Positions 1 to 64,000 of a DNA stretch of 64,000 nucleotides are shown in pieces. The notes under the pieces are model-generated. The model was not told the origin of the DNA. It made no database searches and saw only the letters and a program-made list of their open reading frames with translations. Within the stretch, counting starts at the first letter, position 1; each line of letters opens with the position of its first letter. Location of the stretch: the NCBI RefSeq assembly GCF_002633015.1, contig NZ_NSIU01000009.1, positions 1 through 64,000 of the forward strand, read 5' to 3'. Both the position numbers and the translations under genes were made by a program. This DNA comes from Sulfuricurvum sp. PD_MW2. GTDB taxonomy: Bacteria; Campylobacterota; Campylobacteria; Campylobacterales; Sulfurimonadaceae.

Positions 1-541
1 ACTGTTAGTGATTCCAGTAAGCTCCAAAAATTCACTTGCAGATATTTATGATAAAGCAAAAGAAATTCACACAGAAAAATATACATATGATACTACAACG
101 AGAGAAGAAGAAAGTGGGAATGATAAAACTCCAATACATTCACAAAGTTATGTCATCTCAAAATTTAATGGTATTTCTACGGTTCAAATTGGCTCTATTG
201 TATATTCAAAATATGACAGCAATAACACAGTTGGAGCAAAAGAATCAATTCACGCTATTATCAATTGTGATATTGAACGTAATACAGGAAAAGATTGTCT
301 CGATAATACCGATATGCTTGGAAATGGAATTATGTTCTCTTTCTTAGAAGCTTACGATGCAAATAAATCTGAGATATATCATCAAAAGATCATGAAATGT
401 ATTCATGACCAAACATGTAATAATGAAGTAGAAGATGGAAACTTAATTTTTCATGTCTTTCGCAAACCAATCAAAATTACGGAAAACAATATTGAATGGA
501 GTGATATTATTGATGATATTTCTATTACTATCATAAAATAA
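1..541 (+). CDS. hypothetical protein, 5' end cut by window edge
   Basis: I do not recognise this protein. The reading frame is open from base 2, so the track's GTG at base 8 may not be the true start and the gene probably begins outside the window. The visible 177 residues are hydrophilic, with no signal peptide or membrane segment, many Asp/Asn/Ile residues, and three cysteines in the middle and C-terminal parts. The coding sequence is clearly richer in A+T than the following genes, which hints at a different origin. A short inverted repeat (CCACTC/GAGTGG, 557-572) follows the stop codon. Confidence 0.6.
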   Translation, partial: LLVIPVSSKNSLADIYDKAKEIHTEKYTYDTTTREEESGNDKTPIHSQSYVISKFNGISTVQIGSIVYSKYDSNNTVGAKESIHAIINCDIERNTGKDCLDNTDMLGNGIMFSFLEAYDANKSEIYHQKIMKCIHDQTCNNEVEDGNLIFHVFRKPIKITENNIEWSDIIDDISITIIK

Positions 542-612
542 TTTTTTCCCTCCTTTCCACTCTCCTGAGTGGGAATATGCTACTATTCCGCCAAAAAATC
601 TTTAAGAGTCTT

Positions 613-1101
613 ATGCATATACTTCCCGTCACCGAAACCAATCTCCATATCTATCATAATCTCGCCCAATGCTATGAGGCTGAGTTCTCTCCCCTCACGG
701 GTAAAAAACCCGATGAATCAGGGTTCTTTGCCCTCGATACCGCTATAAGAGATCATGTACTGGGCTATCTGCTCTATATCGGTGAGACTCCCGCTGGGCT
801 CGCCGCGATTGCATCCAAAGAAAACAATTGTTTCGAAATGTGCGAATTCTATGTCGTTCCCCTCTTTCGCAAAAATGATGCTGGGATGCGCTTTGCTCAC
901 GCAATCTGGACACGCCACCATGGAACATGGGAGATTAAACAGATCGAGGGGGCTGAGTACGCCACGGCATTTTGGCGCAAAGCGATCCAACGCTTTCACG
1001 ATACTCCCTATAATGAAGATCACTACAACGACCCGTATTGGGGCAATGTCCTTCGTCAAACATTTACTATCACTTCATCAAGCATACAAAATCTCTCTTG
1101 A
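613..1101 (+). CDS. GNAT-like N-acetyltransferase family protein
   Basis: This 162-residue protein looks like a small GNAT-fold acetyltransferase. The central strands (GYLLYIGETPAGLAAI, then CEFYVVPLFRKNDAGMRFA) resemble motif A of the family, where a basic patch followed by Gly-x-Gly/Ala binds acetyl-CoA; here the loop is RKNDAGMRF. The C-terminal Trp-rich part would form the splayed last strands. The track starts at 577, but the ATG at 613 begins MHILPV and has an AAGAG stretch just before it, so I prefer it. The substrate cannot be read from the sequence. The family assignment is moderate. Confidence 0.65.
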   Translation: MHILPVTETNLHIYHNLAQCYEAEFSPLTGKKPDESGFFALDTAIRDHVLGYLLYIGETPAGLAAIASKENNCFEMCEFYVVPLFRKNDAGMRFAHAIWTRHHGTWEIKQIEGAEYATAFWRKAIQRFHDTPYNEDHYNDPYWGNVLRQTFTITSSSIQNLS

Positions 1102-1133
1102 TTTCAATCAATCCCTTTTCTCTGTCTCTCTCG

Positions 1134-1139
1134 TATAAT
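1134..1139 (+). promoter_or_regulatory. -10 box TATAAT for the following membrane protein
   Basis: A perfect TATAAT sits just after the preceding gene, with the predicted transcription start near 1146. This leaves a leader of about 22 nt before the AAAGGGG Shine-Dalgarno and the proposed ATT start at 1168. No convincing -35 hexamer is seen. Confidence 0.5.
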
Positions 1140-1167
1140 TCCCTATTATTGATCTAAAGGGGTCACC

Positions 1168-1584
1168 ATTTTTTACACGACCATTCATACCATTCATCTC
1201 CTCTCGGCATTTGTCTATGGAGGATTTTTATTTGTTGATTATCTGTTCCTCTCCAAAATGACGCAAACACTTACACGCGAAGAGCATGCTCGGGCTCGCG
1301 AAGCGATCATGATGCACGTGCGCAAAGTTGTCCCTTATGCGCTCTTTGTCGCTGTTGGGAGCGGAATGTACCTTATCACTCAAGTATTCGGTGAAATACG
1401 TCCTGAGGGATTGAGTATGTTTCAAACCCTTTTACTTATCAAAGCCCTATTTGGAATGTGGCTTGGGATACGGGGATTTAACCAAAAAATATTCGGCATA
1501 AATCCATGGGTATTTAAAACGCATACCCTCCCCTTTTTTCTTGTCGTTGCAATACTCATCCTCTCCCAATTTATGCATTTATAA
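1168..1584 (+). CDS. small integral membrane protein, probable ATT start
   Basis: The track starts this protein at an ATG (1258), but the frame stays open upstream and encodes a good transmembrane helix (HLLSAFVYGGFLFVDYLFL) with His residues near its start. The only sensible initiation site before that helix is ATT at 1168, preceded by AAAGGGG at a normal spacing. From there the protein is 138 residues with about four membrane spans, ending in a Leu/Ile-rich helix. The layout resembles small heme- or copper-associated inner-membrane proteins of the CopD type, but I cannot name a family. The function is unknown. Confidence 0.7.
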   Translation: MFYTTIHTIHLLSAFVYGGFLFVDYLFLSKMTQTLTREEHARAREAIMMHVRKVVPYALFVAVGSGMYLITQVFGEIRPEGLSMFQTLLLIKALFGMWLGIRGFNQKIFGINPWVFKTHTLPFFLVVAILILSQFMHL

Positions 1585-1595
1585 CTCCGCCTATT

Positions 1596-1619
1596 TTATC
1601 TTTGAATATTCAAAGATAA
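1596..1619. repeat. perfect 24-bp palindrome
   Basis: TTATCTTTGAAT is followed directly by its reverse complement. The element lies between the membrane protein stop (1584) and the -10 box of the next gene (1636-1641), so it covers the expected -35 position. It could be an operator for a dimeric repressor or a 10-bp stem-loop with an ATAT loop. No T-run follows, so a classical terminator is less likely. Confidence 0.7.
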
Positions 1620-1635
1620 CACTATCCTACTTTGC

Positions 1636-1641
1636 TACAAT
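1636..1641 (+). promoter_or_regulatory. extended -10 box TGC-TACAAT
   Basis: TACAAT preceded by TGC lies 35 nt before the ATG of the small secreted protein. The mRNA leader would contain the CACGGAGAT ribosome-binding sequence. Confidence 0.45.
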
Positions 1642-1675
1642 ATAGCACTTCAATCTATTTCACACGGAGATATGT

Positions 1676-1981
1676 ATGAAACAAAAATACCTTCTTACGG
1701 CGCTTTTAACCCTCCCTCTCACGGTATTCGCTTACGGACCGATCAACACATGGTACGGCGGTACCACATACGTCGGCAATGTAGAAACATCCGGGTTGAT
1801 ATGGAATTGTACGGGTGGAACCTGTATCCTAAAAGGTCCTTATGGCGATGGGTTGAACATGGCTGTCTGCCAAGATCTATCACGCAAAGTCGGAGGTTTG
1901 AGCTACTACTATAATGATACGGGAATGGTCTGGAGCAAGACGAAAAATTCAGCGCTTTTGGATCAGTGTAACGGGAAATAA
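1676..1981 (+). CDS. small secreted protein
   Basis: A 101-residue protein with a clear Sec signal peptide (Lys-rich start, then LLTALLTLPLTVFA, cleavage probably after Ala19). The mature part of about 80 residues is Gly- and Tyr-rich and has four cysteines (WNCTGGTC, AVCQD, LDQCN), which could form two disulfides in the periplasm. CACGGAG precedes the ATG at a good distance. I do not recognise the family. The overlapping ORF at 1672 in another frame is a shadow. Confidence 0.75.
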   Translation: MKQKYLLTALLTLPLTVFAYGPINTWYGGTTYVGNVETSGLIWNCTGGTCILKGPYGDGLNMAVCQDLSRKVGGLSYYYNDTGMVWSKTKNSALLDQCNGK

Positions 1982-2020
1982 TAAACCCGCGTAAATCCAA
2001 GAATATCTAGGAGGGTCATT

Positions 2021-2647
2021 GTGAATCGGATAATGCTCGAATCGGAATTCTTTCCAATACTCGTGATTTTATTCCTAGGCGTAGCTCTATGGCTGCTCCA
2101 TATCGGTGTCCAAAACCATTATCTGCTCTCACTTGATCAAAAAGCAGCAGAGTGGTTTCATTCCATCCGAAATCATCGATTGGACGATTTCTTCTCAACC
2201 GTTACGTGGATGGGATCGCTTTGGATTCTTCTGCCGTTGTACATTGCTATCATCCTTGTATTTCAACATGACAATACCTCTTTAGAAAAATCACTTGGGA
2301 TTGCTTTTTTCGGTACGATTGTTACCACATACGCACTCAAATATATGCTGAATCGTCCTCGTCCTCACCTATATGCAATGATAGAGGAGGTACCTCTCGA
2401 CCCCTCGTTTCCAAGTGCCCATTCTGCCCAAATTGCCGCTTTTTCACTGGGGATTCTCCTCGCTGTCCATCATAATGCCGGATTATTAACCGTTATGACA
2501 ATCGTGCTTGGGAGTGTTTGCCTCTTGGTTTTCATGTCGAGGATGTATCTTCAGGTTCATTTTCTAACTGACGTTCTATCTGGAATTTTAGTCGCTCTCA
2601 TCTGGGGAGTCATCTCTTATTCGATTGTACGCAAAGGGGGCATATAA
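2021..2647 (+). CDS. PAP2-family phosphatase
   Basis: A membrane-bound acid phosphatase of the PAP2 type, expected to remove phosphate from lipid pyrophosphates or phosphatidate at the periplasmic face. The three catalytic motifs are visible: K107-x6-RP (KYMLNRPRP), PSAHS at 131-135 and SR-x5-H-x3-D at 173-184. About six membrane helices surround them. The start is GTG with a strong AGGAGGG seven bases upstream. The stop overlaps the start of the diacylglycerol kinase gene (TAATG), so the two are translated together and probably act on the same phosphatidate/diacylglycerol pool or undecaprenyl pyrophosphate. Length 208 residues is normal. Confidence 0.9.
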   Translation: MNRIMLESEFFPILVILFLGVALWLLHIGVQNHYLLSLDQKAAEWFHSIRNHRLDDFFSTVTWMGSLWILLPLYIAIILVFQHDNTSLEKSLGIAFFGTIVTTYALKYMLNRPRPHLYAMIEEVPLDPSFPSAHSAQIAAFSLGILLAVHHNAGLLTVMTIVLGSVCLLVFMSRMYLQVHFLTDVLSGILVALIWGVISYSIVRKGGI

Positions 2648-3033
2648 TGAAAAATAAATTTCTCGAAACTGGCGAACAGGGATACCATCCGCTACGCAAA
2701 TTTAAAATCATACTCTCGGGACTGCGATACGCCGTACTCCATGATTTCAGTGTCCTTTATAAAATTGTCGTATCACTGATTTTGCTCATTCCGGTAATGA
2801 TCTATAGAGAATGGCTTGACGCTTCACTGATTATCCTCGCCACCGGTTTTATGATTGCCGGAGAGATTTTCAATACCGCTATCGAAGCCGTTTGTGATTT
2901 TATGGAAACCCGTTATAACGAGAAGATAAAAATCATCAAAGATATCTCCGCAGCCGCAGCCGGAATCACGATATTTGTATGGATGGCTGTATTGGGATAT
3001 GAGTTGTTTAAAGTGTTACCTCATTTAAGATAG
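2647..3033 (+). CDS. dgkA: diacylglycerol kinase (DgkA type)
   Basis: DgkA phosphorylates diacylglycerol (or undecaprenol) with ATP in the inner membrane. The protein is 128 residues, as usual for this family, with three membrane helices and the diagnostic segment GEIFNTAIEAVCDFM, whose Glu and Asn residues bind Mg-ATP. The second conserved part, IKIIKDISAAAAG, follows. Its ATG overlaps the PAP2 stop by one base, so the pair forms an operon with opposite reactions: one removes and one adds a lipid phosphate. Confidence 0.92.
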   Translation: MKNKFLETGEQGYHPLRKFKIILSGLRYAVLHDFSVLYKIVVSLILLIPVMIYREWLDASLIILATGFMIAGEIFNTAIEAVCDFMETRYNEKIKIIKDISAAAAGITIFVWMAVLGYELFKVLPHLR

Positions 3034-3087
3034 CATCATTGAACAACACAGAAAATTATTACCGGATATTTTTCAAAAAGGCAAAAA

Positions 3088-3327
3088 ATGAAACATTTTG
3101 ATACAGGTTCTATCGTCGTGATCGCTATCACCTTTATCCTCTTTTCGCTGGCTCTGTTTTTTACGGGATTTACACACGATCTCCTACTGGAAGCGGGAGT
3201 TTTTCTGGTTTCGGTGAAATTGATCATCATGAACTATAAATCAAGTGTCTCAGCAGAACGTATCCACAATGAGCTTGGAGAGATCAAAACATTACTTGAA
3301 GAACTCAAACACACGAAAGAGCTATAA
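3088..3327 (+). CDS. small two-helix membrane protein
   Basis: A 79-residue protein with two hydrophobic helices (IVVIAITFILFSLALFF and LLLEAGVFLVSVKLIIM) and a charged C-terminal helix that looks coiled-coil forming (HNELGEIKTLLEELKH). AAAAAGG precedes the ATG. It follows dgkA by 54 nt on the same strand. No family or function is recognised. Confidence 0.65.
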   Translation: MKHFDTGSIVVIAITFILFSLALFFTGFTHDLLLEAGVFLVSVKLIIMNYKSSVSAERIHNELGEIKTLLEELKHTKEL

Positions 3328-3430
3328 AAACTATCTCTATCAGGGAAGTATTTCACGCCAAAACTTTTTCGTTATCGGTTAAAACACCTATTTAATTCGT
3401 CAATTACTGTTATGTTTCATTTTATTATGC

Positions 3431-3436
3431 TATAGT
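3431..3436 (+). promoter_or_regulatory. extended -10 box TATGC-TATAGT
   Basis: TATAGT preceded by TATGC lies 28 nt upstream of the ATG at 3465; the leader then carries AAAGGGGAG as ribosome-binding site. This is the most promoter-like sequence in the 137-nt gap after the two-helix protein. Confidence 0.45.
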
Positions 3437-3464
3437 TATTGCATCTTGATCTAAAGGGGAGATA

Positions 3465-3899
3465 ATGAAACGTTTGTTTATGGCAACAGCGCTTGCCGCA
3501 ATAACTACTTCAACGCTAACATTTGCAGCCGATGTGGGGGTTTCGATCAGCATCGGTCAACCCGGATTTTACGGTCGAATCGATATCGGTGATTTTCCAA
3601 ATCCCAGACTCATCTATGCACAACCTGTCATCATAGATCGGGGAGTACGAATGCACCAAGGACCAATCTACTTGCGTGTTCCGCCTGGGCATGCCAAACA
3701 TTGGAAAAAACACTGTCACGAATACAATGCCTGCGGTGAGCAGGTTTATTTTGTCCATAATGATTGGTATGAACGCGAGTATGTTCCACGCTATCAAGAA
3801 CAGCATCGCGACCGTAGAGATGAACGTCAAGACGATTACAGAGACGATCGTCATGCCAACCAAAAGAATGAAGGCAAAGGTCACGGACATAATCATTAA
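3465..3899 (+). CDS. exported protein with charged, His-rich tail
   Basis: The 144-residue protein has a Sec signal peptide (cleavage near LTFAAD). Its core VSISIGQPGFYGRIDIGDFP and the segment VPPGHAKHWKKHCHEYNACG match a small uncharacterised proteobacterial family of periplasmic proteins that I know only as hypothetical. The tail is very polar (Asp/Arg repeats) and ends GHGHNH, a plausible metal-binding end. AAAGGGGAG is the ribosome-binding site. The metal role is inference only. Confidence 0.75.
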   Translation: MKRLFMATALAAITTSTLTFAADVGVSISIGQPGFYGRIDIGDFPNPRLIYAQPVIIDRGVRMHQGPIYLRVPPGHAKHWKKHCHEYNACGEQVYFVHNDWYEREYVPRYQEQHRDRRDERQDDYRDDRHANQKNEGKGHGHNH

Positions 3900-3910
3900 G
3901 GTATTTACCT

Positions 3911-4933
3911 ATGGAAATCACATACGCGCATGATACCCTTAAAGACGCTGATTTTACTCTCAACAGTATCCTCGATATCTCCAATCAAGGGTTCTGGGAC
4001 TGGAACGCCTTAACAGGACATGTTTATCGCAGTATCGGTTGGTATCGTATGCTCGGATATGATCATATTGTGTTCAAAAACGATGTATTTACATGGGAGA
4101 ACATCATCCATCCCGAAGATTATGATAGAGTAATGGAACATTTTGAATCTTATATTCATGGAGACATCCCTGAATATAGGATCGAATATCGATGTCGAAA
4201 ATCAGACAACACCTATCTGTGGATTCAAGACAGCGGAAAAATCATCCAAAAAAACAGTGATGGAACCGTCCTGCGTATGATCGGGGCTCATACCAATATC
4301 CATGATTTCAAACGCTCTCAAGAAAAGCTTCTCCACCAAAACGAATTGCTCATGAACGATAATCTTTCTCTGGATGCTCTGGTAAAAGAGAGAACCGAAG
4401 AGCTCAATCTCATCAATAAAAAACTCCAAGTGCAAATCCAAGAGGTCGAATACAATGCTTCACATGACCGTCTGACAGGATTGTACAACCGACGGGAATT
4501 TGAATCGATTTTTGAAAAAGAGATGCATCGCGCCAAACGCTATTTGTATCCTCTTAGTGTCGTTTTGTTCGATATAGATGATTTCAAAAAAATCAATGAT
4601 ACGTATGGACATAAAATTGGAGATGAAGTTTTAATCGGAATCTCTATTCTAGTCCAAAAAATCATTCGGCAAAGTGATACTATCGCTCGATGGGGCGGAG
4701 AAGAGTTTATCGTCATTTTTCCCGAAAGTGATTTAGAAAACACCAAAGTAAAAGCCGAAACCATCCGCGCTGCGATTGATCGTGAAATATTCCCTAAAAA
4801 TCTCCATGTAACCTGCAGTTTCGGTGTCACAACCTATCTCAAAGAAGATACATCTGATTCCTTGTTTATACGATGTGACAATGCGCTCTATCAAGCAAAA
4901 AACCTAGGGAAAAACAACGTCCAAGAGGGATAA
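3911..4933 (+). CDS. PAS-GGDEF diguanylate cyclase
   Basis: Predicted to make cyclic di-GMP from two GTP. A PAS domain of the PAS_3 type spans about residues 20-130 (GFWDWNALTG, then HPEDYDRVMEH, ending with the IGAHTNIHDFK linker). A coiled-coil follows (135-180), then a GGDEF domain with D-x-LTGLYNRR at 186-195, DIDDFKKIND at 221-230 and the active-site GGEEF at 262-266. RQSD at 253-256, five residues before GGEEF, is an intact product-inhibition site. No membrane segment is present, so the sensor is cytosolic; its ligand cannot be read. The ATG is 11 nt after the preceding stop. Confidence 0.93.
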   Translation: MEITYAHDTLKDADFTLNSILDISNQGFWDWNALTGHVYRSIGWYRMLGYDHIVFKNDVFTWENIIHPEDYDRVMEHFESYIHGDIPEYRIEYRCRKSDNTYLWIQDSGKIIQKNSDGTVLRMIGAHTNIHDFKRSQEKLLHQNELLMNDNLSLDALVKERTEELNLINKKLQVQIQEVEYNASHDRLTGLYNRREFESIFEKEMHRAKRYLYPLSVVLFDIDDFKKINDTYGHKIGDEVLIGISILVQKIIRQSDTIARWGGEEFIVIFPESDLENTKVKAETIRAAIDREIFPKNLHVTCSFGVTTYLKEDTSDSLFIRCDNALYQAKNLGKNNVQEG

Positions 4934-4951
4934 GCATACTGAAAATGATGG

Positions 4952-4957
4952 TAAAAT
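4952..4957 (+). promoter_or_regulatory. -10 box TAAAAT close to a start codon
   Basis: GGTAAAAT ends six bases before the ATG of the DRGH nuclease, and no Shine-Dalgarno lies between. If used, transcription would begin at or next to the start codon, giving a leaderless mRNA. Confidence 0.4.
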
Positions 4958-4963
4958 TCCTCC

Positions 4964-5794
4964 ATGAAACTTTATCTTACACTCATAACATCATTAACGT
5001 TCACCACCGTACTATTTTCCGCATCAACACAGTGTGACGGATTCTACTACAGCAACGAAGCTCCCGATATTGTAAATGCCAAACTGTTCCCTAAAACCAA
5101 AGAGCTCTGCTACAGCGGCTTTGCCATCATGCACTCCGGAGTATCACGCACACCGCTTTGGAGCGCTGAGCATCTTACCCGCGAGGGACTTCAGCATAAA
5201 AGCAAACGGACCAACGATTTTCATCCTGAAGAGCAGTTGCCCCCTGATGAGCGTGCTGAACTTGAAGATTATGCACGATCGGGCTATGATCGCGGGCACT
5301 TAGCACCTGCAGCCGATATGGGAAACAAACAAGCGCAGCATGAATGTTTTACACTCGCCAATATGGTTCCACAAGTGTCCGAGAACAACCGCGGAATTTG
5401 GTCGGCTATCGAAGGTTCAACTCGCCATCTGACCAATCAAAAAGGCTCCCTTTACGTAATCACCGGACCAATTTTCAGCGGTTCGCAAGTGAAACGGATC
5501 GGAGGTCGTGTCCTCGTTCCTACCAAACTGTACAAAGCGATTTATGATCCATCCAGCGGTGAAGGTGCCGCTTATCTGGTTACAAATGCAGCGGGTAATA
5601 ACTATGAAGTGATCAGCATCGCTGAACTTGAAAAACAAAGCGGAATAAAATTTTTCCCGAAAATGAGTACATCTGCCAAAGAAAAAACCATGACTTTACC
5701 CGAACCGCAGGGGTACAAAGGCAATTCTTACCAGAATAGATCAAATCAGGATATAATCGATATGATCGAAAAAATTTTAAAACGGATGTTCTGA
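4964..5794 (+). CDS. DNA/RNA non-specific endonuclease, exported
   Basis: A sugar-non-specific nuclease of the NucA/Serratia (beta-beta-alpha metal) type. Residues 1-20 form a Sec signal peptide (LTLITSLTFTTVLFSAS), so it acts in the periplasm or outside. The catalytic DRGH is at 109-112 within YDRGHLAPAADM, and the metal-binding Asn and the general pattern NMVPQ...ENNRGIW at 133-146 follow. Length 276 is usual. It could degrade incoming or extracellular DNA. A hypothetical gene follows after one base. The ATG has no Shine-Dalgarno. Confidence 0.92.
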   Translation: MKLYLTLITSLTFTTVLFSASTQCDGFYYSNEAPDIVNAKLFPKTKELCYSGFAIMHSGVSRTPLWSAEHLTREGLQHKSKRTNDFHPEEQLPPDERAELEDYARSGYDRGHLAPAADMGNKQAQHECFTLANMVPQVSENNRGIWSAIEGSTRHLTNQKGSLYVITGPIFSGSQVKRIGGRVLVPTKLYKAIYDPSSGEGAAYLVTNAAGNNYEVISIAELEKQSGIKFFPKMSTSAKEKTMTLPEPQGYKGNSYQNRSNQDIIDMIEKILKRMF

Positions 5795-5795
5795 A

Positions 5796-6050
5796 ATGCC
5801 CACACAATCTTTTATGGCATACGAAAATGAAACTGATGCTTTCCAAATCGATTCGCTCACAGTCGAGAATCGTTTGGATCGCATCTCGATTTACGGCTCG
5901 CTGGACCTCACGAAAAATCGTCACGGTCTCGAATCGGCATTGAAATTGAAACGTATCATCGATGCGTCGATTGATGCACTCAAGCGAGACAAAAACCTAC
6001 CTGATCAAATTACAACCGTTGCAGCAGAGAGTGTTGAGAACCCTTTTTAA
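5796..6050 (+). CDS. small hypothetical protein
   Basis: An 84-residue soluble protein one base downstream of the nuclease gene, so co-transcribed with it. It has a segment rich in charged residues (DLTKNRHGLESALKLKRIIDASIDALKRD) that would form a helix. I recognise no family, though short proteins of this kind are common in Campylobacterota. No link to nuclease function can be shown. Confidence 0.65.
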   Translation: MPTQSFMAYENETDAFQIDSLTVENRLDRISIYGSLDLTKNRHGLESALKLKRIIDASIDALKRDKNLPDQITTVAAESVENPF

Positions 6051-6098
6051 AAAAATTTACTCAACGAGGGTGTAGCTACATTCATTGAAAACATTGTT

Positions 6099-6476
6099 CT
6101 ATGCATCCGTATGGACGATATGATTTGCCTGAACCATCCGTTCACAGACAGAATCTATACTTTCCCCTTTTTTCAAAAAAATCAAACTCCCTTTTAATCC
6201 GAATTGGGGATAAAAATTGATCAGTTTCTCCAGCGCGCGACCTGCACCGATATGATCTACAAAAGTAAATAATACGGCAATGTAGTGTTCATTCACCTTT
6301 TTTATAATATCGCTTTGGCGTACACTGTCCATCAAATGTGCTTTATCTATATCGTATTCATCACATGCTACTAAGGCAAAATTGGCTTCAATGTTATATC
6401 GCTCGAGTGTGTAAAGTGCCATTTTAATATCTTGTTCAAATGCAAGTTTCAAATCGACGACACTAAGCTCTTTCAT
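6099..6476 (-). CDS. degenerate GGDEF-like protein
   Basis: I do not recognise a named family, but the 125 residues resemble the second half of a GGDEF domain. It has SDIIKKVNEHYIAVLF where the active loop would be (no GGDEF signature), an alpha/beta segment (AGRALEKLINFYP) and a C-terminal GSLIFLKKGESIDSVCERMVQA, which matches the usual end of GGDEF domains. It cannot make cyclic di-GMP. It might bind a nucleotide or partner. GAGAGAATGAA lies at the start. It is transcribed away from the following exported protein. Confidence 0.6.
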   Translation of the reverse strand: MKELSVVDLKLAFEQDIKMALYTLERYNIEANFALVACDEYDIDKAHLMDSVRQSDIIKKVNEHYIAVLFTFVDHIGAGRALEKLINFYPQFGLKGSLIFLKKGESIDSVCERMVQANHIVHTDA

Positions 6477-6573
6477 TTCATTCTCTCTTCAAATAATGGT
6501 TAAAAATCGTATTTTATCGCATTTAACTCTTATCTCAATGAAGATAAAATAACTCTTTTCAAAAGGGATCAAG

Positions 6574-7140
6574 ATGTTCAAAATAAAATCACTCGTAATA
6601 GCATCATGTTTATGGTTCGGTTCTGCCTACGGAGCAGAAAATACAACCGCATGGGAACTATTCGCATGGATGGAAGATTCTCTCAAAGGGGAATGGAAAC
6701 TCTCATCAGCACAAACCGGTACCGAATCGTATAAACATAAAGCGGTTCTCCCTCTCCTCGGTACCGATACGACGGCTATGGCATTCAAACTCATCGGTGG
6801 AGAAGTGACCCTCCAAGAAGATCTCCTCCCGGGTACCGCTAAACAAATGGTGAGCATGTATCATTGCAAAGAGATCGCGTGCACCAATATCAAAGCGACC
6901 CATTACTGCTCGAAACAAAATCAACCCGAATTTATCGCCAATTTGCGCGAAAGCACCCCGAATCGAATCGTATTTGACTGCGATATGAGTACTGAACTCT
7001 GTCAGTCGGATGAAGACCATATCCACCAAATCATCCATGAACTCTCTAACAACGGCAAACATCTCAAAAGTTCCTATTTTTCGTGGAAAGATAAAAAACT
7101 AAGTTCCACCCATTCCATCTACCATTTCGACCGCAAATAG
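6574..7140 (+). CDS. exported hypothetical protein
   Basis: The 188-residue protein starts with a typical Sec signal peptide (VIASCLWFGSAYGAEN). The mature domain contains five cysteines (YHCKEIACTN, HYCSKQ, DCDMSTELCQS), fit for disulfides in the periplasm, and it ends in a short strand-rich tail. AAAAGGG lies upstream of the ATG. No family is recognised. Confidence 0.7.
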   Translation: MFKIKSLVIASCLWFGSAYGAENTTAWELFAWMEDSLKGEWKLSSAQTGTESYKHKAVLPLLGTDTTAMAFKLIGGEVTLQEDLLPGTAKQMVSMYHCKEIACTNIKATHYCSKQNQPEFIANLRESTPNRIVFDCDMSTELCQSDEDHIHQIIHELSNNGKHLKSSYFSWKDKKLSSTHSIYHFDRK

Positions 7141-7149
7141 CCATTTGGC

Positions 7150-7155
7150 TATAAT
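7150..7155 (+). promoter_or_regulatory. -10 box GGC-TATAAT
   Basis: A perfect TATAAT lies 28 nt before the ATG of the DUF234 protein gene. The leader carries AAGGGTATC before the ATG. Confidence 0.5.
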
Positions 7156-7183
7156 GCGCTAATTATTATAAGGGTATCCATCC

Positions 7184-8098
7184 ATGTCTACATCCCCAAC
7201 ACTTCTCCAACAATTCCGTTCGTTTTGTTTTCAAAACAATGCTACCGATGTCGAAAAAGCAATCGAGTATTTCGCCGTTTTCGGAGGGATGGGGTACAGT
7301 GTCGATATGTCCAAGCCCCTCGAAGAGCTAATCGATGAGAAGATACTCAAAAACTATCGCTATATCCATGCCGATTTGACCAAAATCACCCAAAGCAACA
7401 AAGCGCATCATGCCCTCCTCTCGGCAGTCGCTTTAGGTGATCGCCGTGAGTACTCAGCCTACCGACGTGCCGATCTCAGTCGAAAAGAAGGAGAGGAGTC
7501 GGCTGCCTTTTTAATCAAATTCGGATTACTCTCTCGACAATCTTCCCAAGCAGATCCCGTCGATGAGAAGGAAGAAGTCTCTCCCCGCCTTCTCTTTACC
7601 GCTCCGTTTTACCGTTTCTGGTTCGCTTCCGTTTCTCCGTATTACAAGGGGGTCAAAGAGGGAGATTTCAACGAAATGAAATTGAAGTGGGAAAATACCA
7701 AACAAAGCTTCTTCGATCAGATCTACGAAGGGTTGGTCATTGCTCTTGTCAAACAAAGTTTCAAAGAGGACTGGATTGTTAAAATCGGTTCTTACTGGGA
7801 TAAAACGAACGAAATCGAAATTTTAGGAAAAACCAAAGGGGGAAAAGTAATCGCGGGATTGTGCAAATATTCAAAATCCAAGGCCAATAAAAGCGAACTT
7901 GCCAAGCTTCAGGAAAAATGTGCAAAAGCCTCACTCACAGCCGATATTTTTATAGTTTTTTCAAAAAGCGGTTTTTCCAGCGAGTTCAAAAAAGAGAAAA
8001 GCGAAACACTCAAACTTTACACCCTAAAAAATTTAAAAAGTTTGTTAGAGGATCTTAGCGACAAAGATCTCCTCGTCCACACCAATAAAAAGTACTAA
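7184..8098 (+). CDS. DUF234 domain protein without ATPase domain
   Basis: The C-terminal part (about 150-290) matches DUF234, the domain usually found behind archaeal-type P-loop ATPases and thought to have a restriction-nuclease-like fold. A motif YWDKTNEIEILGKTKGGKVIAGLCKY has the E-x-E...x-K spacing of that fold. The N-terminal part looks helical and may be a winged helix. The usual ATPase domain is missing, so this is a stand-alone form. It is 304 residues with no membrane segment. Function is unknown; nucleic acid binding is inference. Confidence 0.75.
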   Translation: MSTSPTLLQQFRSFCFQNNATDVEKAIEYFAVFGGMGYSVDMSKPLEELIDEKILKNYRYIHADLTKITQSNKAHHALLSAVALGDRREYSAYRRADLSRKEGEESAAFLIKFGLLSRQSSQADPVDEKEEVSPRLLFTAPFYRFWFASVSPYYKGVKEGDFNEMKLKWENTKQSFFDQIYEGLVIALVKQSFKEDWIVKIGSYWDKTNEIEILGKTKGGKVIAGLCKYSKSKANKSELAKLQEKCAKASLTADIFIVFSKSGFSSEFKKEKSETLKLYTLKNLKSLLEDLSDKDLLVHTNKKY

Positions 8099-8381
8099 AA
8101 TGCAAAAAGCCTATAATCATATTCTCCTAATCAAGAAACCATGAGGTGTCGACGGAACAATAGGTCGACTACAAAATGGGGGGCATTCCACTGCGCTATT
8201 AGCGATTCTTTCCCTCACGCTTATACCGAAATTCCGTTAATTGTCGTCAAAAAAGGGGGAAAGTGCTTAATTTTTAATCTCCCCATCTTCTCTCAAACGG
8301 ATATAATTACTTTACTCAACTTAAATTAATCGGCTCCGATAAGGGAACTTTTTACTTCGATTGAGAGTAAAAGGATCCTCT
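8099..8381. other. 283-nt gap with two -10 boxes and hairpins
   Basis: This gap holds TATAAT boxes at 8112-8117 and 8302-8307. Between them lies about 185 nt without a credible ORF but with inverted elements: two GTCGAC copies separated by ten bases (8147-8168), CGCT-ATT-AGCG near 8193-8204, and GGGGGA with TCCCC. The track's 62-residue ORF lacks a ribosome-binding site and is probably spurious. A small RNA gene or a decayed sequence are both possible; neither can be shown from here. Confidence 0.35.
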
Positions 8382-9026
8382 ATGTCAGATTATCACCTTC
8401 AATCTCTGGGGCGTAAAGAGTACATAGCATCCACCGCGTTGATCCAAGATGGCCCTTCTCTTCGTTTTTCCGATCAATCCTTAGCATGGTGGGATCGCCA
8501 TTTCAGTTGGAACGCTCAAGGGTGCTATGTCTTATGTGATGAAAACAATACCCATTTGTGCTATCTATTTAGTAAAATCGATCGTTATGCCGAATACTTA
8601 ACCCTTTATAATATCTTTACCCCTCTGGTTCATCGACGCAACGGGTACGCGACACTACTGCTCAAAATGATTTTAGATGCGGCACTGAAACAACATGTCA
8701 AAAGGATAACGTTTTCTTCAATTTCTACCTCACTCGATTTTTATACCGTTTTAGGATTTATCTATTGGGGAATCAATGAAATCGGAGACTATTATTGCAA
8801 TCTCCCCCTCCCAAAAGAGGGACTAGATGGTATCATCTCCATGACACAAAAAAGCGATATTGAACTGCTCATAGGAAAACACATTGATACCATTTTCACA
8901 AAAATAGACGGTAACGAGCATCGTCTTTCTGCTGAACAAATTCTCCTTTATGAAGCGGATATTGTGAAACTCGGAGCACATTACGCACATGATCGATTAC
9001 AGGTTCTAAAAGCCAGAACAGTGTAG
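8382..9026 (+). CDS. GNAT N-acetyltransferase
   Basis: Predicted acyl-CoA N-acyltransferase. Motif A is clear: strand LTLYNIFTPLVHR followed by RRNGYATLLLKMIL, where R-x-x-G-x-A binds the pyrophosphate of acetyl-CoA, then SISTSLDFYTVLGFIYWG as motif B. I start at the ATG 8382 (MSDYHL) because AAAGGA lies seven bases upstream; the track's 8361 start is a TTG without such a site. Length is 214 residues. About 60 residues follow the GNAT fold and are of unknown role. The substrate is unknown. Confidence 0.82.
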   Translation: MSDYHLQSLGRKEYIASTALIQDGPSLRFSDQSLAWWDRHFSWNAQGCYVLCDENNTHLCYLFSKIDRYAEYLTLYNIFTPLVHRRNGYATLLLKMILDAALKQHVKRITFSSISTSLDFYTVLGFIYWGINEIGDYYCNLPLPKEGLDGIISMTQKSDIELLIGKHIDTIFTKIDGNEHRLSAEQILLYEADIVKLGAHYAHDRLQVLKARTV

Positions 9027-9053
9027 TATGTCAAAAAAAACTAAAGGATCATC

Positions 9054-9332
9054 ATGGCATGGGCAACCGCGCGTCATATCTTAGTCAGCACCGAAGCAGA
9101 ATGCAACGAACTTAAACAACAAATTGAAGAGGGGCTCTCATTTGCCGAAGCGGCAGCAGATCACTCTCAATGTCCATCAGGGCGCAAAGGGGGCGATTTG
9201 GGTCGTTTCACTCCGGGACAAATGGTTCCTGAGTTCGATAAAGCGGTATTTACCGGTGATGTCGGCGTTCTCTACGGTCCGATCAAAACCCAATTCGGCT
9301 ATCACTTGCTCGAAGTGACGGCACGAGGCTAA
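9054..9332 (+). CDS. parvulin-type peptidyl-prolyl isomerase
   Basis: A stand-alone PpiC/rotamase domain of 92 residues that catalyses cis-trans isomerisation of prolyl bonds. The conserved TARHILV start, the GLSFAEAAADHSQCPSG segment, GGDLGRF and the GPIKTQFGYHLLEV end are all typical. No signal peptide is present, so it acts in the cytosol. AAAGGATC precedes the ATG. A 9-bp-stem inverted repeat follows the stop. Confidence 0.92.
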   Translation: MAWATARHILVSTEAECNELKQQIEEGLSFAEAAADHSQCPSGRKGGDLGRFTPGQMVPEFDKAVFTGDVGVLYGPIKTQFGYHLLEVTARG

Positions 9333-9340
9333 TCTCTCAT

Positions 9341-9363
9341 TTATAGCACCTCCTGTGCTATAA
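9341..9363. terminator. inverted repeat, 9-bp arms, overlaps a -10 box
   Basis: TTATAGCAC and GTGCTATAA are separated by CTCCT. The hairpin follows the parvulin stop and could end its transcript, but no T-run follows. The right arm forms TATAAT (9359-9364), six bases before the next ATG, so the same sequence may be the promoter of the following gene. Confidence 0.5.
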
Positions 9364-9370
9364 TAAATCC

Positions 9371-9583
9371 ATGCAAAAATATATCCACTACGATCCTTCT
9401 CCCGAAGAGATACACACCTACTGTATGCAAGTTACCCGTGACGACAACCATCATTACTACAAAATTCATCTATCCGAACTCACCGAAGGTCAGCGCAAAC
9501 ATTTCTCCCAAAAATTCGGCATCTCCCTCAACATCTTAGAGAGTGAACAGTACCTCACGTTGGTTCGAATCACCGATATTTGA
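9371..9583 (+). CDS. small hypothetical protein, likely leaderless mRNA
   Basis: A 70-residue soluble protein (starts MQKYIHYDPSPEEIHTYCMQ, ends LVRITDI) that I do not recognise. It has several His/Tyr residues and one Cys. TATAAT ends six bases upstream of the ATG and there is no Shine-Dalgarno. The next gene follows after six bases, so the two are probably transcribed together. Confidence 0.65.
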   Translation: MQKYIHYDPSPEEIHTYCMQVTRDDNHHYYKIHLSELTEGQRKHFSQKFGISLNILESEQYLTLVRITDI

Positions 9584-9589
9584 GGGATT

Positions 9590-10858
9590 ATGAAAAATGC
9601 TAATCAAGCTTCGTTTGATGTGATCGTCGTCGGTGCCGGAGCGGCGGGAATCATGGCAGCCATTACCGCTGCACGACAGGGAAAACGGGTACTTCTACTC
9701 GAAAAACTTTCCAAAATAGCCGCCAAGCTCAAAGCAACGGGAGGCGGTCGATGCAATCTCACCAATACCCTCAGCAATGAGGATTTTATGGTACGTTTTG
9801 GACGCAACGGACGGTTTATGACCCCTGCTTTGAATGCCCTCGATCATAAAGCACTCATCGCATTTTTTGCCGACATCGGTGTTGAGAGTCATGCACCAGA
9901 TGGCTACCGTGTTTTTCCCGTGTCGCACAGTTCTGTGAGTATCATCACCGCCCTTGAAGAGGAGATGGAGCGACTCGGAGTGTGTCTCATCACCTCTGAG
10001 CGGGTCGAGAAGCTCGAACACGACGGTGAACGTGTCTGCGGAGTGAGTACATGTGAGCACACCTACACCGCCCCTAACGTCATACTCGCTAGCGGAGGAC
10101 TCGGATACCCGCAATTAGGTGCCGAAGGGGATGGTTTTACGATCGCTTCGTCAGTGGGACACAAGGTAACCGAACTCTACCCCGCCATGATGCCCCTTCG
10201 GACACAGGAGAACTGGGTAGCCGATTGTCGCGCCGATACGATCGCCAAAGTCGAAATCCGTATTGATCACCCAAAAGCCAAAGCTATCCGCGCCCATGGA
10301 GATCTTATTTTTACCCAAAACGGTATCCGAGGACCCGTCGTTCTCGATGTTGCCCGTGAAATCACCCCCCTGATCGAAAAATACGGCACTGTTGCACTCC
10401 TCATTAATATGACCAAAGGGCTTAACGAAGAGCAATTGCGTGCTCATATCAAGCGTGAGATCGATAAACATCCAGAGCAGTCCGTTCTCACCCATATGAT
10501 GACTCTGCTCCCAGAATCGGTGTGCCGTGCGCTATGTTCCCTTGCCCAAGCCGACCCCGACAAAGGTTTTAACCGTCTTGAGGGGGTCGTGCGTGACAGT
10601 CTCATCAAGCTTCTCGCATGGACACCGCTCACCGTGATCGGTCATGACGGGTTCAAAATGGCGATGATCACCCGAGGCGGTATATCACTCAAAGAGATCT
10701 CTCCCGATACGATGGAGAGCAAAATTCTCAAAGGGCTCTATTTTTGCGGAGAAGTGATGGATTTGGACGGTCCCTGCGGCGGCTATAATCTGCAATGGAG
10801 TTTTTCAAGCGGATATTTGGCAGGATTTCTGGGTGAAGTTTCCACGAAAGCGCTATAA
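9590..10858 (+). CDS. HI0933/BaiN-family NAD(P)/FAD-dependent oxidoreductase
   Basis: A flavoprotein of the HI0933 (YhiN/BaiN) family. The FAD-binding Rossmann motif is at the N terminus (VIVVGAGAAGIMAA), followed at about residue 50 by the family hallmark KLKATGGGRCNLTN. The C-terminal FAD contact is FCGEVMDLDGPCGGYNLQWSFSSG. Length 422 is usual. The biological substrate of this family in free-living bacteria is not established. TGAGGGATT precedes the ATG. Its stop overlaps the -10 box of the exporter operon. Confidence 0.92.
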   Translation: MKNANQASFDVIVVGAGAAGIMAAITAARQGKRVLLLEKLSKIAAKLKATGGGRCNLTNTLSNEDFMVRFGRNGRFMTPALNALDHKALIAFFADIGVESHAPDGYRVFPVSHSSVSIITALEEEMERLGVCLITSERVEKLEHDGERVCGVSTCEHTYTAPNVILASGGLGYPQLGAEGDGFTIASSVGHKVTELYPAMMPLRTQENWVADCRADTIAKVEIRIDHPKAKAIRAHGDLIFTQNGIRGPVVLDVAREITPLIEKYGTVALLINMTKGLNEEQLRAHIKREIDKHPEQSVLTHMMTLLPESVCRALCSLAQADPDKGFNRLEGVVRDSLIKLLAWTPLTVIGHDGFKMAMITRGGISLKEISPDTMESKILKGLYFCGEVMDLDGPCGGYNLQWSFSSGYLAGFLGEVSTKAL

Positions 10859-10859
10859 T
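10854..10859 (+). promoter_or_regulatory. -10 box TATAAT for exporter operon
   Basis: CGC-TATAAT overlaps the stop of the preceding flavoprotein gene and ends seven bases before the ATG of the HlyD-family gene. No ribosome-binding site lies in between, so the operon mRNA may be leaderless. Confidence 0.45.
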
Positions 10860-10866
10860 AATTTTT

Positions 10867-11823
10867 ATGAAAAAGACAGCTCTTCTATCGCTATTTTTTG
10901 TATTACTGATGAGTGGGTGCCAATCCACCGATCCTCAGATGTACAACGGCTACGCTGAGGGGGAGTTTGTCAACGTCTCCTCCACCCAAAGCGGTAAACT
11001 CGACAAGCTTTTTGTGACGCGCGGTGCGCAGATCTCTGCAAATGACAATCTCTTTGCTCTGGAGTGCGAAAGCGAAGTGTTGGCACTCCAACAAGCCCAG
11101 GCTGATCTCGCCGCCGCCGAAGCGACCCTCAGCGATTATCAAAAAGGGGCTCGTCCCGAAGAGATCCGTGTCATCGAAGCACAACTTTCCCAAGCAGTCG
11201 CTTCGGCTGAGAATGCTGCCAGAGAGTTTGAACGAAACAGCGCCCTCTTTCCAACCAATGCCGTCTCCAAAACCCAACTGGATGCTTCAGAAGCGTTAGC
11301 CAAATCGACCTCTGCCAAAGTCAAAGAGCTCAAAAACAGCCTCAATGTTGCCAAACTCTCCAAACGCCCCGATCAAATCAAAGCCCAAAAAGATCGGATT
11401 GCTCAATTGCGCTCTGTACTCAAACAAGCACAATGGAAAATTGATGAGAAAGGGGTCAAATCACGCTATCAAGCGCTCGTATACGACACCCTCTACCGTG
11501 AGGGGGAATTTGTCCCGCAAGGGGGGATTATCGTCCGTCTCCTCCCTCCGCAAAATATAAAAATCCGCTTTTTTGTCCCCCAAAAGATTGCCGAATCGTT
11601 GCAAATCGGAACCAATATTTCCATTACTCAACGCAGTGACGGCAAAAAAATCACTGCACACGTCACCTACATCTCACCCGAAGCAGAATTCACCCCTCCT
11701 ATCATCTACAGCAACGAGTCCAAAAGCAAGCTTTCCTATATGATCGAAGCCTATCCATCGAAAAATGATGCTCCGTTGCTCCATCCGGGGCAACCTGTGG
11801 AAGTGACACTTGAGCACCACTGA
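10867..11823 (+). CDS. HlyD-family periplasmic adaptor, lipoprotein
   Basis: Membrane-fusion (adaptor) subunit of an ABC-2 efflux pump. It has a lipoprotein signal with lipobox MSGC (Cys near residue 18). The biotinyl-lipoyl-like halves flank a long Ala/Gln-rich helical hairpin (about residues 75-190), and a beta-barrel region follows (LPPQNIKIRFFVPQKIA). The 318 residues resemble YbhG-type adaptors. The gene overlaps the ATPase gene by 14 nt, showing a single operon with the ATPase and permease. The substrate of the pump is not visible. Confidence 0.9.
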   Translation: MKKTALLSLFFVLLMSGCQSTDPQMYNGYAEGEFVNVSSTQSGKLDKLFVTRGAQISANDNLFALECESEVLALQQAQADLAAAEATLSDYQKGARPEEIRVIEAQLSQAVASAENAAREFERNSALFPTNAVSKTQLDASEALAKSTSAKVKELKNSLNVAKLSKRPDQIKAQKDRIAQLRSVLKQAQWKIDEKGVKSRYQALVYDTLYREGEFVPQGGIIVRLLPPQNIKIRFFVPQKIAESLQIGTNISITQRSDGKKITAHVTYISPEAEFTPPIIYSNESKSKLSYMIEAYPSKNDAPLLHPGQPVEVTLEHH

Positions 11824-12736
11824 CGCGGCCATTGAGGTTCGGGGACTAAACAAATACTTCGGCGACAAACACGTCGTCAAAGATCTCTCCCTCTCAGTCG
11901 GACGGGGAGAAATCCTCGGTTTTTTAGGTCCAAACGGGAGCGGAAAAACAACCGCGATCCGAATGCTGTGCGGATTGCTCACCCCCGATAGCGGTGAGGG
12001 GCATTGTCTGGGATACGATATTCGCACCCAAAGCGACGCGATCAAACGAGATGTCGGGTATATGACCCAAAAATTTTCCTACTGGGAAGATTTGAGTATC
12101 CGTGAAAATCTCGATTTCGTCGCACGGGTGTATGAACTCGCCAACCGTAAACACGTCGTCGATGAGGCGCTCGAAACCCTCGGACTCACCTCCCGTGCCT
12201 CTCAGCTCGCACGTTCCCTCTCGGGGGGATGGAAACAGCGTCTTGCACTCGCGGCGTGTATGCTCCGTCATCCAAAACTGCTGCTGCTGGATGAGCCCAC
12301 CGCAGGGGTCGATCCGAATGCACGGCGCGATTTTTGGGAAGAGCTGCATGAGCTGGCGGCAAAAGGGGTATCGGTACTCATCAGCACCCACTATATGGAC
12401 GAAGCGGAACGATGCCATAAACTCGCCTACATTGCGTATGGTAATCTCCTCGCGCAGGGGAGTGCACACAGTATCATCGAGAGCCAAAACCTCTCAACCT
12501 ATGAAATCACTGGTAAGTCACTGATGGAAGTTTCCAAATCGCTTGAAAAGCATGATGCCATCGAACAAACGGTCATTTTCGGCTCGACCCTCCATATCAG
12601 CGGAAAAGATCCTCACTCTATCGAATCGCTGCTCCAAACCTATCCTCACAAACCGATTCCGACTTCGCTCGAAGATGTCTTTATTTATCTGATGCGTCAG
12701 AGCCGAGACAATTATGGAAACAGCCATGAGCTTTAG
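11810..12736 (+). CDS. ABC transporter ATP-binding protein
   Basis: ATPase of the exporter. Walker A GPNGSGKTT, the signature LSGGWKQRLALA, Walker B LLLLDEPTAG and the switch His (ISTHYMDEAER) are intact. About 80 residues after the nucleotide-binding domain form a C-terminal extension seen in many ABC-2 type ATPases. Start is TTG at 11810, inside the end of the adaptor gene; the next in-frame ATG would remove Walker A. Only one nucleotide-binding domain is present (308 residues), so it dimerises. Confidence 0.9.
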   Translation: MSTTDAAIEVRGLNKYFGDKHVVKDLSLSVGRGEILGFLGPNGSGKTTAIRMLCGLLTPDSGEGHCLGYDIRTQSDAIKRDVGYMTQKFSYWEDLSIRENLDFVARVYELANRKHVVDEALETLGLTSRASQLARSLSGGWKQRLALAACMLRHPKLLLLDEPTAGVDPNARRDFWEELHELAAKGVSVLISTHYMDEAERCHKLAYIAYGNLLAQGSAHSIIESQNLSTYEITGKSLMEVSKSLEKHDAIEQTVIFGSTLHISGKDPHSIESLLQTYPHKPIPTSLEDVFIYLMRQSRDNYGNSHEL

Positions 12737-13856
12737 TTTCAACCGCTGGTGGGCCATCGTCCTCAAAGAATTTTTACAGCTCAAGCGTGATCGGGTTACC
12801 TTTGCGATGATGCTCGTTCTGCCGATCATCCAACTCGCACTGTTCGGATTTGCAATCAATACCGATCCAAAACATCTCCCGACTGCTGTTGTAGCGTATG
12901 ATCAGAGCGAGTTTACCCGCAGCTTTATCTCTTCGATGGAGACCTCGGAATATTTCGCGATCGATACACGCTATAGCTCAGAGCAACAAGCCCAAGAAGC
13001 ATTGCAAAAAGGGGAAATCCAGTTTATCCTCACGATCCCATCGGATTTCACCAAAAAACTTTTGCGGGGAGAAAAACCTACACTGCTGATGGAAGCCGAT
13101 GCGACCGATCCGGTAACGATCTCAATTGCCCTATCCTCGGTTCAAGGGATCACCGAACAAGTGATGAAAAAGGATTTGAAAGGTTCCCTCTCACCCCTGT
13201 GGAGCCAAAAAGAGCCTTTTGATGTGCGGGTTCACCGTCTCTATAACCCCAACGGTATCAATCAATACAACATCATCCCTGGGCTCATGGGAACCGTTAT
13301 GACAATGACCCTCACCATGATGACGGCACTTGCTATCACCCGAGAACGCGAACGCGGAACAATGGAAAATCTCCTCGCTACCCCTGCCCGACCGCTGGAG
13401 ATTATGAGCGGGAAAATCATCCCCTATGTCTTTATCGGGCTGATTCAAGCTTCACTGATCCTTTTTGCCTCCCACATCGTGTTCGGAGTTCCCTTCAACG
13501 GTTCGATCCCTCTGGTATATATGGTGGTTCTTCTCTTCATCGCCGTCAATCTGACCATCGGAATCACCATTTCCTCGTTGGCGCAGAACATGCTTCAGGC
13601 GTTGCAACTCACCATTTTCTATTTTCTTCCCAGTATTCTCCTCTCAGGATTTATGTTTCCCTTCTCGGGAATGCCGACATGGGCACAGCATATCGGCGAA
13701 CTCCTCCCCCTCACCTATTTCAATCGTCTCATTCGGGGAATCATCCTCAAAGGGAACGATTTTTGGTATCTTTGGCCGAACATTTGGCCGTTGATGATTA
13801 TCGGTGCGGTGATGATGACCTTAGCGGTTCGATTTTACAAAAAGACTCTCGATTAG
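12714..13856 (+). CDS. ABC-2 type permease
   Basis: Inner-membrane permease of the same exporter. It has one N-terminal helix (FAMMLVLPIIQLALFGFAI), a periplasmic domain of about 140 residues, and five C-terminal helices starting with the conserved AITRERERGTMENLLATPARP. The length of 380 fits YbhS/YbhR-like subunits. The ORF begins inside the ATPase gene (23-nt overlap); a second ATG at 12726 is also possible. With only one permease gene visible, the transporter is probably a homodimer. Confidence 0.9.
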   Translation: METAMSFSFNRWWAIVLKEFLQLKRDRVTFAMMLVLPIIQLALFGFAINTDPKHLPTAVVAYDQSEFTRSFISSMETSEYFAIDTRYSSEQQAQEALQKGEIQFILTIPSDFTKKLLRGEKPTLLMEADATDPVTISIALSSVQGITEQVMKKDLKGSLSPLWSQKEPFDVRVHRLYNPNGINQYNIIPGLMGTVMTMTLTMMTALAITRERERGTMENLLATPARPLEIMSGKIIPYVFIGLIQASLILFASHIVFGVPFNGSIPLVYMVVLLFIAVNLTIGITISSLAQNMLQALQLTIFYFLPSILLSGFMFPFSGMPTWAQHIGELLPLTYFNRLIRGIILKGNDFWYLWPNIWPLMIIGAVMMTLAVRFYKKTLD

Positions 13857-13860
13857 CGGG

Positions 13861-13866
13861 TATAAT
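13861..13866 (+). promoter_or_regulatory. -10 box GGG-TATAAT
   Basis: A perfect TATAAT directly follows the permease stop and lies 29 nt before the preferred ATG of the deacetylase gene. It rules out starts much further upstream. Confidence 0.5.
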
Positions 13867-13895
13867 TTCTCTTTATTTTGACACGAAGCGACCTT

Positions 13896-14672
13896 ATGCG
13901 AAAACTTTTTGTACTTTTTGCCCTTGTTTTGCAACTTACCCTCTTGGCAGATTCACCGATAATTTATGATATTCGAGGCGCTTCACCGCTGCTTGATGCC
14001 AACATGAGCCAATTTTTGGATAACTGGAGAACCAAAACGATCACTCCCATCAAGTCGGGCGAATACCAAAACGTCATTGTCAACGGAGATACGACGAAAA
14101 AAAGTATTTCCCTCACCTTTGATGACTCACCTGATGAAAACAATACGGCACAGCTTCTTGATATACTCAAAACACACCGTGTAAAAGCCTCTTTTTTCAT
14201 GATCGGCAATACGATGAAAGATACCAATATCACCGTTGTCAAACGGGCAAGCGATGAAGGGCATCTGGTGCTCAACCACTCTTTTACCCATCCAAGATTG
14301 AGCAATCTCGATGAAAACGGTGTCATTACCCAACTGGATCAAGCCGCAACGCGGATAGAAAGTATCACCGGACATTACCCGATCCTCTATCGCCCACCGT
14401 ATGGCTCGATCAATTCACTCGTCGTCAAAAGTGTGAATGCTCAGGGATTCACTACGGTACTTTGGTCGCTCGATTCACTCGATTGGACCCTCAAAGATCC
14501 CAATGCCATCATCGACAATGTTCTCTCCAACATTCGCAATGGAGATATCATCCTGATGCACCGCACCCCGGCCAGTGTGGGTGCACTTGCACCGATTATA
14601 GAAAAACTCTCGGAAAGAGGATATACCTTTGTTCGGTTGGATGAATTCTTGGGGATGAGGGCGTATCGCTAA
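13896..14672 (+). CDS. polysaccharide deacetylase, exported
   Basis: NodB-homology (carbohydrate esterase 4) enzyme that removes N-acetyl groups from a polysaccharide such as peptidoglycan or exopolysaccharide. The catalytic motifs are SLTFDDSPDE (metal and base Asp), NHSFTHP (H-x3-H metal ligands), YRPPYG, and the C-terminal ILMH. A signal peptide (KLFVLFALVLQLTLLAD) begins at ATG 13896, which I prefer over the track's TTG at 13878. Length 258. It acts in the periplasm. Confidence 0.9.
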   Translation: MRKLFVLFALVLQLTLLADSPIIYDIRGASPLLDANMSQFLDNWRTKTITPIKSGEYQNVIVNGDTTKKSISLTFDDSPDENNTAQLLDILKTHRVKASFFMIGNTMKDTNITVVKRASDEGHLVLNHSFTHPRLSNLDENGVITQLDQAATRIESITGHYPILYRPPYGSINSLVVKSVNAQGFTTVLWSLDSLDWTLKDPNAIIDNVLSNIRNGDIILMHRTPASVGALAPIIEKLSERGYTFVRLDEFLGMRAYR

Positions 14673-14781
14673 AATCACGCTATAATTGCACTATCATTTG
14701 CGTTTTCGGTCTACGCTTGAGTTTCCTCACCGACCGCTTATCTCCCCTCTTGAATGAGGCTTAATTATCCAAGGACTTTTT
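14673..14781 (+). promoter_or_regulatory. promoter and long leader of the repeat-tail protein
   Basis: TATAAT is at 14681-14686, giving a leader of about 90 nt before the ATG at 14782. The leader holds CGGTC...GACCG and CCTC...GAGG inverted pairs, so it may fold. CCAAGGAC serves as ribosome-binding site. No known riboswitch pattern is recognised. Confidence 0.4.
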
Positions 14782-15921
14782 ATGTCATCTACCATCAAAC
14801 GCCAAAACCACCGTATCCATCCGTGTAACACCGAGCAAAAAAATGCCCTCATCCAATTTTTGATTCAAAACCATGCCGGCAAAAATATCCTTATCGTTAC
14901 CTCAGATAACGCTGAAGAACTCACCGGTCTTGTAAGCGCTAAAACCATCACGCTCGTCAGCGATGAACAATTATCAAAAGCACCTGATCTTCGCTGTGAT
15001 GTTCTCATCAGCTACGATCTTCCTGAAAAAGCGATCCTTTATATGTCTCGCTTTGCACGTGCCAGCGAATATGCCCTTATCCTCCTCGATACGGAAGACC
15101 AAAAACGGCTCTACCCTATCGAACTGCTTAACGGACGCACCATTGTCCAAGAGGTGATCAAAGGGTTTGAACCGAACTTTGGAATTGCCGTTGAAAATGT
15201 TCAAAAAGCGCAAGTACAAGCAGAAAAAGAAGCTCGAAAAGAGTATTTTGCTATCCAAGATGCAAAAAAGAAAGAGTCACGCCAAAAACGCGATACCCGT
15301 CCTGAACGCAACCGTGATGATGCACCGCGCAACGATCGACGTCCTCAACGTAAAGAAGACGATGGTTTTAGCGCCAAAAAGCAACAAAACGCAAAACCGC
15401 GCTATCTCGGTAAGGACGAAAACGGGAAACCGATCTTCGAGGGAAAAACCCGCGAACGAAACCACTATATCGACGGAACACCGCGCACTGATGAAGAAAA
15501 GCGTTCACGCTCAAAATTTGACAGTAAACCGAAATTTTTCGGAGATAAAGCGAAAAGTTCGGATGAACGAAAACCATCCGATGGAGAAAAGAAACCTTAT
15601 GGAGAGAAAAAACCATTCGATAAAGATAAAAAACCATTTGGTGACAAGAAAGCATACGGAGACAAACCCGCTTTCGGAGAGAAAAAACCGTACGATAAAG
15701 ACGGCAAAAAACCATTCGGTGAGAAAAAGCCTTACGGGGATAAACCAGCTTTCGGTGAAAAGAAAGCCTATGGGGATAAAAAACCTTACGGAGACAAAAA
15801 ACCGTTTGGGGATAAAAAACCCTACCAAGATCGAAAACCCTCCGAAGCACCTGCGGCACCGAAACGTGCTCCACGCCGCATCGATGTGAAATCGTTCAAA
15901 TCACCGAAAGAGAGTGAATAA
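14782..15921 (+). CDS. lone helicase C-terminal-like domain with Lys-rich repeat tail
   Basis: Residues 1-145 resemble the second RecA domain of a DEAD-box RNA helicase: ILIVTSDNAEEL matches motif IV, DVLISYDLPEKAILYMSRFARASEY matches motifs V/VI, and DQKRLYPIE the usual end. The first RecA domain with Walker A and DEAD is absent, and motif VI has lost its arginine pattern (normally HRxGRxGR). The remaining 230 residues are very basic and end in repeats such as KKPYGDKKPFG. This would bind RNA without unwinding it. It may be a helper of RNA helicases or ribosome assembly; that is inference. The overlapping 240- and 168-residue ORFs are shadows. Confidence 0.75.
   Translation: MSSTIKRQNHRIHPCNTEQKNALIQFLIQNHAGKNILIVTSDNAEELTGLVSAKTITLVSDEQLSKAPDLRCDVLISYDLPEKAILYMSRFARASEYALILLDTEDQKRLYPIELLNGRTIVQEVIKGFEPNFGIAVENVQKAQVQAEKEARKEYFAIQDAKKKESRQKRDTRPERNRDDAPRNDRRPQRKEDDGFSAKKQQNAKPRYLGKDENGKPIFEGKTRERNHYIDGTPRTDEEKRSRSKFDSKPKFFGDKAKSSDERKPSDGEKKPYGEKKPFDKDKKPFGDKKAYGDKPAFGEKKPYDKDGKKPFGEKKPYGDKPAFGEKKAYGDKKPYGDKKPFGDKKPYQDRKPSEAPAAPKRAPRRIDVKSFKSPKESE
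15591..15840 (+). repeat. tandem-like repeat encoding (K)KP(F/Y)G(D/E)K units
   Basis: About a dozen short units of 15-24 nt encode K-K-P-[FY]-G-[DE]-K variants. The DNA copies differ at wobble positions, so the array is old rather than freshly duplicated. Such low-complexity arrays can still change length by slippage. Confidence 0.8.
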
Positions 15922-15943
15922 TCTCTTTTAAATCGATGTCCTT

Positions 15944-15969
15944 AATAGAGTATTAACGCTAACTCTATT
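15944..15969. promoter_or_regulatory. operator-like inverted repeat upstream of the Rrf2 gene
   Basis: AATAGAGT and ACTCTATT are separated by ten bases, 26 bp in total, ending 34 nt before the TTG start of the Rrf2 regulator gene. A possible -10 (TACAAT, 15969-15974) overlaps the right arm. Rrf2 proteins bind interrupted palindromes of this size, so self-repression is likely. Confidence 0.55.
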
Positions 15970-16003
15970 ACAATATCTTCACTATTCCCTACAGGAGAAG
16001 ACA

Positions 16004-16417
16004 TTGGCAGGAATTTCGACAAAAGGCAGCTACGGCCTTGCAGCGATGTATGAGTTGGCACTCCATTACGGGCAGGGACATCTCCAAATTCGTGATATTG
16101 CGGAAAAAGCACATATTCCTCCAAACTATTTGGAACAAATTCTTGCGACACTGCGTAAAGAGGGGTTGATCCAAAGTATCCGTGGAGCAGGTGGAGGGTA
16201 TTTGCTCGCAAAAGCACCTGCACAAATACATATCTATGAAATTCTATTTACACTCGAAGGTGAATTGTGTACTCCTGCTGATGAAGGTCTACAACCTATT
16301 TTGCATCTGTATTGGGGACGTGTCAAAGAAGATATGAAGAGTGTTTTTCATGAGAGCCTGCAAGATCTTGTCGATCAGGGAAATGCCCTGAATCAACAAT
16401 CGATGTACTTTATATAA
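16004..16417 (+). CDS. Rrf2-family transcription regulator
   Basis: A winged-helix regulator of the Rrf2 family, 137 residues. The N terminus STKGSYGLAAMYELAL, the helix-turn-helix IRDIAEKAHIPPNYLEQILATL and the wing LIQSIRGAGGGYLLAK are typical. The three-cysteine cluster of IscR is missing (only Cys89), so it is closer to CymR, the cysteine regulator of Firmicutes, which also lacks a cluster. Its 3' end overlaps cobA by 8 nt in opposite orientation, next to the cysteine block, so control of sulfur assimilation is likely. Start is TTG with CAGGAGAAG upstream. Confidence 0.9.
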   Translation: MAGISTKGSYGLAAMYELALHYGQGHLQIRDIAEKAHIPPNYLEQILATLRKEGLIQSIRGAGGGYLLAKAPAQIHIYEILFTLEGELCTPADEGLQPILHLYWGRVKEDMKSVFHESLQDLVDQGNALNQQSMYFI

Positions 16418-17219
16418 TTTCGACCGATTGGGAGACGAACTCCGGCAGTTTCCCATGAAGTTTGACTACATTTCCAAAAACGATAACAGCAGGACCGTTA
16501 AGTGTTTTGGCCGCTTTCGTCAATCCATCCAATGTCGTTACAACACTTTCTTGTTCAGGACGAGAAGCATTCGATACGATAGCTACCGGAAAATTTTTCG
16601 GTATTCCTGATTTTAATGCACAACGACGAATAATACTCGCCAAACCAAGCCCCATCAACACAACTGTCGTGTGATTCGGAATTTTAAGCAGCGGAAACCA
16701 ATCCGTATTAAATTTATTGTCTTTCAAATGGGCTGATACCACTGAAAAACTCGATGCATATCCTCTCGCGGTGGGAGGTATTCCTGCACATGCAGGTCCT
16801 GAGATCGATGAGGAAATACCCGCTACCACATCGACTTCATATCCGCGTTCGCCCAAATAAATGGCCTCTTCCGCAGCCCGTCCGAAAATATAAGGATCAC
16901 CGCTTTTGAGTCGTGCCACCGTAAATCCCTGAGACGCATAATCAACAATAAGCTCATTAATCCGATCCTGACTAATATTGTGACTTTTTTGAGGTTTACC
17001 TACATAAATTTTACGTGTTTCATGCGGTACCAAAGCCAAAATCTCATCGGTAATCAGATGATCATATAAAATGATTTGCGCTTCTTTGATAATCCGATAC
17101 GCTTTTAGTGTCAACTGTTCTACATCCCCCAGACCGCAGCCCACAAGATATACTTTTCCTTTTCTCGCCGAAAACGATTGATTCGATTCGGCTGAATTAT
17201 TTTGAATTATTCTTGTCAT
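16410..17219 (-). CDS. cobA: uroporphyrinogen-III C-methyltransferase
   Basis: SUMT adds two methyl groups from SAM to uroporphyrinogen III, making precorrin-2 for siroheme. Motifs: KVYLVGCGLGDVEQLT near residue 20, the RLKSGDPYIFGRAAEE loop, VVAGISSSISGPACAGIPPTARG and the late VVLMGLGL. The N-terminal 20 residues are an extra polar tail. AAGGAGG precedes the ATG, and the ATG overlaps the end of the aminotransferase gene by 4 nt. As the last gene of the cys operon it supplies the siroheme needed by the sulfite reductase gene two positions upstream. Confidence 0.95.
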   Translation of the reverse strand: MTRIIQNNSAESNQSFSARKGKVYLVGCGLGDVEQLTLKAYRIIKEAQIILYDHLITDEILALVPHETRKIYVGKPQKSHNISQDRINELIVDYASQGFTVARLKSGDPYIFGRAAEEAIYLGERGYEVDVVAGISSSISGPACAGIPPTARGYASSFSVVSAHLKDNKFNTDWFPLLKIPNHTTVVLMGLGLASIIRRCALKSGIPKNFPVAIVSNASRPEQESVVTTLDGLTKAAKTLNGPAVIVFGNVVKLHGKLPEFVSQSVEII

Positions 17220-18523
17220 TCTAGCCTCCTTATCGATTTTCTAATAGCTTCCAACAACGCTTCAATATCACTAATTTCTTGCGAATAATGGATACTAATT
17301 CGCAACCATCCTGGTCGCGTTTGGAAAGGGGTATCGTCTTCCAACCCCAACAAATCATGCCCATACGGCCCTGCACACGAACATCCAGCCCGTGTTTGGA
17401 ATCCATCTGATTCCGATAAAACTTCACACAATGCATACGGATCGATATCTTTGATATTGAATGAAACAATACCGATGTTGTCTGCCTTGCGACATCCGTA
17501 ACAGGTTGATCCCTCAATCTCTCTCAATCCGTCGATAAAATGAGTATACAAACTCTTTTTACGCGAAGCGATCCACTCAAATCCGAGTTCATTGCGTAGT
17601 TGATACGCCAATGCCGCGCGAATCAGCTGTAATATTCCCGGTGTTCCTGCATCTTCGCGATCTTCCACTTCATCAATGAAAAAATGACTGGTACGACTCA
17701 CATAACGGACCGTTCCGCCACCGGCAAACGTCGGTTTTGCATCTGTGTCAAACAAATTCTTTCGAATTGCCAATAATCCGCACGATCCCGGTCCACCCAA
17801 AAGTTTATGCGGCGAGTAAAACATTGCATCATACAACTCACACGGAATATTAAGATACGGCGATGACGCAGCCGCATCAAAACAGACAATCGCCCCATAA
17901 CGTCGTAATATTGCTGAAATCTCAGCGTACGGTGTAATCGTACCCGTTACGTTCGAAGCGATACAAAACGTTCCGATGATCTCCCGATCAATATTTTCCC
18001 GAAGAATCGATTCAAGTTGTTCAAGATCAACCAACCCTTTATCATTCAATCCGATCCGAACCGTTTCACAAAGTGCTTCGCGATAACTGATATCGTTTGA
18101 ATGATGTTCATACGGTCCGATTATCACCAACGGTAGTTCACTGCTGATCGGCAATGCCTGATACCGTGCCCGTGTTGCGGGTGGTATATAAAGCCCCAAT
18201 ATCTCTTGTAGCCGTTTAACCGCACCTGTAGCACCGCATCCGCACGGCATAAGGGCAAACTCTTCATCCAGCCCCAAAAGCGATTTTAAATGCTCTCTTG
18301 CATCACGATAGTACTGATCCGTTCGAGCAGCCATCGAGGCCTCTTTTGAATGGGTATTTGCATACGTTTCAAGTACTTCATGAATACGTGCTTCAATCGG
18401 CTCATACGCCAGTCCTGATGCGGTAAAATCGAAATACGTTTTTTTATGTACGCCAATCGTATTGCGTACTATCTGCTCAAGCTTATCACCCTCTTCAAGC
18501 AGTGGACGAAACAATGGATTCAT
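17216..18523 (-). CDS. class V aminotransferase, cysteine-desulfurase-like
   Basis: A fold-type-I PLP enzyme of the NifS/SufS superfamily. It has the PLP lysine motif SPHKLLGGPGSCG and a Cys-containing loop TRAGCSCAGPYG at the place of the desulfurase active Cys. Its length of about 435 residues is close to SufS. I start at ATG 18523 (MNPLFRPLL), which has GGAGA upstream, in place of the track's 18583. It lies between the sulfite reductase gene (29-nt overlap) and cobA (4-nt overlap), so it belongs to the assimilation operon. It could be a desulfurase or a related lyase; sulfur chemistry is likely, the exact reaction unknown. Confidence 0.85.
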   Translation of the reverse strand: MNPLFRPLLEEGDKLEQIVRNTIGVHKKTYFDFTASGLAYEPIEARIHEVLETYANTHSKEASMAARTDQYYRDAREHLKSLLGLDEEFALMPCGCGATGAVKRLQEILGLYIPPATRARYQALPISSELPLVIIGPYEHHSNDISYREALCETVRIGLNDKGLVDLEQLESILRENIDREIIGTFCIASNVTGTITPYAEISAILRRYGAIVCFDAAASSPYLNIPCELYDAMFYSPHKLLGGPGSCGLLAIRKNLFDTDAKPTFAGGGTVRYVSRTSHFFIDEVEDREDAGTPGILQLIRAALAYQLRNELGFEWIASRKKSLYTHFIDGLREIEGSTCYGCRKADNIGIVSFNIKDIDPYALCEVLSESDGFQTRAGCSCAGPYGHDLLGLEDDTPFQTRPGWLRISIHYSQEISDIEALLEAIRKSIRRLE

Positions 18524-20075
18524 GATCGTATTTCTCCAATAAAAAATGTCCAAAGTTTTGGCTATTGCTTGACTCAAACTCATGAATCAGCGATTCAATC
18601 AATGGTGCTACCTCATCGCTCGTCACTTTGACTCCGGTTTTCACAGCAAATCTGCTCGATTCACCTTCCAGATGACCTCCGACGATAAGATCAAAACCTT
18701 TGTGGCGTTCATCATCCCGCTTGACAATTGCTCCCACAAATCCCAAATCAACAATGTGAGGATGGGCACATGAGTTTGGACAGCCGTTGATACTGATGCT
18801 CACCGGTTCGTCAAAGTCACTAAAGCGCTCATTGAGATACTTTACTACATCTATCGCCAAATCTTTGGTTTCACTCACCGCAAACTTACAAAAATTGAGT
18901 CCCGTACACGCTAATGTACGTGCTTCAAATACCGACGGATACGGATGGAATCCGACCGCTTTTAGCGTATCGATCATCGCTTCGGTGGCATCGCTTTCGA
19001 CATTCAAAATCACAAAATTTTGAGTCGTTGTGAGCGTAATTCCTTCTGCTTTGTAAAAATCGAGAATTCGACCAAGTTTTAAGAGCTTATCTCCACTGAT
19101 CCGTCCGCTCGTAAGTGCACAACCAATGGTATTGTACCCTTTGCGTACAGTTGCACCGACGCCAAAATGACTGCGTCTTGGATACGGAGTAAACGGTGCC
19201 GAATCGTATCGTTCCAACACAACACCCGATTCTTTTTCTAACTCTTGAACAAATTTTTCAACACCCCAGTCTTCGACCAAATGTCCCAAACGGGCTTTTG
19301 TTCGGTTGTCACGGCGTCCGGAATCACGATAAATTCGGGCAACAGCCTCCGCAATTTTGATGATATCTTCACGTTTAGCGTATCCGATATGATCGGCAAT
19401 ACGGCGATTGCTCGCCTGTCCTCCACCGACACTGACACTGAAGCGAAGGGTATTATTGTTTTTTACCGCGGTAAAAGCCAAATCCTGAACTTCATGCTGG
19501 ATACAATGTTTATTACACCCGCTCACACCAATTTTAAACTTTCTAGGCAAGTTTGAAAAATCGTGATTTCCACGATACAGATCGGTTAATGCATGGACAA
19601 TGTCACGAACATCATCAATCTGATCATGATCGATCCCATTTACCGGACAGCTCACAATATTTCGCGGACAATCTCCCGATGCACCCAAAACACTCAAATC
19701 TACGGATGAGAGACGTTTTAAAATTTCCGGAAAATCCTCAATTTTCAACCAATGAAACTGGATATCCTGTCGGGTCGTCAAATCCCCGCTTCCGCGGGCA
19801 AACTCAACTGAAATTTCTCCCAGTACTTCCACTTGTTTGGCGTTTAAATATCCACCTTCGAGCTTGACTCGAATCATGTAATACTGTGTCTCATCCTCAG
19901 GATCTTGAAGATTACGGTTTTGGGTATAGATTCCATACCATTTAAACCGATCAACATCTTCAGGATCAATCTCTTCCCCTGTTTGTGCGTATCGATAAAT
20001 GTCGGCGATGACTTCTAAACCGTCTTTTTCGCGTTTGATACGCTCTATTCGTTCTGCTTTTGTTTCATTCGCCAT
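18495..20075 (-). CDS. sulfite reductase, siroheme and 4Fe-4S, ferredoxin-type
   Basis: Assimilatory nitrite/sulfite reductase family, here most likely reducing sulfite to sulfide with six electrons. The first siroheme-contact region is DLTTRQDIQFHW. The coupled siroheme/4Fe-4S cysteines are ACTGLNFC (C-x5-C) and NGCPNSC (C-x3-C) in the C-terminal half. At 526 residues it is the single-subunit type; no cysJ flavoprotein is nearby, so ferredoxin or similar would donate electrons. Context with cysH/D/N and cobA favours sulfite over nitrite. ATG 20075 (MANETK) is preferred over 20081. Confidence 0.92.
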   Translation of the reverse strand: MANETKAERIERIKREKDGLEVIADIYRYAQTGEEIDPEDVDRFKWYGIYTQNRNLQDPEDETQYYMIRVKLEGGYLNAKQVEVLGEISVEFARGSGDLTTRQDIQFHWLKIEDFPEILKRLSSVDLSVLGASGDCPRNIVSCPVNGIDHDQIDDVRDIVHALTDLYRGNHDFSNLPRKFKIGVSGCNKHCIQHEVQDLAFTAVKNNNTLRFSVSVGGGQASNRRIADHIGYAKREDIIKIAEAVARIYRDSGRRDNRTKARLGHLVEDWGVEKFVQELEKESGVVLERYDSAPFTPYPRRSHFGVGATVRKGYNTIGCALTSGRISGDKLLKLGRILDFYKAEGITLTTTQNFVILNVESDATEAMIDTLKAVGFHPYPSVFEARTLACTGLNFCKFAVSETKDLAIDVVKYLNERFSDFDEPVSISINGCPNSCAHPHIVDLGFVGAIVKRDDERHKGFDLIVGGHLEGESSRFAVKTGVKVTSDEVAPLIESLIHEFESSNSQNFGHFLLEKYDHESIVSSTA

Positions 20076-20087
20076 ATTCATCGCTCC

Positions 20088-21497
20088 TTAAACGATTATT
20101 GCTGCATTCCAATGTGGGAAATGCTTGCGTATAAGAGCATTGAGCTCTATCTCAAATTCTGATGCACTGCTTTGTTGCGTCGTACCCTCTTTTTCGGTAC
20201 TTTGCGTGATCATTCCGGCCGCAACGGTGTTATTGGTGATTTTATCAATCAAGATAAACCCTCCCATTTGACGATTTTCATCGTATAAATCAAATGCTAT
20301 CGGCTCACCTAAAACTAAACGAACCGATCCGATGTCGTTAAGTCCCAATTCTACCGCATCATGTCTTTCTTGCGTATTGACATCTACACGGTAATCAATT
20401 CCTTCGACATAAACCGTCGTACTTGTTGATCCCCGTTTGATCAAATAACTTTTGCCCGGCAAAAATTTTTCATCATCCATCCATACCAAATTCGCTCTAA
20501 TCGCATTGCTTTGCAAAATAGACTCATCCGCTTTGATCAAAACATTACCGCGACTGATATCGATCTCTTCGTTCAATGTCAACGTAATCGCATCGTTTGT
20601 AGATGCGGATTCGAGATTTCCATCATACGTTACGATCTCTTTAACCGTCGCTTGTTTGAGTGACGGATAAGCTGTAATACGATCTCCTACTCGAATCGTC
20701 CCAGAAGCAATCGTTCCGGCAAATCCTCTAAAATCAAGATTTGGGCGATTGACGTATTGAACCACCAATCTAAACGGACCGTCCACCGCAGCCGAGGCTA
20801 ATGGAACCTCTTCGAGAATGTCCAGCAACGTTTGTCCCTCATACCATGGAGTTTTGGCGCTTTTTGTAACGACATTATCTCCATCCAATGCCGAAAGAGG
20901 AACAGAGTAAATCTCTTTAATCCCTAACTCTTCTGCAAAAGCTCGATATTCTGTATCAATTTTTTGAAAAACATTTTGATCGAAATCAACTAAATCCATT
21001 TTATTGATGGCTACGACAACATTACGGATCCCCAAAAGGCGTACGATATAGGAGTGCCGACGCGTTTGCGTCACAATTCCGTATCGCGCATCGATCAGAA
21101 TAATCGCCAAATCGGCAGTCGAAGCACCGGTTGCCATGTTACGTGTATACTGTTCATGACCCGGAGTATCTGCGATAATAAACTTCCGTTTATCCGTCGA
21201 AAAATAGCGATACGCTACATCAATAGTAATCCCCTGCTCACGTTCGCTTTGCAATCCGTCAACCAGAAGTGCCAAATCGATTTTGTCTCCCGTCGTACCC
21301 GATTTTTTACTGTCGTTTTTGATCGATTCGAGTTGATCTTCAAAAATCATCTTTGAATCGTGTAATAATCGTCCGATCAAGGTACTTTTACCATCATCCA
21401 CGCTACCGCAGGTTATGAAGCGGAGCAACTCTTTGTGTTCTTGTTCTTTAAGATAGCCCTCGATATCGGTGGCTATCAATTCGCCTTGATGTGCCAT
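20088..21497 (-). CDS. cysN: sulfate adenylyltransferase subunit 1 (GTPase)
   Basis: The GTPase subunit of ATP sulfurylase, which drives APS formation by CysD. EF-Tu-like motifs are present: P-loop GSVDDGKSTLIGRLL, ITIDVAYRYF switch, DTPGHEQYTRNM and NKMDLVD, followed by two beta-barrel domains. At 469 residues it lacks a fused CysC (APS kinase) domain, consistent with direct APS reduction by CysH. Start ATG overlaps the cysD stop by one base; the sulfite reductase follows after 12 nt. Confidence 0.96.
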   Translation of the reverse strand: MAHQGELIATDIEGYLKEQEHKELLRFITCGSVDDGKSTLIGRLLHDSKMIFEDQLESIKNDSKKSGTTGDKIDLALLVDGLQSEREQGITIDVAYRYFSTDKRKFIIADTPGHEQYTRNMATGASTADLAIILIDARYGIVTQTRRHSYIVRLLGIRNVVVAINKMDLVDFDQNVFQKIDTEYRAFAEELGIKEIYSVPLSALDGDNVVTKSAKTPWYEGQTLLDILEEVPLASAAVDGPFRLVVQYVNRPNLDFRGFAGTIASGTIRVGDRITAYPSLKQATVKEIVTYDGNLESASTNDAITLTLNEEIDISRGNVLIKADESILQSNAIRANLVWMDDEKFLPGKSYLIKRGSTSTTVYVEGIDYRVDVNTQERHDAVELGLNDIGSVRLVLGEPIAFDLYDENRQMGGFILIDKITNNTVAAGMITQSTEKEGTTQQSSASEFEIELNALIRKHFPHWNAAIIV

Positions 21498-22408
21498 TAA
21501 AAATATCCTTCAATTTTCTTCTTTTCCATTGAGCCGGCACTGTCTGCATCGATCAGACGTCCTTGACGCTCACTTGTTTTCGTTAACAACATCTCTTGGA
21601 TGATTTCCGGCAAAGTCGCTGCATCACTCACAACGGCTCCGGTCAACGGATAACATCCCAGAGTACGGAAACGGACGTTTTCTAAAGTCGGAGTTTCTCC
21701 CTCTTTGAGCGGGAGACGTTCATCGTCGACCATGATTTTTACCCCGTCACGCTCGACAATCGGACGTAATGCGGAGAAGTACAACGGAACAATCGGAATC
21801 TCCTCAAGATAGATGTATTGCCAAATATCAAGCTCTGTCCAGTTTGAAAGAGGAAAAACACGAATGCTCTCCCCTTTATGAATCCGTCCGTTATACACAT
21901 TCCACAATTCCGGACGCTGATTTTTCGGATTCCATCGGTGATTTTTATCACGGAATGAATAGATCCGCTCTTTCGCACGACTTTTCTCTTCATCACGTCG
22001 AGCACCGCCGAACACCGCATCGAATTCATAATAATTCAATGCTTGTTTCAACCCTTCCGTTTTCATCACATCGGTATGAACCGCACTCCCATGGATAAAC
22101 GGGTTAATCCCTTGAGCAACCCCATCCGGATTAACATGGGTCAACAATGTAAGACCCAACTCTTTGACACGACGATCTCGAAATTCGATCATCTCTTTAA
22201 ACTTCCATGTCGTATCAACATGCAATAGCGGGAACGGCAACTTTGCCGGATAAAACGCTTTGATCGCCAAATGGAGCATCACGGATGAATCTTTACCTAT
22301 CGAGTAAAGCATTGCAGGGTTCTCAAACTCTGCAACGACTTCACGCATGATGTGAATCGCTTCGGCTTCCAATGCCTTTAAATGTGTTTTTCTCTCATCA
22401 GGTATCAT
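21497..22408 (-). CDS. cysD: sulfate adenylyltransferase subunit 2
   Basis: CysD makes adenylylsulfate (APS) from sulfate and ATP with CysN. The PP-loop motif is [14 protein letters not shown] at about 36-49, and the [21 protein letters not shown] and [12 protein letters not shown] segments are typical. Length is 303 residues as usual. AAAAGGAG lies seven bases upstream of the ATG. It follows a 30-codon ORF and precedes cysN, with which it is coupled. Confidence 0.97.
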
Positions 22409-22433
22409 CGTTTCTCCTTTTCTACCTTAGTGA

Positions 22434-22526
22434 TCAAATAAAAATAGCCCAATCGGCCAACTCTTTGCGTCCCGAATACTCGTCATCATCGAGTATCCCA
22501 TCCAAAAATTCCAATAAGAATTTCAT
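22434..22526 (-). CDS. 30-residue ORF between cysH and cysD
   Basis: Not in the ORF track. An ATG three bases after the cysH stop opens a 30-codon frame (MKFLLEFLDGILDDDEYSG... ending ADWAIFI) with AAGGGAAG upstream, ending 25 bases before cysD. The predicted peptide is acidic and amphipathic, with a hydrophobic start and end. It fills almost the whole 120-nt gap inside an otherwise tight operon, which supports it being real. The function is unknown. Confidence 0.55.
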   Translation of the reverse strand: MKFLLEFLDGILDDDEYSGRKELADWAIFI

Positions 22527-22528
22527 TG

Positions 22529-23236
22529 TTACTTCCCTTTTAGGTGGAGTCCACACTCCTTATGCTCAGGGTTTTCCCACCACCATCGTCCGGCGCGGAT
22601 ATCTTCACCCTCGCGTATTGCACGGGTACATGGGGCACATCCGATACTCGGATAGCCTTGATTATGTAACGCGTTATAAGGGACTTTATTCGTTTTGATA
22701 TAATCCCAAACTCTCTCTTCATCCCATTCAATCAATGGATTCAATTTGATAAGATGATTTGTTTCATCCCACTCAATGAGTTGCATTGTCTCTCGTGTCG
22801 GAGACTGAGCTCGTCGTAATCCCGTAATCCATACATCCAATCCGCTCAATGCTCGGCGAAGCGGTTCCATTTTTCTTACCTGACAACACGCTTTTCGATT
22901 TTCAACACTCTCTCTAAAGCCGTTTATCCCTTGTGTTTGATACAGTGCTTCTACCGCTGCTCTATCGGGACAATACACTTGAACTTTTATCCCATATTTT
23001 CGATTGGTCTCTTCCATCACCGAATAGGTTTCTTCAGGAAGTCTTCCCGTATCAAGTGTAAAAATCTTTACCGTAGGATCGATTCTGAGCAAAATATCGG
23101 TTAAAACCTGATCTTCAACCCCAAAACTCGATGCCAATGCAATACGTCCTTTATGAGCTTCTAAATACGTCCCCAACAAAAATCCAATCGATTCATCTTT
23201 GAATCGTTGATTGAGTCCTTCTATACCTGTGCTCAT
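22529..23236 (-). CDS. cysH: adenylylsulfate (APS) reductase, CysH family
   Basis: Reduces activated sulfate to sulfite with thioredoxin. PP-loop-like ASSFGVEDQVLTDILL, then FTLDTGRLPEET. The paired cysteines NRKACCQVRK and GCAPCTRA bind a 4Fe-4S cluster, which marks the APS-using form; this agrees with the absence of cysC. The C-terminal KECGLH carries the catalytic Cys. I use ATG 23236 (MSTGIEG), with GGAG upstream, because the track's longer start runs into the DUF2061 gene. Length 235. Confidence 0.94.
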   Translation of the reverse strand: MSTGIEGLNQRFKDESIGFLLGTYLEAHKGRIALASSFGVEDQVLTDILLRIDPTVKIFTLDTGRLPEETYSVMEETNRKYGIKVQVYCPDRAAVEALYQTQGINGFRESVENRKACCQVRKMEPLRRALSGLDVWITGLRRAQSPTRETMQLIEWDETNHLIKLNPLIEWDEERVWDYIKTNKVPYNALHNQGYPSIGCAPCTRAIREGEDIRAGRWWWENPEHKECGLHLKGK

Positions 23237-23244
23237 CTCGTCTC

Positions 23245-23475
23245 CTATATTTGATAGTCGTTTTCTACTACTTTTACACGACCAAAATTTGTTTTGTCCC
23301 AAGCTCTCTCATGCAAGTAATATAAAAACATTTTTGTTATCACTTCGATCGATCCGATTGAAACGGCCATCACCAAATCACCTGTAATGAAGTAAGAAAC
23401 GATCATCGTATCGATCGTTCCTACGGTTCTCCATGAAATCGCTTTGATGACACTTCTATAATGTTTGTCCGCCAT
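23245..23475 (-). CDS. DUF2061 membrane protein
   Basis: A 76-residue protein with two membrane helices and the DUF2061 signature (SVIKAISWRTVGTIDTMIVSYFITGD, then EVITKMFLYYLHERAWD). Members often sit beside cysteine or sulfate genes, as here between cysK and cysH; the role is unknown, perhaps in sulfate or sulfite handling at the membrane. GAAGGAT precedes the ATG. It is separated by nine bases from the cysH start I prefer. Confidence 0.9.
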   Translation of the reverse strand: MADKHYRSVIKAISWRTVGTIDTMIVSYFITGDLVMAVSIGSIEVITKMFLYYLHERAWDKTNFGRVKVVENDYQI

Positions 23476-23498
23476 AATGATCCTTCTTTAATACTCGT

Positions 23499-24434
23499 TT
23501 ATCCGTTCTCAGAAGGAAATTCATAAAGCTCTGTACTCAGATATCTCTCACCGGTATCGCACAGAATTGTTACTATTGTTTTCCCTTTATTTTCAGGACG
23601 GTCTGCTATTTTCTTTGCGGCTGCTACATTTGCACCTGCCGAAATTCCAACCAAAAGCCCTTCTTTTTTCGCAATCGTTCTTGATGTTGCGATCGCTTCA
23701 TCATTGGTGATACGAAGAATTTCATCGTAAATACCGCGGTTGAGAACTTGAGGAACAAATCCCGCACCAATCCCTTGAATTTTATGCGGTCCAGCCGGTT
23801 CACCGGAGAGAACCGCCGAGGCATCGGGTTCAACTGCGATAATCTGTATATTTGGGTTATACTTTCTCAGTACCTCACCCACACCGGTAATCGTTCCGCC
23901 TGTTCCGATCGCCGCGACCAAAATATCGATTTTTCCATCGGTATCTCTCCAAATCTCTTCCGCCGTACTCTGACGATGGATATCCGGATTATCTCCATTA
24001 TTAAACTGTTGCAAAACAACCGCACCCGGTATAGATGCACCGAGTTCATTCGCTTTTAGCACAGCTCCACCCATCCCCTTTTCAGGTTCGGTCAAAACGA
24101 TCTCTGCACCTAATGCTGCTAAAAGACGTCTTCTTTCCAAGCTCATGGAGCTCGGCATTGTTAGAATCAATTTCAATCCAAGACTTGCGGCTACGCTTGC
24201 CAAGGCAATCCCAGTATTACCGCTGGTCGGTTCGATGATAACGCTTTGTTCCGTAATCTCACCGCGTTGAATGGCCTGAAGAATCATGTTGCATCCAATT
24301 CGATCTTTAACCGAACCTGATGGATTCATAAATTCACACTTTCCTATGACCTTTGTTGATCCGTCTGAAAAATGATTTAACGTAATGAGCGGCGTATTTC
24401 CGATCAACTCTGTAACATTGGCTGCAACTTTCAT
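23499..24434 (-). CDS. cysK: cysteine synthase A
   Basis: O-acetylserine sulfhydrylase joins sulfide and O-acetylserine to make cysteine. PLP Lys43 lies in NPSGSVKDR, and the PTSGNTGIALA substrate loop and GIGAGFVP follow. Length 311 is normal. It is the first gene of the minus-strand assimilation operon. A strong promoter lies upstream, and AAAGGAG stands before the ATG. Confidence 0.97.
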   Translation of the reverse strand: MKVAANVTELIGNTPLITLNHFSDGSTKVIGKCEFMNPSGSVKDRIGCNMILQAIQRGEITEQSVIIEPTSGNTGIALASVAASLGLKLILTMPSSMSLERRRLLAALGAEIVLTEPEKGMGGAVLKANELGASIPGAVVLQQFNNGDNPDIHRQSTAEEIWRDTDGKIDILVAAIGTGGTITGVGEVLRKYNPNIQIIAVEPDASAVLSGEPAGPHKIQGIGAGFVPQVLNRGIYDEILRITNDEAIATSRTIAKKEGLLVGISAGANVAAAKKIADRPENKGKTIVTILCDTGERYLSTELYEFPSENG

Positions 24435-24500
24435 TGTTCACTCCTTTCACTGATGAGATTTCATATTTAATGAACACTCATTCATATTTTGAATAGAGAA

Positions 24501-24529
24501 ATTATAGAGGATTTTTTTTACAATGTCAA
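24501..24529 (-). promoter_or_regulatory. consensus sigma70 promoter of the cys operon
   Basis: On the minus strand TTGACA (24524-24529) and TATAAT (24501-24506) are both perfect and 17 bp apart, leading into cysK. Such a complete -35 is unusual next to other promoters in this window, which show only -10 boxes. Two direct ATAGAG copies (plus strand 24493-24498 and 24504-24509) overlap the -10 and match the half-site in front of the Rrf2 gene. Confidence 0.8.
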
Positions 24530-24573
24530 GTATTTCTATAGGATTAGTATATTTTGTTGATATTATTTTGATT

Positions 24574-24597
24574 AAACCCCTAAAAATAGGGGTTTTT
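24574..24597. terminator. hairpin between met8 and the cys operon
   Basis: AAACCCCTA and TAGGGGTTT surround an AAAA loop. It lies 63 nt beyond the met8 stop and upstream of the cysK promoter. The T-run follows on the plus strand side (TTTTT) and is weaker on the minus strand, but a role in ending the met8 transcript is the simplest explanation. Confidence 0.6.
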
Positions 24598-24659
24598 AAT
24601 TCTTAGTAAAACAATATGTTTTTAGGAAATTTTAGCATACACAACTATTTTAGTTGGGT

Positions 24660-25217
24660 TTATAGGTCGAAAAAAGCTTTACACTTTGCAATTATTTTCT
24701 CTTGACGCGTTCTCCCGACAGGCTCACTCTGACGGATATGATCGACTTTATTGATTAACTCACCGATCCCCTGCGGAATCATTTTAGTGAGATACTGCCT
24801 CAATGCAGAACTCACCGCAGGAGCACGCCCTGCGGTATTGATTCCTATACACAGATCCTCACTAACAATCAATGCAGGAAAAATAAATGAACACCATGCA
24901 GGCGAATCGACACAATTGACATGAATATGATGCGTCATACAAAAATGGAATATTTTTTCTTGTTCCGATAAATCATCCAAAGCACCGATTACTATAAATC
25001 TTCCGCTTAAATCATCCATAGTATAAGGACGCTTCTCTAATACAAAGGAGTAGTTCTCTGCAAGTATTTCGATTTCAGGATGAATAGAGGGTGCAATAAC
25101 CTTCAACCCTGGTGAAAACTTCACGAGTTGTTCTATCTTTCGCAAAGCGACCTCTCCGCCTCCCACAACCAAACAATCTTTCCCTTCGAGATTCAAAAAC
25201 ATCGGAAAATAAGCCAT
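24660..25217 (-). CDS. precorrin-2 dehydrogenase / sirohydrochlorin ferrochelatase
   Basis: Met8/CysG-N-type enzyme that oxidises precorrin-2 with NAD and inserts iron to give siroheme. The N-terminal Rossmann motif CLVVGGGEVALRKIEQL at about 15-31, the VNCVDSPAWCSFIFPA segment and the GINTAGRAPAVSSALRQYL stretch are typical. Length 185 fits the domain without the CysG methyltransferase half, which is the separate cobA here. It has its own promoter. Confidence 0.93.
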   Translation of the reverse strand: MAYFPMFLNLEGKDCLVVGGGEVALRKIEQLVKFSPGLKVIAPSIHPEIEILAENYSFVLEKRPYTMDDLSGRFIVIGALDDLSEQEKIFHFCMTHHIHVNCVDSPAWCSFIFPALIVSEDLCIGINTAGRAPAVSSALRQYLTKMIPQGIGELINKVDHIRQSEPVGRTRQEKIIAKCKAFFDL

Positions 25218-25250
25218 ATCAACTGCCCCTGTACATATCTATCGTGCTGA

Positions 25251-25279
25251 AGTATACTAAACTTTTGACACTATGTCAG
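25251..25279 (-). promoter_or_regulatory. met8-type gene promoter with palindrome
   Basis: On the minus strand CTGACA (25274-25279) and TATACT (25251-25256) are 17 bp apart. TGACA-CTA-TGTCA (25266-25278) forms a 13-bp palindrome over the -35 and spacer, a possible operator. The leader is about 25-30 nt. Confidence 0.6.
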
Positions 25280-25337
25280 ATTTTTGACGACAAAACACTC
25301 TTTATGCTACGATACTGAAAAAATAACGCAGGAAACT

Positions 25338-25907
25338 ATGGCCATCATTTCAATCGCATCTACCAAAGGGGGAGTTGGCAAAACATCTCTCGCCTTTTCT
25401 CTTGCTAAAGATCTGCGTTATCGCTACGCGACCAACGATATGTCGGTCGCACTGAACAAATACAAAAATGCGCGCTATTATCCCAACAAAATTCCCCTCT
25501 ATCCCGATACCGTTTATGATTTTGGAGGATTTGAAAACCCCCATGCCAATGAAATTTTGAAAGAGTCGGATATCATCATTCTGCCAACGACGAATGATCT
25601 CAATTCGATTATGAAGAGTTTGATTTTTATCAAGAACTTTCGGGAAAAGACCATTCTCGTATTTGCCAATATGATCGATTCTCCCACTGATGCGATGATG
25701 ATCCGTGAAAAAATTCATGAACACTTTCCAAACCTTGCTTTTACCTATCTGCGACGGACAAAATTGCTGAAAAATGCGTTAGAGAGCGGTATGAGTGCAA
25801 CGGAACTCTATGTGAGCAGCAACCATACGCAGCATCTTTATAAACAAGCGTATGCGGAATACTCAAAAATTCTCAATCTTTTTACGGGGGAACAAGAAGG
25901 GTTTTAA
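25338..25907 (+). CDS. orphan ParA/MinD-like P-loop ATPase
   Basis: The ParA deviant Walker A motif TKGGVGKTS is at about 8-16. The segment expected to carry the central beta-strands is short: only about 30 residues before VYDFGGFEN, the likely Walker A-prime/switch region, then IIILPTTNDLNS and a C-terminal helix pair. It is 189 residues, shorter than typical ParA. No ParB or MinE gene lies next to it, so it is an orphan; a role in positioning or regulation is possible. I start at ATG 25338 (AGGAAAC upstream) in place of 25284. Confidence 0.82.
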   Translation: MAIISIASTKGGVGKTSLAFSLAKDLRYRYATNDMSVALNKYKNARYYPNKIPLYPDTVYDFGGFENPHANEILKESDIIILPTTNDLNSIMKSLIFIKNFREKTILVFANMIDSPTDAMMIREKIHEHFPNLAFTYLRRTKLLKNALESGMSATELYVSSNHTQHLYKQAYAEYSKILNLFTGEQEGF

Positions 25908-25926
25908 AGCCCTGCTTGTTTTTTCA
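25891..25926 (+). terminator. intrinsic terminator over two convergent stop codons
   Basis: AACAAG-a-AGGGTTTT and AAAGCCCT-g-CTTGTT form a nearly perfect stem, followed by TTTTTT on the plus strand. It contains the overlapping stop codons of the ParA-like gene and ycaO. It would end the ParA transcript and may block read-through in both directions. Confidence 0.75.
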
Positions 25927-27523
25927 CCTCAAGCCGATCGTACATCTCCAACATATTTCGATAATCTTGATGTAATGCACTAGTGACCAGATACTCTTCA
26001 CCGTTGAGAATGTTCACCGCTTTTGCAACCCGCTCTTTTCCGTACAAATCACACAAAGCTTGGGTGTAATCTTCCAGCTCTAATCCCAATTCTTCCATGC
26101 GTACCAATTCGGCGATCAGGTTTCCTAATGGTTTGTTCCCAAATTCGAGATAACTCACCGCTTCATCGAAATTTTCCATAGAGAGATGAAGCTGCGCTTT
26201 GAGTTCACCGATCGTGAAATTCTCCTCAAATATGACCCCGATAAATTTCTCAACATTGAGATGATCTTCGAGCGCTTCGATCTCATCCAGCACCGTTTCC
26301 GGATCATACTGATCAAAATTCAAAATGATCTCCCGATAAAATTTCCCACGATTTCGGTTGTTGTAGATTAAATCATCGATCGGATACACTTCAGAAACAC
26401 CGGGAACGACAATCTGACACGAATAAAATCCCAAATACTCATAATCACGAATATAGAGTTCACGCCCCATCGATTCAAAAATCGACGTTAGATAATTAAA
26501 CTCATCATCCGTAGTCTCACCGGTGTATTGCCATGGTACAAGTTCAAAACTCTTTTTGGCACTCAAAAACTGAATCCCCATTTTGCCGTTGGAGTCGATA
26601 AAGTGCGATTCGAGATTGAAACTCTCGGAGACAAGCGACATGTCGAATGTCGGAACCTCAAAACTCTCCAGCGCATTCAAATCACGTCCCTGCATTAGCT
26701 CCGTCATCGTACGTTCCAATGAAACTTCAAGGATCGGATGGGCACCGAAAGAGACAAAAAGGGTCGCATTGGCAGGATTGATAAACGAGATTGCCGTAAC
26801 AGGAAATTTGCCTCCAAGCGAGGCATCCAAAACATTTACGACATACCCTAATTCTCGAAGCTTGGTCAAATCACCGTAAAGACGCTCAAACTGCGAGAGA
26901 AACTCATCGTCATAAGCCGGCAAAGCATAACCGTTTTTGATGATCTCAATCTTTGCATACCGTTCCAAAATTTCACTCATGGACTGCACTTGTGCTTCTT
27001 TAGGGGTATTTCCGGTTGCCAAACCGTTACTGACATAGAGATTGCTCAAAATATTGATCGGAAAATAAACCACTTCCCCACTCATTAGCTTTTTAAAAGG
27101 TAATGCAACGATTTTATCTTCGATATCGCTGTTAAAATCGATCAGTTCATCCATACTCAGCTCGCCAGATGGATCATAAATATTGATCAATTCGGGACTC
27201 AGATATCCACCCTCAAAATCAAATTCCACCTCATCAGGATAATATTTGCGCGCAGGCAAATGAAAATCGATAAAAAAATTATTCGTTTGAAGCCGCTCGA
27301 TATATTCACCTAATGCACTTGCCGTTGATGCTTCTGAATAGACCCCTTTTCCGTTGGAGTAAATATGTCTTGGTGCTTCTGCAGAAGCAAGATTCACCGA
27401 AAAACAGTGATTTAATGGATGTTTCTCATGTGAATAGGTGACATTGCATCCCATCTCTTGAAGTATCGCTTGCATGCGATTTATCGAAACTTCTACAGGG
27501 GCATTTTTGGAGGTTAAGTTCAT
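25904..27523 (-). CDS. ycaO: YcaO family protein
   Basis: ATP-dependent YcaO-domain protein, close to the E. coli type that helps RimO methylthiolate ribosomal protein S12. The ATP-binding segments are visible as SNGKGVYSEASTASALGEYIERL (about 55-78), QVQSMSEILERYAKIEI (about 180-196) and the later RTMTELMQGRDLNALE. The C-terminal 170 residues form the helical domain seen in the long YcaO forms (539 residues here). No azole-peptide or bottromycin biosynthetic neighbours are present, so a housekeeping role is more likely than natural product synthesis. Confidence 0.9.
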   Translation of the reverse strand: MNLTSKNAPVEVSINRMQAILQEMGCNVTYSHEKHPLNHCFSVNLASAEAPRHIYSNGKGVYSEASTASALGEYIERLQTNNFFIDFHLPARKYYPDEVEFDFEGGYLSPELINIYDPSGELSMDELIDFNSDIEDKIVALPFKKLMSGEVVYFPINILSNLYVSNGLATGNTPKEAQVQSMSEILERYAKIEIIKNGYALPAYDDEFLSQFERLYGDLTKLRELGYVVNVLDASLGGKFPVTAISFINPANATLFVSFGAHPILEVSLERTMTELMQGRDLNALESFEVPTFDMSLVSESFNLESHFIDSNGKMGIQFLSAKKSFELVPWQYTGETTDDEFNYLTSIFESMGRELYIRDYEYLGFYSCQIVVPGVSEVYPIDDLIYNNRNRGKFYREIILNFDQYDPETVLDEIEALEDHLNVEKFIGVIFEENFTIGELKAQLHLSMENFDEAVSYLEFGNKPLGNLIAELVRMEELGLELEDYTQALCDLYGKERVAKAVNILNGEEYLVTSALHQDYRNMLEMYDRLEVKKQAGL

Positions 27524-27593
27524 ATCGGTTCACTTTAAATAAATTGTCAGGAAGTATAGCCAAAAGAGTTTACGAGTTATTGTCGTATTTACG

Positions 27594-27610
27594 TTAGGAT
27601 ATCATCCTAA
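27594..27610. promoter_or_regulatory. inverted repeat between ycaO and the PLDc_N gene
   Basis: TTAGGAT-ATC-ATCCTAA ends 18 nt before the ATG of the SHOCT protein gene, in the divergent intergenic region. It may be an operator close to the transcription start. Confidence 0.5.
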
Positions 27611-27628
27611 ATTATTCAGAGGCTAATT

Positions 27629-27961
27629 ATGATGGATCTGTTTGTTGGATTAAATCTGTTTTTACTGTTTATTATCATCGGATTGTTCGCGATATGGATA
27701 TGGGCTTTGATCGATATACTCACCTCAAAATTCAACGAAGACCTGATGCAGATCGTATGGCTGCTCGTGGTCTTCTTTTTGCCATTTATCGGGGTATTAC
27801 TCTATTTACTGATCGGTCGAACGATGAAACGACAATCTCCAAATGAATCGAATCCGAGTGACAAATACGATCACCTTACCAAGCTCAAATCATTGCTCGA
27901 TGAGGGGATTTTAACCACCGAAGAGTATGAAGCGGAAAAAGAGAAAATTCTAAAGCACTAA
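27629..27961 (+). CDS. PLDc_N plus SHOCT domain protein
   Basis: A 110-residue membrane protein. Two helices (residues 5-30 and 45-66, LIDILTSKFNE between them) are the PLDc_N (phospholipase D nuclease N-terminal) type, and the tail YDHLTKLKSLLDEGILTTEEYEAEKEKIL is a SHOCT domain. Such small proteins occur as membrane-bound accessory proteins of unknown role. CAGAGG lies before the ATG. Confidence 0.85.
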   Translation: MMDLFVGLNLFLLFIIIGLFAIWIWALIDILTSKFNEDLMQIVWLLVVFFLPFIGVLLYLLIGRTMKRQSPNESNPSDKYDHLTKLKSLLDEGILTTEEYEAEKEKILKH

Positions 27962-28067
27962 AAAATTCTTAATTAAATATTCATATTCCATACATATAAT
28001 ATTTTATTATATATAGTTAATAATTGATGCTCTATGATTAAGGCATTACATGTCAAAGGAGTCAATT

Positions 28068-28553
28068 ATGTTACGCAAACTCTCACTATTGATATTGTCT
28101 GGACTTCTTAGTTCCGCAATTCTTTGCGCGGTCGATTACGATGGTGAAAAAAGTATGTTGGTTGAAGCCCCCTATAATATGTGCGTTATACCACCACAAA
28201 TAAGCGAAGCACAAGCACAGGGGATAAACGTTGTCAATACAAAAAAAGCAAAAGTTCTGTATGAGCAAAATGCTGTTTTTTTTGATGCACGTGAAAAGCG
28301 ACACTATGCAAAAGAACGTATCAAGGGTGCATACCCCGTCTATTTTGATGTTTCTAAAGCAGAGTACATTGTAATCCAGTTACCTCAAGACAAAAAACAA
28401 CCTCTCGTTTTTTACTGCTACGGTGAATCATGCGCCAATTCGTATGAAGCCGCTTTGGCAGTACGAAAGCTCGGATATACAAACGTTAATTGGCTTCTTA
28501 ACGGGTTCGGCGAATGGAAAGCAAGCAGGTACCCGCTCCAATCTCAGTTTTAA
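28068..28553 (+). CDS. rhodanese-domain protein, exported
   Basis: A signal peptide (LSLLILSGLLSSAILCA) leads a periplasmic rhodanese-type domain. The active-site loop is FYCYGESCANS, with Cys in the position of the persulfide-forming residue. FFDAREKRHYAKERIKGAYP is the typical N-terminal strand-helix of rhodaneses. I use ATG 28068 because AAAGGAG precedes it at proper spacing; the track's 28050 ATG is upstream of this site. It might transfer sulfur in the periplasm, which suits a sulfur oxidiser, but the acceptor is unknown. Length 161. Confidence 0.9.
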   Translation: MLRKLSLLILSGLLSSAILCAVDYDGEKSMLVEAPYNMCVIPPQISEAQAQGINVVNTKKAKVLYEQNAVFFDAREKRHYAKERIKGAYPVYFDVSKAEYIVIQLPQDKKQPLVFYCYGESCANSYEAALAVRKLGYTNVNWLLNGFGEWKASRYPLQSQF

Positions 28554-28604
28554 TTGGATTCACCCAAAGGGTTATTCACTCGCCTTCGCGGGAATGACGA
28601 GTCG
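28554..28604. repeat. short dispersed-repeat-like sequence
   Basis: The gap between the rhodanese and ppsA stops reads, on the minus strand, GTCATTCCCGCGAAGGCG followed by GTGAATAACCC, which resembles the widespread CATTCCCGCG(A)AGGCGGGAAT repeat of many bacterial genomes. The two halves form an imperfect hairpin that could also end both convergent transcripts. Confidence 0.45.
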
Positions 28605-31001
28605 CTACTTCTTAGCCTCAAACGCGCTCACTACCTGCCGCATTTTCAGGAGCGAATCGGGATTGAGAGAGATCGAATCGATCCCCTCTTCTACCAAAAA
28701 TCGGGTAATCTCCGGATAATCCGAAGGTGCCTGACCGCAGATACCGATGTATTTTCCTCGCTCTTTGCACGCGCGTATCGCCATCGAGAGCATCCGTTTC
28801 ACCGCTTCATTGCGCTCATCAAAGACGGAAGCGACCAGAGTACTGTCCCGATCAACCCCGAGGGTAAGCTGGGTCAGATCGTTGGAGCCGATACTGTAAC
28901 CGTCAAATATCTCTAAAAACTGATCGGCGAGAATAACATTCGAGGGGATTTCGCACATCGCGTATATTTCCAGAGCGTTCTGTCCCTGAACCAATCCCGC
29001 TTCATTCATCACCGCAATCGCTTTACGTCCCTCTTCGGGTGTACGGACAAAGGGGAGCATCACTTTGACATTTGTGAGTCCCATCTCATCACGCACACGC
29101 TTCAGTGCTTCACACTCCCATTCAAATGCTTCACGGTATTGTGCGGAATAATAGCGGCTTGCTCCGCGAAACCCGATCATGGGATTTTCCTCATCAGACT
29201 CATACGCTGCGCCGCCCACCATATGTTTATACTCATTGGATTTAAAATCACTCGTTCGAACGATGACCGGACGAGGATAGAATGCGGCAGCAATCATCCC
29301 TACCCCCTCGGCAATTTTATCGATAAAAAACATTTTTGGATCTTTATACCCCCTCATGGCTGAGCGGACCGACTTGACATCAGAGATTTTTTTACCGTGA
29401 GAAAGTTCTACCAATGCCATAGGATGCGCTTTGACCGTGTTGGTGACGATAAACTCCATCCGTGCCAATCCTACTCCGTCATTAGGGAGTTTTGAAACGT
29501 TGAACGCGCTATCCGGATTGCCGACATTCATGTAGAGTTTTGTTTGCGTAGGGGCAAAATTCCCCACATCGATTTGATGTATTTCATGAGAAATAATCCC
29601 CTCATATACCCGTCCGATCTCTCCTTCCGCACAGCTCACACTCACCGCATCCTCTTCATGCAGGACTTCGGTCGCATTAAATGTACCGACGATAGCAGGA
29701 ACACCGATCTCACGTGCTACGATAGCGGCATGACACGTTCTGCCTCCTCGATTGGTGATCACGGCTGAAGCTTTTTTCATGATCGGTTCCCAATCAGGGT
29801 CGGTGATGTCCGCGACCAAAACATCCCCCGCATTGAAACGTTCTCCCTCGGCAGGAGAGTGGATAATTTTGACACGGCCTGAACCGATTTTCTCGCCGAT
29901 TGCCTTACCGCTAAGCAATACTTTGGCGCTCACATCCGATGTAAAACGGTACTGCTCCAATATCGTATTGCTAAGTTTTCGACTTTGTACCGTCTCAGGA
30001 CGTGCTTGAACGATAAAAAGCTCCCCGCTTAAACCGTCTTTCGCCCATTCGATGTCCATCGGACGGTATTCCCCCGCAATCGCAGTGTAATGCTCTTCGA
30101 TAAGCAGAGCATATCGAGCAAGTGTCGCAACCTCTTCGTCAGTAATCGAAAATGTCTCTTGAAGTTCTTTGGGTGTGGATAGGTTCATCGTATGATGGCG
30201 TTCATCGTAGGTCATCGTAAGGGCTTTGGAGCCGAGTTGACGTTTAAGAATCGAGATTTTCCCCTCGCGAAGGGTCGGTTTAAAGACGTAAAATTCATCA
30301 GGGTTGACCCGACCACCCACAATATTCTCGCCAAGTCCCCAAATTGAGTTGATGAGGATGAGATTTTCCGAACCGTTTTCGGTATCGATGGTAAACATGA
30401 CACCGCTGCTTGCTTGGTCACTGCGCACCATTTTTTGTACCCCGACGGAGAGGAAAACAGCAAAATGATCGTATCCCCTGCTATGACGATAACTTATTGC
30501 ACGGTCGGTAAAGAGAGAAGCAAAACAGCGCTTGACATGCTCAAGCAACATCGTCTCGCCCCGTACATTGAGATAGCTCTCCTGCTGACCCGCGAAACTC
30601 GCATCGGGCAAATCTTCTGCCGTTGCGGAAGAGCGCACCGCGACATCGACGGAGAGCGTTGCGTACTCTTCTTCCATTCTGCGATATCCAAGAACAATCT
30701 CATTTGTGAGGAGTTCTGGCATCTCACCGCTTAGCATGAGGGTGCGAATCTGCTCACCACATCGATTGAGCGCTTCAATATCGGTGAGATCGACCCCTTC
30801 CAATGCGAAACGTATCGGAGACTCGAACCGATTGTGCTCTATAAATGCACGATACCCCTCTGCCGTAACGGCAAATCCACTAGGAACATTGACCCCAAGC
30901 GATTTAAGCGAGCTTATCATTTCGCCAAGTGAAGCGTTCTTTCCCCCGACCAAAGGGATATCTTCTAATCTCAACGAATCCAGAGTGCGAATATAGTTCA
31001 T
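28605..31001 (-). CDS. ppsA: phosphoenolpyruvate synthase
   Basis: Makes PEP from pyruvate and ATP, giving AMP and phosphate; a gluconeogenic enzyme in autotrophs with the reverse TCA cycle. The N-terminal ATP-grasp domain contains [11 protein letters not shown] and [21 protein letters not shown]. The phosphohistidine motif [21 protein letters not shown] is in the middle. The C-terminal PEP/pyruvate domain ends with [12 protein letters not shown], containing the catalytic Cys. Length is 798 residues. GGGGGAGAGG lies before the ATG. Confidence 0.97.
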
Positions 31002-31022
31002 AATCCTCTCCCCCTATTCTTT

Positions 31023-31058
31023 TGTATAGCATACCATAGATATTCATACGTATGAATA
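31023..31058 (-). promoter_or_regulatory. ppsA promoter with perfect 18-bp palindrome
   Basis: TATTCATACGTATGAATA (31041-31058) is perfectly symmetric. On the minus strand a -10-like TATACA lies at 31023-31028, so the palindrome centre falls on the expected -35. It is a strong candidate operator for a repressor or activator of ppsA. Confidence 0.65.
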
Positions 31059-31092
31059 AGGGAGAAAAGTGTTGAATTTATCCACTTAATCC

Positions 31093-31623
31093 TTATGCAG
31101 TCGCAAGTGTTGTTGAGCTGCTTGCAGCATTATCCGTGCTGTATGCCGCCATTACCCGCGCCAAAAGTGCCATCTGTATTTTTGACAACGAAGACTCTTC
31201 TGAAGCGCTTTGTGTCGTGTCGGTTGTCGCCGATTGCGCCGTAGTATCCAAGACTTCCGGTTTTGGACGGTGATGTCCGCCATGTGCATGTTTGCTTTTT
31301 GATTGTTGAAGCGCTTTCATCAACTCATCCGCACTGATTGAACCATCACTGTTATTATCGATACTTCCAAATACAGTGTTTGCATCGTTGTACGTTTTAC
31401 CGGTCTTTTCTGACAAAGCTTGTGCCGCTTGTGAAAACTCTGATTTATCAATCGTACCGCTTTTATCGCTGTCGAGTGAAGAGAGCAACATATCTGTCGC
31501 TTGCTGTAACATCGATGTATAGTCAGTCGATGCACTTTGGCTTGCACCGCTTTGATCTTGGACACTGCCTTTGCCGTAAGATTGATTAGCAGCTGCCCAC
31601 GCAGTTCCGCCGTTAATCGTCAT
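31093..31623 (-). CDS. EF-hand protein
   Basis: Two canonical calcium-binding loops are present: DSDKSGTIDKSE and DNNSDGSISADE, each with Asp/Asn/Ser ligands at positions 1, 3, 5 and Glu at 12. The N terminus (Ser/Gln-rich) and C terminus (His- and Ser-rich, SKHAHGGHHRPKP) look disordered. There is no signal peptide. AGGAGATACC precedes the ATG. Function is unknown; calcium signalling or a structural role is possible. Confidence 0.9.
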   Translation of the reverse strand: MTINGGTAWAAANQSYGKGSVQDQSGASQSASTDYTSMLQQATDMLLSSLDSDKSGTIDKSEFSQAAQALSEKTGKTYNDANTVFGSIDNNSDGSISADELMKALQQSKSKHAHGGHHRPKPEVLDTTAQSATTDTTQSASEESSLSKIQMALLARVMAAYSTDNAASSSTTLATA

Positions 31624-31793
31624 GGTATCTCCTCAAAATAAAATACATATGAAAATAAAACCTTACAAGATCCGTCTTACGGCTTTTGTGCTTCGAATAT
31701 GTTACGTTGTACAAGCAAAAATCGTACCGTAGAATCTTCCAATAAGCTTCTAAGCGTTACCATACGCTATTCAAACTTTGATCGGAAAACGCT

Positions 31794-33296
31794 ATGCGCC
31801 CTATTCTCCTCACCACCCTAAACGCCCGCTATGCCCACACGGCTTTGGGACTTCGGTATCTCTATGCCAACATGGGTGAATTACAAGTGATGACGAAGAT
31901 CGTCGAATTTACGATGAACGAACAAATCCAAAGCATTGCCGAAGAGTTGCTCAAACACTCCCCTCGCATCATCGGGATCGGTGTCTATATTTGGAACGCA
32001 TCGCAATGCTCCGAACTGATCCAGACACTCAAAAAAGTCTCACCCGATACCATCATCATCCTCGGAGGTCCTGAAGCGGGACATCTGCCGCACCGAGTCG
32101 ATCTGAGCCACGCCGATTACATCATCAGCGGAGAGGGAGAAGTTGCATTTTATGAGCTCTGCCGTAACATCCTCTCCGACACGTTCCCCTCAGAGCGTTT
32201 TATCAAAGCTCCCCTTCCTGATCTCAAAGCGATCTCTCTTCCTTACAGCGCTTACAACGATGAAGACGTTGCACATCGCTATATCTACGTCGAAGCCTCA
32301 CGGGGCTGCCCTTTCGAGTGTGAGTTCTGTCTCTCCTCTATCGATGAAAAAGTACGCAATTTCCCCCTCGATCAGCTCCTCGAAGAGTTTGAAACCCTTT
32401 GGCAGCGGGGTGCTCGAAGCTTCAAATTTATCGACCGTACCTTCAACCTCAACATGACGTTCGCTAACCGTATACTCGATTTTTTCCTCTCCAAAGAGCC
32501 TCCTTACTTTGCTCATTTCGAAGTAATCCCCGATCACTTCCCCGACGTGCTCAAAGAGAAAATAAAACTTTTCCCCGCCGGATCGCTCCAACTGGAGATC
32601 GGTATCCAAACAATCGATCCCATCATCGCCAAAGGGATCAATCGACCGCTAAAACTTGAAAAGATTGTCGAAAATCTCCGTTTCTTGGAAAACGAAACCC
32701 ATGCACACATGCACCTCGATCTGATCGTCGGACTGCCGGGTGAGAGTATTGAGGGGTTCGGTCGCAACCTCGATACCCTCGTATCGCTCACCCACAGCGA
32801 AATACAGATCGGTATTCTCAAAAACCTCTCCGGTACGACACTCTCCCGTCACGATCAGGTTCACGGCATGGTGTATAGCGATATTCCCCCCTACGATATT
32901 TTGCAAAACAATCTCCTCAGCTTCGAGCAAATCCAAAAAATGAAACGCTTCGCACGCTTTTGGGATATTTTTTACAATAGCGGAAGCTTCACGAAAACCG
33001 TACCGTTGATATGGAAAAATGGAAGTGTTTTTGAGGGATTCTATGCCTTTAGTGAGTGGATCTATACTCAAACCCTCTCAACGTGGAAAATTTCACTGGA
33101 GCGTCAAATTGCACTGATTCATGCTTATTTATGTTTGTACCATGACAAAGAGCATGTTGAAGCGGCATTAATCAATGATTTATCCTCACGACCGGAGAAA
33201 ACGATACCGTTTTTTCTACGCCAATCAACCCAAGAAAAACAAATAAAAGAAGCTAAAACAGTAATACCAAAGCGGCAAGCAAAAAGATTGGATTAA
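31794..33296 (+). CDS. B12-binding-domain radical SAM protein with DUF4080
   Basis: An N-terminal cobalamin-binding-like Rossmann domain (about 1-140, IIGIGVYIWNASQCSELI and IIILGGPEAG; the usual D-x-H-x2-G His is not visible), then a radical SAM domain with C-x3-C-x2-C as CPFECEFC at about 170-177, and a C-terminal DUF4080 domain. Length is 500 residues. The substrate is unknown. Two hairpins lie between it and the porin gene. AUG at 31794 is preceded by GGAAAA only, so the start is moderately sure. Confidence 0.88.
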   Translation: MRPILLTTLNARYAHTALGLRYLYANMGELQVMTKIVEFTMNEQIQSIAEELLKHSPRIIGIGVYIWNASQCSELIQTLKKVSPDTIIILGGPEAGHLPHRVDLSHADYIISGEGEVAFYELCRNILSDTFPSERFIKAPLPDLKAISLPYSAYNDEDVAHRYIYVEASRGCPFECEFCLSSIDEKVRNFPLDQLLEEFETLWQRGARSFKFIDRTFNLNMTFANRILDFFLSKEPPYFAHFEVIPDHFPDVLKEKIKLFPAGSLQLEIGIQTIDPIIAKGINRPLKLEKIVENLRFLENETHAHMHLDLIVGLPGESIEGFGRNLDTLVSLTHSEIQIGILKNLSGTTLSRHDQVHGMVYSDIPPYDILQNNLLSFEQIQKMKRFARFWDIFYNSGSFTKTVPLIWKNGSVFEGFYAFSEWIYTQTLSTWKISLERQIALIHAYLCLYHDKEHVEAALINDLSSRPEKTIPFFLRQSTQEKQIKEAKTVIPKRQAKRLD

Positions 33297-33302
33297 AAGA
33301 GT

Positions 33303-33327
33303 GCCTGAGGGTGACGAATCCTCAGGC
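33303..33327. terminator. terminator-like hairpin after radical SAM gene
   Basis: GCCTGAGG and CCTCAGGC flank a nine-base loop, seven bases past the stop. No long T-run follows. Confidence 0.55.
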
Positions 33328-33380
33328 GGTAAATATATGTGACGAGCATATACTCGAAAAGCTTAACATAAGAAGAATGT

Positions 33381-33396
33381 AGGGCCCGAAGGCCCT
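33381..33396 (-). terminator. porin hairpin with UUCG loop
   Basis: AGGGCC-TTCG-GGCCCT on the minus strand, 33 nt after the porin stop. UUCG tetraloops are very stable; the lack of a T-run leaves open whether it ends or protects the porin mRNA. Confidence 0.6.
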
Positions 33397-33428
33397 GAAA
33401 GAGAGAAATTACTTGTCCCCGATGGGTA

Positions 33429-34742
33429 TTAGAATTTCAATGAAGCGATAAGACGGAAAGTATCCGTTGTTTTGTCAGATGTATCATTTGCTTTTACATC
33501 TTTGTCAAATTGAGTATAGATCGCAGTCAAATCAACCGGCCCAACTTTCGTTGCAGCGACAACGTCCCATGCTTTGAAATCAGTGTTGACAGAAGCTGCG
33601 CCTTGAACTGCACCAGCAGTACCTTCATTGTTACCAACTTCAGCTGCACAATAGCTTGTTGAAAGGGTTACACCCGGAACCATTTTAGTTGAAGCTCCAA
33701 CTTTCCATGCTTTTGTATCCGGAGCGGCTACGATTTCACCATCCATATAGATGCTTCCAAGACCTGTGTAAAGGCTCGTTTTGTCACCCGTTGCAACGTT
33801 TGCAAATCCGAGAGTACCGGTACTTACTTTTGAGTATGCAGCATAAAGATTTACACCCGCAACATCAACAGCACCTTTAACCGCAACTACAGTTGAATCT
33901 CTGTGACTTGTAGCAGCAGCGCCAAGAGTTGTAATAGCTGAATCTGTATTCATTCCAGCAAATTGTACACCTAAATCAACCATACCGGCAACTTTAGTAT
34001 CCGCTTGCAACCAATACGCATCTGCGATATCAGGTACATTGTAATACCATGCTTGCAATGTTGTATTTGGAACCGATTTGTTGATCGCTGCAGCTGCATA
34101 CGCACCGCTTACGCCAAAATTATGGAAATCCCCACCATACGCTACGGTTGTACCACGACCAGCAGTTGGTTGAAGTAAACCTACACCATTGTGTTTACCA
34201 ACCCATGCCGCTGCCAAAATTGTGTCACCGACATACGCGTGTGCAACTGCGGCTTCGAACGTGTTATCAACAACGTTCCAGTTTTCAGAAAAACACAACG
34301 GAGTGTTCAACGCCATACGACCCGCTGCAACGTCAAACTCTTTCGTTGCGTATTTGATGTTTGCAACTTCCATCCATGATTGATCGTTCAATGCATTTGC
34401 TGCTGAAGTTCCATCATTGTTATATTTAGCTGCCGGGATAGCACCAACAAGATTGTTTTCCAATCCCAACGTTGAGATTGCTGTCATTTTAACGTTCAAG
34501 CTAATGTTTTGAACCAAATCTGCTGAACCGCCAACACTCAATTTTGCTAATGCACTCGAGTTGTTTGTTTTGTCAAAAAAATCTTTTGCTGCGTCAGCTG
34601 CTGGTACTGCTGTTGCACCACCACTATATTCACTTGTTTGGTACCAAAGTTTTGCTTCACCGTTTACTTTAATGTTATCAACCGCAAATGCGCTTGTTCC
34701 AAGAGCCATTACAGCTACAAGACTAAGTTTTCCTAATTTCAT
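33429..34742 (-). CDS. major outer membrane porin (MOMP-like)
   Basis: Signal peptide (KLSLVAVMALGTSAFAVD) then a 415-residue beta-barrel pattern of alternating residues and Gly/Asn turns, ending in FRLIASLKF with the C-terminal Phe that outer-membrane insertion needs. The beginning INVNGEAKLWYQTS-like (VNGEAKLWYQT) fits the Campylobacter MOMP/OprD-like porins. Its strong AAGGAGAA site and codon use suggest high expression. An ATGTGAT motif lies upstream, also seen in front of the FccB-like gene. Confidence 0.9.
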   Translation of the reverse strand: MKLGKLSLVAVMALGTSAFAVDNIKVNGEAKLWYQTSEYSGGATAVPAADAAKDFFDKTNNSSALAKLSVGGSADLVQNISLNVKMTAISTLGLENNLVGAIPAAKYNNDGTSAANALNDQSWMEVANIKYATKEFDVAAGRMALNTPLCFSENWNVVDNTFEAAVAHAYVGDTILAAAWVGKHNGVGLLQPTAGRGTTVAYGGDFHNFGVSGAYAAAAINKSVPNTTLQAWYYNVPDIADAYWLQADTKVAGMVDLGVQFAGMNTDSAITTLGAAATSHRDSTVVAVKGAVDVAGVNLYAAYSKVSTGTLGFANVATGDKTSLYTGLGSIYMDGEIVAAPDTKAWKVGASTKMVPGVTLSTSYCAAEVGNNEGTAGAVQGAASVNTDFKAWDVVAATKVGPVDLTAIYTQFDKDVKANDTSDKTTDTFRLIASLKF

Positions 34743-35034
34743 TCATTCTCCTTCAAGAAACCGTTCGAGATAAGATTTAATTATTTCGAATCATGCAGTA
34801 ATCATAACTATTAATTCTTAATCATTTCTTTATATTTATTTATTTTTGTAATATAAATACAATTTTGTAAATTCATTAGATAAAAATGTGATGAATGATT
34901 ATTCAGTTCTATTTTTATGGCTTTTTACAGTCAGCAGGATTATATTTTTTTATAAATATGTTTGATTTTTTTTTGTTATCGGAGTATTGATTTATAATCG
35001 GAATAGTACTCCGATTATAAAATGAAGAAGTAAA
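34743..35034. other. 292-nt AT-rich porin promoter region
   Basis: This gap contains the porin promoter and leader on the minus strand, one ATGTGAT motif (34886-34892) and a 11-bp-stem hairpin just downstream of the cytochrome gene. I find no ORF in it. No -10 can be chosen with confidence because several TATA-like stretches occur. Confidence 0.5.
34992..35020. terminator. 11-bp-stem hairpin after the cytochrome gene
   Basis: TTATAATCGGA and TCCGATTATAA enclose a seven-base loop, 14 nt beyond the cytochrome stop. GGAGTA (34981-34986) can also pair with TACTCC (35007-35012), giving an alternative, mutually exclusive fold. Confidence 0.6.
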
Positions 35035-35451
35035 TTACCAGTTACGAATACGGATATGGCACGAAGTACATTGTTTCAGAAGTTGCGAGTAATCATCCAA
35101 TGCATTGTCCATTTTGCCCGCATCAATCGAAACAACCATGTCATCCGAATACATACGTAGCATTTGAGCTGTTTTTTGAGCGAATTTATAGGCATAGACC
35201 TGATCCTTTGGCAAAATCGCTTTTACCTCTTCACCCTCTAATGATTTAAGTGTCCCTTGCAATTTTTTGACACCCGCTTTCATTTCATCTGTCGAACTGT
35301 ATAAACCACCGCGTTGAATTTGTTCCATAGCATCCAACATGGTACGCATATCTTTCATCAATTCAAGTCTCGGATCCGTATTTTTTGGCGTTGCCTGTAA
35401 TGAAGCCGCCAAAAGTGTTCCAAGAGCCAATAGGGATACTGCTTTTTTCAT
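35035..35451 (-). CDS. C-terminal monoheme cytochrome c, cytochrome c'-like
   Basis: A 138-residue periplasmic protein with a signal peptide (VSLLALGTLLAASLQA) and a single CTSCH heme site only seven residues before the end (Cys128/Cys131/His132). The rest is helical. This C-terminal heme and all-helix layout is that of cytochrome c' or c-556 type proteins, which can be electron carriers or gas-binding sensors. It is the last gene of the flavoprotein/Rieske operon, 12 nt downstream. It may be the electron acceptor for the other two; that is inferred. Confidence 0.85.
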   Translation of the reverse strand: MKKAVSLLALGTLLAASLQATPKNTDPRLELMKDMRTMLDAMEQIQRGGLYSSTDEMKAGVKKLQGTLKSLEGEEVKAILPKDQVYAYKFAQKTAQMLRMYSDDMVVSIDAGKMDNALDDYSQLLKQCTSCHIRIRNW

Positions 35452-35463
35452 GATGCCACCTTT

Positions 35464-36189
35464 TTAATATTGGATAATTTCTTTTGAATACTCTGTCAAT
35501 TTAACTGTTTTAGCTGAAATCGACACCAATTTTTTTGCTTCTGCCGGTCCGCCGTAAAACTCTTTTAACTCCGGACGAAACTCTTTGAAATAATCATGAA
35601 ACTTATCCTGTCCTAAAACACCAATCGCCCAAATCGTATCATCAGCCGCGACTTCCAGTACAACAGATGCTAAAGGCTGAGTTGCCGCTCCACCGAGTAC
35701 TTTGGCCCCTGCTCCCGCATCAAACGCTGAAAGGTGTGAAGAACAAACAATGATACCGCTTTTATCGTATGCCATTGTTTTCTTAGCTTTAGGGACATAA
35801 CCGATAAAACTGTCATTCGGTGTCGGATGGGTCATTTGATGGGTACAGATAGCTACATAAGAGACGATTGTACGCTCTTTCCCTACTCCGCTTTTCCATA
35901 CATAAGTCTCACCGCTGTCTGATTTCAATGTTACCTCTTTATCCGTTGGCTGAGGAAGATTGATCAACATACATGGGGTAGACGCGTATGGATAATTGAA
36001 AATATAGGTCACCTCTTTTGCAAGTGCCGAAGCTTTAATCGGTTTTCCTGCTGCATCTACTAATTGTGCTTTTTCGTATGTTTGATACAATGCGCCATCG
36101 GCAGCATAAAGATTCCCGCGAATCAATGAAGGATTCACCGCAATAACCGTTGCACCGGCAACTACTTTTAAAAAATTTCTTCTATCCAT
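35464..36189 (-). CDS. Tat-exported Rieske 2Fe-2S protein
   Basis: Twin-arginine signal RRNFLK at residues 3-8 with a hydrophobic stretch, then a Rieske domain: C115-T-H117 and C149-S-S-H152 for the 2Fe-2S cluster. The spacing between the two motifs is 31 residues, longer than in bc1 Rieske proteins, and the two disulfide cysteines of those proteins are absent. The C-terminal 50 residues are extra. I start at ATG 36189; the track start would lie in the flavoprotein's spacer. It probably carries electrons between the flavoprotein and the cytochrome. Confidence 0.85.
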   Translation of the reverse strand: MDRRNFLKVVAGATVIAVNPSLIRGNLYAADGALYQTYEKAQLVDAAGKPIKASALAKEVTYIFNYPYASTPCMLINLPQPTDKEVTLKSDSGETYVWKSGVGKERTIVSYVAICTHQMTHPTPNDSFIGYVPKAKKTMAYDKSGIIVCSSHLSAFDAGAGAKVLGGAATQPLASVVLEVAADDTIWAIGVLGQDKFHDYFKEFRPELKEFYGGPAEAKKLVSISAKTVKLTEYSKEIIQY

Positions 36190-36273
36190 GAATGTATCCG
36201 TATTGAGAGTTTTGTAAAGAATAAGTGTAGCAGATTTTAAACTAAATCCCCCCAAAGAAGGGGAGAATATAAA

Positions 36274-37677
36274 TTAGCTGAACAAGTCGCGCATTGCACC
36301 TTTGTACCAGTCTCGAGTTGCTTTTCCAAGTCCGGTTGAACGGAACTTATTACCAGCTTCATCACCTTTTGGAACTGAACCTTTTGAACCGATAACCGGC
36401 CCTTGTACCATAAATTCGTGATTAACCATAATCGCTTCTTCCGGATTCCCGTTAACCATTGAATAACAAACGTTTGCACTTTTGTATGGAAGAGCTGATG
36501 CGACACTGTATGATTTGCCGTGAAGTTTATGTGCAATCTCTTTCGCACACTCTTTACCTGACCAAATAGCCGATTGCCCGCTTGGAGGAATCGCATGTCC
36601 AACAACGTCACCTACCGCAAATACATTGGCATCAGTAGCGGTTGCAAAAGAAACCGGTTTTTCAGGGCTGGTTGCCATTTTAACTTTTTTAAATCCGTCC
36701 GGAGTTGTTGCGACACCTGCCATCTCAATAACCGGATTTGACATGTTGTGCGGGATAAAGTTGAAAATGCCGTATTTCAATGTTTTGGTCGTTTTTACAC
36801 CCTCAACATCATCTTTGTTAGCAAATACTGTTTGAACGTATGTAATCTCTTTTTTATCAAAATCGACATCTACGATTTTACAGTTATCTTGGTGTTCTAC
36901 TACACCTGCATACAAATCTTTCCATGTTTCTTTAAACGCAGCACCTTTTGCAACTTCGGCAGTTTCATTCAAAATGATAACTTTACCTTTAAGTCCTTCA
37001 TTTTTCATGTAATTAGCGATCATACTTGCACGTTCAAACGGCGCCGGTGGACAACGATATTTTCCAGCTGGAACAGTGATAACGACATCACCTTCTTCCA
37101 TGTTTTTCACCATACGATCCAACGCCACGTGTTCACCGCCCGGAACCAATGCAGCTGGTGCTACGCGGCGAGCTTTTGCGATTTTAGCCGCATCCCATGT
37201 CGGAAATTGACCTTTGTAGTTATAATCGATCCCCGGAGCAAGAACCAAGATATCATAGCCTACACCGCCTTTTGAAGTATAAACCACTTTGTTTTCACGG
37301 TCAATTCCGGTAACAACCGCTGTCAACATACCATAACCGTTTTTCTCAACTGCTTGTGAATAGTCGTAGGTCAAAGTACTAAGACTTACACCTTTGATAC
37401 CGCCAAGATTACAGTTTGAAAATGGGCAAGACATAAAGCTATCGTTTTTCTCAATAATCGCTACATCAAAATTAGGGTCGATTTTTTTCAACTCTTTGGC
37501 AACGGTCAAACCGCCCCAACCTCCACCGATAATAACGACTTGATGTTTACCAAGCATTTTGCTAGTTGCATTTTGTGCACCCGGAGCAGCACCTGTAGCG
37601 GCTGTACAACCTGATACGGCAGCTGCCGCTACGCTGATACCGGCAAACTTAAATAAGTCACGTCTTGAAATGTTCAT
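36274..37677 (-). CDS. FccB-like sulfide dehydrogenase flavoprotein
   Basis: Resembles the flavoprotein subunit of flavocytochrome c sulfide dehydrogenase. SRRDLFK with VSGC gives a Tat signal possibly ending in a lipobox. The FAD motif VVIIGGGWGGLTVAKEL is at 47-63, then SCPFSNC with Cys84 at the place of the covalent 8-alpha-S-cysteinyl FAD site. KYRCPPAP (Cys209) and SGKECA (Cys377) match the redox disulfide that attacks sulfide. AAGGAGAA precedes the ATG. The usual diheme FccA partner is absent; a Rieske protein and a monoheme cytochrome follow in its place. Confidence 0.88.
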   Translation of the reverse strand: MNISRRDLFKFAGISVAAAAVSGCTAATGAAPGAQNATSKMLGKHQVVIIGGGWGGLTVAKELKKIDPNFDVAIIEKNDSFMSCPFSNCNLGGIKGVSLSTLTYDYSQAVEKNGYGMLTAVVTGIDRENKVVYTSKGGVGYDILVLAPGIDYNYKGQFPTWDAAKIAKARRVAPAALVPGGEHVALDRMVKNMEEGDVVITVPAGKYRCPPAPFERASMIANYMKNEGLKGKVIILNETAEVAKGAAFKETWKDLYAGVVEHQDNCKIVDVDFDKKEITYVQTVFANKDDVEGVKTTKTLKYGIFNFIPHNMSNPVIEMAGVATTPDGFKKVKMATSPEKPVSFATATDANVFAVGDVVGHAIPPSGQSAIWSGKECAKEIAHKLHGKSYSVASALPYKSANVCYSMVNGNPEEAIMVNHEFMVQGPVIGSKGSVPKGDEAGNKFRSTGLGKATRDWYKGAMRDLFS

Positions 37678-38005
37678 AATGAATTCTCCTTCATTTTCAA
37701 GTATAAGATTTTTGTATCAGACGGCAGTCTAACTGCGCTAAGCTTAATGCTTTTTAAATATCAAAAACCTTAATTTTATAGAAAGTATAAGCTGCAATTA
37801 AATATCACATTTCAACCTTTTAAAAGTACGTATAATAGGGGTAATTGCTTTATTGAATCACATTTTTAACACAAAATAAATTCTCATATTTTTATCAATT
37901 TATCTTTTTATGTGATACAAATGTGATGATTAAAATTGCATTTATAATTTGTACTGAACGTGATATGATTACATATCAAACTATTACTAGAGGGAGAATA
38001 CGAAA
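37678..38005. other. 328-nt divergent regulatory region
   Basis: No gene is seen. The gap separates the FccB-like gene and chorismate mutase gene. It contains ATCACAT at 37804-37810 and 37857-37863 and ATGTGAT at 37910-37916 and 37921-37927, the last two eleven bases apart, plus the inverted repeat TGATATG-ATTA-CATATCA (37961-37978) 27 nt before the chorismate mutase ATG. TTATACT at about 37790 on the minus strand may be the FccB-like -10. Confidence 0.5.
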
Positions 38006-38305
38006 ATGGAAGTCATTACATGCACAAGTTTGGACGAAGTACGCACTCAGATTGATCAATTAGACGATCAAATCGTTGAACTCATTGCCGCACGAAACGG
38101 CTATGTGAAACAAGCTGCAAATTTTAAACACTCTGTTGAAGAGATCAAAGCTAATGAGAGAATGGAAGCGGTAATGGATCGAGTACGGTTGCGAGCAATG
38201 GAATTCGGTGTTTCCCCTAATCTTCTTACAAAGCTCTATACGATTATGATTGATGCAATGGTCGAAGCGGAAATTTCCGAATTTCAAAATGCCAAGTCAC
38301 TCTAA
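38006..38305 (+). CDS. chorismate mutase, type II (AroQ fold)
   Basis: A 99-residue AroQ-type chorismate mutase, converting chorismate to prephenate for phenylalanine and tyrosine. LDDQIVELIAARNGYVKQAANFK holds the conserved Asp and Arg/Lys catalytic positions, and ERMEAVMDRVRLRAMEFGVSPNLLTKLYTIMI the third helix. Length resembles PchB-like single-domain enzymes, so isochorismate pyruvate-lyase activity cannot be excluded. AGAGGGAG lies before the ATG. Confidence 0.85.
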   Translation: MEVITCTSLDEVRTQIDQLDDQIVELIAARNGYVKQAANFKHSVEEIKANERMEAVMDRVRLRAMEFGVSPNLLTKLYTIMIDAMVEAEISEFQNAKSL

Positions 38306-38314
38306 ATAAACGGC

Positions 38315-38337
38315 ATAGGAGTAAGTCCTTTTCCTAT
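38315..38337. terminator. weak hairpin between two stop codons
   Basis: ATAGGA and TCCTAT flank an eleven-base loop between the convergent chorismate mutase and PyrC-like genes. The stem is short; it is a candidate terminator only. Confidence 0.35.
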
Positions 38338-39555
38338 TTAGAATGTTGTCACTTCTCCCCGACAAATCGCCATCGTCACATTTCCTTTCAAAGTCTCGTT
38401 TTTATACAGACTGTGATGATGCGGAACAGTTGTCGTTCCAGATGGATTAAACACAATACAGTTACACTCTGCACCCACTTTTATCTCTCCCGCATCCAAT
38501 CCTATCTGTGCGGCTGGGGCGTACGAGGCTACCTTGATAAGCTGCGACATATCAATAATATCGGTAGACACCAAATAGGTATAGAGTAACGGTAAATACT
38601 CACTGATCGATGTTGTACCTACATGCGCATCATAAAACGTAATGTCTTTATAGATATCTGAATTTGGCTGATGCAATGCACTAAGAGAGTGGATATCACC
38701 CCGTTTCAATGCTTCGATCAATTCAAGCCGTTTCGGCTCATTCACCAACGGCGGATTTATTTTTGCATCTGTATCAAATCCTGCACATGCTGTATCATTT
38801 TTCAAGAGGTGATGAATAGCGACTTCACACTCCACTGCAACTCCAGCTTTACGCGCATCTCTGATCAATTCAATCGATCGAGGCTCAGTAATGCTTTTGA
38901 AAACTATTTTGATTCCAAAATAGCGGGCAATCTCAATCATAGAAGCAACATGGACCACTTCTGAAATCGGTGGTATCCCCGGCAATCCAAGATGTGACGC
39001 CATGAGACCATCACTCATCACACCACTTTCAATCAAACTTTTCTCTTCTGCCTTATAGAACAAGGCTTTATTCGCCATCTTAGCATATTGAGCAATTCGG
39101 CTTATTAGATTGTAATCATTGATAGTAGAGGTATGAATAGCGACACACCCTTTTTTAAGCATGATTGCAATGTTACTCAACGATCCCGTATCATTTAGTG
39201 CACTCACCGTGGATTCAATCGTCGCACCGTTTGAAGAGTAACGATGTTGCTGAACGAATTCAAGTGTAATCTCATCATCGATACACGGAGAGGTGTCACT
39301 TGCCAAAACGGCTGTCGTCACTCCGCCGCTCAATGAGCGTTTTGATAGCTTTTCAAGATTGGTACGGCTAAGCTGAGCATCTTTTAATCTTACATCGGTA
39401 TCTACCAAGCCAGGGATCAGATAGCACCCCTCCGCCGATATAACCTCATCTCCGCTAAGATTCTCTCCGATCTCGGTGATAATCCCCTTCTCAATACGAA
39501 TGTCACCTCGACGCTCTCCGTTGATATCGCAGATAATTGCCCCCGTTATGATCAT
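38338..39555 (-). CDS. dihydroorotase-like protein lacking metal ligands
   Basis: An amidohydrolase-fold protein of the dihydroorotase family, 405 residues. The usual metal-binding D-x-H-x-H is replaced by VDTDVRLKD near residue 55, and the later Asp-centred DxxAPH loop by YDAHVGTT. Such non-catalytic PyrC forms (PyrC') hold aspartate transcarbamoylase in other bacteria; that role is likely here. INPPLV, the substrate loop, is retained. I start at ATG 39555, with GGGAG upstream. Confidence 0.85.
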   Translation of the reverse strand: MIITGAIICDINGERRGDIRIEKGIITEIGENLSGDEVISAEGCYLIPGLVDTDVRLKDAQLSRTNLEKLSKRSLSGGVTTAVLASDTSPCIDDEITLEFVQQHRYSSNGATIESTVSALNDTGSLSNIAIMLKKGCVAIHTSTINDYNLISRIAQYAKMANKALFYKAEEKSLIESGVMSDGLMASHLGLPGIPPISEVVHVASMIEIARYFGIKIVFKSITEPRSIELIRDARKAGVAVECEVAIHHLLKNDTACAGFDTDAKINPPLVNEPKRLELIEALKRGDIHSLSALHQPNSDIYKDITFYDAHVGTTSISEYLPLLYTYLVSTDIIDMSQLIKVASYAPAAQIGLDAGEIKVGAECNCIVFNPSGTTTVPHHHSLYKNETLKGNVTMAICRGEVTTF

Positions 39556-39571
39556 AATCGCTCCCATTCGC

Positions 39572-39577
39572 TATAAT
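39572..39577 (+). promoter_or_regulatory. -10 box CGC-TATAAT
   Basis: TATAAT lies 41 nt before the GTG start of the cytochrome c gene, between the two divergent starts. The AAAAAGGG ribosome site follows. Confidence 0.5.
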
Positions 39578-39617
39578 TACGCTATTTTAATCAAAGAAAC
39601 GTTTAAAAAGGGTTAGA

Positions 39618-39977
39618 GTGATCAAAATCATCCTGTTGATCTTACCGATCTCACTCCTTGCAACAGCACCTTCCTTGTATGACCAAGGAAAAAATCTCTA
39701 TTTGACAAAAGGGTGCAGCGGCTGTCATGGCATCTCAGCGGGCGGAACCAATCAATACCCCGCCCTCGCCTATCGCCGGAAACCCTTTTTAATGAGTAAA
39801 CTGCAAAGCTATCGTGCAAAACAAGGATCTACACAACAATCTCAACTTATGATCCCTTTTGCAATGGGGCTGAGTGATAAAGAGATTGATGCGTTAACCA
39901 CATTTTTTAGTGAATACCACGAAAATAAAAGCAACTATAAACCTGATTTAGCCGCTAGAGGCGATGGAGGATCATGA
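39618..39977 (+). CDS. small monoheme cytochrome c
   Basis: Signal peptide (IILLILPISLLATA) and one class-I heme motif, CSGCH, at 33-37, with a likely Met ligand in the QLMIPFAMG region. At 119 residues it is a soluble periplasmic electron carrier or an oxidase subunit. The start is GTG with AAAAAGGG upstream. Its stop overlaps the LpxB start by four bases, which is odd for a cytochrome but shows transcriptional linkage. Confidence 0.9.
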   Translation: MIKIILLILPISLLATAPSLYDQGKNLYLTKGCSGCHGISAGGTNQYPALAYRRKPFLMSKLQSYRAKQGSTQQSQLMIPFAMGLSDKEIDALTTFFSEYHENKSNYKPDLAARGDGGS

Positions 39978-41017
39978 AATTATTAGTCAGTGCATTGGAA
40001 CACTCTGCAAATGTTCATCTGAAATATCTTCTCAAAGAACTTGGAGATGACGTCCTCTTATCGGGAATTTTTGATAATTCACTAGGCAATAGTATTATCG
40101 ATTTGCGTTCGACATCCATCATGGGCTTTGTCGATGCCATCAAAAAACTTCCGTTCTTTTTCCGACTCAAAGATCAAATGATGGAATTAGCCGCCGATGC
40201 GGATAAAGTGCTCCTCATCGATTCATCGGGATTCAATCTCCCTTTGGCAAAAGCGATCCGAAAACGCTATCCGGATAAAGAGATCATCTACTATATTCTC
40301 CCTCAAGCATGGGCTTGGAAGAAAAAACGGATCCCAGTTCTTGAAAAAACGATTACAAAATTATGTTCTATTCTCCCGTTTGAGCCCTCATATTATTCAA
40401 AAAATGCTCCGATCGAATATGTCGGTCATCCATTGCTCGATGAAATAACCCTTCGAAAAATCGATCTCACACCCAGCGGGAAAATCACCTTTATGCCCGG
40501 AAGTCGTCCCGGTGAGATCAAACGCCTTATGAGTGTTTTCCGTGAATTGAGATCTATGATCGATGCACGTGCATTGATTGTCATTCCTCCCCATTTTAAC
40601 GATGAACAAATCAAAGAGCTCTATGGGGATATTTCAACGTTTGAAATTACCCACGAAGCGCATCAGAGTTTAGCAGAGTCCGATTTTGCCTTTATCTGCA
40701 GCGGTACGGCAACTCTGGAAGCTTCTTTGATCGGAACACCCTTTATTCTTGTTTATATTGCCAAAGCGCTTGATTATGCGATTGGAAAACGGTTGGTTAA
40801 ACTCGATTATGCGGGGCTTGGCAATCTCTTATTTTTTCATCAATACAATCGGGCCATTCATCCTGAATTCATTCAAAACGAAGTCAATGCTCAAAATCTG
40901 TATAATGCGTACCAACAAATGGATAAAGAGGCATTTTTCAAAGACGCTTCACATCTACGAGAACTTTTAGGGCATGGCAGTGCCAAACGTGTCAGCCAAA
41001 TTATCAAGGAATCATAA
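39974..41017 (+). CDS. lpxB: lipid-A-disaccharide synthase
   Basis: Glycosyltransferase 19 that joins UDP-2,3-diacylglucosamine and lipid X. GEWG-type start is less obvious, but PQAWAWKKKRI and FMPGSRPGEIKRLMSVFRELR, then FAFICSGTATLEASLIGTPFILVY, are typical for the catalytic C-terminal half. The 347 residues fit. It acts at the inner-membrane surface. It overlaps the cytochrome gene and the following small membrane protein by 1-4 bases. Confidence 0.94.
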   Translation: MKLLVSALEHSANVHLKYLLKELGDDVLLSGIFDNSLGNSIIDLRSTSIMGFVDAIKKLPFFFRLKDQMMELAADADKVLLIDSSGFNLPLAKAIRKRYPDKEIIYYILPQAWAWKKKRIPVLEKTITKLCSILPFEPSYYSKNAPIEYVGHPLLDEITLRKIDLTPSGKITFMPGSRPGEIKRLMSVFRELRSMIDARALIVIPPHFNDEQIKELYGDISTFEITHEAHQSLAESDFAFICSGTATLEASLIGTPFILVYIAKALDYAIGKRLVKLDYAGLGNLLFFHQYNRAIHPEFIQNEVNAQNLYNAYQQMDKEAFFKDASHLRELLGHGSAKRVSQIIKES

Positions 41018-41544
41018 TGCTTAGACTATTTTCATGGATGAAAACAAAAACACGTTCTTTCAGCGATGAGAAAATCATCCCTTATGTCTTCACCCTTAGC
41101 GATGGTCCGATGCTTTTTCGCGATCTTCTAAAAACCAATAAAATGTATCAAGAGGGGTTAAAGCTAGAGGGAAAAATTCCGGGATTTCGCCTCAGTATCG
41201 GACGAAGTTACCTTGTTTTTATCGGACTTTGGCACCTTTTTATTTTACCTGTTTCAATCGTATTTCATCCGTTTTTGGCAAAAATCGATTGTCATTTACT
41301 TATTATTATGGCAATTTTATTTACGGGGATGTTTTTTGCGACGTACGCTATTTTTAAAGAGTATCTTATCGATACCGTTGCTTTAAAAATAATTCGTCAT
41401 GCCTGGGAAAACCACTTCCCCCATTTTGATTACGAGCTCCATGCTGCTGAAGTAGCAAAAATATATTCAGATGCATTAGAAAAAGAGATCCCTCATAAAA
41501 ATATGCAACTTTATATATTGGATAAACTGGTAGAAAAAAACTGA
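41017..41544 (+). CDS. small two-helix membrane protein
   Basis: A 175-residue protein that starts in the last codons of lpxB. Two membrane helices (YLVFIGLWHLFILPVSIVF and LLIIMAILFTGMFFATYAIF) lie in the middle. I recognise no family. It is probably co-expressed with lpxB, so an envelope role is likely but unproven. Confidence 0.7.
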   Translation: MLRLFSWMKTKTRSFSDEKIIPYVFTLSDGPMLFRDLLKTNKMYQEGLKLEGKIPGFRLSIGRSYLVFIGLWHLFILPVSIVFHPFLAKIDCHLLIIMAILFTGMFFATYAIFKEYLIDTVALKIIRHAWENHFPHFDYELHAAEVAKIYSDALEKEIPHKNMQLYILDKLVEKN

Positions 41545-41548
41545 GCTT

Positions 41549-42334
41549 CTAGAACGCATAACTAAAATTAAATAGTGCTCTGTTATCCGGTTGCGGGGTC
41601 TCCAAACTTTTTGTGACGCTGATAGATGTTTTCATTTTTTTATTGATTTTATGTTTATGCGCTACTTTGATTTTTTTGTTTGCTGCTAATGTCGGGTCAG
41701 CATACTGTTCTAGCACATATGAAGCATTAATCATGGTGTCATTACCGTCTGAATAAACTACTCCGGTAGTGTAACTGTAAGGGTTCCGATAAAGGGTATT
41801 TTCTGAAGCCGGAAGATCCAATAATGAATAGCTCCCCTCCGCAAAAAGATTATAAATCTCATTCACTGGATAATGTGCTTTGAGCATACTCGTGTATTTC
41901 GTAGGTTCAGGTAAATCATACGCTGTTTTTACGGGGATAGTGACGTTTTCTGATGCGTTTAGCAACAAAGAGTCCCACAGTTTTTGACGGTATTGAAGTG
42001 ATACGTTGGTTTTTCCACTAGAGGGGGTATTATCCACTTTAGGTTTGATATAAGAACCTTGTACCTTTGCGACAAACTGATCGGCTGAGTATTGAGCACC
42101 CATAGATACAGTATCGGCGGTTGCATTTTTTTTCAAATCGTAATTGATACGTGTTTCGCCGCCAAAGAGAGGAGTTAACGAAGCATTTTTCGTGTACTGA
42201 AGTGTTTTTTTGCGGCACTCGTTTTGTGGATAGGCCCACGTAGGAAGTGAACTATCGCAGGGGGGGGCCGATGTATACTCGGCTGCGGATAACGAACTCA
42301 TCACTATGCTTATGACTACACCGCTCCATCGCAT
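41549..42334 (-). CDS. outer-membrane beta-barrel-like protein
   Basis: Short signal peptide (SGVVISIVMSSLSA), a Cys-containing N-terminal segment (APPCDSSL and QNECRKK) and then a strand-rich pattern ending in ALFNFSYAF with a terminal Phe, the usual signal for insertion into the outer membrane. At 261 residues it would be an 8-10 strand barrel. No family is recognised. It follows the DsbD/thioredoxin pair on the same strand, which could form its disulfide. The stop nearly abuts that of the convergent upstream gene (4 nt). Confidence 0.7.
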   Translation of the reverse strand: MRWSGVVISIVMSSLSAAEYTSAPPCDSSLPTWAYPQNECRKKTLQYTKNASLTPLFGGETRINYDLKKNATADTVSMGAQYSADQFVAKVQGSYIKPKVDNTPSSGKTNVSLQYRQKLWDSLLLNASENVTIPVKTAYDLPEPTKYTSMLKAHYPVNEIYNLFAEGSYSLLDLPASENTLYRNPYSYTTGVVYSDGNDTMINASYVLEQYADPTLAANKKIKVAHKHKINKKMKTSISVTKSLETPQPDNRALFNFSYAF

Positions 42335-42428
42335 TTACAGGTACCCTATTGCGTTCAAGATGTGAAAATATACCTCAAGAATGGTAAAAAAAGAGCCCAG
42401 ACATCCTAAACAACAAAGAAAGGAAAAT

Positions 42429-42812
42429 TTATTTTTTATATTTGTTCAAAAGTCCCATGAACGAAGGGATATTGGCTGCACCGTCATAACGTCCCACTTT
42501 TTTGCCATTTGCATCCAAAAAATGAAATGTCGGTGTTCCCATATATCCTAATCCATCAGGAATAAAGTCCTTGTGAATATCAATATGAACCGGAACATAG
42601 AATTTTGCAACTTCGCTTACCACCATTTTCTCTTCAAATACTATATCACTCATGTATTCACATGCCGGACAGTTTTCTCGCGAAAGCATCACCACAACGT
42701 TCTTTTTCTCTTTCTTTGCCTGAGCCAATGCCGTATCATAAGACGATGCCCATTTAAGATCCGCATAGGCAAAGTTTGCCAATAACAAAAGTACTGTTAT
42801 TATTTTACTCAT
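42429..42812 (-). CDS. periplasmic thioredoxin-fold protein
   Basis: Signal peptide (IITVLLLLANFAYA) and a thioredoxin_7-type domain with the redox motif RENCPACEYM, then PVHIDIHKD and a cis-Pro in GYMGTPTFHFLD. Length 127. It starts two bases after the dsbD stop, so it is likely the partner that DsbD keeps reduced. Confidence 0.9.
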   Translation of the reverse strand: MSKIITVLLLLANFAYADLKWASSYDTALAQAKKEKKNVVVMLSRENCPACEYMSDIVFEEKMVVSEVAKFYVPVHIDIHKDFIPDGLGYMGTPTFHFLDANGKKVGRYDGAANIPSFMGLLNKYKK

Positions 42813-42814
42813 GA

Positions 42815-44617
42815 TTATTTTCCTAGATGTTTTATAAATTCTTGCGGTTCTTTGAACCCTACGATATCGGCATCTTTTTTGCGTGTTCCGTTTTCATCGA
42901 AAAATAAAATCGCAGGAGGGCCGAAGATACCGAATTTACTGCTGATCGTACGTGCAGCTTCATCATTGGCTGTGAGATCTACCTGTACCAAAATGTATTG
43001 ATCCATCGCCGTTTTCACACTCTCATCACTAAACGTTTTTTCTTCAAGTTCCTTGCAGGCGGTGCACCAGTCGGCATAAAAATCGACCATCACCTTTTTC
43101 CCTTTGCTTTCTGCCAAAATAGCATTCAATTCTTCGATAGAGGTGATTTTTTCAAATTTTTTATGCTCGAGTTTTATCGGTGCGGCCTGAGCTTGGGCAA
43201 TAAACGGATCAAGCGGATGCAAGACATTTTTTGCCCCAGCCATTCCACCAATCAATAAACTGACTCCATACAGTAAAATCATAAATCCGAGAGCTTTGAC
43301 ATTCGCTCGAGAGCTCCATGAAGGGTGTGCTCCCAACGGTTCCAAAGCGTTCATATTGATCGCTACAAAAATCGCCAACCCACCCCATAGAAGCAATGTG
43401 GTGTTTTCATCCAATACACGACCGATCATCCATATCGCGATACCAAGGAGCATCACACCGAATACCGCTTTGATGATATCCATCCACATACCCGGTTTTG
43501 GCATAAAGCGACCCGATGTCGTTCCCACAATCAACAAAGGAATTCCCATACCTATAGAGAGAGAAAAGAGAGCTACACCACCTAAAAGCGCATCTCCCGT
43601 TTGACCGATATAAATCAACGCTCCCGCCAATGGTGCTGCAACACACGGTCCAACGATTAATGCCGATAAAAAGCCCATGATCGCAATCCCGATCACACCG
43701 CCTCTCTGAGATCCCATTTTGCTGAGACGCGATTGGATAAAGTTCGGAATTTGCAGTTCATACACGTCGAACATGGAAAGAGCTAGCAACACGAAAATAA
43801 GGGCAAATGAGGTAATGACCCATGGTGTTTGAAACGCCGCTTGAAGATTTGCACCGAATAATCCCGCTAAAATCCCGGCAATCGTATACGCAACTGCCAT
43901 TGAAAGGACATAAACCAAGGAGAGGAAAAATGCTTTTTTAGCCCCCATCCCTTTGCCCTGAGCCAAGATAACCGACGAGATAATCGGTATCATCGGGAAT
44001 ACGCACGGCGTAAGTGAGAGAAGTATTCCAAAGCCAAAAAAGCTGACAACGATAACCCAAAGGCTTCCCCCTTTGATCACACTGGCGATTTGATCGGTTT
44101 CAGATTTCTCCGCAATCACCGGCTTTGCTACCGGAGGCGGTGCGATATCAATCGATTTTTGTTCGACTGCCGGAGCTTTTAGGACTGAAGATTCGCTCAT
44201 AGGGACTTTCGACGCATCAAGTGATACTTCTAATGTTTTTTCCATCGGTTCATAACACAGTCCTGCGCTTGAACACCCTTGATAAGAGAGTTTGATTTTT
44301 ACCTTTTTTTCACCTGTAAGTTCTTTTGTTCTAAATAATGCAATACGGATAGCAGGAGAGGATTCATAGACTTTTTCACCATCCAAAACAATCGGTTCAA
44401 CCATTGTTACCGATTTAAAGTCTATCCCGTCTTTTTTATCGGCATCTTCTACTTTGAGCTTATCCGCATAAATATGGATCTGATCTCCCATGATAATCTC
44501 AACACCGATTGTTTTACCATCAACCATTTTGGCTGAGGGTTTAAATGCTTCATCCGGCTGTAGAAACCCTACCGCCCACATCTGTACTGAAATAAGCAAA
44601 AACAATAGTATACGCAT
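42815..44617 (-). CDS. dsbD: thiol:disulfide interchange protein DsbD
   Basis: Transfers electrons from cytosolic thioredoxin to periplasmic proteins. A signal peptide is followed by the N-terminal alpha domain (YQGCSSAGLCYEP, the redox pair), the eight-helix membrane domain with redox Cys in SLTPCVFPMIP and IVGPCVAAPLAG, and a C-terminal thioredoxin domain with YADWCTACKELE. The 600 residues match the three-domain form. It feeds the thioredoxin gene two bases downstream. Confidence 0.95.
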   Translation of the reverse strand: MRILLFLLISVQMWAVGFLQPDEAFKPSAKMVDGKTIGVEIIMGDQIHIYADKLKVEDADKKDGIDFKSVTMVEPIVLDGEKVYESSPAIRIALFRTKELTGEKKVKIKLSYQGCSSAGLCYEPMEKTLEVSLDASKVPMSESSVLKAPAVEQKSIDIAPPPVAKPVIAEKSETDQIASVIKGGSLWVIVVSFFGFGILLSLTPCVFPMIPIISSVILAQGKGMGAKKAFFLSLVYVLSMAVAYTIAGILAGLFGANLQAAFQTPWVITSFALIFVLLALSMFDVYELQIPNFIQSRLSKMGSQRGGVIGIAIMGFLSALIVGPCVAAPLAGALIYIGQTGDALLGGVALFSLSIGMGIPLLIVGTTSGRFMPKPGMWMDIIKAVFGVMLLGIAIWMIGRVLDENTTLLLWGGLAIFVAINMNALEPLGAHPSWSSRANVKALGFMILLYGVSLLIGGMAGAKNVLHPLDPFIAQAQAAPIKLEHKKFEKITSIEELNAILAESKGKKVMVDFYADWCTACKELEEKTFSDESVKTAMDQYILVQVDLTANDEAARTISSKFGIFGPPAILFFDENGTRKKDADIVGFKEPQEFIKHLGK

Positions 44618-44756
44618 ACATAGCCTTCTTAAAAAATCATCTCTATTTTATCACAATTAACTGTTACAAAACTCATAGAGCAATATTGTTAATATTTTTC
44701 AGTTTACCTATAGCATCAGATGTTACACTACCCGCAATATTCACACGGAGCATACC

Positions 44757-46670
44757 ATGTCCAACCGTCTTGCTTTTGAAGATTCTCCTTATCTGCAACA
44801 ACATAAAAATAATCCGCTAGATTGGTATCCATGGTGCGATGAAGCATTTGAAAAAGCCCGAAACGAGCATAAAGCTATCTTTATCTCTATCGGTTACAGC
44901 AGCTGCCACTGGTGCCATGTAATGGAACATGAAGTATTCGAAAACACTCAAATTGCCGAGTTCGTCAATCAACACTTCGTTTGCATCAAAGTCGATCGTG
45001 AAGAACGTCCCGATATCGACAAGCACTACCAAGAGCTCCACAGCCTACTCAACCGACGCTCAGGAGGATGGCCTCTCTCGATTTTTTGTACACCAGAGAA
45101 TAAACCCTTTTATGCTGCAACCTATATCCCTCCCTATAATCAAAATCAAATGATGGGCTTTAGTGAACTCACCGCTATCATCGCTGAAAAAGTAGCTCAA
45201 AATGACGAAAAATTGTTTCAAAATGCCGATGAAATTACTGCGTTTATGCAACCCAAAAATGAATCCGTCCAAGCAACGCTCTTAAATGATAAAATCATCC
45301 CTCTATTTGTCCAACAAGCTCAACATAACTACGATGAGATCAACGGCGGTTTTTCCAAATCGCCGAAATTTCCGCATGTCTCTACCCTAACTACGATCCT
45401 CACCATCGACAGGTTACAAAGCGACGAGAAGATCAAAACGATCCTCACCCATACTCTGGATTCAATGGCATTAGGAGGTTTATTCGACCACGTGGACGGT
45501 GGATTTTGCCGCTACAGTACCGACGAGTCATGGCTCATTCCCCATTTTGAGAAAATGACCTATGACAATGCACTCCTCTGCACGCTCTATGCACAAACGG
45601 GAGTAGTGTATAACGAACATCGATACCTCGAAATTGCCAAAAAAACTGCCGATTTTATGCTTCGATTTATGATGGAGGATGATCTGTTTTACAGTGCCAG
45701 TGATGCCGATAGCGAAGGAGAAGAGGGAAAATATTTCATTTATACCTACGATGAAATCATTACCGTACTCGAACACCTCTCCATTTCGAACCCGCACGAA
45801 GCGGCGCAATCGATTGGTGTGACGAAAGAGGGAAATTTTGAGGGGCACTGCATCATACGATTGTCATCAAATACACAACCCGAGTGGTTTGAACCGCTTT
45901 GTAGCGAATTAAAAATTTTACGCCAAAGCAGAGCTTATCCTTTCATCGACCGTAAAGTGATCACCGCATGGAACGCAATGATGATCGAGTCCCTCTTTAT
46001 CCTAGGGAAAACGGATACTATCTATACAGAGCAAGCCATCCGTTCTCTCCATCGACTTTTACATACAATGCAGGTGGATGAGAAACTTAAACACTCCACT
46101 CTGATCCATAAAACACCAAAAATCGATGCTTTTTTGGAAGACTATGCCTATCTATGTCGTACGCTGATTGAAGCGTATCAATCAACGTTCGATGAACGCT
46201 ATTTGATCGATGCACAGCGTTTCGCCAATAAAGCATTGGAGCTCTACTACGAAAAGGGAAAATGGTATTTCAGCCGAGGAACCTTTATGACCATTGCAGA
46301 ACTCGATGATGGTACCTATCCGAGTGCTCTTGGGGTAATGGTGAATGTCTTGCAAAACCTCGGTCTCCTCGTCGATCCGAAATACTCCCATTTTGCGTTT
46401 AAAAGTCTCGAATATGTCTCTTTGAAACTGATGAAAACACCTATCTATTACCCTACCCTCACGACTGAAGTCATTCGTCATCTCAAAGAGCAACGCGTCA
46501 TCAAAGGTAGCTCTGCAAATCTCTCACATATCGGTGTGATCCGCTATCCGTTTGTTTTGCTCAAAAATGATGAAACACTTGAAGAGTTTACCCTTTGCGG
46601 AGAGAATTCTTGTTTTGCCGCGACAAAAGATCCTTCAAAACTTGACGAATTAATTGCATCAACGTTATAA
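44757..46670 (+). CDS. DUF255/YyaL thioredoxin-domain protein
   Basis: An N-terminal DUF255 thioredoxin-like domain holds [14 protein letters not shown] (C-x2-C) and [12 protein letters not shown], and an N-acylglucosamine-2-epimerase-like helical barrel follows. The family, related to human SPATA20, has an unclear activity. Length 637 is usual. CACGGAG precedes the ATG. PPK2 follows on the same strand. Confidence 0.92.
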
Positions 46671-46692
46671 TGAAAAAAAATTGGAGTATTTA

Positions 46693-47640
46693 ATGGGTGC
46701 AAAACACTCTATGGCAACAGCAGAAATAGCAGAAGCAGCAAATATCGAAGACGTCATCCATGACGATCGACGCAAAACAGAAAAAGAGAATACCAAAGAG
46801 CGTCGAAAAAAAAGCACAGAAGAAGAGCGACTTCCGATCTGGGTCAAAAAATCGGTACTTGAATATGAAGAGGAGTTAAAAAATCTCCAAATAGAGCTTC
46901 TGAAACTCCAAAATCATGTCAAAGATCAAGGGCTAAAAATTTTGATGATTTTTGAAGGGCGTGATGCAGCAGGAAAAGGGGGAACCATCAAACGGATCAC
47001 CGAACACCTCAATCCACGTGGTGCTCGGATTGTTGCACTGGAGAAACCTTCCGATGTCGAAAAGACGCAATGGTATTTTCAGCGCTACATCAAACATCTT
47101 CCGAGCGCGGGGGAAATCGTCTTATTTGACCGCAGTTGGTACAATCGAGGCGGCGTTGAACCCGTGATGGGATTTTGTACCCCGCAAGAGCATCAGGAGT
47201 TTTTGAACCACGTCAGCGAATTCGAGCGAATGCTGGTCAATTCAGGGATCATACTCTTTAAATTCTATTTTTCCGTTTCCAAAAAAGAGCAGGCAAAACG
47301 GTTCAAAGAGCGTAAAACAGACCCGTTAAAACAATTCAAACTCTCACCTGTAGACGCAAAATCGCAAGATATGTGGGATAAATACACCACCGCAAAACTT
47401 TCCATGCTTCGCGCTTCGCATACCGGAACTTCACCATGGATTATCATCCGTTCCGACAATAAGAAAAAAGCCCGTATCAACTGTATCAAGCATATCTTAT
47501 CAAGTGTTCAATACCCATCTAAAAATCCGCCCAATTTAAAAACGTCCAAAAAAATTCTGATTTGGGGCGATGAAGAGATCAAATTGATGGAAAGTGTTTT
47601 AATCCATAACGAAGAAAAAGAAGGACAAAAAAACGGCTAA
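46693..47640 (+). CDS. polyphosphate kinase 2 (PPK2)
   Basis: Transfers phosphate between polyphosphate and nucleoside diphosphates. The P-loop is FEGRDAAGKGGTIKR at about 88-102, followed by the ALEKPSDVEKTQWYFQRYIKHLP stretch and the lid FDRSWYNRGGVEPVMGFCT. An N-terminal extension of 45 charged residues precedes the domain. I start at ATG 46693, which has TTGGAG upstream, in place of 46654 inside the previous gene. Class assignment (I) is from the domain shape only. Confidence 0.93.
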   Translation: MGAKHSMATAEIAEAANIEDVIHDDRRKTEKENTKERRKKSTEEERLPIWVKKSVLEYEEELKNLQIELLKLQNHVKDQGLKILMIFEGRDAAGKGGTIKRITEHLNPRGARIVALEKPSDVEKTQWYFQRYIKHLPSAGEIVLFDRSWYNRGGVEPVMGFCTPQEHQEFLNHVSEFERMLVNSGIILFKFYFSVSKKEQAKRFKERKTDPLKQFKLSPVDAKSQDMWDKYTTAKLSMLRASHTGTSPWIIIRSDNKKKARINCIKHILSSVQYPSKNPPNLKTSKKILIWGDEEIKLMESVLIHNEEKEGQKNG

Positions 47641-47657
47641 CCCTTAGAGAGGGTTAG
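47637..47657. terminator. hairpin at the ppk2/thrC junction
   Basis: CTAACCC-TTAGAGA-GGGTTAG includes the ppk2 stop codon and lies three bases from the thrC stop. It may end both convergent transcripts; no T-run on either side. Confidence 0.55.
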
Positions 47658-47659
47658 GA

Positions 47660-49129
47660 TTAAAGAAATTTGAGAATTTCAGCTTCGATATTCTCTTTTT
47701 CGATAACCGTGTCTTGAGTGATCGGTTTTGAGAAAAGCCCTTTAATCATTGGAGGGATCGGTGTTGATGCCGTTTTAGCGATCGATTCAAGCGCATCGAT
47801 ATCATTTGCATCTTTTTCGCCGCTCAATGCGTTAGCGATGGTTGGAGAGAACTTCGTCCACTCTGCTGTTGAATAGACAATGGTTTTGAGCGGTTTTGTC
47901 GCACAACAATCATACGCTTTAAAACACGTTGCCGTATGCGGATCCATCAAGTATCCGGTATCAAACGCCTCTTTGATATACCCTTTTCCTTCCGCACCGT
48001 TACAATAATCGGCAGCAAAAAGGCTCTGAAGTTTCATTGTCTCATTGTCGCTTAACGCATAAAAACGTTCCGCTTCCAGACCCGCCATCAACTCTTTGGT
48101 ACGTTCGCTTCCAAAGAAATCATACAAAATACGCTCAACATTGCTGGAGATTAAAATATCCATTGCCGGAGATGTTGTTGCTACGACACTCTCACCGCGC
48201 AAATCATAACGGCCTGTGTTGATCAGACGGGTGAGGACATTATTTTCATTCGATGCAATAATGATCTTCTCCACCGGAAGACCCATTTTATAGGCGTAAT
48301 ATCCCCCAAGAGCATTTCCGAAATTTCCACTTGGAACATCGAGGTAGACTTTTTCACCCATAGTAATCACATTTTGACGAACAAGTTCGAGATAGCTGTG
48401 AATATGGTAGATGATTTGGAAAATGATTCGACCAAAATTCACCGAGTTTGCGGCAGAAAGAGAGATGTTTTTTGCTTTTAGGGCATCTTTGAACGTCTGT
48501 GAACCCAAAAGACGTTTGAGTGCACTTTGTGCATCGTCAAAATCCCCTTTGATCCCGATCACTTTTAAGTTTTTTGCATCTTCTGTAACCATCTGAAGAC
48601 GTTGAACATCCGAAGTTCCACCGTCCGGATAGAGACACGCAACACGGACATTCGCTCTGTTTTTAAACGTTTCCAATGCAGCAGGTCCCGTATCACCGCT
48701 TGTTGCAGCTAGAATCAGATATTCTTGTCCCCGTTTTTGAGCGATGGAGCTGAGAACCACACCGAAAGGTTGAAGCGCCATATCTTTGAACGCACGGGTC
48801 GGTCCGTGATAGAGTTCGCTCACGTAGAGATCATCGCGTACTTTGATAACCGGAACCGGATTGCTCGGATCATCAAATTTGTCATAGAGCGAAAGGGCTT
48901 CATCAATCACCGAACCCTCAATATCAATCGCCAATGTTGTAAGTAAATCTTTTGCCAGTTCTTTGTAACTCGAGTTTAAATGCTTTGTTAAAAACGGCTC
49001 TCCCAAATCAGGGAGTTGAGAAGGAACATATAACCCTCCAAAAGATGCGATAGGACTTAAAATCGCCTCTGAAAAGGTAACCTGTTGTGGATGGATTCCG
49101 TCATTTCCGCGTGTTTCAATAAATTTCAT
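47660..49129 (-). CDS. thrC: threonine synthase
   Basis: Converts O-phosphohomoserine to threonine with PLP. The PLP-lysine motif is PTRAFKDMALQPFG at about 115-125 and the phosphate loop is SGDTGPAALE. Other conserved parts are PDGGTSDVQRLQM and VPSGNFGNALGGYYA. Length 489 is in range for the longer bacterial form. Confidence 0.96.
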   Translation of the reverse strand: MKFIETRGNDGIHPQQVTFSEAILSPIASFGGLYVPSQLPDLGEPFLTKHLNSSYKELAKDLLTTLAIDIEGSVIDEALSLYDKFDDPSNPVPVIKVRDDLYVSELYHGPTRAFKDMALQPFGVVLSSIAQKRGQEYLILAATSGDTGPAALETFKNRANVRVACLYPDGGTSDVQRLQMVTEDAKNLKVIGIKGDFDDAQSALKRLLGSQTFKDALKAKNISLSAANSVNFGRIIFQIIYHIHSYLELVRQNVITMGEKVYLDVPSGNFGNALGGYYAYKMGLPVEKIIIASNENNVLTRLINTGRYDLRGESVVATTSPAMDILISSNVERILYDFFGSERTKELMAGLEAERFYALSDNETMKLQSLFAADYCNGAEGKGYIKEAFDTGYLMDPHTATCFKAYDCCATKPLKTIVYSTAEWTKFSPTIANALSGEKDANDIDALESIAKTASTPIPPMIKGLFSKPITQDTVIEKENIEAEILKFL

Positions 49130-49244
49130 TGCTTCACTTTATACATTTTTCGTGATTATAACAAAGAGCCTATCATGTAACCCTTAGAAGCTTCAGAACA
49201 TTTAGAGTAAAATGCATCAACTCTCGCTTTTCAAGGAAATAGGT

Positions 49245-51374
49245 ATGATAAAAACGCTCCTCTATGTCATCGTCCGTCTTTTATTTCGGGTCAAAGTGGT
49301 AGGCAAATTTCAGCGTCAAGAGAATCATACGGTTATCATTGCCAATCATCAATCATTTTTAGACGGACTGATTTTGGGGTTAATTCTTCCGATTAAACCG
49401 GTGTTTGTCGTTAATACCGAAATCGCAAAACGCCCGTTAGTAAGAGCATTTTTATCGCTAAGCGAATATCTCGCCATCGATCCAGCCAATCCGATGGCGA
49501 TCAAACAGATCATCCGACTCGTTGAGAGCGGTCGCGCTGTTGTTATTTTCCCGGAGGGGCGAATCACAACAACGGGAAGTTTGATGAAAATCTACGAAGG
49601 CTCAGCCTTCGTCACCCTCAAAACAGCTGCGACAATCCATCCGATCATCATCGAGGGAGCAACATTTAGTACCCTTTCACGAATGCATAACGAACATCCA
49701 AAACGGTGGTTCCCCAAAATCACCCTCACTTATTGCACTCCCACTCGTCTAAACATAACGGATGGCGGAAGCACGCATGAGCGACGAACCAAATCGGGTG
49801 AAGCAATGCGAACATTACTACAACAATCTATCTTTGAATCACGTACTCCAAATACCCTCTTTGGGGCTTTTATCGATGCCTCAGAAAGCTACGGATATGC
49901 ACGTCCTATCGCTGAAGATACCAAACAAATCGAATACACCTATCGACAACTCCTCACGATGGCATTGGGTTTGGGAAAACTCCTATCTCATCATACCGCG
50001 ACAGGAGAATCCGTAGGGGTACTCATGCCGACCGCCGTTCCTGCATTAGGGATTATCCTTGGGCTCAATGCATTTGGACGCACCCCTGCAATGCTCAATT
50101 TTACTACCGGAAGTGATGGACTTCAAAGTGCCTGCACTGCCGCACAAATCAAAACGATCATTACCTCAAAAGCATTCGTCACACAAGGAAAACTCGAATC
50201 AAAGCTGGAAGGTTTGGAGGGGATTGGAATCCTCTATCTCGAAGATCTTCGTCCTCAAATGAAACTCATGGATAAACTCTGGCTGATGGGATGGGGACGA
50301 TGGTTTCCGCGAACCGTGATGCACAAATCCGTACCCAAAGATCCGGCAGTGATCCTTTTCACATCAGGCTCAGAGGGAAAACCCAAAGGGGTCGTACTCT
50401 CGCATGATGCTATTTTGGCAAACATCGCTCAATTACGTTCCATCGTCGATTTCTCGACTGAGGATAAGATGCTTAATGCCCTGCCGATTTTTCACTCTTT
50501 TGGACTGACTGCGGGGACACTGTTGCCGATTTTGGGTGGAATTCCGCTATTTTTATACCCCTCACCCCTACACTATCGAGTCATTCCTGAAATTGCATAT
50601 GATAGATCATGCACCATACTTTTTGGAACCAATACCTTTTTAAACCACTATGGAGCACATGCCCATCCATACGATTTTTACCGCCTCCGTTACGTTGTCG
50701 CAGGGGCTGAAAAACTCTCGGAAAGTGTGAAAGAGCTGTGGTTTGAAAAATTCGGTCTTCGAATTTTCGAAGGGTATGGAGCAACGGAAACGGCTCCCGT
50801 CATCGCCGTCAATACTCCGATGGCATACCGAAGCGGTACCGTTGGACAAATTTTACCAGGGATTGAGTCCAAACTCATTCGTGTACCGGGAATTGAAGAG
50901 GGAGGCATCTTGCACGTCAAGGGACCAAATGTCATGAGCGGCTATCTACGCGCTGAACGTCCCGGTTTTCTTGAAAAGCCAACCTCGGAGGCAGGCGATG
51001 GGTGGTATGATACGGGTGATGTCGTCACCATTGATGAAGAGGGATTTGTCCGAATACTCGGTCGAGTCAAACGATTTGCCAAAATCGCGGGGGAGATGAT
51101 CTCGCTCGAATCCGTTGAAAAGCTTGCGATCTGTGCATCGCCCTCACATTTTCATGCGATCACATCCATAAGTGATGAAAAACGGGGAGAAGCCCTTGTT
51201 TTATTTACAACCGATCAAGAGCTGGAACGTGAGCTCCTGCAACAAGCTGCTCGTGTAGGCGGGTATCCCGAAATCGCTGTACCACGTAAAATCGTCTTTC
51301 TCGATGCTATTCCTGTATTAGGAACAGGCAAAACCGATTATGTCACCTTAAAATCAATGGCACAAAACATATGA
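49245..51374 (+). CDS. aas: bifunctional acyltransferase / acyl-ACP synthetase (Aas-like)
   Basis: An N-terminal PlsC-type acyltransferase (IIANHQSFLDG, an H-x4-D motif; later IFPEGRITTTGSL) is fused to an AMP-dependent acyl-activating domain (ILFTSGSEGKPKGVVLSH, FEGYGATETAPVIAVN, DGWYDTGDVV). Such Aas proteins re-acylate lysophosphatidylethanolamine. At 709 residues it matches E. coli Aas. I start at ATG 49245 (AAGGAAATAGGT upstream), not 49212. It overlaps the transporter gene by 4 nt. Confidence 0.93.
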   Translation: MIKTLLYVIVRLLFRVKVVGKFQRQENHTVIIANHQSFLDGLILGLILPIKPVFVVNTEIAKRPLVRAFLSLSEYLAIDPANPMAIKQIIRLVESGRAVVIFPEGRITTTGSLMKIYEGSAFVTLKTAATIHPIIIEGATFSTLSRMHNEHPKRWFPKITLTYCTPTRLNITDGGSTHERRTKSGEAMRTLLQQSIFESRTPNTLFGAFIDASESYGYARPIAEDTKQIEYTYRQLLTMALGLGKLLSHHTATGESVGVLMPTAVPALGIILGLNAFGRTPAMLNFTTGSDGLQSACTAAQIKTIITSKAFVTQGKLESKLEGLEGIGILYLEDLRPQMKLMDKLWLMGWGRWFPRTVMHKSVPKDPAVILFTSGSEGKPKGVVLSHDAILANIAQLRSIVDFSTEDKMLNALPIFHSFGLTAGTLLPILGGIPLFLYPSPLHYRVIPEIAYDRSCTILFGTNTFLNHYGAHAHPYDFYRLRYVVAGAEKLSESVKELWFEKFGLRIFEGYGATETAPVIAVNTPMAYRSGTVGQILPGIESKLIRVPGIEEGGILHVKGPNVMSGYLRAERPGFLEKPTSEAGDGWYDTGDVVTIDEEGFVRILGRVKRFAKIAGEMISLESVEKLAICASPSHFHAITSISDEKRGEALVLFTTDQELERELLQQAARVGGYPEIAVPRKIVFLDAIPVLGTGKTDYVTLKSMAQNI

Positions 51375-52633
51375 GCAGCCCGTTTTATCTTCTCAGAACC
51401 CGCCGTTTCGCTCCGCTTTTCGGAACCCAATTTTTGGGAGCTTTTAACGATAATCTCTTTAAAAATACCCTTGCGGTTCTCCTGACATTTCAAGCTTCAA
51501 CGTGGACATCTCTCTCCCCTGCACTGCTTGCTCCGCTCATCGGAGCCGTTTTTATCCTCCCGTTTTTTTTATTTTCGGGTGTTGCAGGGGAAATAGCTGA
51601 TGCATATGACAAAGCGCGCCTTGCACGTATTGTCAAGGTATGGGAAATCTTTTTGATGGTGATTGCTCTCATCGGGTTTGCTGCGCACTCTTTTGTCACC
51701 CTGATGATCGTAGTATTTGGAATGGGAATGCACTCTACCCTCTTTGGTCCGATCAAATACTCGATCATCCCTCAGCACATGGAAGAAAATGAATTGGTCA
51801 CGGCCAATGCCCTCGTCGAGTCAGGAACTTTTGCCGCTATTTTACTGGGTACCATCCTTGGCGGAGCCCTCTCAGCCATAGAAAACGGAGGGGTTATTGC
51901 AGCGAGTGCGGCTATCGCTATCGCCCTCATCGGTTATGGGTTTAGCCGCTATATCCCTTCAACACCTGCACTTGCTTCTAGCAATAGATTTTCAATCAAT
52001 ATTTTTACCCAGACACTCCATGCTATCCGTCTCTCCTATCACAACAAAATGGTTTTTTTCTCAATCCTTGCCATATCGTGGTTTTGGTTGTACGGAGCGC
52101 TTCTTCTTTCACAATTTCCTGCTTTTGTCAAATCGGTTCTTATGGGAGATGAAAAGACCGTCACCGTTTTATTGAGTCTTTTTACCCTCGGTATCGGAAT
52201 AGGATCACTTCTTTGTGAACGGCTCAGCAACCATGAACTCAAACCATCACTCATTATTGTCGGAGCTATCGGCATGGGACTATCGGGGATTGATTTTGCC
52301 CTTAGTGCTCAACACTTCAGCGCATTGGGGAACCTCTATGCTAACCCCGAATTTTTTCACATCCTCTTGGATCTGACTCTTATCGGAGTATTCGGAGGGT
52401 TATACAGTGTTCCTCTCTATGCCTTGATCCAAGCCAAAAGTGAAATGCAATCGCGTTCCCGTATCATCGCCGCAAATAATATCCTCAATGCTCTCTTTAT
52501 GGTAGCCGGTGCGATAGTGACAATGATTTTATTGGGAAATGGATTTCATATCTCGACGATATTCTTAATGATTGCGATGGGAACATTGTTAGTGGCAGGA
52601 GCTATTACAATGTTTTTTAAAAAGAGCAATTAG
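51371..52633 (+). CDS. lplT: lysophospholipid transporter LplT-like (MFS)
   Basis: A 12-helix MFS protein (420 residues) with FGTQFLGAFNDNLFKNTL, the hallmark of the lysophospholipid flippase LplT. It would bring lysophospholipids in for Aas to re-acylate. The ATGA overlap with aas and the shared lipid-repair role are the same as in E. coli, although the gene order is reversed there. Confidence 0.9.
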   Translation: MSSPFYLLRTRRFAPLFGTQFLGAFNDNLFKNTLAVLLTFQASTWTSLSPALLAPLIGAVFILPFFLFSGVAGEIADAYDKARLARIVKVWEIFLMVIALIGFAAHSFVTLMIVVFGMGMHSTLFGPIKYSIIPQHMEENELVTANALVESGTFAAILLGTILGGALSAIENGGVIAASAAIAIALIGYGFSRYIPSTPALASSNRFSINIFTQTLHAIRLSYHNKMVFFSILAISWFWLYGALLLSQFPAFVKSVLMGDEKTVTVLLSLFTLGIGIGSLLCERLSNHELKPSLIIVGAIGMGLSGIDFALSAQHFSALGNLYANPEFFHILLDLTLIGVFGGLYSVPLYALIQAKSEMQSRSRIIAANNILNALFMVAGAIVTMILLGNGFHISTIFLMIAMGTLLVAGAITMFFKKSN

Positions 52634-52640
52634 GTGAGGG

Positions 52641-53492
52641 TTACAGAGTAATCTGTGTCCCTACACCCTCAGAAGTAAAGAGTTCAAGCAAGATCGCATG
52701 CTCAATCCGTCCGTCAATAATATGGGCTTTTTTGACTCCCATATCAACCGCTTCAAGACACGAATCCACTTTCGGCACCATTCCGCCGCTAATCGTACCA
52801 TCCGCTTTTAGTGCTTCTACTTCGGCTTCGCTCAACGTCGAGAAAAGCTCTTTATCTTTGTTGAGTACCCCCGGAGTGTCCGTCATAAAAATCACCTTAC
52901 ACGCCCCAATCGCTGCCGCAACCGCTGACGCGGCCAAGTCGGCATTTATATTGTACCCCGGATGTCCTACGATCGGATCAGAACCGATCGGAGCGATAAC
53001 AGGTATAAATCCCTCTCGTAAAAGGTTGTGAATCACATCCGCATTGACACTCTCAACCCGTCCTGTAAGTCCGAATTTTGCTTCATCTTTCGGTTTGGCG
53101 CGCAAGAAATGGGCATCTTTTCCGCTGATACCGATCGCTTTTGCACCATAAGAATTGAGTAATGAAGTGATCTCTTTGTTGATCTCTCCACTGAGTACCA
53201 TCTCCACGATCCGCATCACTTCAGGTGTACTCACACGTTCACCGTCGATAAATTCGGTCGGGATTTTCAAATCGTTCAGGAGTTGAGAAATACGGCTTCC
53301 ACCGCCGTGAACGATTACGACTTTTACCCCGACCAGATGAAGCAATACGATGTCCTGAGCAAATTTAGCTTTGAGTTCATCGGAGGTTTGTGCCGATCCG
53401 CCGTATTTAATGACAACGATTTCATCGCGAAACTCTTTGATGAAGGGCATCGCATCCATCAGCGTTTTGACAGTATCAATCTTTTTTTGCAT
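52641..53492 (-). CDS. argB: acetylglutamate kinase
   Basis: Second step of arginine synthesis: phosphorylates N-acetylglutamate. Amino-acid-kinase motifs are VIKYGGSAQTSDELK, VKVVIVHGGGSRIS, GISGKDAHF and KVIFMTDTPGVLN. Length 283 is normal. ATG 53492 (MQKKID) is preferred to 53498 because the AAAGGAA site then sits eight bases away. It overlaps lpxK slightly. Confidence 0.95.
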   Translation of the reverse strand: MQKKIDTVKTLMDAMPFIKEFRDEIVVIKYGGSAQTSDELKAKFAQDIVLLHLVGVKVVIVHGGGSRISQLLNDLKIPTEFIDGERVSTPEVMRIVEMVLSGEINKEITSLLNSYGAKAIGISGKDAHFLRAKPKDEAKFGLTGRVESVNADVIHNLLREGFIPVIAPIGSDPIVGHPGYNINADLAASAVAAAIGACKVIFMTDTPGVLNKDKELFSTLSEAEVEALKADGTISGGMVPKVDSCLEAVDMGVKKAHIIDGRIEHAILLELFTSEGVGTQITL

Positions 53493-54390
53493 GAACATAT
53501 TCCTTTACTGTACTAATCAACGTTTCATCTAACACTACGGAAAGGTCCAGAAGAGAGAGGTTGAGTTTAAACATTGACATTTTAACGAAGTCTTTTGAAG
53601 TTACCAAGAGGCTGGTCGCATCATATTGCTTGATAATGCTTTCAAGCTCGCCTTGAGTGAAAAAATGATGATCTTCAAAGTAGATTTTTTCTATCCCTTC
53701 TGGCAAATAGGGATCGAGCCGTTCAGGACGGGCAATCGCGGTAACCAGTACCATCTTTTCAGTCGGGTTTTTGATACTAACCGAACGCTGAAATGCAACT
53801 CTCTCCATCAAAATAGTCGCTTTTTTCCCAAACCACAGCCGCTCACGATAAGCACCCGAGGGGAGACAAAATGGATTTGGCGTCGGAACGGCAATCACAA
53901 GATCGAGTTTTTCGATCGAATGTTTTCCATATCCATCATCAAGCAATATGACATCACATCCCATCGCTTTGGCCTCTGCAATCCCGCGCTCTCGGATTTC
54001 ACTCACAATAACCGTCGCTGAGGGGAGAGACTCGGCATAGAGCATCGCTTCATCACCGCTTCGTATGACATCGCACAGTATGGTGGTTTTATCTTTGACG
54101 ACAACCATCCCTTTGCTTTTACGTCCATATCCGCGCAGTACAATTGCCGGTTTGTCAAAATGGCGTGCCAATTCGATAACAACAGGAGTTTTACCTGTTC
54201 CCCCTACGGTGAGGTTCCCTACACTGACAACCGGTATACCTTGTGATTTTGGAGAACTGCGAAGATAGCGGATGTATGCCAAAAGGCAGTACAGCCAACT
54301 AATCGGCAAAAGCAAGATAGAGAGGATTTTTTGAATCAGCGAGGGGTTATACAGATACCTCTCGCCCCATTGAACAAAATAACGCTTCAA
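53476..54390 (-). CDS. lpxK: tetraacyldisaccharide 4'-kinase
   Basis: Phosphorylates the lipid A disaccharide at the membrane. One N-terminal membrane segment ([18 protein letters not shown]), then the P-loop [19 protein letters not shown] and [30 protein letters not shown], where the usual DDGFQH appears as DDGYGKH. Length 304. The start is TTG at 54390 and overlaps the stop of the DegT-like gene. Confidence 0.93.
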
Positions 54391-55505
54391 ACGCGTGTGG
54401 AAGCAACATCCAAAATTGCGTCACAGATCTCTTCGACCTGAGCATCGCTGAGAGCAGCATAATTAGGAATGGAGAGAACCTGCTGATAGTTTCGAAGTGC
54501 AACCGGAAAATCATTGACCCGCAACGAATATTTCGCTTTGTAATAACTAAGCAAATGAAGCGGTATATAGTGCAATCCGCACTCAATTCCCCGTGCGGAG
54601 AGCTCACGCGCAAATGAATCTCGGTTTTTATCGATTTTGATAATGTAGAGTGAAAACGGATGTTCATCATTCGCAACCGGCGTTTGGATATGAGGAGCAT
54701 CGGCTAAACGCTCGTTATATATCTCCGCAATCTCTCGTTGGCGCTCAATAATATCATCTTGTTTCTCTAGCTGTACCAAAATCGTTGCTGCATCGAGCGG
54801 ACTCATCATATACTGGCTTCCGATGTCCGTTACGTCGTAGATATATCCCAATCCCTCATCTTCGATCACCATCGCGTGGTTACGAAGCGACCTAGCCCGC
54901 TCCATAATGTCTTCATCATCACACACGAGCATACCGCCGTTGCAGACATTGCGACGCAAATGGGGACTAAAATCAAAACAAGTGATATCAGCACCCGTTG
55001 AGCCGATTTTTTGACCGTTGTAGGTAGCTCCCAACGCATCCGAAGCATCTTCGATAATTCTGACCTCATGCTCTTTTGCCATCGCATACAAACGATCCAA
55101 ATCAACACACTGCCCTGCAACATGAGAGACAATCACTGCTTTGAGTTTTTTGGATTTATTTTCTGCCAAATAGGCTTCGAGCTTGTCCAAATCGATCGTA
55201 AAAGTATCGGGATTGATATCGATAAAAATCGGTTCAGCATCAAAGTGACGAACCACTTCAGGAACGGAAGGATACGCATTGATCGAACAAAGCACTTTAT
55301 CGCCCCGTTTTAGATCGATAGCGAGCATCGCCAAATGGAGCGCCGCCGTTCCGTGTGATGTTGCAAGAGCGTATCCGGCTCCTGTATACGATTCAAACGC
55401 CGCTTCCAGATCTTCGATGATCGTAGGGGCTTCACCGTCAAATACTTCGTCAATTTTTTCACGTTCATCACCGCCGACTTCTACGCGGTAAAATGGGATA
55501 TTCAT
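54387..55505 (-). CDS. DegT/DnrJ-family protein without the PLP lysine
   Basis: Fold and motifs are those of sugar aminotransferases: ATSHGTAALHLAMLAI (about 45-60), the EDASDALGATYNGQKIGSTGADITCFDF stretch and later NYAALSDAQVEEI. At the place of the PLP lysine (FSF-x-x-T-K-x-L-T-T-G-E-G-G) it reads FDFSPHLRRNVCNGG: the Lys is Leu, with a His before it. Transamination is thus unlikely; a lysine-less dehydratase (as in ColD, which uses His) or a regulatory role is possible. ATG 55505 follows AAGGAAG. Confidence 0.8.
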   Translation of the reverse strand: MNIPFYRVEVGGDEREKIDEVFDGEAPTIIEDLEAAFESYTGAGYALATSHGTAALHLAMLAIDLKRGDKVLCSINAYPSVPEVVRHFDAEPIFIDINPDTFTIDLDKLEAYLAENKSKKLKAVIVSHVAGQCVDLDRLYAMAKEHEVRIIEDASDALGATYNGQKIGSTGADITCFDFSPHLRRNVCNGGMLVCDDEDIMERARSLRNHAMVIEDEGLGYIYDVTDIGSQYMMSPLDAATILVQLEKQDDIIERQREIAEIYNERLADAPHIQTPVANDEHPFSLYIIKIDKNRDSFARELSARGIECGLHYIPLHLLSYYKAKYSLRVNDFPVALRNYQQVLSIPNYAALSDAQVEEICDAILDVASTRV

Positions 55506-55519
55506 ATCTGCTTCCTTTT

Positions 55520-56320
55520 TCATAGGGTAATATCTCTCGGATAATTGAAATCATGATTAAGCGTTCGCGAGGTCAATTTCGCGATAATCGGCATACGCCG
55601 TTTAAATTGATTCTGATAAATTCTCTTTATTATCATACCGACTAATTCAGGATTTTCACCACTCTCTATCATCTCTTCGGATGTATGTCTCTCTTCAACA
55701 TAGCGTTTTAAGACACGATCAAGATCGCTGTAAGGATAGCCTATCTCATTCTCATCGCTCTGTCCTTCCCACAAATCTGCTGAAGGAGGTTTTGAAATAA
55801 TTGACTCCGGAACTCCCAAATAACGGGCTAAATCAAATACTTCCGTTTTGTACAGATCACCGATCGGATTGAGCGCACTTGCCAAATCACCATAAAGTGT
55901 TCCGTATCCAAGCATCAATTCACTCTTATTGCTCGTCCCCAAAACCAAAGCACCTTCGCGTGCTGAAATATCAAACAATGTTACCATCCGTAACCGTGCT
56001 GAGAGATTTCCTATCCGTAACGGTGACATATCAGATGTTTCATATGCACGAAGCATCGGTTCAATACTCTTGATCTCTGAACGAAGGGAAAAAGCGTTAC
56101 ATAATTCATCCGCATCGTTCAACGAACTCGCAGAGGAGTAGTGAGAGGGCATTTTTACACATAACAGATCATCGCCGAATGCACGGTGTGCCAGAACCGC
56201 AACAACGGCTGAATCTATCCCCCCGCTTAATCCGACCACTACTTTTTTCAGTCCTGTTTTACGAACTTCCTGACTTAGAAATTCAACTAAATAGCGACTG
56301 ATGAGTTCGTATTTACTCAC
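55520..56320 (-). CDS. nadE: NH3-dependent NAD+ synthetase
   Basis: Amidates deamido-NAD with ammonia. The PP-loop VVGLSGGIDSAVVAVLAH is at the N terminus, GTSNKSELMLGYGTLYGDLASALNPIGDLYKTEV in the middle and PPSADLWEGQSDENEIG near the C-terminus. The 266 residues exclude the glutaminase domain. I prefer GTG 56320, since AAGG is at good spacing; the track starts at TTG 56326. A TATAAT lies upstream at about 56352-56357 on the minus strand. Confidence 0.94.
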   Translation of the reverse strand: MSKYELISRYLVEFLSQEVRKTGLKKVVVGLSGGIDSAVVAVLAHRAFGDDLLCVKMPSHYSSASSLNDADELCNAFSLRSEIKSIEPMLRAYETSDMSPLRIGNLSARLRMVTLFDISAREGALVLGTSNKSELMLGYGTLYGDLASALNPIGDLYKTEVFDLARYLGVPESIISKPPSADLWEGQSDENEIGYPYSDLDRVLKRYVEERHTSEEMIESGENPELVGMIIKRIYQNQFKRRMPIIAKLTSRTLNHDFNYPRDITL

Positions 56321-56381
56321 TGTCAAACCTTATCTTCGCATTAATTTTTTGTATTATAACTCATTTTGGTTACCGAATATG

Positions 56382-57194
56382 TCAACACTGATTTAACGAT
56401 ATTTTAGCGAGCTCATCCTTATCAAATCCGGCACGTTGACGGGCATCGCAGTTGACATTCACTTTGCGGGGGAAACTATTGGGATAATGTTTATCGATGA
56501 TGTCGAAATAGCTAGAGAGTTCTTGATGTTCTTGTTTGCAAGCGTATTCAAACCACACGTCCCCTTTGCGGACATGATCAACCTCTTCTTCCAAAATCAC
56601 ATGAAGCGCGGCAACGATCTTTTGTATCATCGCATCACCCATATGCGGCTCTAATTTACGCAAGATCAACGGAGTGGCATCCAAACCGTTTGCTTCAAGA
56701 TAACGGGGGACAACCGCCATTCTTTCATGAAGACTCAATGTTCGCATAGAGGCTTCAAACAGTGCATCATGTACAGGGAACTCTCCATACGAACTTCCCA
56801 ACTCTTCTAGCAACGAAACGATCATCTCAAAATGACGTACCTCATCATCCGCAACGACAAGCCAATCTTCATCAAACGCTTCACCTAATCCGCGAAAACG
56901 ATATACAGCATCCAAAGCCAAATCAATAGCGCTGTATTCGATGTGGGCAATCGCATGAAGGAGTAAAATCTGTCCGTGAGGCGTATTGAGCTTGGTTCGT
57001 CTCGGAACATCCTGAGGATCAATAACCTTACAATGCTCGTGATATGAGGGATGGGTAAAAACGATCGGTTCTGTTGTGCATTCGCGTGTGATTTCACCGC
57101 GACGATATGCGGCATAAAATGTTCTAAAAAGAGATATCTTCTCACTGGGATCAGAAGTGGTTAAAAGAGTTTCTAAAGTGCTGTAAAGTTCCAT
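56382..57194 (-). CDS. DUF455 ferritin-like protein
   Basis: A helical protein with ferritin-like metal-ligand residues: HAIAHIEYSAIDLALDAVYRF, WLVVADDEVRHFEMIVSLL and HVILEEEVDHVRKGDVWF, i.e. repeated E-x-x-H patterns. It belongs to the DUF455 family; the role is unknown, possibly oxidative. I use ATG 57194 because the TATAAT that overlaps the track's ATG (57203) is probably the promoter, leaving seven bases before the start. Length 270. Confidence 0.88.
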   Translation of the reverse strand: MELYSTLETLLTTSDPSEKISLFRTFYAAYRRGEITRECTTEPIVFTHPSYHEHCKVIDPQDVPRRTKLNTPHGQILLLHAIAHIEYSAIDLALDAVYRFRGLGEAFDEDWLVVADDEVRHFEMIVSLLEELGSSYGEFPVHDALFEASMRTLSLHERMAVVPRYLEANGLDATPLILRKLEPHMGDAMIQKIVAALHVILEEEVDHVRKGDVWFEYACKQEHQELSSYFDIIDKHYPNSFPRKVNVNCDARQRAGFDKDELAKISLNQC

Positions 57195-57201
57195 AAACGC
57201 C

Positions 57202-57237
57202 ATTATATCGTGTCCAAAGCGTTATCTTTGCTATACT
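57202..57237. promoter_or_regulatory. divergent -10 boxes, both 7 nt before start codons
   Basis: On the minus strand TATAAT (57202-57207) ends seven bases before the DUF455 ATG. On the plus strand TATACT (57232-57237) ends seven bases before the GIY-YIG ATG. No Shine-Dalgarno is seen in either case; both mRNAs may be leaderless. Confidence 0.5.
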
Positions 57238-57244
57238 CTTATTT

Positions 57245-57508
57245 ATGAAACCATCCGAAAAAAGCTATACCCTCTATATTCTCAAATGCAGTGACAATAC
57301 CTACTATACTGGAATCGCACTCGATGTGGAAAAACGGCTAAATGAACACAATTCCTCAGACAAGGGAGCCAAATACACCCGCCATCGCCGTCCGGTCACA
57401 CTTATGTACAGTGAACTATGCGATAATAAAAGCAGCGCCCTCAAACGAGAACGTGCCATCAAAACAATGAAACGATCCGCGAAGGAGGCTCTATGGAATT
57501 GTGGGTAA
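57245..57508 (+). CDS. GIY-YIG nuclease-domain protein
   Basis: A small endonuclease-like protein of the UPF0213/YhbQ type. YTLYILKCSDNTYYTGIALDVEKRLNEHN carries the GIY (as YTLYIL) and YIG (as YTG) strands and the catalytic Arg, and KSSALKRERAIKTMKR holds the Glu/Arg helix. 87 residues. The 3' end overlaps the next gene by 16 nt. Confidence 0.92.
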   Translation: MKPSEKSYTLYILKCSDNTYYTGIALDVEKRLNEHNSSDKGAKYTRHRRPVTLMYSELCDNKSSALKRERAIKTMKRSAKEALWNCG

Positions 57509-58254
57509 AAATCGCCGTCGTTTTGCTGATCGCGTTCTTCGTTTATCGAGAGATTATCAAGTCGGCACAAAAACCTTCAATCCAAACCTCCAAAGCAGGT
57601 TTTATGAGTCTCATGAGCATCGGTGGAGTTGTAGGAGCATTCACCTATATCGGAATGTCGATAACATGGGTAGAGACACGCGATCTTCGCCCCTATTCTA
57701 ATCCCTCAGTATCCTCTGCTCAATTTGTCAGCGTGTATGATCGCGGAATCATTGAACTCAACGGTATGGTAATCAAAACCAATTTGGCAAAAAAGGGAGA
57801 ACTCGCTTCTCTAGCCGAAAAACTTGTTCAAGAGTGTAATGGTGATGATGGATGTGAGGCGCAAAAACTTTTTGATTATGTTAGCGAGATTCCTTATCGC
57901 ACCGATTATACAAGCCGAAACGCCATCACGGTTGTAAAAAGCCATTGGGGAGACTGCGATGATAAATCAAATCTATTTGCTTCATTACTCAATGAAAGAG
58001 GTATTGACTATCGTTTTGTCTATGTCCCTCATCATGTCTTCGTTGCTGTCCATCTCAAAGATACCGCTCACGTACCGTTTCTAAGTGCCAAACTCACAAT
58101 AGAGGGAAAAGATTTTTATTACGCCGAAACAACGGCGGGCGGAGCAAAAATCGGAGAGTTCAACGGGCAGTTTCCCTACAGTTTTGAAGGGGTTTACGAT
58201 ATGAATAGAGATCAACCAGAAGAGCTATCCAACGTCAAATTTTCAATCGGATGA
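57493..58254 (+). CDS. membrane-anchored transglutaminase-like protein
   Basis: Two N-terminal membrane helices (ALVLLIAFFVYREI-like and GGVVGAFTYIGMSITW) precede a transglutaminase-like domain with a catalytic Cys in HWGDCDDKSNLFASLLNERG, His in HHVFVAV and Glu in YYAETT. Members act as proteases or cross-linkers in the periplasm; the substrate is unknown. Length 253. Confidence 0.85.
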   Translation: MELWVKIAVVLLIAFFVYREIIKSAQKPSIQTSKAGFMSLMSIGGVVGAFTYIGMSITWVETRDLRPYSNPSVSSAQFVSVYDRGIIELNGMVIKTNLAKKGELASLAEKLVQECNGDDGCEAQKLFDYVSEIPYRTDYTSRNAITVVKSHWGDCDDKSNLFASLLNERGIDYRFVYVPHHVFVAVHLKDTAHVPFLSAKLTIEGKDFYYAETTAGGAKIGEFNGQFPYSFEGVYDMNRDQPEELSNVKFSIG

Positions 58255-58300
58255 ACGCTCTGATTTTATGCTACAATCCGAGCTAAAAAAGAGACACTTT

Positions 58301-58894
58301 ATGGAAATTCTCAAACGTCCCATGGGCGATTATCAAACCAACTGTTATATTGTAAAAATCGATGATAAAGAGATCATCATCGATCCGGGGATGGGAGCAA
58401 CTGAGTGGGTCATGGCGAACGTCAAAAATCCGATCGCCATCCTCAATACCCACGGACACTTCGACCACGTCTGGAGCAACAGTGAATTGCAATCCCAATT
58501 AAACATCCCTCTGTACTCTCCAAAAGGAGATATTGTGCTCATGCAAAGCAGTACATGGATGCCGGAACTCCCCCCTTCAACGCCGGATATCGCTGTCGAT
58601 GGTGACAAAACGCTTGATATTAGCGGTATTGAGGTGAAATTTCACCATTTTCCCGGGCATTGTCCAGGATGTTCAATGATCGAGATCGGTGATGCTATTT
58701 TTAGCGGAGATTTTTTGTTTGAAGGCTCCATCGGACGATGGGATTTTCCCTACTCAAATGCGGAGTCTATGCGAGAGAGTTTACAAAAGTTCGCAAAATG
58801 GACTATAGATAAACCCCTCTATCCGGGGCACGGGAACCCGACCTCCGTTCGAGCGGAACAACGCAACGTCGATTACTGGCTTAGAATCGTTTAA
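58301..58894 (+). CDS. metallo-beta-lactamase-fold hydrolase
   Basis: Glyoxalase-II-like MBL hydrolase. The metal motif is NTHGHFDHVWSN (H-x-H-x-D-H), followed by FPGHCPGCS, FSGDFLFEGSIGR and YPGHGN. Length 197 from ATG 58301 (MEILKRPMG); the track's 58268 start lies on top of a -10-like TACAAT. It probably hydrolyses a thioester, substrate unknown. Confidence 0.92.
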   Translation: MEILKRPMGDYQTNCYIVKIDDKEIIIDPGMGATEWVMANVKNPIAILNTHGHFDHVWSNSELQSQLNIPLYSPKGDIVLMQSSTWMPELPPSTPDIAVDGDKTLDISGIEVKFHHFPGHCPGCSMIEIGDAIFSGDFLFEGSIGRWDFPYSNAESMRESLQKFAKWTIDKPLYPGHGNPTSVRAEQRNVDYWLRIV

Positions 58895-59361
58895 TCTTCA
58901 ATGTTTTTCAAAAGATCCAAACGGAGAACATGCCGTTCTGTAATGACGGTTTTGAATTCTCCTTCGAAGACTTTAATCTCATGGACGTAGCCGCGAACGG
59001 TAACATTGCGTTTACGCCCCTCTTTTTGGTGCTCCGTCGCTTCAAATTCAACCATGTCTCCAACTCTCACAGGAGCTAAAAACAGACAATTGCACGACGC
59101 CAAAACAACATTAGGTTCATTAACCGCAACCATCGCGGCAAAATCGGCTGCACTGAAAATAAACCCGCCATGTACGAGTCCTACTTCATCTGCGCGCATT
59201 ACTTCTGTCGTCTCCAGAACGACTTTAGCATATCCCGGTTCAATTTTAACGACTTCACCGCTGTATACTGTATTGATTCTCTCATGCGTATTCAATGCCG
59301 TCTGGGGATTGATGGCTACTTGAATCTCTTCATTCATTAAATCCAATTGATCTTTTTCCAA
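58891..59361 (-). CDS. hotdog-fold thioesterase-like protein
   Basis: PaaI-like acyl-CoA thioesterase domain of 156 residues: ADEVGLVHGGFIFSAADFAAM, where HGG and an Asp form the active site, and ASCNCLFLAPVRVGDMV. Start is TTG with GAGGG upstream. It sits two bases after the cmoB stop and may share its transcript. Confidence 0.85.
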   Translation of the reverse strand: MEKDQLDLMNEEIQVAINPQTALNTHERINTVYSGEVVKIEPGYAKVVLETTEVMRADEVGLVHGGFIFSAADFAAMVAVNEPNVVLASCNCLFLAPVRVGDMVEFEATEHQKEGRKRNVTVRGYVHEIKVFEGEFKTVITERHVLRLDLLKNIED

Positions 59362-59363
59362 AA

Positions 59364-60257
59364 TTACCCTCTTTTAATCCGGACATATCCCCGTTTCGGT
59401 GCGGGATATCCTTCTACTGTTTTGCTACTATCGGCAGGATCGAGAAAATCTTCAAGACTTTGTGATTCTATCCAAGCCGTTTTACGTTGTTCATCTGATG
59501 TTGTTACTACCGTACCCAATACCTCAAACGACGTAAATCCGGCACGCAAGCACCAGTTTTCCAATGCTTTGAGCGTCGGAACAAAATAGACATTGGTAAT
59601 CTTCGAATAGCTTCCGCTCGGGCACAGAGCAACCGGTTCTTCGCCATCAATGATAAAAGTATCCAGATAGATTTCACCCCCCTCAGCCAACCCCTGGGCA
59701 AGAGCTTTGATCATTGCGACCGGATCACTGCGGTGATAAAGGACGCCTAGACAAAAGATCGTATCGAATTTCTCTTCATAAAATGGAAGATGTTCGACAC
59801 CGAGCAGTTCATACACGATATCACTTTTGACATAATGGTTGATGAGATCGAATTGACATTTGAAGAGTGCAGAAGGATCAAATCCAACCACTTTTGCCGG
59901 CGCGTCTTCGAGAAAACGGAACATATAATAACCGTTGTTACATCCGATATCAGCTACTTTTTTACCGTGTAAATTGAAATGGGGACGGAGAAAGTTGTAT
60001 TTGAGATCACTGCACCATTCAGTATCGATAAACAAACCAAATAGATCAAAAGGACCTTTACGCCATGGCATCATCAGTCGGGCAATCCGCTCCAGCTCAA
60101 TCAGATCGATGGTCTCATTGGATAAGAGTGCAACAGTATTTCCAAGTTTAACCTCTGATTGGATCTGTGGAAGCAGACTAAGCGCTTCACGCAAGGGAGC
60201 AATATTTTTCCATGTCATCCATTTTTGGCGCTCTTGCCGAACGGCAGTTAAATCCAT
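59364..60257 (-). CDS. cmoB: tRNA U34 carboxymethyltransferase
   Basis: Makes 5-carboxymethoxyuridine at tRNA position 34 using carboxy-SAM. The SAM site [38 protein letters not shown] and [13 protein letters not shown] are typical, as is [25 protein letters not shown]. Length is 297 residues. ATG 60257 has AAGGAG upstream. No CmoA gene is visible in the window. Confidence 0.95.
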
Positions 60258-60282
60258 ACTCACTCCTTACAATAATCTAAAA

Positions 60283-60306
60283 ATTTTAGCCATATTAGGC
60301 TAAAAT
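60283..60306. promoter_or_regulatory. symmetric divergent promoter
   Basis: ATTTTAGCC-ATATTA-GGCTAAAAT is a perfect 9-bp-arm inverted repeat between cmoB and the CDF gene. Each arm contains a -10-like GGC-TAAAAT: TAAAAT at 60301-60306 on the plus strand and at 60283-60288 on the minus strand. The plus start codon follows after six bases, the minus one after 25 with a ribosome-binding site. Confidence 0.55.
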
Positions 60307-60312
60307 GCCCCC

Positions 60313-61191
60313 ATGCGTATAGAAAAAAAAGCCACACTTATCTCTAGTTTCGTTGCCTTTTTACTGGTAGCGTTGAAACTGACGTTCGGTATTATCAGCG
60401 GATCAGTTGCCGTCTTAGCTTCGGCAATCGATTCTTTGCTCGACCTTGTTGTTTCAGCATTCAACTATTTTGCTCTTCACCATTCCGACAAAGAGCCCGA
60501 TGAGCATTTCAACTTCGGGCGCCGAAAACTCGAACCGCTTGCCGCCGTGATCGAAGGGACGATTATTAGCCTTTCAGCCCTTTTCATCCTCTATGAATCG
60601 ATTTCAAAAATCGTTCAAGGCAGCAGCGTAGAACATTTGGATGCTTCAATTATTGTCATGGCAATCTCGATTGTCATCACCGCAGGATTAGTACTCTTTT
60701 TGAGACATGTCGCCAACAAAACGGGCAATATGGTCATCCGAGCCGATTCGCTTCATTACCAAACCGATCTCCTCAGCAACGGTGCAGTCCTCTTGGCACT
60801 CGGATTGATCGCTCTCACCGATATTCCTCTCATTGATCCGCTTCTTGGGATAGGCATCAGCTTCTACATGCTCTATTCCGCGTTCCCTTTGATCAAAGAG
60901 GGTGTTTTGATGCTCCTTGATGCCGCGCTCGATTCGGAGAGTGTCGCTAAAATCAATGCTGTACTCAATGCACAAACCGATATAAGTTCGCATCACGATT
61001 TACGAACACGCCGTTCAGGAAGTGATATTTATCTGAGTGTTCATATCGTTTTTAGTATCAGTACATCTTTGTACGATGCACATATGGTAGGAGATAGAGT
61101 AGAACTGCTTTTAAAAAATCTATTTCCGGACGATCAAGTTCATCCGCTTATTCATCTGGATCCGTATGATGATTCTGAGGCAAATCACTGA
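60313..61191 (+). CDS. cation diffusion facilitator (FieF-like)
   Basis: A proton-driven exporter of divalent metals such as zinc or iron. Six helices are visible. The family motif ASAIDSLLDLVVSAFNYFAL and the later RADSLHYQTDLLSNGAVL carry the metal-site Asp/His residues. The C-terminal cytosolic domain contains SSHHDLRTRRSG. Length 292 is usual. The ATG lies six bases past a -10-like box without a Shine-Dalgarno. Confidence 0.93.
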   Translation: MRIEKKATLISSFVAFLLVALKLTFGIISGSVAVLASAIDSLLDLVVSAFNYFALHHSDKEPDEHFNFGRRKLEPLAAVIEGTIISLSALFILYESISKIVQGSSVEHLDASIIVMAISIVITAGLVLFLRHVANKTGNMVIRADSLHYQTDLLSNGAVLLALGLIALTDIPLIDPLLGIGISFYMLYSAFPLIKEGVLMLLDAALDSESVAKINAVLNAQTDISSHHDLRTRRSGSDIYLSVHIVFSISTSLYDAHMVGDRVELLLKNLFPDDQVHPLIHLDPYDDSEANH

Positions 61192-61201
61192 AGAATAATC
61201 C

Positions 61202-61220
61202 TACGCGCTCAACGCGCGTA
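61202..61220. terminator. hairpin at the CDF/rny junction
   Basis: TACGCGC-TCAAC-GCGCGTA overlaps the rny stop codon and lies 11 bases past the CDF gene stop. A strong stem without a T-run; it may end either transcript. Confidence 0.55.
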
Positions 61221-62777
61221 TTCGACTACTCTGCTTTCGCGGATCACACTCACTTTTATCTCCCCGGGAAACTGCACTTTTTGAGAAATCTCATCGGCAA
61301 TCTCTCGGGCGAGCAATATCGTCTCATCATCATTCACACTTTGTGCACTGACGATAACGCGTACTTCTCGCCCAGCATTGATGGCGTAAGCTTGTTTGAC
61401 ACCCGCTTTTTGAGTCGCGATCTCTTCGATCTCATTAACACGGCGTAAAAAACTTTCCAACACTTCACGACGTGCACCCGGACGGGCTGCAGAGAGAGTA
61501 TCGGCGGCACATACCGCCGCACACTCGATACTTTTGATCTCTTCATGACCGTGATGGGCATAGATCGCATTGATCACTACCGGGTCTTCGCTGTAGCGAC
61601 GGCACAATTCTACCCCTATATCGACATGATTTCCACCGTTGTCTTGGGTGAGTGTTTTACCGATGTCATGCAGTAGTCCCGCACGTCTTGCCAGTTTAAC
61701 ATCCCCTCCCATCTCTGAGGCCATAATACCGGCCAAATGGGCGACTTCGAGAGTATGTGCCAACGCATTTTGACCGTAACTAGATCGGTATTTGAGCCGA
61801 CCGATCAGTTTCATCAGTTCAGGATGAACGCCCTGAACCCCGAGTTCAAGAACAATCTCTTCTCCCTCACGGGTCGTCGCTTCTTCGAACTCTTCGGAGA
61901 CTTTTTGATATACCTCTTCGATCCGAGCCGGCTGGATACGTCCATCTTGAATCAAAAGCTCAATCGTCTTCGTCGCTATCGCACGGCGGTAGAGGTTGAA
62001 CGAGCTGACGATAATCGCATTTGGAGTCTCATCGATAATAATATCGACACCGCTGACCATCTCCAAAGTTTTGATATTGCGCCCTTCTTTACCGATAATC
62101 CGCCCTTTAAGCTCATCATCATCCAGATGTATGACACTGATCAGACGCTCTGCAGCATAATCTCCTGCAAATCGTGATGTCGCCTGAGCCAATATGTATT
62201 CAGCTTTTCGTTTGAGCTGCTCTTTGCTCTGATCTTCCAAAAGGCGTAGTTCTCTGGCCAAAGACAAACGCTCGTTTTCACGAATCTGATCGAGTAAAAT
62301 CGTTTTCGCTTCATGCGCCGATAATCCCGCACGTTGCTCAACAATCACCTTTATCTGTTCACTTTTTTGGCGGTAATCTTCTTTTAATTTCTCTAAAGCA
62401 CGTTCATTGCGTTCGATATTGAGCCGTCTGTTTTCGAGTGCACTGCGTTCCAGTGCAAGTTTTTCCGCTTCGCTGTTTCGGAGAGTCTCAAACTCGTGTT
62501 CAGCACGAATGAGCTTTTCTTCACGAAACGAAAAATCTTTTTTTACTTGCTCAGAAGTCTCATCGTAGCGCTTTTGCGCCTCTTTCTCAATCTCACGTGA
62601 ACGGAGCGATGCTCGCTCCAAAATCAATTGTGCTTCATTCTCAATCGCTTTGGATTTCGCACGTGCTTGTTCCAAATACAGATCAAAATGAGATGCGGTA
62701 ATCTTTTTTGAAATTAAAAATCCGACTAACCCGCTCATCGCGGCAATACCGCTTCCTACGAGTAGTTCGTTTAACAT
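61209..62777 (-). CDS. rny: ribonuclease Y
   Basis: Membrane-anchored endoribonuclease that starts mRNA decay. N-terminal helix (GSGIAAMSGLVGFLISKK), then a long coiled coil (30-200), a KH domain (LKGRIIGKEGRNIKTLEMVSG) and an HD domain (AGLLHDIGKTL, with NGGNHVDIGVELC). Length is 522. GAGGA, within the preceding gene, serves as ribosome-binding site; the gene overlaps 95 nt of the cyclo-ligase ORF. Confidence 0.96.
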   Translation of the reverse strand: MLNELLVGSGIAAMSGLVGFLISKKITASHFDLYLEQARAKSKAIENEAQLILERASLRSREIEKEAQKRYDETSEQVKKDFSFREEKLIRAEHEFETLRNSEAEKLALERSALENRRLNIERNERALEKLKEDYRQKSEQIKVIVEQRAGLSAHEAKTILLDQIRENERLSLARELRLLEDQSKEQLKRKAEYILAQATSRFAGDYAAERLISVIHLDDDELKGRIIGKEGRNIKTLEMVSGVDIIIDETPNAIIVSSFNLYRRAIATKTIELLIQDGRIQPARIEEVYQKVSEEFEEATTREGEEIVLELGVQGVHPELMKLIGRLKYRSSYGQNALAHTLEVAHLAGIMASEMGGDVKLARRAGLLHDIGKTLTQDNGGNHVDIGVELCRRYSEDPVVINAIYAHHGHEEIKSIECAAVCAADTLSAARPGARREVLESFLRRVNEIEEIATQKAGVKQAYAINAGREVRVIVSAQSVNDDETILLAREIADEISQKVQFPGEIKVSVIRESRVVEYAR

Positions 62778-63330
62778 TGCTTGTTTTCCTCATACTTTGA
62801 ATCCCATGAGGGGTAATGAGCAAATCTCCTTGCACATCATAATCATCACATACGTCCTGCATCGTTCGACACAAGGAAGGTTGAACAAAAATTGTAAATG
62901 GTTTCGTTTTCAGAGTCGGAAAAAATCGATCATACATCCCCTTACCGAAACCTACTCGGCGCAAAGATAGGTCTACCCCTACTACGGGAACAATAGCTAC
63001 ATCTATTAAATTATATTTTCTATATGAATTCCGCGGCTCGTAAATACCAAAGGTCTTCCGTTCCAACGGGTATCTAAATGGTACCATTTTGAAACTGACG
63101 CCATCCATAAACGGTAAAAAAATCTTATGCTTGCGTCGCAGTGATAAAACACTTTTTCGAATATCCGCTTCAAATCCCATAGGCCAATAGAACAAGATCC
63201 GTTTTGCCCCTAATACGCGGATAATTTCGACTAAGATTTTGTTTATATTCTCGTCTCGTACTTTTTTTGTACACTCTGGGAGAGATTTAAGACGATGCAT
63301 ACAATGAGCTCGAACATCGCTTTTTGTCAC
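62683..63330 (-). CDS. 5-formyltetrahydrofolate cyclo-ligase with long tail
   Basis: Converts 5-formyl-THF to methenyl-THF with ATP. Motifs: ILFYWPMGFEADIRKSVLSLRRK, then VAIVPVVGVDLSLRRVGFGKGMYDRFF, the phosphate-binding loop. The usual end is near residue 178 (DLLITPHGIQS); here the frame runs another 35 basic residues through the beginning of rny. Start is GTG with AAGG upstream. A frameshift or a lost stop codon could explain the tail, or it may be real. Confidence 0.88.
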   Translation of the reverse strand: MTKSDVRAHCMHRLKSLPECTKKVRDENINKILVEIIRVLGAKRILFYWPMGFEADIRKSVLSLRRKHKIFLPFMDGVSFKMVPFRYPLERKTFGIYEPRNSYRKYNLIDVAIVPVVGVDLSLRRVGFGKGMYDRFFPTLKTKPFTIFVQPSLCRTMQDVCDDYDVQGDLLITPHGIQSMRKTSNVKRTTRRKRYCRDERVSRIFNFKKDYRISF

Positions 63331-63384
63331 TTTTTACCTTTGCTTCGTTATAATCTTCATAATTTTACTCTAAAAAGGTTTTGT

Positions 63385-63939
63385 ATGCGAATATCTCATC
63401 TTTTGATCCCTTTATTCACCGTTACACTTTTATTTCAAGGATGCAATAAAAAAGAGTCTTCCGAAGATTCTTTGGTCTCAACTGCCAAATTTTCCCTCGT
63501 CGATACAAAAGGAAAAAGCTATACCGTAGAGAAACGAGGAGGAAATTTCACTCTGGATGCAGGAGAAGACAAAGTTGTCCTCTTTGATATTTTTGCAACC
63601 TGGTGTCCACCATGTCAAGCCGAAGTGATGCATCTTGGAAATTTGCAAAAAAAATACGGGGATAAACTGATTGTCATGGGGATCACAATCGAAGAGGATC
63701 AAAGCAACGAATCCCTCGATAAATTCCGTGAAAAATACCGTGGAGGCGATTACCGCATTGCCAACAAAGCGGATAATCAGCCGCTCGCGCGGGCAATCGC
63801 TTCTACCATCGGCGTAGGGCAGCAATTCCCGATTCCTTTGATGGTTTTGTATAAAAACGGTGAATACGTCACCCACTACGCGGGTGCAACCCAAGAAGAG
63901 ATTATCGATCGTGATATCGCACAAGCATTAGGAAAATAA
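63385..63939 (+). CDS. TlpA-like thioredoxin lipoprotein
   Basis: A lipobox LFQGC near residue 17 anchors it to a membrane facing the periplasm. The thioredoxin fold has the active site ATWCPPCQAEV, then IVMGITIEEDQ and a cis-Pro region QFPIPLMVLYKNG. It probably reduces disulfides, for example for cytochrome c maturation. ATG 63385 has AAAAAGG upstream; a TATAAT lies at 63349-63354. Length 184. A probable ftsY follows three bases later. Confidence 0.9.
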   Translation: MRISHLLIPLFTVTLLFQGCNKKESSEDSLVSTAKFSLVDTKGKSYTVEKRGGNFTLDAGEDKVVLFDIFATWCPPCQAEVMHLGNLQKKYGDKLIVMGITIEEDQSNESLDKFREKYRGGDYRIANKADNQPLARAIASTIGVGQQFPIPLMVLYKNGEYVTHYAGATQEEIIDRDIAQALGK

Positions 63940-63941
63940 CC

Positions 63942-64000
63942 ATGTTTTCATTTATCAAAAAAGGGCTGCAAAAAACCATCGATGCAATCGCTGCGATTGC
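63942..64000 (+). CDS. ftsY: probable FtsY N terminus, cut by window end
   Basis: Only 19 codons are inside the window: MFSFIKKGLQKTIDAIAAI. This amphipathic basic start matches the N terminus of signal recognition particle receptors FtsY in Campylobacterota. It is three bases past the TlpA-like gene. The identity rests on a short stretch, so confidence is limited. Confidence 0.55.
   Translation, partial: MFSFIKKGLQKTIDAIAAI

Follow-up and report, generated by a model that had tools for sequence, protein, structure and literature searches.

Three adjacent genes of Sulfuricurvum sp. PD_MW2, contained in the 64,000-nucleotide stretch of DNA analysed here (hereafter the window), on balance probably encode a single periplasmic module: a sulfide (or sulfane) dehydrogenase in which electrons would run from flavin to a Rieske centre to a class II cytochrome. 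The neighbourhood of the first two genes recurs in Campylobacteria far beyond chance, and is an inherited set, not a local accident. The features of the locus are as follows.

36274..37677, minus strand: gene for an FccB-like FAD flavoprotein, 467 aa
36246..36268, minus strand: hairpin between the flavoprotein and Rieske genes, inside the 84-nt gap
35464..36189, minus strand: gene for a Rieske [2Fe-2S] protein, 241 aa counted from the ATG
35035..35451, minus strand: gene for a class II cytochrome c, 138 aa

As the original prediction had described them, the three genes share the minus strand (coordinates 37677–35035), with gaps of 84 nt between flavoprotein and Rieske genes and 12 nt between Rieske and cytochrome genes. 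The listed Rieske open reading frame of 263 aa begins at a TTG upstream of the 241-aa ATG start. Rfam places no known RNA in the region, and a promoter scan returned no more sites than in shuffled sequences.

The flavoprotein is FccB-like, as proposed at the outset. It scores 90.9 bits against Pfam FCSD_central (cut-off 27) and 21.6–25 bits, slightly under the cut-off of 26, against FCSD-flav_bind; its nearest solved structures are the FccB proteins 5n1t, 3vrd and 1fcd, and its 60 bits against the SQR_III model, with a cut-off of 525, place it outside that family. Aligned to A. vinosum FccB, Cys84 corresponds to Cys42, the covalent-FAD cysteine, and Cys209 and Cys404 correspond to Cys161 and Cys337, the redox pair, both positions of which are kept in 57/57 aligned flavoproteins. 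Cys84 and Cys209 had been correctly assigned from the start, but the second redox cysteine had been placed at Cys377, where the aligned residue is Ala. The leader contains the Tat motif SRRDLFK, and the VSGC at residues 21–24 resembles a lipobox, a motif common to the Sulfuricurvum relatives in the same flavoprotein clade (clade B, below), so that Cys24 is a possible lipid attachment site. In an unrooted tree of 54 flavoproteins with few references, the Campylobacteria group, the window protein included, stands apart from FccB proper (A. vinosum and T. paradoxus; split 100/100). With FccAB (A. vinosum 1fcd, 3vrd; T. paradoxus 5n1t) the window flavoprotein thus has in common the fold family, the FAD cysteine, the redox pair and the CPPxP(F/Y)ER motif; unlike FccAB, it belongs to a separate clade, may carry a lipoprotein signal and is accompanied by a Rieske protein and a class II cytochrome instead of FccA.

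The absence of an FccA partner had been part of the original prediction, with a homologue elsewhere in the genome named beforehand as the refuting find, and it holds at the scale of the genome: searches with profiles PF00034 and PF13442 found no FccA-like diheme protein, and none is encoded adjacent to the flavoprotein gene. PF00034 matches 13 places, among which the two-heme open reading frames of 292, 305 and 339 aa resemble the bc1 cytochrome c1, CcoP and a cytochrome c peroxidase; PF13442 adds small open reading frames only. In contrast, at the loci L101–L105, whose flavoproteins group with true FccB, a one-heme cytochrome of 98 aa is encoded 14–16 nt from the flavoprotein gene. Counting against the single-module reading, the genome encodes a second Tat-exported SQR-like flavoprotein (L169:2632–4065, contig C22; SQR_III 182 bits, under the cut-off of 525).

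The Rieske protein, Tat-exported as judged by its sequence, has the ligand boxes CTHQMTH (C-x-H) and CSSHLSAFD (C-x-x-H), and both cysteines and both histidines of these boxes are conserved in 37/37 aligned sequences. The boxes have no counterpart to the two additional cysteines found in bc1 Rieske proteins, and a Phe occupies the usual Tyr position. The score against Pfam PF00355 is 14.9 bits, under the cut-off of 20.3, and the AlphaFold model (pLDDT 44) is too poor for use. In the library, SoxL2 and the arsenite oxidase small subunit match best, and in the PDB, AioB does. The AioB and SoxL-type proteins are similarly Tat-exported, but the window protein scores far below their family cut-offs, and its partner is a flavoprotein in place of a molybdenum enzyme or a cytochrome b: no cytochrome b gene adjoins it at the locus, and a separate bc1 operon is present in the genome. 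A search of a plasmid collection for this Rieske family gave two weak AioB-like matches.

The cytochrome has a single CXXCH heme site (CTSCH) near its C terminus, and its AlphaFold model (pLDDT 78) is a four-helix protein that matches cytochromes cb562 and c′ with TM of about 0.6 and E of about 0.005–0.03, none below 0.001. The description of this protein as cytochrome c′-like stands for the four helices and the C-terminal heme, features shared with class II cytochromes c (c′, c556), but is not clearly supported beyond them. Its score against Pfam Cytochrom_C_2 is 18.4 bits, under the cut-off of 26.5, and Met35 is invariant, which would be unexpected for the five-coordinate cytochrome c′; plain cytochrome c′ was rejected as an identity on these two grounds. 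Across 30 module sequences and 10 paralogs, the invariant residues are Met35, Gln46, the CXXCH cysteines and histidine, and Arg136. This pattern suggests that Met35 is the sixth heme ligand of a six-coordinate, electron-transfer type of cytochrome, in which case the protein would be an electron carrier. In the same genome, one paralog occupies the fourth position of the bc1 operon, after the genes for the Rieske protein, cytochrome b and diheme c1 (L143:1818–4869, contig C65), an order also seen in the genome G202 (L150), and we count it in favour of the proposed module.

Among Campylobacteria, the Rieske family occurs in 17/249 genomes and, in a larger draw, in 39/397 genomes, with 40 copies. 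All 40 copies have a gene for an FccB-like flavoprotein as neighbour, which shares the strand in 39 cases and is convergent in one (G335). The cytochrome gene is adjacent to 27/40 copies; it is missing beside the other 13, some of them at contig ends, and is therefore not essential. The survey of the 397 genomes, a gene-order search that the original prediction had proposed, bears out a conserved Rieske partner that is usually joined by the cytochrome. The observed orders are F-R-C, R-F, F-Y-Z-R-C, F-R-Y-Z-C and R-C-F-Y-Z (F, flavoprotein; R, Rieske; C, cytochrome; Y and Z, SoxY and SoxZ), and this variety points to functional linkage rather than a single frozen block.

The Rieske-linked flavoproteins fall into two clades, clade B, which includes the window protein (18 genomes), and clade A (21 genomes). 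In the genome G060, a clade B flavoprotein gene stands alone, with no Rieske gene adjacent. The same Rieske family serves both clades, with at least four clade switches on the Rieske tree. In G175 (L098), a genome of the same genus, a distant clade A flavoprotein occupies the corresponding chromosomal slot, beside genes for dihydroorotase and chorismate mutase, together with a Rieske protein 80% identical to that of the window; because the same slot can carry either flavoprotein beside so similar a Rieske protein, the Rieske–cytochrome pair appears to be a common acceptor. At three clade A loci (L094, L097 and L098), the flavoprotein has lost the covalent-FAD cysteine (FMSGF replacing FMSCP) and retained the redox pair.

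We infer the substrate, the order and direction of electron flow and the formation of a complex, and the mechanism that we propose is as follows. Sulfide (or persulfide or polysulfide) would be oxidized at the FAD and the Cys209–Cys404 disulfide of the flavoprotein, and the sulfur product would be released or handed on. The dedicated Rieske protein would accept the flavin electrons, replacing FccA, and would hand them singly to the four-helix cytochrome c; at loci that lack the cytochrome gene, the general c-type pool would receive them instead. Their final destination would be a terminal oxidase or a nitrate-reducing chain. In the clade A version, the substrate sulfur would be bound to a SoxYZ carrier, whereas the clade B version would have no SoxYZ requirement. 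We count in support of the module the FCSD active-site residues, the unbroken Rieske linkage, the lack of any FccA found and, by analogy, the proven activity of a related Rieske-linked flavoprotein (PMC3504083).

The role of SoxYZ rests on clade A, in which 11 operons contain SoxY and SoxZ genes, one pair being confirmed over cut-off by PF13501, PF08770 and SoxZ_true. The SoxY proteins of these operons form their own clade (100/100), apart from those of soxXYZAB and soxCDYZ. SoxC over cut-off is absent from 11/11 clade A genomes with linked SoxYZ, and linked SoxYZ is found in 0/10 of those with SoxC (Fisher p 2.8e-6); this perfect split reflects no more than three independent changes (p 0.25 in a sign test) and so is not yet statistically independent evidence. 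The clade A flavoprotein probably acts on SoxYZ-bound sulfur. As a tentative and somewhat doubtful extension, the Rieske-relayed flavoprotein system of Campylobacteria may use a third, dedicated SoxYZ and replace SoxCD where that is absent, providing a second route for loading or oxidizing carrier-bound sulfane, with clade B as a SoxYZ-independent branch.

An alternative, which we regard as unlikely, is that the window flavoprotein is itself SoxF-like and loads, oxidizes or reactivates the SoxYZ of a separate soxXYZAB cluster, with the Rieske protein and cytochrome as its electron sink. Such a cluster is present in the genome (L144:1130–7579, contig C23), with genes for a porin-like protein and a SoxH-related metallo-hydrolase after it, and a profile search of the genome found no SoxC above cut-off, which indicates a truncated Sox system in which sulfane would need to be handled. 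The SoxYZ of the clade A operons, tracking the absence of SoxC, fits the same role, and a work cited in PMC5336275 reports by its title that Chlorobaculum SoxF stimulates thiosulfate oxidation. Plasmid records of Paracoccus alcaliphilus and Neorhizobium resemble clade A in that FccB-like flavoproteins adjoin SoxYZ genes; compared with the SoxF of sox clusters, clade B has a Rieske protein as partner and no diheme. Against a SoxF-like role in the window, linked SoxYZ was found neither at its locus nor at any clade B copy examined. Moreover, SoxY is missing from 7/18 clade B genomes as opposed to 0/21 clade A genomes (p = 0.002, uncorrected for kinship), although absences of SoxY and SoxC are provisional because some of the genomes are drafts.

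It is improbable that the Rieske protein and cytochrome, instead of being partners of the flavoprotein, form an independent unit (an alternative bc1-like or a gas-responsive one) transcribed from the flavoprotein promoter. In favour of such a unit, the distribution of the cytochrome family is wide and extends beyond this Rieske protein (46/249 genomes versus 17), the family weakly resembles cytochrome c′, and the hairpin divides the first two genes. Hairpin-forming gaps occur in most clade B relatives with varying sequence, and flavoprotein–Rieske gaps fold more stably than their shuffles (median z −2.8, with 20/28 loci below −2) through stems that differ in sequence. Such a conserved intergenic hairpin could uncouple the expression of flavoprotein and Rieske protein, which we count against a single module; other possible roles are to fix the ratio of the two products or to make the leading part of the message more stable. 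A separate unit is at odds with the linkage of all 40 copies across many families and several gene orders, with the lack of an adjoining cytochrome b and with the retention of the Rieske protein when the flavoprotein is exchanged. Least probable is a reversed system, in which electrons would pass via the Rieske protein to the flavoprotein and reduce periplasmic sulfur, polysulfide or a mixed disulfide: sulfur reduction is common in Campylobacteria, and the missing extra cysteines and the Phe for Tyr of the window Rieske protein are expected to lower its potential, but the FCSD relatives with tested activity are sulfide oxidizers, and the potentials of c-type cytochromes and Rieske centres normally lie far above the sulfur/sulfide couple.

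The dehydrogenase module that we favour has a published precedent, so the claim that such a system had not been described was too strong. In a Sulfurihydrogenibium relative of the Aquificota, sulfide dehydrogenase genes cluster with Rieske, cytochrome-like and sox genes (Tamazawa 2012, PMC3504083); its flavoprotein DhsU1 is a monomeric sulfide dehydrogenase, the activity being that of the flavoprotein alone, with the Rieske protein and cytochrome unstudied. This cluster (LSSB dhsU1 – Rieske – dhsU2 – sox) resembles the window in its FccB-like, Tat-exported flavoprotein, the same three cysteines and the adjoining Rieske and cytochrome-like genes, a likeness judged by gene content. It differs in phylum and in having the Rieske gene flanked by two flavoprotein genes. 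The idea of a Rieske-linked sulfide dehydrogenase is therefore partly anticipated, and the Campylobacteria set is apparently an uncharacterised variant of a known enzyme type. Papers on Campylobacteria name the flavoprotein ‘Fcc’ and leave the Rieske partner unmentioned (PMC12403661, PMC12029903, PMC10066037), and full-text searches, with supplements and subscription journals outside their scope, yielded no paper in which flavocytochrome c and Rieske are brought together with Sulfurimonas or Sulfuricurvum.

In many sulfidic waters Campylobacteria are the dominant group, and the ‘Fcc’ genes they carry are scored as sulfide dehydrogenase without a known acceptor. If the proposed module is correct, a Rieske–cytochrome acceptor would account for Fcc working without FccA, and the gene order would be a better marker than fccB alone. 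It would also suggest, in a form open to testing, how strains whose Sox system is truncated and lacks SoxCD handle carrier-bound sulfur; the SoxYZ genes of the sister operons were not visible to the original prediction from the window alone.

Several further features were observed in the window and its relatives. The flavoproteins 79–92% identical to that of the window come from named relatives that are mostly Sulfuricurvum MAGs. An Opr-like porin gene (33429–34742) lies on the same strand downstream of the operon, and many Sulfuricurvum relatives keep a porin there. A third SoxY clade (L116, L117, L119, L121–L124), distinct from the SoxY1 and SoxY2 of Campylobacteria, was found here only in operons with clade A flavoproteins. 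Finally, a small one-heme cytochrome c gene (39618–39977) with a GTG start overlaps an lpxB-like gene by 4 nt and is kept adjacent to the dihydroorotase gene in relatives.
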